Below, one piece after another: positions 1 to 32,405 of a stretch of DNA of 32,405 nt (positions are counted from its first letter, which is position 1; each line of letters opens with the position of its first letter). The notes below the pieces were generated by a model. It did not search any database and had not been told where the DNA came from. It saw only the letters and a program-made list of their open reading frames with translations. Made by a program: the position numbers and the translations under genes. The stretch is from Clostridia bacterium (GTDB taxonomy: Bacteria; Bacillota; Clostridia; Oscillospirales; CAG-272): the NCBI GenBank assembly GCA_017624905.1, contig JAGAMD010000019.1, forward strand, positions 1-32,405, in the 5' to 3' direction.

Positions 1-617
1 CGGCTGGCGACCATGTTGAAACAGAGCTACAAGGCGCAAAGGAACCAACCTTTGAAGAGGATGGTTCAACAGGAGCTTTGGTATGTACAAAATGTGGTGA
101 AACCGTTGAAGAGGCTAAGGTTATTTCTAAGCTTGTAAATGAGGCAGCAAATGCGGTAGTAGGCACAACAGGTGGTTGGGCTATTGATGGTTCAACTGGT
201 TCAACGGATACAAGACCATACCTTAACGATGGAAATATGACCACAGGTATGACAACATATACAGCTCAAGGAACTACAACACATAGCTTAACTTGGTCAA
301 GTGCTGTAACAATTGATACAATTAAGGTTTATTTCAATGGCGACGGAACAGGTAAAACAGTTGGTCATTTCTCTGGTCAGCTTTCAAATACAAATACAGA
401 TACAACAATAACTGTAAAAGTATATGGAGCAGACGGAACAACCATTATTAAGACAGAAGCAATCGCTACTAAGGATCTAACAGAATACACAATAGACCTA
501 GGTGAGGCAAAACAAGTTTCAAAAATTGATCTTGATTGTTATGTAGGCTGGGATGCTAGCAAGGTTGTAAATGTTTGGGAATGCCAAGCTTATAAAACCT
601 ATAAAGCAGAAGAATAA
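1..617 (+). CDS. Secreted protein, discoidin/CBM-like C-terminus (5' end outside window)
   Basis: The reading frame is open from base 3 to the stop at 615-617, so the gene begins upstream of the window. The visible 204 residues start with a short CxxC element (CTKCGETV) followed by a domain of about 145 residues. That domain is rich in Thr, Asn and Gly, with alternating beta-type segments such as SLTWSSAVTIDTIKVYFN and ITVKVYGADG, and it ends in VVNVWECQAY. This pattern fits a jelly-roll F5/8 type C (discoidin, CBM32-like) domain, which in this kind of bacterium usually binds glycans on extracellular proteins. The CxxC element resembles ones in the two other secreted proteins in the window, at 4451 and 29006. 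The catalytic or anchoring part is not visible, so the overall function is unknown. The fold is judged from sequence texture only. Confidence 0.7.
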   Translation, partial: AGDHVETELQGAKEPTFEEDGSTGALVCTKCGETVEEAKVISKLVNEAANAVVGTTGGWAIDGSTGSTDTRPYLNDGNMTTGMTTYTAQGTTTHSLTWSSAVTIDTIKVYFNGDGTGKTVGHFSGQLSNTNTDTTITVKVYGADGTTIIKTEAIATKDLTEYTIDLGEAKQVSKIDLDCYVGWDASKVVNVWECQAYKTYKAEE

Positions 618-624
618 AAACATA

Positions 625-652
625 AAAACGGACACTCCTGTGTCCGTTTTTT
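625..652 (+). terminator. Rho-independent terminator
   Basis: Inverted repeat AACGGACAC-tcct-GTGTCCGTT followed by a run of T, just after the stop codon of the secreted protein. Confidence 0.85.
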
Positions 653-669
653 CTTAATTAGTTATAATA

Positions 670-706
670 AAAGAGGTTGCAAACGCAACCTCTTTGTTTG
701 TTTTTT
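670..706 (+). terminator. Second hairpin terminator
   Basis: An 11-bp stem AAAGAGGTTGC / GCAACCTCTTT (670-680 and 685-695, loop AAAC) is followed by T-rich sequence. It backs up the terminator at 625-652 in a tandem arrangement. Confidence 0.75.
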
Positions 707-741
707 CAGTTTTAAGCAAGTCTGCTTTGAGGGAGCAAATC

Positions 742-777
742 ACAAAAAAGAAAAGTGTACTTTGGGTACACTTTTCT
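742..777 (-). terminator. Terminator of the ABC transporter gene
   Basis: A 12-bp stem AGAAAAGTGTAC (749-760) / GTACACTTTTCT (766-777), with a T run on the minus strand at 743-749. It lies downstream of the minus-strand transporter gene that ends at 869. Confidence 0.8.
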
Positions 778-868
778 ACATTATATTTACTTTGACCACA
801 GAAAAACACAAATTCTATTTATATTTGAGCTTTTTGTTCTGTGCCTACTTATGCGCCCTCGCAACTAT

Positions 869-3800
869 TTACTCGGTTCGTAATGCAATTACAGGATCCT
901 TCTTAGCCGCCACTCTTGATGGAATTAATCCCGCAATAAGTGTTAGACACATACTAATAGCAATTAGTATTACAGCAGGCCAGAAGCCGACTGATGCTCT
1001 TAGCTGCTCGATTCCGGTAAGTGCTCTTAGAATAATATTGATTATTTCGCTTAGTATCAATGTAACACCGATACCAAGTATACCGGAAGCAAATCCTATA
1101 ATAAGCGTTTCTGCGTTGAACACACGTGAAATATCACGTTTTGATGCTCCCATAGCACGGAGAACACCGATTTCCTTTGTTCTTTCTTGTACTGAGATAA
1201 GTGTGATTACACCAATCATAATTGAAGAAACGATAAGTGAAGTAGCTACAAATGCAACAAGCACATATGTGATTGCATCAATGATTGTTGTAATACCTGA
1301 CATCATAAGCTTTAGATAGTCAGTATAGTCAATGCCTTGCTCCTTTACAATTGCAGTAACAATATCCTTGTCCTCAAAGGTTGCTGTATAAATATTTATT
1401 GAGGAAGGAGAAGCTAAATCAACATCGCCAAGATAAGCAAGATTGTCGCTCTTTGTAGAGGTTGAAAACTCTATTGCATTATTAAAGTATACTGCATATG
1501 AGCTTGGTGTATGTGCATTTTGTAGAACTGCAAGTAGTTCCTCATTTGAAAGCTTGATTGAGTCAGTCATTCCCATCATCATTGAAACAATGTCTTGCTG
1601 ACCGGCATTTGCGAAATCAACCACGCCTAAGAACATACCAAGTGCGAAGTTCTTTTTTAGTGTAGCAAAAGCCAATTTGCCCTCAGCTGATGTTATATCA
1701 GTCTTTGATATATCGCTTGAGAGCTTAAGCACAGCTATTTTGCTATCTTGTGGGATTGATTTTAGCATAGGAGTGAGTGATGCTTCAGTGGATGAACGCA
1801 CTGCACTATAAATAAATGTAGCAAATACAGGATATGTTACATCCTTGAAGGCATCTCTTATATATTCCTCAGTGTATTCCGCGTTAGTGTTGTAGGAAAG
1901 AATGAGCTCAATTGCCTTTTCCTTGTCAAATTCGCCATTCTCGTCAAGAGTAGACTTGAGTAGCTTATCAACATCGGAACCGGGCTTTATTGAACTGTTG
2001 TATACATTTAACACTGTAATTTTGTCATATATCTGAGCAAGTGCTTCCTTGTCGCCCTTTTCAATTAAATAATTGAGATACTTAACAATATAATCCTTCT
2101 TAAGACCATTTTCCTTGCTTAGTACAAGATCGGCAATTTGTTCGTCAGTAAGACCTGATTTTTCCTCGTCGGTCAAGGTTGGATTGATAACAGGTTGGAA
2201 TGGAAGACCGGTTAAAACATCAAGCTCGGAGTTTTCTCTTTGAGCCTTTACAGCCTCACAGCTTTCAGCTTGCTCAATAACCTTTTCGGTAAGCATTGAG
2301 GTGTAACCAATAGTGCCCTTGATAATACCACCGTCAACATCGTCCTTTAGTCTAACAACACCCGTAACGCTTAGGTCAATGTATTTGTCCTTGTCATTAT
2401 ATAGAGAGGTTACCTTGTTTTCGTCGTATATATAAGTTCCGCTTGCCTCATCGTAAACATAGAAGTGAGCAGGAATGATAACTCTGTATGTTCTTTTGCA
2501 GATGTCCTCAAACTTCCAAGGACCCTTGTTATCACCGGTAAGTGGCACTTGATTAACAGCTGAATCAATAATTTTGTCAATCTCGGCTTCGCTTAATAGA
2601 CCAAGAGCGTAAAGAGTCAAATCGTCAAGCTCGTTGTTTTCATTTACAACCAGAATAACCTCGTTGTAGCTGTTTGGCCATGAGCCATAGAGTAGATCAT
2701 ATTGATCAGTTACAATATCGCTAATTGGCTTTCCTTCCTTAATTCCGGGGATGAGCTCTTGCCACATTTGAAGTGTCATCATTGAGTTAAATGATCCGCC
2801 GGAGCCGGAAGAGGAGCCCATAGATGACATACTGCCACTGGTTGTTCCGCCAACTGACATTTGAGCCATAACGTATTTAGTAATCATTTTCATCATTAGC
2901 TCGTTTGTGTCAGCCTTTATTATTTCACCATTTGGATTAGTGGTAAAAACAGGAAAGCTCATATCGTAACTATATTGAACTGCGGTAACGGCCTTAGAAA
3001 GCTCGGAGTCTGGATTGTCTAATTCGTTTTCTAGATAAACCTTGAATTTATCCAGTTCATTTTCATTTACGTCAGTATTGGAAAGAGCTGAGAGCATCTC
3101 TGCAATAATTGCATCCTTATAAACTGCATCGTCAACACGGTCATTTGTATTGCTATTTGAGCTGTCGCTTGAACCTGCACCTAAAATTCCTCCGATAAGT
3201 GATGAAAAGTCAACGGTTTCATCCTCAAGAGTTATTGGGTAGGAGGACAATGTGGATTCCTGTACGTGGTTTATATACGCATTTGTACCGTTTGAAACTG
3301 CAAAAATAAGTGCAATACCAATAATACCGATGCTACCTGCAAATGAGGTTAGAATGGTTCTGCCTTTTTTGGTCAGTAGGTTGTTGAGCGATAGCAAAAA
3401 TGCGGTGAAGAAGGACATCGAGGTTTTCTTTGTCTTTCCCTCGTTTTTGTTCTTTTTAGCCGAGGACGTGTCTGTATTTTCACTGTTTTTGTCATTTTCT
3501 ACGGCAATTATAGACGAATCAGCATTTTCCTCGCTGTTTTCAACACGTGGTGCGACGTTTTCTTCCGCTGTGTATGGATTTGAGTCGCTAACTACCTTAC
3601 CGTCAAGTAGGTTGATTATTCTTGTTGAATACTGTTCAGCAAGCTCAGGGTTGTGTGTAACCATAATAACCAAACGGTCATTTGCAATCTCCTTAATAAG
3701 CTCCATAATTTGAACGCTTGTTTCAGAGTCAAGAGCACCGGTTGGTTCATCAGCTAACAAAATATCAGGATCATTTACAAGAGCACGTGCAATAGCAACT

Positions 3801-4246
3801 CTCTGCATTTGTCCGCCTGACATTTGGTTTGGCTTTTTATTTATTTGGTCGCCAAGACCTACCTTGATAAGTGCTTCCTTTGCACGTTCACGTCTTTCTT
3901 TTGATGAAACGCCCGAAAGAGTAAGTGCAAGCTCAACGTTTGATAGAACTGTTTGGTGTGGGATTAGGTTATAGCTTTGGAAAATAAATCCAATAGAATG
4001 GTTTCTGTATGTGTCCCAATCTCTGTCGGTGAAGTTCTTTGTGCTTTTTGCGTTAATCTCAAGGTCGCCATCGGTGTATTTGTCAAGACCACCGATAATG
4101 TTAAGTAGAGTTGTTTTACCACATCCGCTTTGTCCGAGAATGGAAACAAATTCGTTTTCTCTAAACTCAAGAGAAACACCACGGAGTGCGTGTACAACTG
4201 AGTCGCCACTAACATAGTCCTTAGTTATGTTTTTTAACTTAAGCAT
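869..4246 (-). CDS. Fused ABC transporter, ATPase plus FtsX/MacB-type permease, large extracytoplasmic domain
   Basis: The 1125-residue single chain begins with an ABC ATPase of the MacB/LolD type. Walker A is GQSGCGKT at 38-45, the Q-loop is Q90, the signature MSGGQ is at 142-146, Walker B is DILLADE at 161-167 and the H-loop is H198. A charged linker (about 215-285) leads to a first membrane helix at about 297-317. About 665 residues outside the membrane follow, including a Ser/Gly-rich stretch. The C-terminal 140 residues carry three more helices in the FtsX pattern, with the cytoplasmic [15 protein letters not shown] loop. The family moves substrates in the outer leaflet or outside the cell by mechanotransmission, handling peptides, antibiotics or lipoproteins. 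The substrate here is unknown. The ribosome binding site AAGGAA lies about 6 nt before the ATG. No two-component system is adjacent, unlike many Bce-type transporters. Confidence 0.85.
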
Positions 4247-4315
4247 TGATTTTCCTTTCTTCTGAAAAATGCAAAAAAATAAGCAATTTTGAATTAATGA
4301 TAAATTAATAATATT

Positions 4316-4344
4316 ATTGTAAAACTTTCTATTTTTAATGTCAA
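4316..4344 (-). promoter_or_regulatory. Promoter of the ABC transporter gene
   Basis: On the minus strand, TTGACA (4344-4339), a 17-nt spacer and TACAAT (4321-4316). This is close to consensus for the main sigma factor and lies about 70 nt upstream of the start codon. Confidence 0.75.
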
Positions 4345-4389
4345 TATTTTAATATTAAATTTCACATAATTTTCACATAAAAATTATGC

Positions 4390-4418
4390 TTGATTATGCT
4401 ATCAAATTATGGTATTAT
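4390..4418 (+). promoter_or_regulatory. Promoter of the polysaccharide deacetylase gene
   Basis: TTGATT (4390-4395), 17-nt spacer ending in ATGG, TATTAT (4413-4418); TGG gives an extended -10. AAAGGAG at 4438-4444 precedes the ATG by 6 nt. Confidence 0.7.
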
Positions 4419-4450
4419 ATATTTATGAAATATTATTAAAGGAGTAAGCT

Positions 4451-5923
4451 ATGAAAAAGCTCGTATCAATTCTTTTGTTGGTATTTATGCTGTTTGGATT
4501 GTGCTCTTGCTCATCCTTGATTTCCGGCATTGTTGGTGGTAACAATAATTCGGAAACAAGCTCAAACACAGGCTCAAGCACAAATAGTGGCACATCTAAC
4601 ACCAACACAGAATCAAACACAAACTCAAACACTCAAACAAACACCACTACAAACACAGGTACATACGTGCCACCAATACTTGACCATGATACAATCAAGT
4701 ACGAGGCTAAGTACACAAACAACAAAAAAACAAATATTAAATACGGCTCATACACAGTTAAAGCACCGATAATAACAGAATATTATAACGACTATGAGGC
4801 AGCCGTTTCAATGACCTTCGATGATGGTGCCGATGTTGCTGCAGCTCAGGTTGCATCAAATATTATGGCTCAATATGGCATAAGAGGAACTCTTATGGTA
4901 AATATTGCCTCAATCCAAGGTAATGTTTCACAATGGCAAAACGTTGTAAAGCAAGGTGTTCTTGATATAGGCTCTCACGGTTGGGATCACCTTGATCCAA
5001 GCACAATTGCCACTGACCAATTGGAACACGAGATTAAAGACTCCTTTGATTATTTACACGAATATTTTCCAAACGAAAATCCACTTACATATGCAACACC
5101 ACTTTCTCATATTACAGATGAATACGAGGATTATCTAATTTACTGTGGATTCATTGCTAACCGTTTGGAAACAGGTGGAAAGATAATTGCTCCAAGCGAT
5201 ACTGACATCAATATGCATCGTCTTGGTGCTGCCAGAATTGACGTAGCTTACAAGCCATCACAGGTGCAAATCAATGTAGCAGATGCAATTTCCAGAGGCG
5301 ATTGGTTTATTGAGCTTTATCACAATATAAGAGATAGCTCACATTCAACCGACTTGCCCGCTGCTGACTTCGAGGCACATTGCCAGTGGCTATACAATAA
5401 CTATAATGGCAAGGTTTGGTTTGGCTCATACGATGACGTTGCAAAATATGTTGCACAATATCAAACAGCAACAATTGAATATAAGGCTTGTGATAACGAG
5501 TCAATGACATTTATGGCAAAGGTTGATAAAAACTACGGTCAAGAAATGACACTAAAGATTTATATGCCATTCTTTATTGATTCAGCATACGCAATTATAA
5601 ACGGTGAGGAAATTTACCTAACTGTTGAAAAAGAGCCTAACACAAGAGTTGTGTATATCAACACAGAGCTTAGTGAAGAAGGAACAGAAATTAAAATTAT
5701 GATGGGTGGTAACGATAAGTACTTCAACAACTGTAACCACACATATGTTAAGCAAGAGGAATTTGACGCAACAGAAACAGAGTTTGGCTACACAGTAATG
5801 ATTTGTACAGGCTGTGCACACACATATGTTTCAAGCTACACAGATAAAACTGCAAGCTCAGTTTCACCTACAAGTACAGAGATAAGCACACCTGTTGCTA
5901 TCGTTCCAAGCAAAGAACAATAA
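4451..5923 (+). CDS. Polysaccharide deacetylase (NodB-type) lipoprotein
   Basis: The 490-residue protein starts with a lipoprotein signal peptide. Its lipobox LCSC puts the lipidated Cys at residue 20, so it should be anchored outside the membrane. An Asn/Ser/Thr-rich linker of about 45 residues follows. The catalytic domain shows the carbohydrate esterase 4 motif TFDDG (122-126; D124 and D125 are the expected base and metal ligand) and SHGWDH, where H176 and H180 are the expected metal-binding His pair. The family removes acetyl groups from chitin, peptidoglycan or xylan; the substrate cannot be told here. The C-terminal part has a beta-rich segment and a CNHTY...CTGCAHTY zinc-ribbon-like element near 425-465. 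The run of AACAC repeats in the linker is low-complexity coding sequence. Confidence 0.88.
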   Translation: MKKLVSILLLVFMLFGLCSCSSLISGIVGGNNNSETSSNTGSSTNSGTSNTNTESNTNSNTQTNTTTNTGTYVPPILDHDTIKYEAKYTNNKKTNIKYGSYTVKAPIITEYYNDYEAAVSMTFDDGADVAAAQVASNIMAQYGIRGTLMVNIASIQGNVSQWQNVVKQGVLDIGSHGWDHLDPSTIATDQLEHEIKDSFDYLHEYFPNENPLTYATPLSHITDEYEDYLIYCGFIANRLETGGKIIAPSDTDINMHRLGAARIDVAYKPSQVQINVADAISRGDWFIELYHNIRDSSHSTDLPAADFEAHCQWLYNNYNGKVWFGSYDDVAKYVAQYQTATIEYKACDNESMTFMAKVDKNYGQEMTLKIYMPFFIDSAYAIINGEEIYLTVEKEPNTRVVYINTELSEEGTEIKIMMGGNDKYFNNCNHTYVKQEEFDATETEFGYTVMICTGCAHTYVSSYTDKTASSVSPTSTEISTPVAIVPSKEQ

Positions 5924-5925
5924 AA

Positions 5926-5957
5926 TAAAAAAGCAGACCTAAACAGTCTGCTTTTTA
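5926..5957 (+). terminator. Terminator of the deacetylase gene
   Basis: Stem AAAAGCAGAC (about 5928-5936) / GTCTGCTTTT (5946-5955) immediately after the stop codon, with A-rich and T-rich flanks that could act in both directions. Confidence 0.8.
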
Positions 5958-6011
5958 AATTCAATAACATATGAACATATGAGCATAATATAATTTTACA
6001 CACAGGCAAAC

Positions 6012-6038
6012 AAAAAGCCCCGATTTCTCGGAGCTTTT
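6012..6038 (-). terminator. Terminator of the PEPCK gene
   Basis: Imperfect stem AAAAGC-C-CCGA / TCGG-A-GCTTTT, with a T run on the minus strand, starting 8 nt after the PEPCK stop. Confidence 0.7.
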
Positions 6039-6045
6039 ATTTTGA

Positions 6046-7851
6046 TTATTTATTGAGTCTAGCCTCAAGAGCTGCAAGCTCCTTGTACATAGTAGCAGGA
6101 ACTCTGTCGCCAACCTGTTGATAGAATGCTTTAATGTTTTCAACATCCTCAAGCCATGAAGCCTTATCAACGGAAAGAAGTCCTTCGATTGTATCAACGT
6201 CGATATCAAGACCATCAATGTTGATGTCCTTAGCATATGGAACGTAACCGATAGCTGTTTCTCTTGCGTCAACCTTGTCCTCGCATCTTTGGAGAATCCA
6301 GTCAAGAACTCTCATGTTGTCGCCAAAGCCAGGCCAAATGAAATGTCCTTCGTCGTCTGTACGGAACCAGTTAACGTGGAAAATCTTTGGAGCGTTAGGA
6401 ATCTTGTTACCCATATCGAGCCAATGTTGGAAGTAGTCTCCCATATTGTAGCCAACGAATGGACGCATAGCCATTGGGTCACGACGAACTACGCCAACTG
6501 CACCTGCAGCTGCAGCAGTTGTTTCGGAAGCCATAATTGAACCAACGAATGAGCCGTGTTGCCAACCGAATGATTGATATACAAGTGGAGCTGTCTTTGC
6601 GCGACGACCACCGAATACGATAGCAGAAATTGGAACACCTGCAGGATTGTCAAATTCCTTAGAAATGCATGGACAGTTCTTTGCAAGTGCTGTAAATCTT
6701 GAGTTAGGATGAGCAGCTGAAGTATTAACCTTATCCTTCTTGTCATACTTAGCCTTATCCCACTTTTCGCCCTTCCAGTTGATGCAGTTGTCAGGAGCAT
6801 TGTCGTTAAGACCTTCCCACCAAACTGTGTTATCATCAAGCACATGACCAACGTTTGTAAAGATTGTATCTCTCATTGTTGTAGCAAGAGCATTTGGATT
6901 TGACTTCTCGTTAGTACCGGGAGCAACACCGAAGAAGCCGTTTTCAGGGTTGATAGCCCATAGACGTCCGTCCTTACCAACGCGGAGCCAAGCGATATCG
7001 TCGCCTACGCACCATACCTTGTAGCCCTTTTCAGTATATGTCTTTGGTGGAATAAGCATAGCAAGGTTTGTCTTACCACAAGCAGATGGGAAAGCAGCAG
7101 ATATGTACTTTGTTTCACCATTTGGATATTCAACACCGAGAATAAGCATATGCTCAGCCATCCAACCCTCTTTACGTCCAAGGTAGGAGGCAATTCTAAG
7201 TGCAAAGCACTTCTTACCAAGAAGAACGTTTCCGCCGTAACCGGAGTTAACTGACCAGATTGTGTTGTCCTCAGGGAAGTGGCAGATATAACGATTGTCC
7301 TCGTCGATATCCTTTCTTGCGTGTAGACCCTTAATAAAGCCTTCGCCATCGCCCATAGCCTCAGCAACAGCCTTGCCGGCTCTTGTCATAATAAGCATAT
7401 TAAGTACAACGTAGATTGAGTCTGTAAGCTCAATACCGTATTTAGCAAAGTCAGAGCCAACTTGACCCATAGCGTAAGGAATAACGTACATTGTACGGCC
7501 CTTGTATGAGTTCTTGTATAGCTTAGAAAGCTTTGCATAGCATTCTTGTGGATCCATCCAGTTGTTGATGTTTCCGGCATCTTCCTTTGTTCTTGTACAA
7601 ATAAATGTTCTACCCTCTACACGAGCAACGTCGTTGATAGCTGTACGGTGTAGGTAGCAGTTAGGAAGAATTTCCTCATTTAGCTTTTCAAGCTCACCTG
7701 TTGAGCAAGCCTCGTCCTTTAAAGCTTGTGTTTGCTCCTCAGAGCCATCAATCCAAACAATCTTGTCAGGATTAACCATCTCAGCCATTTCCTCAATCCA
7801 GTCAAGGATTAGCTTAGAATCAGTAAGAGCTTTGTTTTCAAATTTAAGCAT
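6046..7851 (-). CDS. pckG: Phosphoenolpyruvate carboxykinase, GTP-type
   Basis: The enzyme interconverts oxaloacetate + GTP and phosphoenolpyruvate + GDP + CO2. The 601-residue length fits the GTP family (about 600-620) rather than the ATP family (about 530). The P-loop FPSACGKTNLAM carries the reactive Cys at 258, and the second nucleotide/metal motif GDDIAWLR follows. The start was placed at MLKFENKAL because AAAGAGG lies 10 nt upstream. The open frame continues 21 codons further up, but those codons are AT-rich and overlap the promoter. In clostridia with this enzyme it often works in the carboxylating direction towards malate and fumarate. With the fumarase at 15511, that suggests a C4 branch, which is inference. 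The gene is monocistronic, with its own promoter and terminator. Confidence 0.96.
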   Translation of the reverse strand: MLKFENKALTDSKLILDWIEEMAEMVNPDKIVWIDGSEEQTQALKDEACSTGELEKLNEEILPNCYLHRTAINDVARVEGRTFICTRTKEDAGNINNWMDPQECYAKLSKLYKNSYKGRTMYVIPYAMGQVGSDFAKYGIELTDSIYVVLNMLIMTRAGKAVAEAMGDGEGFIKGLHARKDIDEDNRYICHFPEDNTIWSVNSGYGGNVLLGKKCFALRIASYLGRKEGWMAEHMLILGVEYPNGETKYISAAFPSACGKTNLAMLIPPKTYTEKGYKVWCVGDDIAWLRVGKDGRLWAINPENGFFGVAPGTNEKSNPNALATTMRDTIFTNVGHVLDDNTVWWEGLNDNAPDNCINWKGEKWDKAKYDKKDKVNTSAAHPNSRFTALAKNCPCISKEFDNPAGVPISAIVFGGRRAKTAPLVYQSFGWQHGSFVGSIMASETTAAAAGAVGVVRRDPMAMRPFVGYNMGDYFQHWLDMGNKIPNAPKIFHVNWFRTDDEGHFIWPGFGDNMRVLDWILQRCEDKVDARETAIGYVPYAKDINIDGLDIDVDTIEGLLSVDKASWLEDVENIKAFYQQVGDRVPATMYKELAALEARLNK

Positions 7852-7915
7852 TCGATATATACCTCTTTCAATAGAATTAACAAAATAAAAGTTAAACCAA
7901 AATTTAACCACCATA

Positions 7916-7945
7916 ATTATATCACAAAGTGAAATCTGTTTGCAA
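7916..7945 (-). promoter_or_regulatory. Promoter of the PEPCK gene
   Basis: On the minus strand, TTGCAA (7945-7940), an 18-nt spacer and a consensus TATAAT (7921-7916), giving a leader of about 60 nt. Confidence 0.6.
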
Positions 7946-7989
7946 TATATAAATGCAATATTTTAAAGAAAAAACACCTATTTTTTAAG

Positions 7990-8967
7990 TTATTTTAATA
8001 TATCGATAATTCTTTGGCTCAAAACGTCCTTTTCCTTTGGATGTATGTCGATATTATCGCACACATCACGGCAAATTACAGTATCAACAAATGGGATTTC
8101 ATTTTGCGCTCGTAACTGCTCAGCTTGTATTTTTTGCCAAGCATAGCCAGCTCTATCTAAATGGTCCGCTAACTGAATTATCACAAAGCGCATATTGTCG
8201 TTTTTAAACTCGCGTCTCCACGAAGAGATAAGCGCACGTAAAAACTCAAGATAGATATTTGATTCGTCAACGCTTGCGTTGCTCTCGCCTTGATACCAAA
8301 GCACCGTATTAAATGCAAATGGTATAATCTTTTCCATCATATGCTCCCAAAGAACTCCGTCATCGTTCCAAATAGGGAACCACTCGTGGTCTGCAAAGCG
8401 GTTTTCTATTTTAAATTCAGGAACTAAAGCATCCACTCGTGGCATCCAGCTTTGAATAACAGATGCACCTTGATAGCAAGCGATAAGACCGATTTTACGC
8501 TCAGCCTTTGCCAGTCCCTGTGCTACGTAATATCCGATTGCGCTGAAATTCGGCGCATTTTTCACTGTAAGAGGAATCCATCCGTCACGGCTTGAAAATG
8601 ATTCACCCGATTCCATGCGATCAACGGTAAATAAGCGCACGTTGTCGTTTGCTTTATAGTTTTCTTTTTCTTCGCTTGATTCTCTTAATTTAAACTGCAT
8701 ATTTGACTGACCGCCAAGTAAAATAACGTCACCGAAATATACGTTTTTAAGGGTGAAAAACGTTTTGTCAAGCTCAACTAAAATATCGTAAGGGCCACCG
8801 TAGTTAAATGGCTCAAATTCGATAAGCCACTGACCGTTTGCCACACTTTCTCGTCTTTCACCGTTAAGGGTGATTGCAACAGTGCCATAGCCACAGCCAA
8901 AAAATCTGACAGGCTTCTTTGCCTGCATAATCATATCACTTGCAAAAATAGGATTTAAAGTAACCAT
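7990..8967 (-). CDS. Sialate O-acetylesterase-like carbohydrate esterase (SASA/SGNH)
   Basis: This 325-residue serine esterase removes O-acetyl groups from glycans such as sialic acid or acetylated hemicellulose oligomers. Visible landmarks are a beta-rich N-terminal region ending in NGQWLIEFEPFNYGGPY, then the nucleophile block GGQSNM (S88), the block WYQGESN, and D-x-H at D307/H309 completing the triad. All are standard for the SASA family. It lacks a signal peptide, so it should be cytoplasmic and act on imported oligosaccharides. At 325 residues it is shorter than many family members (450-600), which often carry an extra inserted domain. TAGGAG lies 7 nt before the ATG. The acetylated substrate cannot be read from sequence. 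Confidence 0.85.
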   Translation of the reverse strand: MVTLNPIFASDMIMQAKKPVRFFGCGYGTVAITLNGERRESVANGQWLIEFEPFNYGGPYDILVELDKTFFTLKNVYFGDVILLGGQSNMQFKLRESSEEKENYKANDNVRLFTVDRMESGESFSSRDGWIPLTVKNAPNFSAIGYYVAQGLAKAERKIGLIACYQGASVIQSWMPRVDALVPEFKIENRFADHEWFPIWNDDGVLWEHMMEKIIPFAFNTVLWYQGESNASVDESNIYLEFLRALISSWRREFKNDNMRFVIIQLADHLDRAGYAWQKIQAEQLRAQNEIPFVDTVICRDVCDNIDIHPKEKDVLSQRIIDILK

Positions 8968-9012
8968 AAAACGCTCCTAAATAAAATTATATTACTATTT
9001 TATCACAAACCA

Positions 9013-9041
9013 TTTAAAAATCCAACAAAAAATGGTAAAAT
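9013..9041 (+). promoter_or_regulatory. Possible promoter of the CYTH gene
   Basis: TTTAAA (9013-9018), 17-nt spacer ending in ATGG, TAAAAT (9036-9041). The -35 is weak but TGG makes an extended -10. Confidence 0.45.
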
Positions 9042-9058
9042 AATATAGAGGTGATTAT

Positions 9059-9502
9059 ATGGAAATTGAAAGAAAGTTTTTAGTTGGTGAGTTGCCCCAA
9101 TTAGATGGCTATTTACATAGTGAAATTGTCCAAGGCTATGTCAGCTTTTCCCCAGAAATAAGAGTCCGTCAGCTTGATGATAAATACTATCGCACCGAAA
9201 AGGGCGAGGGAATGATTATTCGTGAGGAAAACGAATGGGAAATTGATAAGGAAGCTGCCGAGAAAATGTTCAAGGAGGTTAAAACAAACCTTATTGAAAA
9301 AACGAGATATTATATTCCATATAATAAATATGTAATTGAGCTTGATATTTATAAAGGCATTTTCAAGGGACTTATTGTTGCTGAGGTTGAGTTTGAAAGT
9401 ATGGAGGAGGCACAAGCCTTCACCCCTCCCGATTGGTTTATAGAGGATATAAGCGAAAAAAGAGAATACAGAAACAAAATTTTGGCATTAAAAACCCGTT
9501 AA
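9059..9502 (+). CDS. CYTH-domain phosphatase/cyclase family protein
   Basis: This 147-residue single-domain protein opens with the CYTH signature MEIERKF, the ExExK motif at E2, E4 and K6. Further alternating charged strands (RVRQLDDKYYRTEKGEG, YVIELDIYKG, VAEVEFESMEEA) should form the triphosphate tunnel. The CYTH superfamily includes class IV adenylyl cyclase, thiamine triphosphatase and inorganic triphosphatase. Small bacterial stand-alone members are most often triphosphatases, so that is the more likely activity, though sequence alone does not settle it. AGAGGTGA precedes the ATG. A separate strong promoter follows it, so it is probably not obligatorily co-transcribed with tyrS. Confidence 0.88.
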   Translation: MEIERKFLVGELPQLDGYLHSEIVQGYVSFSPEIRVRQLDDKYYRTEKGEGMIIREENEWEIDKEAAEKMFKEVKTNLIEKTRYYIPYNKYVIELDIYKGIFKGLIVAEVEFESMEEAQAFTPPDWFIEDISEKREYRNKILALKTR

Positions 9503-9505
9503 CTA

Positions 9506-9534
9506 TTGACAAAAAGACTTTAGTTTGCTAAAAT
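9506..9534 (+). promoter_or_regulatory. Promoter of tyrS
   Basis: Consensus TTGACA (9506-9511), 17-nt spacer, TAAAAT (9529-9534). It lies only about 35 nt before the start codon, so there is no room for a T-box leader. Confidence 0.8.
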
Positions 9535-9569
9535 TATCAATATTATAGTACATCATAACGAGGTATAAA

Positions 9570-10787
9570 ATGAAGATTTATGACGAGTTAGTTGCCCGTG
9601 GACTTATCGCACAGGTAACAAATGAAGAAGAAATTAGAGAAATGATTGATAACGGTAAGGCCGTTTTCTATATAGGCTTTGACCCAACAGCAGATAGCTT
9701 ACACGTTGGTCACTTTATGGCTCTTTGCCTAATGAAGAGACTTCAAATGGCTGGCAACCGTCCAATCGCACTTATCGGCGGTGGTACAGCTTACATTGGC
9801 GACCCATCAGGCAGAACAGATATGCGTTCAATGATGACAAAGGAAAATATCGAGCATAACTGTGAGTGCTTTAAAAAGCAAATGTCTCGCTTTATCGAGT
9901 TTGGCGAGGGCAAGGCAATGATGGTTAATAATGCTGATTGGCTACTTGACCTTAACTATATCGAGTTCATTCGTGATATAGGTGCTTGCTTCTCAGTTAA
10001 TAATATGTTAAGAGCTAAGTGCTACGAGCAAAGACTTGAAAAGGGACTTTCATTCCTTGAGTTTAACTATATGCTTATGCAATCCTACGACTTCTTGGAG
10101 CTCTACAACCGTTACGGCTGTAATATGCAATTTGGCGGAGATGACCAATGGTCAAATATGCTCGGTGGTACTGAGCTTATAAGAAAGAAGCTTGGCAAGG
10201 ACGCACACGCAATGACAATCACATTGCTCCTTAACTCTGAGGGCAAAAAGATGGGCAAAACACAGTCAGGTGCTGTATGGCTTGACCCCGAAAAGACAAC
10301 ACCATATGATTTCTATCAATATTGGAGAAATGTTGGCGATGCTGACGTGCTAAAATGTATTAGAATGCTTACATTCTTGCCACTTGAGGAAATCGACAAG
10401 ATGGATACTTGGGAGGGCAGTCAATTAAATACTGCAAAAGAGATTCTTGCATATGAGCTTACAAAGCTTGTTCACGGAGAGGAAGAGGCAGAAAAGGCAC
10501 AGTCAGCAGCTAAATCAATCTTTGGTGCAGGTGGTAGCGAGAATATGCCGACAGAAGTACTTTCCGAGGCTGACTTTATCGATGGCAAAATTGATATTCT
10601 CTCAATCCTTGTAAAAGCAGGTCTCACTCCATCAAGAAGTGAAGCAAGACGTGCAGTTGAGCAAGGCGGCGTAACTGTTGACGGCGAAAAGGTAACAGAT
10701 ACAAGAAAAGTATATACCGAAGGTGAGCTAGCAAACGGACTTGTTGTCCGCCGTGGTAAGAAGGCATTTAAAAAGGTTACACTTTAA
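9570..10787 (+). CDS. tyrS: Tyrosyl-tRNA synthetase
   Basis: This 405-residue class I aminoacyl-tRNA synthetase charges tRNA-Tyr. The HIGH-type motif is HVGH (45-48) and the KMSKS-type motif is KMGKT (227-231). Between them the tyrosine/ATP pocket is recognisable in [13 protein letters not shown] (about 70-82) and [10 protein letters not shown]. The C-terminal 65 residues ([18 protein letters not shown]) are an S4 RNA-binding domain. Length and domain order are usual for the bacterial enzyme. A short leader and no antiterminator hairpin indicate that, unlike many Firmicutes tyrS genes, it is not T-box controlled. CGAGG lies 7 nt before the ATG. Confidence 0.97.
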
Positions 10788-10795
10788 TAAAAAAT

Positions 10796-10824
10796 AAAAA
10801 CCACGCATTCGTGCGTGGTTTTTT
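10796..10824 (+). terminator. Terminator of tyrS
   Basis: Stem AAAAACCACGCA-ttcg-TGCGTGGTTTTT followed by more T, directly after the tyrS stop. Confidence 0.9.
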
Positions 10825-10834
10825 GTTTTTTTGG

Positions 10835-10863
10835 TTGATTTTTATAATATAAAATGGTAAACT
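10835..10863 (+). promoter_or_regulatory. Promoter of the permuted GH3 operon
   Basis: TTGATT (10835-10840), 17-nt spacer ending in ATGG, TAAACT (10858-10863), again with an extended -10 TGG. AAGGAG at 10887-10892 precedes the ATG. Confidence 0.55.
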
Positions 10864-10898
10864 ATAAATAGTAAATTTTACCCCGTAAGGAGACAAGC

Positions 10899-13604
10899 AT
10901 GAAATACGAAAACAACTACTACAAAGACTACGACCTTGGCAATTTGCCAAAGGATTCTATAAAGGAGCTTGAGGAGCTATCGCTTGAAAGTGCCAAAGAG
11001 GGCATTGTAATGCTTGAAAACAAAAATAATGTTCTTCCACTGAAAAAAGGCGACTGCGTGTCTGTATTTGGCAGAATTCAGCGTGAATACTACAAGAGTG
11101 GAACAGGCTCAGGCGGACTTGTAAATGTAAAATACGTTACAAATATAGTAGATGAGCTTAAAAAGTATGATGATATAAAAATCAACGAGGAGCTTTTGTC
11201 CGTTTATGAGGAATGGAAAAAGGAAAATCCATTTGATAAAGGACAAGGCTGGGGCGGAGAGCCTTGGTGTCAAAAGGAAATGGACGTTGATATAGAGCTT
11301 GTTAAAAAAGCGAGAGCGTTTGGCGACAAGGCTATTGTTGTAATCGGTCGTACAGCAGGTGAGGACAGAGATAACTCAGCCAGTGAGGGTAGCTACTTGC
11401 TTTCCAAGGGAGAAGAGGAGCTTCTTTCCAAGGTTTCAAGCGTGTTCGACAAGGTAATAGTTATCCTTAATGTTGGTGCTATTATCGATATGAAGTGGGT
11501 AGAAAAATACAACATTTCATCCGTGCTTTATGTATGGCAGGGTGGTATGTGTGGCGGTCGTGCCTGTGCTGAGGTTTTAATGGGCTACTCCCCGTGTGGT
11601 AAGCTGGCTGACTCTATTGCTTACGATATCAGCGACTATTCATCAAGTGCAAACTTCGGTGGTGAGATAAACAATATCTACAAAGAGGATATATATGTAG
11701 GCTACCGTTATTTTGAAACATTTGCAAAGGAAAAAGCTATTTACCCATTTGGCTATGGTCTATCATATACAACCTTTGATGTAAATGCAAGTGCTGCTGT
11801 AAACGGCGACAAAATTGTTGTTACAGCAACTGTTGAAAACAAGGGCGAATATGATGGCAAAGAGGTAGTACAGGTTTACTTTGGTGCACCTAACGGTAAG
11901 CTAGGAAAAGCAAGTCGTGAGCTTATCGCTTATGCTAAAACAAAAATGCTCAAAAAGGGCGAAAGTGAGACACTTACCCTTGAATTTTCTATAAATGATA
12001 TGTCTTGCTACGATGATTCGGGTGCAACAGGACACAAGAATTGCTACGTGCTTGAGGCAGGTCAATACATAATCTACGCAGGTAAATGTGTAAGATGCTG
12101 TGAGCCTATTTTTGCATATCTGCAAGAACAAACTGAGGTAGTAAGAAAATGCACACAGGCTCTTGCACCGAAAATCCCATTTGAAAGAATGAAAAACGAG
12201 GGTGGCAATATTGCATATGAGCCGGCTCCAACTATTGAATATGACCTAATCGAAAGAGTAAATAACAACCTACCGGCAGAAATCCCATTCACAGGCGACA
12301 AGGGAATCAAGCTGGAGGATGTAAGAACAGGTAAAAACACAATTGATGAGTTTATTGCTCAGCTAACAACCGACGAGCTTTGCTGTCTAGTTCGTGGCGA
12401 GGGAATGAACTCTCCTAAGGTTACCCCCGGCACAGGCTGTGCGTTTGGTGGCGTAACTGAAGAATTAAATTCCTATGGTGTGCCAATTGTTTGCGGTACA
12501 GACGGACCATCCGGCATTAGAATGGACAGTGGCTTGCCGGCAACAAGTATGCCAAACGGCACATGCCTTGCTTGTACATTTAATGACGAGCTCGTTTCTA
12601 AGCTATATTCACTTGAGGGCGTTGAAATGACAGCCTATGAAATAGATGTAATTCTAGGTCCCGGTATCAATATTCACAGAAGCCCACTCAATGGCAGAAA
12701 CTTTGAGTATTTCTCTGAGGACCCATACTTAACCGGTAAGATGGCTTGTGCTATTTCCAAGGGACTAAATAAGGTTGGCGTTTACGCAACAATTAAACAC
12801 TTTATGGCAAATAGCCAAGAGTGGAAGCGTCATACAGGCGACTCGGTTATCTCCGAAAGAGCACTTCGTGAAATCTACGCACGTCCTTTTGAAATTGCAG
12901 TAAAAGAGGGCGAGGTTAAGTCAATAATGACTGCTTACAACTCTGTAAACGGCTACCACGCAGCATCTAACTACGATTTAACAAAGACAATTTTGCGTGA
13001 CGACTGGGGCTATGACGGATTTGTAATGACTGACTGGTGGGCACACATAACCAATCTTGACGGCACAACCTCAACAAGTGATTTTGCTACTATGGTTAAA
13101 TGTCAAAACGATATTTATATGGTTATGGAAAACGCAAAGAATAACAACGATAACCTAAAGGCTAGTCTTGAAAGCGGATATCTAACAGTTGGTGAGCTAC
13201 AAGTATGTGCTAAGCGAATTTGCGAGTTTGTAATGAACACTCACGCATATGAAAGATTTAAGGCAAATGGATTTAAATATGATGCATCAAGTCTTGATAC
13301 AGCTAATATGAGCCTTGAGGCAACTCTTGAGAATGTAGAGCTTGATACTGTAATACCAATGCATTTTAAAAAGGCGGGTAGATATGTTGTTGAGCTTGAA
13401 TTTACAACTCCACAAAGCGAGCTTGCACAAATTAAGATTCCGTTAAAGATAAACAAAATGGATGCTTGTACATTTGTTGCAAAGGGAACAAATGGTGCAC
13501 AGGGTGTTGTTAAAGCAAACACTTCAATTATGCAATGGGAGCAAAAGCTTGTCTTCTCATCTGAAAACGAGGTAAAAATTAACAAGGTTAAATTTTATAT
13601 CTAA
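10899..13604 (+). CDS. GH3 beta-glucosidase-type enzyme with inverted domain order
   Basis: In this 901-residue family 3 glycoside hydrolase the usual C-terminal half comes first. Residues about 25-300 form the alpha/beta sandwich (SAKEGIVMLEN, GRTAGEDRDN, YPFGYGLSYTTF), and 300-400 form the fibronectin type III-like domain. Residues about 480-770 form the TIM barrel with DGPSGIRM, GPGINIHRSPLNGRNFEYFS, IKHF and the nucleophile in VMTDWW (D712). The same inverted order is known in beta-glucosidases of Ruminococcus albus and Butyrivibrio fibrisolvens. There is no signal peptide, so it should act in the cytoplasm on beta-linked gluco- or xylo-oligosaccharides. The C-terminal about 110 residues (from 790) are an extra beta-type segment. 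It forms an operon with the next gene, 9 nt downstream. Confidence 0.93.
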   Translation: MKYENNYYKDYDLGNLPKDSIKELEELSLESAKEGIVMLENKNNVLPLKKGDCVSVFGRIQREYYKSGTGSGGLVNVKYVTNIVDELKKYDDIKINEELLSVYEEWKKENPFDKGQGWGGEPWCQKEMDVDIELVKKARAFGDKAIVVIGRTAGEDRDNSASEGSYLLSKGEEELLSKVSSVFDKVIVILNVGAIIDMKWVEKYNISSVLYVWQGGMCGGRACAEVLMGYSPCGKLADSIAYDISDYSSSANFGGEINNIYKEDIYVGYRYFETFAKEKAIYPFGYGLSYTTFDVNASAAVNGDKIVVTATVENKGEYDGKEVVQVYFGAPNGKLGKASRELIAYAKTKMLKKGESETLTLEFSINDMSCYDDSGATGHKNCYVLEAGQYIIYAGKCVRCCEPIFAYLQEQTEVVRKCTQALAPKIPFERMKNEGGNIAYEPAPTIEYDLIERVNNNLPAEIPFTGDKGIKLEDVRTGKNTIDEFIAQLTTDELCCLVRGEGMNSPKVTPGTGCAFGGVTEELNSYGVPIVCGTDGPSGIRMDSGLPATSMPNGTCLACTFNDELVSKLYSLEGVEMTAYEIDVILGPGINIHRSPLNGRNFEYFSEDPYLTGKMACAISKGLNKVGVYATIKHFMANSQEWKRHTGDSVISERALREIYARPFEIAVKEGEVKSIMTAYNSVNGYHAASNYDLTKTILRDDWGYDGFVMTDWWAHITNLDGTTSTSDFATMVKCQNDIYMVMENAKNNNDNLKASLESGYLTVGELQVCAKRICEFVMNTHAYERFKANGFKYDASSLDTANMSLEATLENVELDTVIPMHFKKAGRYVVELEFTTPQSELAQIKIPLKINKMDACTFVAKGTNGAQGVVKANTSIMQWEQKLVFSSENEVKINKVKFYI

Positions 13605-13613
13605 GGAGTTAAA

Positions 13614-14129
13614 ATGCAAAATATTTTAATTGTAGTTGATATGCAAAACGACTTTATAGATGGTGCACTCGGTACACCCGAGGCTGTCTTGATTGTGCCT
13701 ACTGTAAGGGATGTAATTCTATCGCACAATGGCAAAGTGATTTTTACAAAAGACACACACTCCCCCGACTATTTATCAACAAACGAGGGCAAAAACCTCC
13801 CCGTTGAGCACTGTATAAGGGGCACATACGGTTGGGAAATTTGTGATTCCTTAAAGGAATATGCAAACGAGGTTATTGAAAAACCAACATTTGGTTCAAC
13901 TACCCTTGCAGACTTACTAAAGGCAGAGCATAAAAAAAGCCCAATAGGAAAAATAACACTTGTAGGTCTTTGCACAGATATATGCGTTATATCGAATGCA
14001 CTGCTTCTAAAGGCTACCTTGCCGGAGGTGGAAATAGAGGTTATATCAGGTGCTTGTGCAGGTGTAACAAATGAAAGTCATCAAAATGCACTAAACGCAA
14101 TGAAAATGTGTCAAATAACAATTAAATAA
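13614..14129 (+). CDS. Nicotinamidase-like cysteine hydrolase (isochorismatase family)
   Basis: The 171-residue protein shows the complete catalytic triad of the isochorismatase/nicotinamidase family: D9 (VVDMQNDF), K90 (EKPTFGS) and C124 (TDICV). Putative metal ligands D47 and H49 (KDTHSPDY) and H66 (LPVEHC) match nicotinamidases rather than plain isochorismatases. The likely role is conversion of nicotinamide to nicotinate for NAD salvage. It starts 9 nt after the GH3 stop with AAGGAG in the gap, so it is co-transcribed with a glycosidase that has no evident metabolic link. A bidirectional terminator follows the gene. Other amidase substrates remain possible. Confidence 0.85.
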   Translation: MQNILIVVDMQNDFIDGALGTPEAVLIVPTVRDVILSHNGKVIFTKDTHSPDYLSTNEGKNLPVEHCIRGTYGWEICDSLKEYANEVIEKPTFGSTTLADLLKAEHKKSPIGKITLVGLCTDICVISNALLLKATLPEVEIEVISGACAGVTNESHQNALNAMKMCQITIK

Positions 14130-14132
14130 GAA

Positions 14133-14160
14133 AAATCCCAGCAGTTTTCTGCTGGGATTT
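14133..14160. terminator. Bidirectional terminator
   Basis: Perfect 12-bp stem AAATCCCAGCAG-tttt-CTGCTGGGATTT between convergent genes, with T-rich flanks on both strands. Confidence 0.85.
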
Positions 14161-14180
14161 ATTATTAATTTTGTTTTATA

Positions 14181-14840
14181 TTAATAGTTCTTTGCGTTTA
14201 CTTCAAAGTAAGCTTGTGGATGTGCACAGGTTGGGCAAATTTCCGGAGCCTTTGTTCCAACAACAATATGGCCACAGTTACGGCATTCCCAAACCTTAAC
14301 CTCGCTCTTTTCAAATACTTGCTTTGTTTCTACATTGTTAAGCAAAGCACGATATCTTTCCTCGTGCTCCTTTTCAATAGCAGCAACCAAACGGAACTTG
14401 TTAGCAAGGTCAGAAAATCCCTCTTCGTCAGCAACTCTTGCAAATTCAGCGTACATATCTGTCCACTCGTAGTTTTCACCCTCAGCAGCGGAAAGTAGGT
14501 TTTCTGCTGTGTTGCCAAGACCGCCTAGTTCCTTGAACCACATTTTTGCGTGTTCCTTTTCGTTGTCAGCTGTCTTTAAGAATAGAGCGGAGATTTGCTC
14601 GTAGCCTTCCTTCTTTGCAACAGATGCAAAGTATGTGTACTTGTTTCTTGCTTGGGATTCCCCTGCAAAAGCAGCCTCTAGATTTTTTTCTGTTTGAGTG
14701 CCTGTGTACTTGTTCTTCTTGTCTTCCATAACTACCTCCAAAGCTCCACCTGTTGCCTTACAAATAGGACAAACAGGCTCGATAACTCCGTCCTCTACCT
14801 CGAATGTCGCCTTGCAAATTTTACATGTGTACTTTTTCAT
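14181..14840 (-). CDS. Rubrerythrin with metal-binding domains at both ends
   Basis: This anaerobic peroxidase reduces hydrogen peroxide with electrons from rubredoxin-type donors. The central ferritin-like diiron domain (about 50-180) shows the Glu/His helices [32 protein letters not shown] and [10 protein letters not shown]. The C-terminal rubredoxin-like domain has C186, C189, C202 and C205. In addition, residues 1-30 contain a second CxxC...CxxC knot (C6, C9, C24, C27), like a shortened rubredoxin. This brings the protein to 219 residues instead of the usual about 190. AGGAG lies before the ATG. It is the last gene of the FTR-thioredoxin operon, 34 nt after thioredoxin, which supports an oxidative-stress role. 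Confidence 0.94.
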
Positions 14841-14853
14841 TTTTTTCTCCTTT

Positions 14854-14890
14854 ATTTATAATAATTTTAAATATTTATAATAATTTTAAA
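14854..14890. repeat. 19-bp tandem duplication at the thioredoxin gene end
   Basis: The 18-mer ATTTATAATAATTTTAAA occurs at 14854-14871 and again at 14873-14890. The right copy contains the last codons and stop of the thioredoxin gene; the left copy is in the spacer before rubrerythrin. Confidence 0.8.
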
Positions 14891-15171
14891 ATTTCATCCT
14901 TAGTGCGATAGCCAACAATCTTGCTTGTAATCTCACCATTTTTGTAAATAAACAGGGTAGGGATACTTGCAATGCCAAAGCCCATAGCCAAATCGCCATC
15001 ATTGTCTACATTAACCTTACATAGCTTGATGCTATCATTTTCAGCCACAATTTCCTCTAAAATAGGTGCGATCATCTTGCAAGGTCCACACCAATCAGCA
15101 TAGAAATCAACAATAACAGTTTTATCACTGTTCATTACTTCATTTTCGTAATTATGCTTGTTAACTATCAT
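14875..15171 (-). CDS. Thioredoxin
   Basis: A 98-residue thioredoxin with the canonical active site WCGPC (C28 and C31), the preceding strand VIVDFYAD and the cis-proline loop SIPTLF. The start at MIVNKHNY was chosen because GAGG sits 5 nt upstream and the thioredoxin fold begins there. The open frame extends 21 codons further, but those lie inside the upstream gene. It begins 7 nt after the FTR-like gene stop, so the two are tightly coupled. The pairing suggests that the FTR-like protein reduces this thioredoxin, which would then serve protein disulfides. It is slightly shorter than the usual about 105 residues. Confidence 0.94.
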   Translation of the reverse strand: MIVNKHNYENEVMNSDKTVIVDFYADWCGPCKMIAPILEEIVAENDSIKLCKVNVDNDGDLAMGFGIASIPTLFIYKNGEITSKIVGYRTKDEILKLL

Positions 15172-15178
15172 AACTTCC

Positions 15179-15385
15179 TCATTTCTCCTTAAAGTAGAGC
15201 CTACAATGGCAAAAGCCCTCAAACTCAGGATCATTTATCTGTGCTTTGAATTCCTCGCACATACATTTGTTTTCCGGTAATTTACCAAGCTTGCAAGGAC
15301 AAAAGCCGTCCTTCTTTTTAAGCCCCTCTTTAATTGTTTTTACAATTTCCTTGTCGGGATTCAATATAATTTTCACATTATTCAC
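15179..15385 (-). CDS. Minimal ferredoxin:thioredoxin reductase catalytic-subunit-like protein
   Basis: The 68-residue protein has three paired-cysteine motifs in the FTR order: CPC (C29, C31), CMC (C41, C43) and CHC (C59, C61), the last followed by RLYF. In the plant/cyanobacterial enzyme four of the six cysteines bind a 4Fe-4S cluster and two form the redox-active disulfide that passes ferredoxin electrons to thioredoxin. By position C29, C41, C43 and C59 would be ligands and C31/C61 the disulfide. The chain is much shorter than the about 110-residue plant enzyme. The gaps between motifs also differ: 9 and 15 residues here against 16 and 8 in the classical motif. It leads an operon with thioredoxin and rubrerythrin. 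AGGGGTG lies before the ATG. No FTR variable subunit is encoded nearby. Confidence 0.82.
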   Translation of the reverse strand: MNNVKIILNPDKEIVKTIKEGLKKKDGFCPCKLGKLPENKCMCEEFKAQINDPEFEGFCHCRLYFKEK

Positions 15386-15449
15386 CCCTTTTTATTCATT
15401 ATAACATCATTATTATAAAAAAGGAAGATAGTAAATGAAAATTTTTATC

Positions 15450-15478
15450 TTGAAAACAAATATTTAATATGCTAAAAT
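15450..15478 (+). promoter_or_regulatory. Promoter of the fumarase gene
   Basis: TTGAAA (15450-15455), 17-nt spacer, TAAAAT (15473-15478), with GGGAGG about 6 nt before the ATG at 15511. Confidence 0.7.
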
Positions 15479-15510
15479 ATTTAAATAAGATTACTATTCG
15501 GGAGGTATTT

Positions 15511-16881
15511 ATGGATTATCGTATAGAGCACGACTCAATGGGCGAGGTTAGTGTGCCAAATGACAAATATTGGGGTGCACAAACTCAGCGTAGCCTAGAG
15601 AACTTTAAAATAGGCACATCGAAAATGCCAAATGAAATTATAAATGCCTTTGGTATATTAAAGCTCGCCTCAGCAAGAGCAAACGCAATTCTTGTGCCAA
15701 GCCGTATGACACACGAAAAGCTTGACGCAATTGAAAAAGCTTGCTATGAGGTAATAAGCGGAGAGCTTGATGGTAACTTTCCACTATCTGTATATCAAAC
15801 AGGCAGTGGCACACAGTCAAATATGAACGTAAATGAGGTTCTTGCAAACCGTGGAAATGAAATTATAGGAAAAAAATTACTCCATCCAAACGACGATATT
15901 AATATGTCTCAGTCCTCAAATGACACATTCCCAACTGCTATGCATATCTCAGCTGTACTCGCTGTATATGAAAAGCTTTTTCCAAAATTAACAGTGTTAA
16001 TCGAAGCCTTTGAGGAGCTTGAGGAGGAAAACAAGGGGATTATTAAGAGTGGCAGAACTCATTTGCAGGACGCAACTCCTATTGCGTTTAGCCAAGAGAT
16101 AAGTGGTTGGCGTGCATCAATTGAGCGTGATTTTGAAATGATTGATATGTCCCTTGAGCCACTTAAAAATCTAGCACTTGGTGCAACTGCTGTTGGAACA
16201 GGAATTAATGCACCAAAGGGCTTTGACGTAGCTGTTGCCAAGGAAATTTCCAATATAACAGGCATTAATTTTAAAACAGAGAAGAATAAATTTCACGCAC
16301 TTACCTCAAAGGACGAGCTTGTGTTCAGCCACGGTGCACTTAAAGCACTTGCTTGCGATCTTATGAAAATAGCTAACGATATAAGATGGCTTGCCTCAGG
16401 CCCTCGCCTTGGACTTGCCGAGATTACAATTCCGGCAAATGAGCCGGGCTCATCAATTATGCCGGGCAAGGTAAACCCAACACAATGCGAGGCTGTTACA
16501 ATGGTAGCCGTACAGATAATGGGTAACGATACAACAATAGGCATCTCTGCCTCACAGGGCAATTTTGAGCTAAACGTGTTTATGCCTGTTATTATTCATA
16601 ACTACCTTGAGTCAGTAAGACTGCTTAGCGACGCAATAGAGTCATTTTACAAAAACTGTGTAAGCGGTATCAAGGCGAATGAGCAAAAAATGAGCGAAAA
16701 TTTAAATAACTCACTTATGTTGGCTACTGCATTAACACCACATATCGGTTATGAAAAATCAGCAAAAGTGGTAAAGATGGCATATGAAAACGGACTAACG
16801 CTTAGACAAGCAACCACCGAGCTGGGTTATTTAACAGAAAAAGAATTTGACGAATATTTAAAACCGCAAGAAATGGTATGA
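15511..16881 (+). CDS. fumC: Class II fumarate hydratase
   Basis: This 456-residue enzyme interconverts fumarate and malate. It has the superfamily signature GSSIMPGKVNP (313-323) on the catalytic loop, the substrate-binding blocks QTGSGTQSNMN (96-106) and SQSSNDTFPT (133-142), and GRTHLQDA with the active-site His at 184. Length is normal for the oxygen-stable class II type; many clostridia instead carry the two-subunit iron-sulfur class I enzyme. The start at MDYRIEHDS was chosen because GGGAGG lies just upstream; the frame stays open 14 codons further, into the promoter. It ends in a terminator shared with the convergent GH42 gene. It probably forms part of a malate-fumarate branch with PEPCK. 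Confidence 0.96.
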   Translation: MDYRIEHDSMGEVSVPNDKYWGAQTQRSLENFKIGTSKMPNEIINAFGILKLASARANAILVPSRMTHEKLDAIEKACYEVISGELDGNFPLSVYQTGSGTQSNMNVNEVLANRGNEIIGKKLLHPNDDINMSQSSNDTFPTAMHISAVLAVYEKLFPKLTVLIEAFEELEEENKGIIKSGRTHLQDATPIAFSQEISGWRASIERDFEMIDMSLEPLKNLALGATAVGTGINAPKGFDVAVAKEISNITGINFKTEKNKFHALTSKDELVFSHGALKALACDLMKIANDIRWLASGPRLGLAEITIPANEPGSSIMPGKVNPTQCEAVTMVAVQIMGNDTTIGISASQGNFELNVFMPVIIHNYLESVRLLSDAIESFYKNCVSGIKANEQKMSENLNNSLMLATALTPHIGYEKSAKVVKMAYENGLTLRQATTELGYLTEKEFDEYLKPQEMV

Positions 16882-17000
16882 GTATAAGAGTAGAATATAC
16901 CTATGACAAGTAAAAATTCAGCTAATCTCTTGTGTAAAGCTAAGCAAGAAAAAAGCGTGGCAAGAATAATCGGAGTCAGTAAAAATTCTTAAAGAGAGAA

Positions 17001-17030
17001 AAAACACACGGAAATTCCGTGTGTTTTTTT
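17001..17030. terminator. Bidirectional terminator between fumarase and GH42
   Basis: Stem AAAACACACGG-aaatt-CCGTGTGTTTT with a T run to the right and an A run to the left, between convergent genes. The 120 nt between the fumarase stop and the hairpin hold no supported gene. Confidence 0.85.
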
Positions 17031-17031
17031 A

Positions 17032-18993
17032 CTATATTTCTTTTAAGAATAAAGCCTCATATGGCTTAATTTCTACCTTGCCACTAACATTTTTCTTGTT
17101 AAGAATATCATAGTATTCACCCTCAAGCATAATGTAGCCGTCCTTGTTTTCAATTTCAAGAGCGACAATACCATTTTCTTTGCCTTGGCGTTTGGTTAAG
17201 AATACATTTTTAGATGCTTCTAAAATTGGCTTTTTGTCAACAAGCTTTAATAGAGCATCCTTGCTTGGTGCAGTACCAAGTAAGATAACGTTACCCTTTC
17301 CAACCTTACGCTTAGCTATTGCACACATACCCTCAAAATCAAAGCCTGTGTAGGTTGCAAGACATTCACTATCTACACAATCAAACGCATCACAGCCGAG
17401 GAAAATATCAAAAATTTCGCCACCCTGTGTCCATTTTGCCTTGAAATTATCTTGTTCAACAGGCAAGTGGTGTTTAACCTTAACTCCGGCTAACTCCTCT
17501 AAGATAGGATATGTCCTTTTAGTGTGCTTAGTTGCATAGTCAGTCATTATATCACTATATGGACCGGCTATAAGAGTACCGCCATTTTCAACCCATTTTT
17601 TTACTCTTGTGCCAAAATCACAGTCGTCAAAGCAGGAAAGAAGAGGTGCTACTATAACCTCATACTCATCAAGGCATTTGTCTGTTTCAATAACATCAAC
17701 ATTATAGTGTCTAAATGCATCGTGGAAACGGTCAGCCAAAAGCGGTCTAAATGAGTGATCGTGGTCGTCAAGATGAGGAATGATTGGTGCAAACATAAAG
17801 TTCTTAACCGAGGTTGATGAGTAGGTAAGTGCAATTTTTGATTTAACCTTAGTATTTTCCAAAAAGTCGCCACACGTGTCTAAGGTGTCGGCAATTTTCT
17901 TTATTGATGGAGCAATAGGAGATGGCACTCCTGCACTTGAATATATAGCTCCGTGGCCAATCTCGTGGCCCGCCGGATGACAACGGAAGTGCCAATATAG
18001 ATTCATTTCACCACCTTGTACAATGGGGGCAAGTGAGTTTATGTAGTTGTGTCCGTTAGAGCGATATCCGTTGTACGCAGCATATGAGCCGTTATATCCG
18101 GGCTGAGTCTCGGTTACCCAGAATGGGCTATCCTTTAATGTGCGATAAAAATCATAGTTAAGGAAGGTTCTATATAGCTCATTTTCACTATCATAGTGAT
18201 TGTGCTGAACAACATCAAGCTTTTTATTAATATTATTGTAGCTAAGTGCGTTGTCTATCATCATATCAGTGCCAATAGGAGCGTCTGAATGCTTACGGAT
18301 GGCATCAGCCTGTTCCCACGCGTAGGTATTGATAAGCTGACATTGGAATCTCCACCATTCAACAGCGTGAGATGGATGCTCCCAGGACATAGGTGCCGGT
18401 GGCATAATCTCGTCAAATGAGGTGTAGTTAAGCGACCAACGCTTCATTTGCCATTTTTTATTGAGGTTTTCAATATCCTCATATTTTTCCTTCAAATATT
18501 CACGGAATTTTTTTGTACATCTTTCGCAGAAGCAACCGAAATCGTATGGGTAAAGCTCGTTATCAATTTGCCAACCAATAAGACCGGGGTGCTTTCCAAG
18601 AGCAAGAGACATTTCTTCGGCAATTTTGTAGTTAAGCTCTCTTATGCCCTCGTGAGATTTACAGGCGTGAGCACGTGAATGAATCTCAACCCTAATATTA
18701 TCATAATTGTTATATCTTACTCTCATAAGATCAGGATATTTTTTGAACACCCAACGAGGCGGAGTACAGGAGGGGGTACATAAAACAGTGTAAATTCCAT
18801 TTTCGTACATAGTGTCCATTACGTACTTGAAAATTTCAAAATCGTACACTCCCTCAGTCTTTTCCATAGTGCTCCAGGCAAATTCGCCAATGCGTACGCA
18901 GTTAAGACCAAGCTCCTTCATCCTTTGTACGTCTTTTACTATTTCTTCCTTTTCCCAAAGCTCAGGATAGTATGCTGAACCAATATAGAACAT
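17032..18993 (-). CDS. GH42 beta-galactosidase
   Basis: The 653-residue family 42 enzyme hydrolyses beta-galactosides. The TIM barrel shows the start YYPELW, the acid/base in GWQIDNE (E146) and the nucleophile in FWVTETQPG (E295). A structural zinc site is suggested by C111 with C154, C156 and C159 (the CFCERC cluster), as in Thermus-type GH42. The trimerisation domain (about 385-590) and a small C-terminal beta domain follow. There is no signal peptide, so it should be cytoplasmic, acting on short galacto-oligosaccharides or other beta-galactosides. AAGGAG lies about 9 nt before the ATG. It may be transcribed with the amidohydrolase 100 nt upstream; a probable gene remnant lies between them. 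Confidence 0.94.
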   Translation of the reverse strand: MFYIGSAYYPELWEKEEIVKDVQRMKELGLNCVRIGEFAWSTMEKTEGVYDFEIFKYVMDTMYENGIYTVLCTPSCTPPRWVFKKYPDLMRVRYNNYDNIRVEIHSRAHACKSHEGIRELNYKIAEEMSLALGKHPGLIGWQIDNELYPYDFGCFCERCTKKFREYLKEKYEDIENLNKKWQMKRWSLNYTSFDEIMPPAPMSWEHPSHAVEWWRFQCQLINTYAWEQADAIRKHSDAPIGTDMMIDNALSYNNINKKLDVVQHNHYDSENELYRTFLNYDFYRTLKDSPFWVTETQPGYNGSYAAYNGYRSNGHNYINSLAPIVQGGEMNLYWHFRCHPAGHEIGHGAIYSSAGVPSPIAPSIKKIADTLDTCGDFLENTKVKSKIALTYSSTSVKNFMFAPIIPHLDDHDHSFRPLLADRFHDAFRHYNVDVIETDKCLDEYEVIVAPLLSCFDDCDFGTRVKKWVENGGTLIAGPYSDIMTDYATKHTKRTYPILEELAGVKVKHHLPVEQDNFKAKWTQGGEIFDIFLGCDAFDCVDSECLATYTGFDFEGMCAIAKRKVGKGNVILLGTAPSKDALLKLVDKKPILEASKNVFLTKRQGKENGIVALEIENKDGYIMLEGEYYDILNKKNVSGKVEIKPYEALFLKEI

Positions 18994-18995
18994 AA

Positions 18996-19067
18996 TTAAA
19001 TCTCCTTAAAATCAAGCTCGGCAATTGAAACACAGCCCTCGTTTGGAGTGCCACAATTTAGCCAACC
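18996..19067 (-). pseudogene. Possible C-terminal remnant of a lost gene
   Basis: After an in-frame TGA at 19070-19068, minus-strand codons read WLNCGTPNEGCVSIAELDF then KEI and a TAA stop at 18998-18996. The peptide has good codon texture and looks like a protein end, and its stop falls just ahead of the GH42 ribosome binding site, as in an operon. No start codon or ribosome binding site is present. This could be the tail of a deleted gene, or chance. Confidence 0.3.
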
Positions 19068-19094
19068 TCAAGTAGTTATGTAATACTTTTATTT

Positions 19095-20180
19095 TTATCT
19101 CAAATATTTATTGATTAATGGCTCCAGCTCCTCAAGCTCACCATCCTTGAAAAGACATTTGTATTTTTCATAGTAAGCAAGTAGCTTTTCCTTGTTTATT
19201 TCCTTAGGCTTATCGCTTCCAACACGGCGTTCAAAGTTAGCATAAAGGATGTTTTCCTTATCCTTGCCACTTAGGTTAAGACCGGTTAAATTCCTGTCAT
19301 CAAAAGCCTTTTGTACCTTGTCTGTTGCGATAAAGTGGTAAAGACGGTCGATACACCAAGCGTGTCCCTTGCACTCCCAAGGGAAGGTTGCATCAGTTCC
19401 CACCATAATTCTATCTGAATATTTTTTAAAGAAATCAACATAAAAATCGTGGTTGTCCTCAAATGCAAAATACATCTCTGTGCCAGGGGTGATATCAACT
19501 GCCATATTCTCGTATTTTTTGAACATAGCCTCTAATTTTTCCGGATACTTTGCGTAGAAGAAAAAGTGTGCAAAGGTAACATTTATTTTTGGGTATTTGT
19601 CAAGAATTGTCTCAATTTCCTTAACCACAACCTTAAAATCAGGGTATGTACCATCACCATAGAACCAACCGGTCTCCTTTGCCCAAGCTGGTGCTAAATC
19701 ATAATCCCAAAACTCTTCAGGGTCGTTTACGTGGAATACAATGTGAGTGCCGTCCTTTTCTATCTCGGCAAAAAATTCGTCAAGAGTTGGAAAGAGCAGT
19801 GTGCCACCAAGTGGCTTTAAGCAGGTAGGCTTACCCTCAATCAGCTTAATTCCGTCAAAGCCGATTTCCATCATTTCCTTGTATTGTGTTACAAGCTCCA
19901 TACCCTTTGGCACATCAGTGGTGATAGGATATTTTATATGGTGTAAGCAACCGTGTGCAAAGGTACTAGGATGAGCAATTTTATAAAGTGCCATCATAAT
20001 ATTGTTTGCAACACCACTCATGCCGGTGTTAAGGGCACATAGATTAAGTCCGTTTATACCCATTCCATCACGATATGGCTCAAATGCATCAATAAAAGAG
20101 CCAACCTCGTCATTCTTCCACGCCTCAATGTGAAGGTGTCCATCTATAATTTTTTCATTAATTTTTGGTTCGTTAAACAT
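19095..20180 (-). CDS. Amidohydrolase-family metal-dependent hydrolase
   Basis: The 361-residue TIM-barrel hydrolase is of the amidohydrolase-2 type. Metal-site residues are visible as H15-x-H17 in IDGHLHIE, H150 in IVFHVND, H205 in TFAHF and D263 in MVGTDAT. The family covers decarboxylases, lactonases and amidases acting on small molecules. The substrate is not recognisable, but the position between glycosidase genes suggests a sugar lactone or aromatic glycan breakdown product, which is inference only. GAGGTA lies before the ATG. There is no signal peptide. The gene follows the GH3 gene upstream after 161 nt containing a palindromic repeat. Confidence 0.85.
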   Translation of the reverse strand: MFNEPKINEKIIDGHLHIEAWKNDEVGSFIDAFEPYRDGMGINGLNLCALNTGMSGVANNIMMALYKIAHPSTFAHGCLHHIKYPITTDVPKGMELVTQYKEMMEIGFDGIKLIEGKPTCLKPLGGTLLFPTLDEFFAEIEKDGTHIVFHVNDPEEFWDYDLAPAWAKETGWFYGDGTYPDFKVVVKEIETILDKYPKINVTFAHFFFYAKYPEKLEAMFKKYENMAVDITPGTEMYFAFEDNHDFYVDFFKKYSDRIMVGTDATFPWECKGHAWCIDRLYHFIATDKVQKAFDDRNLTGLNLSGKDKENILYANFERRVGSDKPKEINKEKLLAYYEKYKCLFKDGELEELEPLINKYLR

Positions 20181-20263
20181 ATATACCTCACTTATGTAGG
20201 GGCGAGTATTCCTCGTCCGTTTTAAAATTTAAAAATAACGTTTTTCATAATGCTTCCATCAAA

Positions 20264-20337
20264 GCCTCCATCTGACGAGGCACCTTTATGGCGTGCCTTG
20301 GTAGAGGTGTCTGCTTTAGCAGAGAGACGGAGGGAGA
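20264..20337. repeat. REP-like palindromic element, copy A
   Basis: Backbone GCCTCC-(hairpin)-GGCACC...GCGTGCCTTG...AGGTGTC-(hairpin)-GACGGAGGGA, the outer CCTCC/GGAGG arms being complementary. The backbone recurs at 30726-30793 with different inner hairpins. It lies in the spacer between the GH3 and amidohydrolase genes. Just left of it, 20195-20221 (GGGGCGAG...CTCGTCC) is another short palindrome. Confidence 0.75.
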
Positions 20338-20341
20338 GATA

Positions 20342-22222
20342 TTAAAACCTAACAGTAACACTCTCTCCAACCTTAATAAATACCTTTTTAAAGTCGATTA
20401 GCTCGGGATTCGGCTCATACTTAAACTTAAGCACAGAGTATTTTGTGTCCATTCCGCCGTGGTTGGTAAGTACAACCTCGTTTTCATTTAGCCAGTTTTC
20501 TTCAACCTGTCCGTATGTTAAGCCGTGTCCAAACTTGTATAATGGCTCACCCTTAAAGTATTTATATGTACGATTTTCCATACTGTAATCACGGAAGGGA
20601 GGCAAATCGTCATCACTCTTATAGAATGTAACAGGCAAACGACCACTTGGAGATGTCTTGCCAAACAAAACATTCGCAAGTGCATGTCCAAATTCCGCAC
20701 CACCATAGAAGCATTGAACAACAGCATCGCAATCCTTGTCTTGATTTACAAGTGAAACACAACTGCCACTAATGTTCACAAAAACAGTAGGCTTGCCAAG
20801 CTTGATAACCTCGTTATAAAGAATCTTTTGTGAGTCAGGCAATTCAATTGATTTTTTATCTCCTGCAGCATCTCCGTTGTAGGTGTCGCCCTCTTCACCC
20901 TCAATAGATGGATTAAGTCCCATACACATAATAACAAGGTCAGCCTTACTTGCAGCAATTACACCCTCACGGAAAGGATTTCCGCTCCACATAGTAGAGC
21001 CGATATCAGTTGGATGACAGCCACACGCATAAATAACCTTTCCGTCAAACTCATCTTGAATACCGCAAAGAGGCGTATAGTATCTTGATGGATTTCCGTT
21101 ATAATTACCAATCAAAGTGCTAAAGCGGTCGCTGTTTGGACCAATTACTGCAATAGTTTTATATTTAGATTTGTCAAGAGGCAAAATTCCATTATTCTTT
21201 AATAGAACAATGCTTTCCTCGGACATTTCAAGATTTAATTTCTTGTGCTTTTCGCACTCTACAACATCAAATGAAATATTGTTGTATTCGCAATCGTCAT
21301 CGAACATACCAAGACGGAAACGAGCCTCAAACAGCTTAGTTACAGCCTCTGTAATTGTTTCCTCGGTGATTAAATCCATCTCGTAGGCCTCGTATAGAGA
21401 TAGATAAGCATCACCACAGTTTAGGTGGCAACCATTATTAACAGCAAGTGCCACACTTTCAGGCTCGGTATTGGTTATCTTGTGTCCTGTGTGAAAGTCA
21501 CGAATAGCGCCACAGTCAGAAACAACATAGCCACCAAAACCAAATTCACCAAAGAGAATATCGCCAAGCAAGGTCTTTGAGCCACAGCAAACCTCACCAT
21601 TTACACGGTTGTATGCACCCATAACAGCAGAGGGATCAGCGTGATCTATGCAATATTTAAAAGCACTTAAGTATGTTTCATATAAATCCTTTTTACTTAC
21701 AATAGCATCAAAGCCGTGTCGCTCATATTCCGGCCCACTGTGTACACAATAGTGCTTTATTGTCGCATCAAGCTTTCTGTACTTGCCCTCACCCTGTAAG
21801 CCTTTAATAAAAGCAGTGCCCATTTTACCGGTTAAAAGTGGATCCTCACCATAGGTTTCGTGCCCACGTCCCCAACGAGGATCTCTAAAAATATTGATAT
21901 TAGGAGACCAATATGTAAGACCTTGATATTGCTCGGTTGAACCGAATTTTTTAAATTCATTATATTTTGCACGAGCCTCGTCTGAAATTGCAGTTGCAAC
22001 ATCATACATAAGCTCCTCATTATAGCTTGCCGCCATACCAATAGCCTGTGGGAAAACAGTAGCAGAGCCTTGACGTGCAACTCCGTGTAGGCACTCATTC
22101 CACCAGTTATATGCAGGAACGCCCAAACGCTCGATAGCCGGTGCATCATAGCGCATTTGTGCCATCTTTTCTTCAATAGTCATTTTTGAAACAAGCTCGC
22201 TGGCTCTTTCATAAAAGGTCAT
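20342..22222 (-). CDS. GH3 beta-xylosidase-type glycoside hydrolase
   Basis: This 626-residue family 3 enzyme has the normal domain order. The N-terminal barrel shows YNWWNECLHGVAR (a beta-xylosidase/arabinofuranosidase subgroup landmark), the block SPNINIFRDPRWGRGHETYGEDP, IKHY and the nucleophile in YVVSDCGA (D236). The second domain (about 340-580) contains IAVIGPNSD and FGHGLTY. The terminal fibronectin-like domain is cut to about 45 residues, so the protein is shorter than the usual about 700. There is no signal peptide, so it likely hydrolyses imported xylo-oligosaccharides. TAGGAGG lies before the ATG, and the promoter carries a palindromic operator. It is divergent from the nucleoside hydrolase-like gene. 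Confidence 0.93.
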   Translation of the reverse strand: MTFYERASELVSKMTIEEKMAQMRYDAPAIERLGVPAYNWWNECLHGVARQGSATVFPQAIGMAASYNEELMYDVATAISDEARAKYNEFKKFGSTEQYQGLTYWSPNINIFRDPRWGRGHETYGEDPLLTGKMGTAFIKGLQGEGKYRKLDATIKHYCVHSGPEYERHGFDAIVSKKDLYETYLSAFKYCIDHADPSAVMGAYNRVNGEVCCGSKTLLGDILFGEFGFGGYVVSDCGAIRDFHTGHKITNTEPESVALAVNNGCHLNCGDAYLSLYEAYEMDLITEETITEAVTKLFEARFRLGMFDDDCEYNNISFDVVECEKHKKLNLEMSEESIVLLKNNGILPLDKSKYKTIAVIGPNSDRFSTLIGNYNGNPSRYYTPLCGIQDEFDGKVIYACGCHPTDIGSTMWSGNPFREGVIAASKADLVIMCMGLNPSIEGEEGDTYNGDAAGDKKSIELPDSQKILYNEVIKLGKPTVFVNISGSCVSLVNQDKDCDAVVQCFYGGAEFGHALANVLFGKTSPSGRLPVTFYKSDDDLPPFRDYSMENRTYKYFKGEPLYKFGHGLTYGQVEENWLNENEVVLTNHGGMDTKYSVLKFKYEPNPELIDFKKVFIKVGESVTVRF

Positions 22223-22254
22223 AATAGCCTCCTAACCAAAAAATATACAACCTT

Positions 22255-22283
22255 ATTTTACCATATAGAATATGGTAATTCAA
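22255..22283 (-). promoter_or_regulatory. Promoter of the GH3 beta-xylosidase gene
   Basis: On the minus strand, TTGAAT (22283-22278), a 17-nt spacer and TAAAAT (22260-22255) with an extended -10 TGG. The spacer is filled by the palindrome at 22258-22278. Confidence 0.65.
22258..22278. promoter_or_regulatory. Palindromic operator candidate
   Basis: Perfect 8-bp arms TTACCATA / TATGGTAA around the centre TAGAA, placed between the -35 and -10 of the GH3 promoter. A repressor bound here would block transcription; the regulator is not in the window. Confidence 0.45.
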
Positions 22284-22293
22284 GAGTTAATAG

Positions 22294-22322
22294 TTGATTT
22301 TTATCTGTTAGTGTGATATTAT
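22294..22322 (+). promoter_or_regulatory. Promoter of the nucleoside hydrolase-like gene
   Basis: TTGATT (22294-22299), 17-nt spacer, TATTAT (22317-22322). The same two hexamers and spacing occur at the deacetylase promoter at 4390. Confidence 0.6.
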
Positions 22323-22349
22323 TAAATCAGTAGAGATTTAGGAGGCATT

Positions 22350-23237
22350 ATGAGAAGCTTTATTTTAGGTACAGATTGGGGAGCAGACTGTGATGACTGC
22401 GTTGCAGTGCGTGTGCTTTGCCGTATGGTAAAAGAGGGAAAAGCTAAGCTTTTAGGCATAGGAATTAACTGTGCAAAGGAACACGCATATGCTTCAATGA
22501 AAGCATTTTTAGGGCAAGAGGGCATAGATGTGCCTGTTGGAATTGACCCTCGCTCACACGAAACTGATGGTTGGACCTGGACAGAAAACTATCAGCCAAG
22601 ACTTGCCAAGCTTATGCCACAGCTGTCAAATAATGATGCCGAAAGTGCAGTAAGAGTCTACCGCCGTGCTATTGCCGAGGCTGAGGGCAAGGTGGAAATA
22701 ATGGAAATCGGCTTTTTACAGGTTCTTGCTGACTTTTTAAGGAGCGGAGCGGACGATATATCTCCAAAAACGGGCTATGAGCTATGTCGTGAAAAGGTTG
22801 AAAAAATATGGTCAATGGCAGGACGATGGGACGTTGATGGTGGTCGTGAGTTCAATATCGCTTGGACACCACTTTCAAGAGAGGGAGCAACCTACGTTAT
22901 TGAAAAATGCCCGGTTCCAATCACATTCCTCGGTTGGGAAATAGGTGATTCTGTCATTACAGGAGACAACCTAGACCATAGCGACTATCTATGGCAGGCA
23001 ATGGCAGACCACGGCTATAAAGAGGGACGCTCATCTTGGGATCCAATGCTTGTTTTACTCGCTATCATAGGTGATGAAAAAGAGGCAGGCTACGACGTGG
23101 TGACAGGCAAGGCAAGAGTAGATAAAGAAACAGGCAAAAACTATTTTAGAAAAAATAAAAATGGTAAGCACAAGTATGTTATAAAAGCAAAGCCGGACAG
23201 CTACTATCAAAACGCAATCAATGAAATAATCAAATAA
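22350..23237 (+). CDS. Nucleoside hydrolase-like protein
   Basis: The 295-residue protein opens with GTDWGADCDDCVAV. D9, D15 and D16 match the calcium-binding DxDxxxDD-type cluster of inosine/uridine-preferring nucleoside hydrolases. Later blocks also fit the family: the central IMEIGFLQVLADFL, FNIAWTPLS, ITFLGWEIGD and WDPMLVLLAI, where the last usually holds the catalytic region. These enzymes split N-ribosyl bonds of nucleosides. The first motif departs from the usual DTDPGIDDA, so the substrate may differ, for example another N- or O-glycoside. TAGGAGG lies before the ATG. Its neighbours are glycosidases and it is divergent from GH3, sharing the regulatory region at 22255-22322. Confidence 0.8.
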   Translation: MRSFILGTDWGADCDDCVAVRVLCRMVKEGKAKLLGIGINCAKEHAYASMKAFLGQEGIDVPVGIDPRSHETDGWTWTENYQPRLAKLMPQLSNNDAESAVRVYRRAIAEAEGKVEIMEIGFLQVLADFLRSGADDISPKTGYELCREKVEKIWSMAGRWDVDGGREFNIAWTPLSREGATYVIEKCPVPITFLGWEIGDSVITGDNLDHSDYLWQAMADHGYKEGRSSWDPMLVLLAIIGDEKEAGYDVVTGKARVDKETGKNYFRKNKNGKHKYVIKAKPDSYYQNAINEIIK

Positions 23238-23493
23238 AAGGGGATGTTGCAATAAGCACAGACCAAAAACAGACGTTCCTTCCAATAAAATTCTTGTTTT
23301 ATCGGGTTTTAAGATTAAATAAGGTCGGGAACTTGCAAATTTTGCAAGTTCCCCTCTCTTTTTAGTGTCTGTTTTTTACCCGCGACCTCGCACTCTACCG
23401 TACCAAGTACGCCGACGTGTACGAGTTCACGGCTTCTGCACTCATTTCACTATCCCCTGAAAGAGCCGTCGCTTAATGCGACAGCCTCTAATT
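23238..23493. other. Non-coding gap with nested inverted repeats and a GC-rich island
   Basis: The 256 nt contain no supported gene. There is a 10-bp inverted repeat AAAAACAGAC (23265-23274) / GTCTGTTTTT (23367-23376), the strong hairpin at 23327-23353, a GC-rich block at about 23380-23440 and a hairpin GTCGC-ttaat-GCGAC (23468-23482). The left end TGTTGCAATAAGCAC (about 23245) resembles the complement of the right end TGTCGCATTAAGCGAC, like degenerate terminal repeats. Whether this is a small mobile element or a structured RNA is open. Confidence 0.5.
23327..23368 (+). terminator. Strong hairpin terminator
   Basis: Stem GGGAACTTGCAA / TTGCAAGTTCCC (12 bp or more) followed by CTCTCTTTTT, about 90 nt after the nucleoside hydrolase-like gene. 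Confidence 0.6.
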
Positions 23494-25761
23494 TTAGTAA
23501 ATCCATTTAATGCTATCAAAGCCAAATAGCACTTTAGTAGTTGATGGTGTTCCTCGCCATTGAGAGCTTTCGGCATTTTTATCCCAGTAGTCTGTGTCGC
23601 CGAAGATAGGTGCCATACTTGAATATTGTATAATCCTTAAGCAAACAGTCTTTCCCCATAGATTATTTGGTACATTAAATATATAGGGTGAGCATATTTT
23701 TTCGCCAAGTGAAATTTCGTCTATAAAAAGAGTAGTGTATAAAGTAGTTCCACTTAACTCAATGGAGCTTACACCCTCGGGCACAGTAACCTCGGCATAC
23801 ATTTCTACCTTGCCATAGTCGCTGAATTTTTCTTTACAAAATGTACACTTGCGTCTTTTTAGAGCTAGAGTATATGGCTCATAGCTTGATACCTCAGCTT
23901 GAAAATCACCTGAAACCAGTACACTAGGCATATATTTTAGGTCGTTTTCTGCTTTTATTGTGTGCACTCCGTTCTTCAAATACAGCTCACTTGTCGCACT
24001 ATATAGCTCACGCATACCAAAGGTTAAGTCACTTTCGTTAGTACAAGTGAGCACCTGCCCGTTAATATAAGCCTCTGTACCGTTTCTTATCTCAAAGGAC
24101 ACAACAGAGTCATTTTGACAAGTTATTTTTGCTTCCTTACTTGCGTTTAAATACATCAAACGAGCTACATTTTTATTATGATATTTTATATTAAATGTAG
24201 GTGAAAATGTCTGCCTTTTTCTTTGGTCGGTATCGGGCGAAAGCACTACCTCGTGTGTGTCTATAAATCTTTTTTGCCCATCGACTAAATACTCGCCATA
24301 GGGAGCAAATAAATTTATAATTACAAAGCTACCATCATCGTATTTTCTTACAAAAATACCGCGTACAGTGTCTAAGTTTAGGTCAGTAACAAGTGGATTT
24401 TTTCTAAATTTATCGCATATTTCAGCTATACTTGACACCGTGCCATCAAGCATTATTTCCAGCCTGTCATTGAGCTCAATTATAGGAGCATTAACTAGCT
24501 CGTCATTTGTAAATTTCCACTGTATTTGATTGTAGGTTAGCTCATTTAACAGCTCATAAAAGCAAGACAAATCCAAATTTTTGGTTACATTTTTAGCACA
24601 AAGCTCAAATGGATAACGCACATATATTTGAGGTGTGAAATCCTTTTTTGCATAACTCTTGGCTATTTCTGCCTCGCTTGAAAGAAGCCTCATACCACTA
24701 AAATCACATTGGTCAACATTAAAGTTGCTAAAAAAGTCGCAAACAAATATATTTCCACGCATATCAAGGTGTGATATCGCAAGAAAATAATGGTCGATTT
24801 TGTGGCAGGCAGAGAGGTAGAGCATAGCTCTTTTCTTTGCATAGCTCATATCACACGGACCAAGAGCAAATAGCTCAGCCATAGCACCGTTTTTTCGTCC
24901 TGCATACTCAATTGCACCAAAAAGCGATAGCTCATTTATGTTATCAAAGGATGTGCTTATTTCATCAATACCGGGAAGGGAAAGAGTGGAAAGATTTTTA
25001 AGAAAATCACCGCTATGCTTTACCGCCGCTGTCGGGATATCGTCGCACAAAAAATGTCCGGTCATTAAAATGTTGTGGCTTTTGCACCACGATGATATTT
25101 TACTTATGTAACACTCATTAAATTTTTTCGACACGGTCTTTATGGTATAGAGATAAAAATTGTCGTATTCTGATTTCATATCACTAAAGAAATCACGACC
25201 AAAAAGAGAATAGTAGTCCTTTTCCATTCCGTCATAATAAGGTACAGAATCCTCTTCTGCTGCGTAGCCGATAGACGGCTCATCGGTGAAAATACCCTTA
25301 ATCACATTCCCAAAATACTCGCTAAATCTTTTGTAGTATTCCTCGTGCGTAAGAGAAATAAAGTAGTCAACAGCATCACTTGAAAGTAGATTAGGAAAAA
25401 ATTTTTCACCAAAAAGAGAAGAATTATGTTGCGATTTATAGCTTATTTTCCCAATGTCCTTACCCTTAGTAACAATTGACTTAAGACGAAATTCAGGGAT
25501 TGCGGAAACCTTGCCCTTGCAGTCGCCCGATGGCCAGTTGAAATCGTCGTAAAGCCAAATTGACATATCAAGTGATTTTGCACCCTCTATAAACCATGAA
25601 ATAGTATCAAACCATTCCTGACTTAAATACTCAAGCTCACAACCGGAGCGAGGATAAAGCAAAGCCTCGTTTATTCCGTTTTCCTTAAGTCCCTTTAAAT
25701 ATTCAATTATTTTTTCCTTACTCGGCTTACCTGTAACAGCCGTCATAACAATAAGACTCAT
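23494..25761 (-). CDS. GH106-like glycoside hydrolase (putative alpha-L-rhamnosidase)
   Basis: The 755-residue protein's N-terminal barrel carries IWLYDDFNWPSGDCKGKV and KGIFTDEPSIGY, motifs seen in GH106 alpha-L-rhamnosidases and relatives. Further barrel features are LMTGHFLCDDIP, GIDEISTSF and a cysteine/aromatic-rich middle. The C-terminal third is beta-rich and probably binds carbohydrate. The start at MSLIVMTAV was chosen because AAGGAG lies 8 nt upstream; the upstream frame runs into a palindromic repeat. There is no signal peptide. It is the third gene of a regulator / GH78-like / GH106-like set, all on the minus strand, which supports rhamnoside use. The exact family assignment is from motifs only; another DEP-motif barrel hydrolase is possible. 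Confidence 0.7.
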   Translation of the reverse strand: MSLIVMTAVTGKPSKEKIIEYLKGLKENGINEALLYPRSGCELEYLSQEWFDTISWFIEGAKSLDMSIWLYDDFNWPSGDCKGKVSAIPEFRLKSIVTKGKDIGKISYKSQHNSSLFGEKFFPNLLSSDAVDYFISLTHEEYYKRFSEYFGNVIKGIFTDEPSIGYAAEEDSVPYYDGMEKDYYSLFGRDFFSDMKSEYDNFYLYTIKTVSKKFNECYISKISSWCKSHNILMTGHFLCDDIPTAAVKHSGDFLKNLSTLSLPGIDEISTSFDNINELSLFGAIEYAGRKNGAMAELFALGPCDMSYAKKRAMLYLSACHKIDHYFLAISHLDMRGNIFVCDFFSNFNVDQCDFSGMRLLSSEAEIAKSYAKKDFTPQIYVRYPFELCAKNVTKNLDLSCFYELLNELTYNQIQWKFTNDELVNAPIIELNDRLEIMLDGTVSSIAEICDKFRKNPLVTDLNLDTVRGIFVRKYDDGSFVIINLFAPYGEYLVDGQKRFIDTHEVVLSPDTDQRKRQTFSPTFNIKYHNKNVARLMYLNASKEAKITCQNDSVVSFEIRNGTEAYINGQVLTCTNESDLTFGMRELYSATSELYLKNGVHTIKAENDLKYMPSVLVSGDFQAEVSSYEPYTLALKRRKCTFCKEKFSDYGKVEMYAEVTVPEGVSSIELSGTTLYTTLFIDEISLGEKICSPYIFNVPNNLWGKTVCLRIIQYSSMAPIFGDTDYWDKNAESSQWRGTPSTTKVLFGFDSIKWIY

Positions 25762-25775
25762 ATAAACTCCTTTAT

Positions 25776-25886
25776 AAGCCTTCCCCCTTGAGGAAATTCC
25801 CCTGCGAGGGGAAATGTCGCTAAGCGACAAAAGGGTTCCTGTTCTGGAAGAAAAGGTGTCACCATAGGTGACGGATGAGGTGCTAT
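25776..25886. repeat. REP-like multi-hairpin element, copy B
   Basis: A chain of perfect small hairpins: TTCCCC-tgcga-GGGGAA (25797-25813), TGTCGC-taa-GCGACA (25815-25829), TTCC-tgttct-GGAA (25836-25849) and GTCACC-ata-GGTGAC (25858-25872). Its right part AGGTGTC...GACGGA matches the backbone of copies A and C. It fills the spacer between the two rhamnosidase-like genes. Confidence 0.7.
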
Positions 25887-25888
25887 TT

Positions 25889-28006
25889 TTATCTGTCCTC
25901 TAAATATCCAAGATAATCTAGCCAAACAAGAATGTGTGAAGCAAATCCGTGATTACAGCTTGCACAGGTTGAATCATATTCCCATAGAGTGCCGGTTGTT
26001 TTAGCCATATAGTCAAAATAGCCACGGATGTTTTCCTCTAGCTTTTCCTTAAGCCCTGCCTCTTTAAGTAGATCAAGACGCAAATAGTTGCCAATAAACG
26101 CATTAGAGAAGTGAATATTTTCCCACTTGTTATTTTGCTTTCTTTCCGGTCCGAAATCATTTATCATAATGTCCCAAAGCTCTTTGCTTTGTTCCTTGTC
26201 GGCAACACCCGTAAAGAACGCATAATATTGTGCAGTTTCTGTTATCTCACCACTTAAATTGGCGACCCCGTGTTCGTTATAGACACTATTATCACAGTAG
26301 AAAAGGCCAATTTTTGATTCGTTGTTTATAGCATCCTTTAGCTTTTCTGCCTCTATATCAAGCTCCTTGTCGTCATAAAGAGAGGAAACGGTTTTCTTTA
26401 ATTTGTAGTAGAGCATATTTGTAGGATAGTTAATGTCCTGTGTTAGGTCATTACACTTAGACCACTCAACAAAAACCCAGCCCTTTAGCTTTTCAAGTAA
26501 GCCGTTTTTGTTTTCAAAGCCCTTGAAATATTCAAGCAAACCATAAATTCTGTCTTTTGCATCATCAATAAATTCACGGTCGCCGGTTCTATTTAAATAC
26601 TCATCTAGCTCAAGCACATACCACATAGCCCAGTTGGGTATAAAATTCTCGTCTATATGGTCGGCAGGGTAGCACATCGGTATCATACCATTTGGTATGC
26701 GTGGATACTGTCCACCCATTAAAAAGTTAGATAAAAATGCGTGCTCAACACGGCTTTTTCCACTCATTAAGTATTCAACACGAGAGGTGAAAAAGCTATC
26801 ACATAGCCAGCCGGCTCGCTCTCTTGACGGGCAATCCATATAAATATCGTATGTGTTTTGTCTAAATGTCTCAACACCCGCTTGATAAATGCGTCTTATT
26901 TGCTCATCGGCTGTGTCCTTTAGCTTTTTAATTATCTCATTTTCATTAAAATCCGTGCGTATAACACCAAAGCTACTGATGCCCATCTCTCCACCGAGAG
27001 AAATTACACTTGCATACTTAAAGGTGTATGGCTCAGCAGTTAAAAGCGAGTATTTTCTGCCACCCTTTAATTTAAAGGTGATAATGTTGGCACAGTCCAT
27101 ACGGGCATAGTCAACTCTACCATCGGTTAATAGCTCGTCAAAGGTGATACACAAGGTAGTGTCGTTTTTTACCTCAACCTCAAGCTTAATTAAGCCTGTT
27201 ATATTGTTATTCATTTCGATTGTAACAAATGAATTCGATTCAATAGAGCTTACATTCCCTTTCTCGCTTACAAGCTCCAAGCCACCCAAAAGAGATGTTT
27301 GAGAAAAGTCAATGTCTTTTGGCAAAAATCCGGTGTATTCTTTGCCGACATTGCATAGCCACCAAGGTGAAAAAATGCGAGGAGTGTCTGATTTTTGTAC
27401 CTTTCCTTGGTCAATAATTGCTTTTTTACCTTCATACGGGAATGAAGGATAGCTAACCTCACGAGTGATTAGTGTATCGTCAAAATTATCATATACAATT
27501 TGCGTAGCTTCCTTGCCATTCTCAAGCGGATTTAAGCTTGTAAAATCATACACCTCGCAAAAGGTTCTTTGATATGCATATCTTTCGACCTTTTGCAATT
27601 TTTGCTCATATAAATAGCTCTGCCAAGCGTCTGTGCCGGTAGGGGCAAACACCTTATCCCCGTCGCTTAATTCACACATAAAAAATGCAAGCTCGGAAAC
27701 TAAGTAAAAGCTATGACAATGATAGCCACAAACAAGAACGCAAAGCTCGTTTTCGCTCTTTGTTAAATATTGTTCAATATTTAAATTGTCAACACGATAA
27801 AATCCGTGGGACGCACGAGATGGACCAAAAAAGACAAATTCACCATTTATAAAAACTTGATAAGTGCTTTGCCCGGCAATATGTAAAAATGTATTTTCGC
27901 CCTTTGGCACGGTGGTCTTAAATAGAGCGGTGCGGTTGAGCTCTCCCTCATAGTCCTTTAGCCAAATGCCCTTAGCTTGCTTAAATTCTGTTCTTTCAAA
28001 AATCAT
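25889..28006 (-). CDS. GH78-like alpha-L-rhamnosidase
   Basis: This 705-residue (alpha/alpha)6-barrel glycosidase follows an N-terminal beta domain (FINGEFVFFGPSRASHGFYRVD). The GH78 signature is DCPSRERAGWLCD, in which D391, E396 and D403 align with acidic residues of characterised GH78 enzymes. The helical barrel runs to the C-terminus (FASHILVWLDYLGYL). It likely releases terminal L-rhamnose from plant glycans or flavonoid glycosides. The start at MIFERTEF was chosen because AGAGG lies about 8 nt upstream; an earlier start would overlap the AraC gene. There is no signal peptide. It sits 25 nt after the AraC regulator, so the two are in one operon. Confidence 0.85.
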   Translation of the reverse strand: MIFERTEFKQAKGIWLKDYEGELNRTALFKTTVPKGENTFLHIAGQSTYQVFINGEFVFFGPSRASHGFYRVDNLNIEQYLTKSENELCVLVCGYHCHSFYLVSELAFFMCELSDGDKVFAPTGTDAWQSYLYEQKLQKVERYAYQRTFCEVYDFTSLNPLENGKEATQIVYDNFDDTLITREVSYPSFPYEGKKAIIDQGKVQKSDTPRIFSPWWLCNVGKEYTGFLPKDIDFSQTSLLGGLELVSEKGNVSSIESNSFVTIEMNNNITGLIKLEVEVKNDTTLCITFDELLTDGRVDYARMDCANIITFKLKGGRKYSLLTAEPYTFKYASVISLGGEMGISSFGVIRTDFNENEIIKKLKDTADEQIRRIYQAGVETFRQNTYDIYMDCPSRERAGWLCDSFFTSRVEYLMSGKSRVEHAFLSNFLMGGQYPRIPNGMIPMCYPADHIDENFIPNWAMWYVLELDEYLNRTGDREFIDDAKDRIYGLLEYFKGFENKNGLLEKLKGWVFVEWSKCNDLTQDINYPTNMLYYKLKKTVSSLYDDKELDIEAEKLKDAINNESKIGLFYCDNSVYNEHGVANLSGEITETAQYYAFFTGVADKEQSKELWDIMINDFGPERKQNNKWENIHFSNAFIGNYLRLDLLKEAGLKEKLEENIRGYFDYMAKTTGTLWEYDSTCASCNHGFASHILVWLDYLGYLEDR

Positions 28007-28031
28007 ATAAACCTCTACTAAAAGTAATGCG

Positions 28032-28859
28032 TTATTTGTTTTTTCTATATTGTTGAGGAGAAACGCCAATATGCTTTTTAAATAATCTACTAAAGAAGTA
28101 TTGGTCGTTATAGCCGACTCTTTCACTAATTTGTCTAATCGACATATTAGTATTATCAAGTAAGCTTTTTGCAAGCTGTAGCCTTAAATCAATAATATAT
28201 TCATTAGGTGATTTTCCTGTTTGCTTTTTAAAAACTGCTACATATCTTGAGTTACTAAGGCTTTCAAGATTGGCAAGGTAAGGGATTTCAATTTTACTTG
28301 TGAAAAAGCTGTGTATATACTTTAGTGAAGCTTTTAGTAAAGAGCTATTTGCTTTGTCCTCGTTATCCTTATAAATATCTATCAAAATCTCTTGCAAAAG
28401 ACAAGCACATCTTTGAATACTTAGTGATTCGTTTAGTAAAAAAGTATTAATTAGCAAATTGAATTTATTCTGTATCTCTACATTAAAATCATTTTCTATA
28501 ATGCAAGGCAAATTATCAAAGCCACATTCCTCTAAAAACTTGTCAGCATATGAGCCTGTAAAATGCGCATATAAATAACGAGTAGCGGAGCTTCCACTAT
28601 ACTTGTACAAATAATTTGGCGGAAAAATAATAGCGGAGCCCTTTTTGGCAATGTGCTCATTATCATCAATATTAAAAGACAATTGCCCATCGGTAATATA
28701 AATTAAATAGTAATCATCTCTGCCTAAAGAATTGTATGTCTCAAAGGGGGATAAAGCGTCGTAGTATCCTGTAGTATTTATAAAAATAGGATAATCTTTT
28801 GAAGACTTGCTGTTGAAATTCAGCCATTCAAGATTTTGATATCGTGTAATTCTCGCCAT
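28032..28859 (-). CDS. AraC-family transcriptional regulator
   Basis: The 275-residue protein has an N-terminal cupin-like sensor part (about 20-130, YYLIYITDGQLSFNID, GSAIIFPPNYLYKY) and a C-terminal double helix-turn-helix. The second helix-turn-helix reads ISERVGYNDQYFFSRLFKKHIGVSPQQYR, which is typical AraC/XylS. It is first in the operon with the GH78-like and GH106-like genes and probably activates them in response to rhamnose or an oligosaccharide. The ATG at 28859 is preceded by GAGG at 5 nt; a GTG two codons upstream is a weaker option because it overlaps that site. Its promoter shares a -10 palindrome with the divergent LRR gene. Confidence 0.92.
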   Translation of the reverse strand: MARITRYQNLEWLNFNSKSSKDYPIFINTTGYYDALSPFETYNSLGRDDYYLIYITDGQLSFNIDDNEHIAKKGSAIIFPPNYLYKYSGSSATRYLYAHFTGSYADKFLEECGFDNLPCIIENDFNVEIQNKFNLLINTFLLNESLSIQRCACLLQEILIDIYKDNEDKANSSLLKASLKYIHSFFTSKIEIPYLANLESLSNSRYVAVFKKQTGKSPNEYIIDLRLQLAKSLLDNTNMSIRQISERVGYNDQYFFSRLFKKHIGVSPQQYRKNK

Positions 28860-28909
28860 TTTCACCTCAAAATAGTAAAAAAATCCATCTTAAATGATAA
28901 AATAATCTA

Positions 28910-28939
28910 TTGATGTATTATTTAATTATATTGTACAAT
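28910..28939 (+). promoter_or_regulatory. Promoter of the BspA-like gene
   Basis: TTGATG (28910-28915), 18-nt spacer, TACAAT (28934-28939). The -10 forms half of the palindrome ATTGTACAAT at 28930-28939. Confidence 0.55.
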
Positions 28940-28958
28940 GAAATTAGCGAAAAGTCAA
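28930..28958 (-). promoter_or_regulatory. Promoter of the AraC-rhamnosidase operon
   Basis: On the minus strand, TTGACT (28958-28953), a 17-nt spacer and TACAAT (28935-28930). It overlaps the divergent promoter at the palindrome ATTGTACAAT. Confidence 0.6.
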
Positions 28959-29005
28959 TCAAATTAAAAACTTCATTTCAAATTAAATAAACAAGGAGAA
29001 TGAAA

Positions 29006-30538
29006 ATGAAAAAGAAACTATTTTTTGGCATACTTATGGTTGCAATTTTAACCTGTTTGTTTGCAATCTCTATTTCTGCTGCAACAGAAATAGGAGGTCT
29101 TTACTACGATTTGAGTGGTACAGGTGAAAACGCAAAAGCTGCGTTGACAAGCGATAATGTTAACTGTGAGATTGAAAACGTTGTCATTCCAGAAACAGTT
29201 ACCTACAATAATGTTACATATAAAGTAACTACAATTAATCAAAATGCTTTTTCTGGAAGCAATCCTAAGTGGGCAGGCAATGCACATATTAAAACTGTTG
29301 TTATTCCTGCATCAGTAACCTCAATCAGTACCCACACATTTAGAAACTGTACAAATTTACAGTCTGTTACTATAAAAGCAAAAAATGCAAATGGGATTTC
29401 ACTTTCTGATGCTAACTTTTATGGATGCTCAGCACTAACAAGTGTTGATATGAGTGAAAGCGATATAATAACATTGGGGCAATATTGCTTTGCTAACTGT
29501 GGCAATCTTACAACAGTTAAATTTTCACCATGCCTTACATCAGTAGGTGGTAGAGCTTTTAATAATTGTAATTCTATTGTAGCGCTTGACTTCTCAAATA
29601 CACAGCTAGATAATCTTTGTGGAGTATGGACTTGTAAAGCTCTTACAAAGATCATACTTCCTTCAACACTTACAACTATGTATGGTAATGGTATTCAAGA
29701 TACTCCATTAGAAACAATAGTTCTTCCTCATAGCATTACAACTTTGAATCAAAACTGTATGGCAAATAACTATAGCTTATATATGGTTGTTTTCCCTGAA
29801 ATATCTAGTGATAATACAACTATTAGTTCCAATCTTTTCAATGGAGCAACACCAGAGGTTGTTATTTATGCAGGCGAAAACTATGAGGCTGTAACAGCAA
29901 CAGGTAAGTGCTTTGCTGGCTACACAGTTAAGCCATTTAGCGAGTATGATCCAACCAAAACATACACAGGCAAGAATTTATTCTATGGTGCAACCACCTG
30001 CTCAAAGTGTAACGGACTACTTGGCGAGGAAAAGTTTAACTTTACCAGCTTTACAGAAGCAATGTCTTACGGCAAAAAATGTACACATTGTGAAGATATT
30101 GATGCTATAAGAACCTACTCAGCTATGTTTGAGTGTCGTGGATTTTCAGTTTCTGAAAATGGTGATGAGGGCATTACAATCAGCTTTACAGTAAATGGCG
30201 AATCCGTTAGGGGCTACAAGAGTGAAACAGGCAAGGATGTATCATACGGCTTATTTGTTGGTATAGAGTCAATTCTTGGCTCAAATGATATATTGGACCA
30301 AGAGGGCAATGCATCAAACGGTACATTTGTAGCAACAGTTGATAACGATCAATACAGCATTTTACAGCTAAAGATTTGTGGATTTGATAGTGAGCATTCC
30401 GAATCTAAATTCACATTTGGTGCATATGTTCAAACAACTAAGGATAGTGAAAGCACACTTTCATATCTTCAAACCGGTACACCTGCCGAGGACGAAAAAT
30501 ACTACTACACAACATATGGCGATTTAATTAACGCATAA
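29006..30538 (+). CDS. BspA-like leucine-rich-repeat secreted protein
   Basis: The 510-residue protein has an N-terminal signal peptide (KKKLFFGILMVAILTCLFA, cleavage probably after ISISA). Residues about 40-310 are BspA/TpLRR-type repeats, with recurring patterns such as VVIPASVTSISTHTFRNCTN, FYGCSALTSVDMS and CFANCGNLTTVKF. A middle part contains CSKC and CTHC (zinc-ribbon-like), followed by a beta-type C-terminal domain of about 130 residues (ITISFTVNGESVRGYKS...). Such proteins often mediate binding to host, mucus or glycans. The second ATG was chosen as start because AAGGAG is 7 nt before it but only 1 nt before the first ATG. No sortase motif or membrane anchor is visible. It is divergent from the rhamnosidase operon. 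Confidence 0.88.
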   Translation: MKKKLFFGILMVAILTCLFAISISAATEIGGLYYDLSGTGENAKAALTSDNVNCEIENVVIPETVTYNNVTYKVTTINQNAFSGSNPKWAGNAHIKTVVIPASVTSISTHTFRNCTNLQSVTIKAKNANGISLSDANFYGCSALTSVDMSESDIITLGQYCFANCGNLTTVKFSPCLTSVGGRAFNNCNSIVALDFSNTQLDNLCGVWTCKALTKIILPSTLTTMYGNGIQDTPLETIVLPHSITTLNQNCMANNYSLYMVVFPEISSDNTTISSNLFNGATPEVVIYAGENYEAVTATGKCFAGYTVKPFSEYDPTKTYTGKNLFYGATTCSKCNGLLGEEKFNFTSFTEAMSYGKKCTHCEDIDAIRTYSAMFECRGFSVSENGDEGITISFTVNGESVRGYKSETGKDVSYGLFVGIESILGSNDILDQEGNASNGTFVATVDNDQYSILQLKICGFDSEHSESKFTFGAYVQTTKDSESTLSYLQTGTPAEDEKYYYTTYGDLINA

Positions 30539-30542
30539 TAAA

Positions 30543-30570
30543 AAAAGACACCGAAAAGGTGTCTTTTTTC
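30543..30570 (+). terminator. Terminator of the BspA-like gene
   Basis: Stem AAAAGACACC-gaaaa-GGTGTCTTTT followed by TTC, directly after the stop codon. Confidence 0.9.
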
Positions 30571-30705
30571 TTGTGTAACACACGTAAGATAGATTGCCTT
30601 CCCCCAATATATCATAGCCTTTTGTCGCTTTGTACTATTTTCCCAACCTAACGGGTAAATAACCCCGACTGTCCAATTAATGCCCATGCTTTTGCGTGGC
30701 AAAAG

Positions 30706-30830
30706 CAAGCGGGAAGGTTCCACAAGCCTCCTTTGTGCAAAGGCACCCTTTAGGGCGTACCTTGTGTTGAGGTGTCACGCAGTGACGGAGGGATTGATAA
30801 AAGCTGCAATCTACACAAGCGGGAAGGTTC
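30706..30830. repeat. 15-bp direct repeats flanking REP copy C
   Basis: CAAGCGGGAAGGTTC occurs at 30706-30720 and 30816-30830. The two copies bracket the palindromic element at 30726-30793. Confidence 0.7.
30726..30793. repeat. REP-like palindromic element, copy C
   Basis: Same backbone as copy A (GCCTCC, GGCACC, GCGTACCTTG, AGGTGTC, GACGGAGGGA) but with different hairpins: CCTTTG-tg-CAAAGG on the left and GTCAC-gca-GTGAC on the right. Confidence 0.75.
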
Positions 30831-30861
30831 ACGAAGTGAACTATTTTCGCCGAGCCTTAAA

Positions 30862-30890
30862 AAAGCAAGGCTGAAAATCAGCCTTGCTTT
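30862..30890 (-). terminator. Terminator overlapping the four-helix-bundle gene end
   Basis: 13-bp stem AAAGCAAGGCTGA-aaa-TCAGCCTTGCTTT with a T run on the minus strand. The gene's TGA stop (30880-30878) is inside the stem. Confidence 0.85.
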
Positions 30891-31234
30891 AATTTATTTT
30901 CGATTGTAATACAGGAGCTTGTAAGCATTCTTTTAATTCTGCCACAGAGGTTTCTTAATTTTTTAAATGTTATTTCATCAATAGCTTCGGTAGAAAAGAG
31001 AAGCTTTAGCCAACTTTCAGTTTCGGCACATTCCTTTCGTGCTATTTCAAATTTAGAATGCATGTCTGCAAGACTTTGAGGGTATTGTGCTTCTGTAATA
31101 TTAGCAAATACACTTGAGGATGACTTTTTTATTTGAAAAACTACATTAGAATCAAATTTATTGTCCTTGCATAGCTTAGCTATACAAACAGCTAATTCCT
31201 CACTATATTCTAAAAGCAAATTTTTATTAGCCAT
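30878..31234 (-). CDS. Four-helix-bundle protein (23S rRNA IVS/S23 family)
   Basis: The 118-residue helical protein matches the IVS-encoded (S23) family pattern: VVFQIKKSSSSVFANITEAQ is the conserved second-helix core, followed by SKFEIARKECAETESWLKLL and a last helix ending near the C-terminus. Members form pentameric barrels and occur inside 23S rRNA intervening sequences, as free-standing genes, or as the Avd accessory protein of diversity-generating retroelements. The biochemical role of the stand-alone form is unknown. No rRNA or reverse transcriptase is in the window. The start at MANKNLL was chosen because the conserved domain begins there. The frame stays open upstream through a hairpin array, so a longer N-terminus cannot be excluded. 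The ribosome binding site is poor (GGGGGGTTGG). Confidence 0.8.
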   Translation of the reverse strand: MANKNLLLEYSEELAVCIAKLCKDNKFDSNVVFQIKKSSSSVFANITEAQYPQSLADMHSKFEIARKECAETESWLKLLFSTEAIDEITFKKLRNLCGRIKRMLTSSCITIENKLKQG

Positions 31235-31249
31235 AACCAACCCCCCAAT

Positions 31250-31447
31250 CAATGCGTAGCATTGCATGTAATCACGCATAGCGTGTATGGAATTTGCAAC
31301 TTGTTGCAGTATGGAATTGACACACACAGTGTCGTATGGAATCAAACTGAAGTACATCTTATACAATCTGACGATTGATGCCATACAGTCGCTGTGCGAC
31401 TGATTCCATGCACCTGACGGTGATTCCATACCAAACCTTCAGTTTGG
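31250..31447. repeat. Array of perfect hairpins joined by 8-nt linkers
   Basis: Hairpins: CAATGC-gta-GCATTG (31250-31264), CACGC-ata-GCGTG (31273-31285), TGCAAC-tt-GTTGCA (31295-31308), GACAC-acaca-GTGTC (31319-31333), CAATC-tgac-GATTG (31364-31377), CAGTCGC-tgt-GCGACTG (31386-31402), CACC-tgac-GGTG (31411-31422), CCAAAC-cttca-GTTTGG (31431-31447). The stems differ, but the linkers are nearly constant. In the left half they read TATGGAAT (31286, 31310, 31335) and in the right half the complement ATTCCATA or close variants (31378, 31403, 31423). An outer pair CAAACTGAAG (31343-31352) / CTTCAGTTTG (31437-31446) also exists. The array lies directly upstream of the four-helix-bundle gene. Confidence 0.85.
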
Positions 31448-31454
31448 ATAAATA

Positions 31455-31482
31455 AAAAAGTCGAACTAAAGTCCGACTTTTT
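31455..31482 (-). terminator. Hairpin terminator, distal
   Basis: AAAAAGTCG / CGACTTTTT stem with T runs on both strands. It is the second of two hairpins after the minus-strand gene ending at 31561; GTCGAACTAAA occurs here (31460) and again at 31510. Confidence 0.7.
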
Positions 31483-31526
31483 AATTTTGGTGAGCCACCG
31501 TATTAAAGTGTCGAACTAAATAAATT

Positions 31527-31555
31527 AAGGGATGAAACTAAAAATTTCGTCCCTT
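31527..31555 (-). terminator. Hairpin terminator, proximal
   Basis: 11-bp stem AAGGGATGAAA (31527-31537) / TTTCGTCCCTT (31545-31555) with one G-T pair, 5 nt after the stop of the gene ending at 31561. Confidence 0.65.
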
Positions 31556-31560
31556 TAGTT

Positions 31561-32124
31561 TTAGGATATTTTTCGTTCATATTCCGAGATTATAGAATTT
31601 TCTATAACGAAAAAATGTGCACTAGTAATTATGAAAATTCTAGAAAAACAAGCTTTAGATAAAAGTTCAGATTCAAGCAAAAAATCAAACGACAAATTGC
31701 TGTTAAATAAAGCGCCATCATCAGTACAAATACATAACTCATAAACATCATATTTTATTAGACGCTTTACTGCTTTTTCGTGTTTTGTTTCTATGGCTTT
31801 TATAATCGCTCTTCTGATTTCTGTCATACTACCGCCATAGTAAGATATCAAAGAACCACTTGCATCAATCTTAGCCATTTTTATGTTTATAGAAGTAGGT
31901 TTCTTTCCTTTAGCAAGCACTTTTTCATATTTACAAGCCTCAATTATATTTTCAGGAATAACAGATACGACTTCGAGTGCAATTTTTTTGTCTGGACTAG
32001 TAAAATCAAAATCATCAGCTTTTTTATTCCAAACAAATGTCGAATAGACATTATCATATGATAGTGAAATTGTGGTTTGAGCAAAAGGCTCTATTATATT
32101 GCTACTATAGTCTAAAGCTGGCAT
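31561..32124 (-). CDS. Hypothetical protein, possible nuclease-like fold
   Basis: I do not recognise the family of this 187-residue protein. It has no signal peptide or membrane helix. Residues 37-53 (DDFDFTSPDKKIALEVV) resemble the D...E-V core strand pair of PD-(D/E)XK-type nucleases (D40 and E51), but a catalytic Lys in the usual place is not evident. Basic residues cluster in the middle (KVLAKGKKPTSINIKMAK, ETKHEKAVKRLIKY), and beta-type segments follow. The ATG at 32124 was chosen because GAGG lies 8 nt upstream; two earlier in-frame starts overlap that site. It has its own near-consensus promoter. It sits in a repeat-rich accessory stretch next to the four-helix-bundle gene, but two hairpin terminators separate them. 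Confidence 0.65.
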   Translation of the reverse strand: MPALDYSSNIIEPFAQTTISLSYDNVYSTFVWNKKADDFDFTSPDKKIALEVVSVIPENIIEACKYEKVLAKGKKPTSINIKMAKIDASGSLISYYGGSMTEIRRAIIKAIETKHEKAVKRLIKYDVYELCICTDDGALFNSNLSFDFLLESELLSKACFSRIFIITSAHFFVIENSIISEYERKIS

Positions 32125-32142
32125 TATCATCACCTCATATTA

Positions 32143-32171
32143 ATTATACCACAAAACAATTTAAGAGTCAA
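32143..32171 (-). promoter_or_regulatory. Promoter of the hypothetical gene at 31561-32124
   Basis: On the minus strand, TTGACT (32171-32166), a 17-nt spacer ending in TGG and consensus TATAAT (32148-32143). Confidence 0.75.
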
Positions 32172-32182
32172 TTTATTATCTG

Positions 32183-32391
32183 TCATATTTACCTTCCGCC
32201 CGAGTCTATTTTAGCACAGGTATCGCAGATGTAAACAGAGAAAAAATATTGCATTAAGCATTGAAATATAGGAATTTAGTGCAATATTTTTTCTTTTATC
32301 TGTTGACATCTGTTTTGCTAATTTAAAGGAGTAAGCATATAAACTCCACCTGTGCTTTTTTGACTCTGCCGAAAGGTAAAAATTAAATATG
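32183..32391. repeat. Large imperfect inverted repeat, MITE or structured RNA candidate
   Basis: Nested complementary pairs run inwards from both ends. CATATTTA (32183-32190) pairs with TAAATATG (32384-32391). TACCTTCCG...GAGTC (from about 32189) pairs with GACTC...GAAAGGTA (to about 32378), with a few mismatches. AGCACAGGT (32213-32221) pairs with ACCTGTGCT (32348-32356). CAGATGT (32226-32232) pairs with ACATCTG (32306-32312), and AACAG (32234-32238) with CTGTT (32300-32304). AAAAAATATTGCA (32241-32253) pairs with TGCAATATTTTTT (32280-32292). A 35-nt bulge on the right arm holds AAAGGAG without a start codon. No coding sequence is supported from 32172 to 32405. Confidence 0.6.
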
Positions 32392-32405
32392 AAAGGTAGG
32401 TAAAG

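Follow-up and report, generated by a model that had tools for sequence, protein, structure and literature searches.

A ladder-like hairpin array that may form part of a small mobile gene cassette in gut Clostridia, with relatives at the CCA ends of tRNA genes

REP, BIME and BOX elements are dispersed palindromes with a modular build, and integrons carry small unrelated genes in tandem, each with a site that is kept in structure and not in sequence. The Avd protein of diversity-generating retroelements has a four-helix-bundle fold related to that of the S23/IVP proteins, together with a nucleic-acid partner. The S23/IVP proteins are known from the intervening sequences (IVSs) of rRNA and are said to be without known function (PMC4990558). 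There the IVS of 23S rRNA appears as a small, sporadic parasite of a structural RNA gene, with complementary borders and a single S23/IVP gene, which lies inside the rRNA gene and is cut from the rRNA. Gut-1 RNA (Rfam RF01706), listed as a noncoding RNA candidate found only in the human gut (Weinberg et al. 2010, PMC2864571), consists of three hairpins with constant linkers and the consensus GUGAAAU, which is the left half of the ladders with GTGAAAT or GTGATAT linkers treated below. Half of such an array is already on record as this orphan RNA family. As far as the available text of PMC2864571 goes, the account of Gut-1 is one without an inverted right half, tRNA, IVP, cargo or mobility. The whole element of tRNA, ladder and IVP gene was not described in the literature searched, which covered neither subscription journals nor preprints, and its absence there proves little.

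The window, as the whole stretch of DNA analysed is called here, comprises 32,405 nt from a Clostridia bacterium. It holds an array of eight short hairpins with left and right linkers, for which a preliminary description had proposed a ladder of four-way junctions next to a four-helix-bundle gene. All hairpin and linker coordinates given there agreed with our reading of the sequence. The parts of the element are the following; those for which no strand is named have none assigned.

30857..31496, minus strand: whole element, which aligns with sister genomes; in a comparison of 900 nt to each side, the remainder is unaligned
31488..31502, minus strand: degenerate remnant of a tRNA-Glu 3' end (TACGGTGGCTCACCA), aligned by eye with TACGGGTCACCA at the same place in intact loci
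31452..31482, minus strand: hairpin and T-run resembling an intrinsic terminator, with which the element opens behind the tRNA end; similarly placed in related loci
31431..31447: hairpin 1, one arm also in the long-range pairing P1 (sequence, fold, consensus of related arrays)
31423..31430: right linker ATTCCATA (sequence)
31411..31422: hairpin 2 (sequence, consensus of related arrays)
31403..31410: right linker ATTCCATG (sequence)
31386..31402: hairpin 3 (sequence, consensus of related arrays)
31378..31385: right linker ATGCCATA, mismatched to the other half, a mismatch that recurs in relatives (sequence)
31364..31377: central hairpin (sequence)
31343..31352: P1 arm, exact 10-bp complement of 31437-31446; covaries in the window's and other lineages
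31437..31446: P1 partner arm (exact repeat)
31335..31342: left linker TATGGAAT (sequence)
31318..31334: hairpin 4 (sequence, consensus of related arrays)
31310..31317: left linker TATGGAAT (sequence)
31294..31309: hairpin 5 (sequence, consensus of related arrays)
31286..31293: left linker TATGGAAT (sequence)
31273..31285: hairpin 6 (sequence, consensus of related arrays)
31265..31272: left linker variant CATGTAAT (sequence)
31250..31264: hairpin 7, adjoining the RBS of the IVP gene (sequence)
30878..31234, minus strand: IVP/S23 four-helix-bundle gene, 118 aa, ATG after a G-rich stretch (Pfam PF05635, E 2.7e-19)
30861..30890, minus strand: terminator-like hairpin overlapping the IVP stop (sequence; recurs in relatives)

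The hairpins are real, but they are perfect, as first described, only if wobble pairs are counted, two outermost stem pairs (31294/31309 and 31318/31334) being T.G. The fold of 31230-31460 reaches -65.7 kcal/mol against a shuffle mean of -49.3 (sd 4.3, n=200; z -3.83), with 0 of 200 shuffles as low, and its minimum free energy structure already contains the pairing of left with right linkers. The long-range repeat P1 comes in addition to the parts first described, as do the terminator hairpin (31457-31480) and the degenerate tRNA-Glu 3' end. Read on the minus strand, the tRNA remnant comes first, followed by the terminator, the ladder and the IVP gene. Left linkers of the window lineage carry uncompensated mismatches, and because the window linkers vary, the array stays below the strict ladder thresholds used below (2+3 at a threshold of 3+3) and is also unmatched by the strict scan.

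The limits of the element come from comparing the window with three related loci (L203, L206, L207), which place its start at 30857-30861 and its end at 31466 or 31496; the alignment with L205 starts later because that contig begins inside the IVP gene. With its S23/IVP protein, whose sequence matches a single solved structure, PDB 2rld (E 3.6e-12), the window shares the protein of the 23S rRNA IVS. A known Rfam RNA in the window was rejected, there being no match at the gathering score; this also means that no rRNA lies there, unlike the location of the 23S rRNA IVS. ARAGORN found no tRNA in the window. The copy in the window is a member of the family without cargo, tail or tRNA, away from the tRNA gene of which it keeps only a remnant, and its IVP frame is open. 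Two neighbouring stretches may be recorded beside it. At 30690-30860 there is a repeat-like sequence around GAAAATAGTTCAC..GTGAACC..TTCCCGCTTG, which resembles by eye the sequence behind tRNA-Glu in ladderless sister genomes. A 190-aa ORF at 31561-32133 (minus strand), directly upstream of the element and without a Pfam match, is possibly cargo of a preceding cassette.

The linker-hairpin architecture recurs in other genomes, as the preliminary description had expected. Two TATGGAAT linkers 11-18 nt apart are present in 16 of 29 genomes of the genus and in 35 of 295 of the family (25 of 71 genera), counts that take in a few spacers without hairpins; the reversed linker pattern, used as a control, gave 0 matches in the genus and six in five genomes of the family. 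A scan of named genomes returned at least 117 stretches with the linker pattern, of which at least 30 have hairpin spacers of the array kind, all in MAGs of Clostridia, Clostridiales or Oscillospiraceae. Among the matches listed, 85 stretches, some from Clostridia, are without hairpin spacers, and the stem in L114 and L134 is chance-like. Across the loci with 79 related arrays, hairpins fill 127 of 148 unique linker-to-linker spacers (linker spacing 19-28 nt). The window's own genome, a MAG that is 74.7% complete, holds four arrays and one IVP gene. Most of the genomes are MAGs, many of them incomplete, and contigs often end in or near an array. Chance or artefact was rejected for the array family on the evidence of the fold against shuffles, the ladder test, the scan and the spacer hairpins. 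Phage origin was rejected as well: hairpins were found in the spacers of 0 of 12 triple-linker matches on viral contigs.

By a strict rule for the one-sided class, the 79 TATGGAAT arrays divide into 22 two-sided ones, with both inverted halves, and 57 one-sided ones. Eighteen (12 two-sided, six one-sided) lie within 300 nt of a tRNA gene, all of them on its 3' side, and at least three of these six "one-sided" arrays read as two-sided (L203, L211, L213). No tRNA lies within 300 nt of 51 of the 57 one-sided arrays. An IVP gene is found within 500 nt of six of the 22 two-sided and two of the 57 one-sided arrays, the other 55 having none. The proposed tie to the four-helix-bundle gene stands in that ladders and IVPs go together in one IVP clade, but most TATGGAAT arrays have no IVP as a near neighbour, and the main neighbour is a tRNA gene. 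The remaining one-sided arrays use a genome-specific hairpin set, and some directly precede a gene. It is this dispersed class, built from the same units and mostly found apart from tRNA and IVP genes, that speaks for an ordinary, functionless palindrome of the REP/BIME kind with incidental neighbours. Such an origin is very improbable given the fixed order and spacing behind the tRNA CCA, the association with IVPs, the conserved boundaries and the covarying P1; differently from REP, BIME and BOX elements, stem sequences here turn over, linkers stay constant and two-sided forms occupy a fixed tRNA context. For the two-sided ladders it is disfavoured by that context, for the one-sided arrays it may hold, and the cassette explanation is in turn limited, the one-sided arrays elsewhere in these genomes falling outside it.

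Some individual arrays show further peculiarities. In three groups (L242-L246, L236-L240 and L230-L235) the genome-specific hairpin units of one-sided arrays occur in shuffled order, as if copied between arrays. A second two-sided array with TATATCAT-type linkers lies directly behind the first in L202:200-400. Near-identical arrays and flanks on two contigs of one genome (L199 and L200) could reflect a recent duplication or an assembly effect.

The sense-strand order in relatives is an encoded tRNA CCA end, a terminator hairpin, a linker-hairpin half, an inverted half, usually a promoter, and the IVP gene (PF05635). PF05635 has matches in 193 of 295 family genomes, and 60 IVP loci were taken from the matches listed, mostly the strongest, with matches near contig ends mostly skipped; IVP starts were set by a simple rule, and a few proteins may be truncated or start only with the profile match. 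An intact tRNA on the same strand ends within 600 nt upstream of 25 of the 60 genes, 16 of them at 264-274 nt, compared with one tRNA on the opposite strand and three downstream. Among the 42 ladder IVPs, 25 have this upstream tRNA, against none of the 18 other IVPs, and all 25 tRNAs have encoded CCA ends. The other 17 of the 42 ladder IVPs in this first sample are without an intact tRNA within 600 nt, some lying behind protein genes or other cassettes. The 24 letters after the CCA are identical behind Val, Arg and Ala tRNAs, with Leu one letter off and Met one base shorter.

A 3+3 ladder (an exact 6-mer at least three times on the left and its complement at least three times on the right) is present in 28 of 60 IVP regions, two of which are plain short tandem repeats, and in 2 of 1200 shuffles; by group it occurs in 26 of 41 ladder-group IVPs and 2 of 18 others. 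For a 2+2 ladder the figures are 38 of 41 and 4 of 18, with 40 of 1180 in shuffles of the first sample. Across the order, a search started from one IVP of the ladder clade matched 120 of 295 genomes. Thirty of the matched loci were sampled, 27 of them with at least 300 nt upstream (L439 repeats L302), and these 27 have a tRNA in 24, a 3+3 ladder in 17 and a 2+2 ladder in 27 cases. Elsewhere in the phylum, 30 IVP loci yielded no tRNA and, within a crude window, no clear ladder either. Two other families of the order contributed three loci: L399, where a ladder follows a protein gene, and the ladderless L400 and L401. IVP loci of a second kind have short tandem repeats, several of them inverted, flanking the gene (L345, L347, L304, L306, L290, L292, L314, L326), no ladder or tRNA upstream and IVPs outside the ladder clade. 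In L325, L294 and L298 the IVP genes have short repeats inside or just beside tRNA-Leu genes, and in L325 the start of a tRNA-Leu-like sequence stands on both sides of the element.

Comparison of these loci shows a unit with the order of tRNA CCA, terminator, ladder, usually a promoter-like pair, and IVP, often followed by variable cargo. On balance, sequence comparison tips towards reading the array as the ladder-like part of a small, mobile cassette of genes, one that in related copies is inserted exactly at the tRNA CCA end. Comparison also finds closely similar units after tRNAs that differ in isotype: in a set of six, which follow Ser, Val, Arg, Met, Leu and Ala tRNAs, identity is 77-88% and 15 of 15 pairs align as a block. 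The shared block starts 3-80 nt inside the tRNA, where the tRNAs resemble each other, and runs until 3-8 nt beyond the IVP stop. Of the 45 pairs of different isotypes, the remaining 30 are less clean, most falling short of one or both boundaries and one extending 57 nt past the stop.

Comparison also shows that a single tRNA locus has different units, or none, across sister genomes. The tRNA-Met-tRNA-Glu pair was matched in 27 of 29 genus genomes and could be read at 23 loci from 22 genomes, with one further match lacking the pair. At all 23 loci the tRNA-Glu 3' end is common and divergence begins exactly at the CCA. Behind it, five loci carry a window-type ladder (G005, G010, G013, G014, G017), three another linker type (G012, G016, G026), and in the other 15 no ladder was seen in the 210 nt covered; among these is the window's own genome, whose pair is located on contig C17. 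Repeats of the tRNA 3' end at the far end of the element were noted by eye as a 15-bp repeat in L207 and a duplication ahead of the element in L256; a repeat also lies near the second G010 locus, and none was seen by eye in L338 and L339.

Comparison shows a turnover of cargo behind the IVP. Where the IVP of a ladder locus ends in TGA, an ORF of at least 70 aa begins at an overlapping ATGA in 17 of 21 loci, a count in which L337 is doubtful, L312 and L319 are near-copies and L336 is cut by the contig. The other 21 ladder IVPs end in TAA or TAG, and TGA-ending IVPs without a ladder have the overlap in 0 of 4 cases. In the order-wide set 7 of 18 have it, four have a short ORF, one is cut and six are without ATGA. 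Thirteen cargo proteins are mutually unrelated by BLASTP save one pair at 35%, and 4 of 10 pass a Pfam cut-off (histidine phosphatase, nucleotidyltransferase, GNAT acetyltransferase, DUF218). Anti-phage cargo was rejected as a general description, since PADLOC matched only 1 of 10 proteins (nine cargo proteins and the window IVP), a nucleotidyltransferase-type cargo.

Some cassettes, as comparison shows, continue with a tail of about 60 nt and further cassettes. Among 20 downstream stretches, BLAST found just eight that have a tail in common with an unrelated cassette. Tail identity is 83-95% in five pairs, and these tails start within about 20 nt of the cargo stop. In L356, L357 and L359 a new terminator and ladder follow the tail, then a gene without an IVP, and unrelated ORFs thus stand in tandem, each accompanied by a conserved site. 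The conserved tail after the stop, found in some cassettes, is integron-like. Unlike integrons, ladder cassettes have their own promoter-like pair, an anchor at a tRNA end and an extra ladder ahead of the gene. Over the cut-off, the IntI-type integrase model TIGR02249 matched 0 of 118 family genomes; below it, tyrosine recombinases appeared in 117 of the 118 and likewise in all 14 controls. The ladder unit also departs from the 23S rRNA IVS, since it lies behind a tRNA gene after its own terminator and carries a ladder and variable cargo. The suggested link to retroelements found no support: a reverse transcriptase (RVT_1) occurs in 3 of 29 genus genomes, one of them the window's own, on another contig (C5), a point in which the ladder carriers may differ from diversity-generating retroelements.

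For the structure, 19 rows chosen from two-sided window-type arrays formed alignment A1, and 18 of 23 prepared ladders of other linker types formed A2 (L308, L311, L312, L315 and L340 being dropped). RNAalifold returned the proposed ladder of four-way junctions unaided for the 19 window-type arrays, whose ladder pairs in 96.7% of cells against 85.8% in shuffles (0 of 500 as high). Comparison across lineages shows compensatory change in the stems, the long-range helix and the linker pairs. In the A1 ladder 19 of 43 pairs changed in a compensatory way, 18 of them in hairpins, which bears out the earlier suggestion that stems change with pairing kept. P1 is 98.2% paired in A1, with 5 of 10 pairs changed on both sides, and 98.9% paired in A2, with 7 of 10 changed on both sides; for the three linker helices of A2 the values are 96.0% and 9 of 18. 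Two measures do poorly here: counted as changed pairs, these results were reached by 17 of 500 shuffles (P1, A2) and 10 of 500 (linkers, A2); the number of pair types was reached by 107 of 500 (P1, A1), 169 of 500 (P1, A2) and 500 of 500 (linkers, A2). Two of five measures of linker covariation in A2 are poor, and this covariation is weaker than it appears because an inverted array of one binding motif yields complementary halves anyway. Covariation of P1 would not follow from such an array.

P1 and the ladder helices cross; a nested fold has room for only one of the two, which must be alternatives or a pseudoknot. The regular ladder helix was recovered as proposed, but a conserved long-range helix competes with it. 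This crossing by a P1 that covariation keeps, and the terminator that comes first, would suit an element acting on transcription, an insulator or attenuator, which shields the tRNA and adjusts the expression of IVP and cargo through a switch between P1 and ladder. We regard this as quite improbable, because an attenuator would work without a second, inverted half and without repeated linkers that vary together, and because the promoter-like pair is placed after the ladder. In 32 of 42 ladder IVPs that pair lies no more than 75 nt from the IVP start, where shuffles give 5.5; the other IVPs have it in 2 of 18 cases, where shuffles give 1.9.

The linkers, first described as almost constant, are so within a lineage type but differ between lineages, with left and right halves staying complementary. 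By comparison, linker type follows the IVP tree (120 columns, 66 rows). One clade (support 100/99) takes in 48 IVPs. Of these, 44 carry a linker label; L203, L256, L317 and L337 are labelled "none", but they are flanked by ladders wherever the flank can be read. On the tree the label changes 13 times against 39.7 times when shuffled, with 0 of 200 shuffles as low, a low count that near-copies favour. A CsrA sponge, suggested by the GGA in the linkers, was dropped as other lineages' linkers have no GGA.

The same structure and covariation would suit RNA. A structured RNA, either a noncoding RNA or an IVP leader that binds the IVP, for example in feedback control, is the most serious alternative to the cassette module and is nevertheless unlikely. 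Rfam files the left half as Gut-1, and of the 28 loci with ladders that were scanned, five score at or above the gathering value of RF01706 (50.2-66.7 bits), the 23 others being unmatched; one ladder locus has a weak antisense match (32.1 bits) on its right half. The window-type ladder lies directly before the RBS of the IVP gene, which means that it may be transcribed. Against this, the promoter-like pair after the ladder and the terminator seen by eye before it in relatives would place the ladder outside the IVP message, and the window, of the TATGGAAT lineage, has no match to the Gut-1 model up to E 5. Inner wobble pairs of TATGGAAT-type hairpins have no clear strand preference (G.T 13 against A.C 9), as compared with 14 against 0 for the outermost pairs beside the linker; these counts come from an unbiased selection, since constant linker bases or a G.T-only selection would confound them.

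For the cassette module, we infer that the ladder acts as DNA, extruded or single-stranded, and serves as a recognition or recombination site. Recognition at the DNA level would be by the IVP or a recombinase, with the lineage-specific linkers as the sequence-specific part of the site and the variable hairpins giving its shape. The IVP may be the cognate binding or architectural protein of the ladder. The terminator would spare the host tRNA, and the inner promoter would drive IVP and cargo. Like the integrative elements that tyrosine recombinases place at tRNA genes, the relatives sit at a tRNA 3' end; unlike them, the homologous unit of about 630 bp has no integrase gene of its own and contains only the IVP. 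In the sequences compared, neither a recombinase nor a circular form nor movement was observed; the enzyme that cuts and joins probably acts in trans.

More tentatively, and with somewhat less confidence than in the cassette itself, these units might represent a new class of gene capture in gut Clostridia. In such tRNA-anchored cassettes, ladder DNA and a cognate IVP would replace the attC-IntI pair, cargo would be exchanged between the ATGA and the tail, and tandem growth could start from any tRNA CCA end. The repeated architecture, the tRNA anchoring and the variable cargo place the S23/IVP proteins and the orphan Gut-1 in one element, in which IVP function becomes directly testable. If the gene-capture reading is true, the S23/IVP proteins gain a function and the Gut-1 "RNA" is half of a DNA recombination site. 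This would add a second, integron-like route of gene capture in an order of gut bacteria, and would offer a case in nature of serial four-way junctions in DNA that varies in sequence and keeps its shape.
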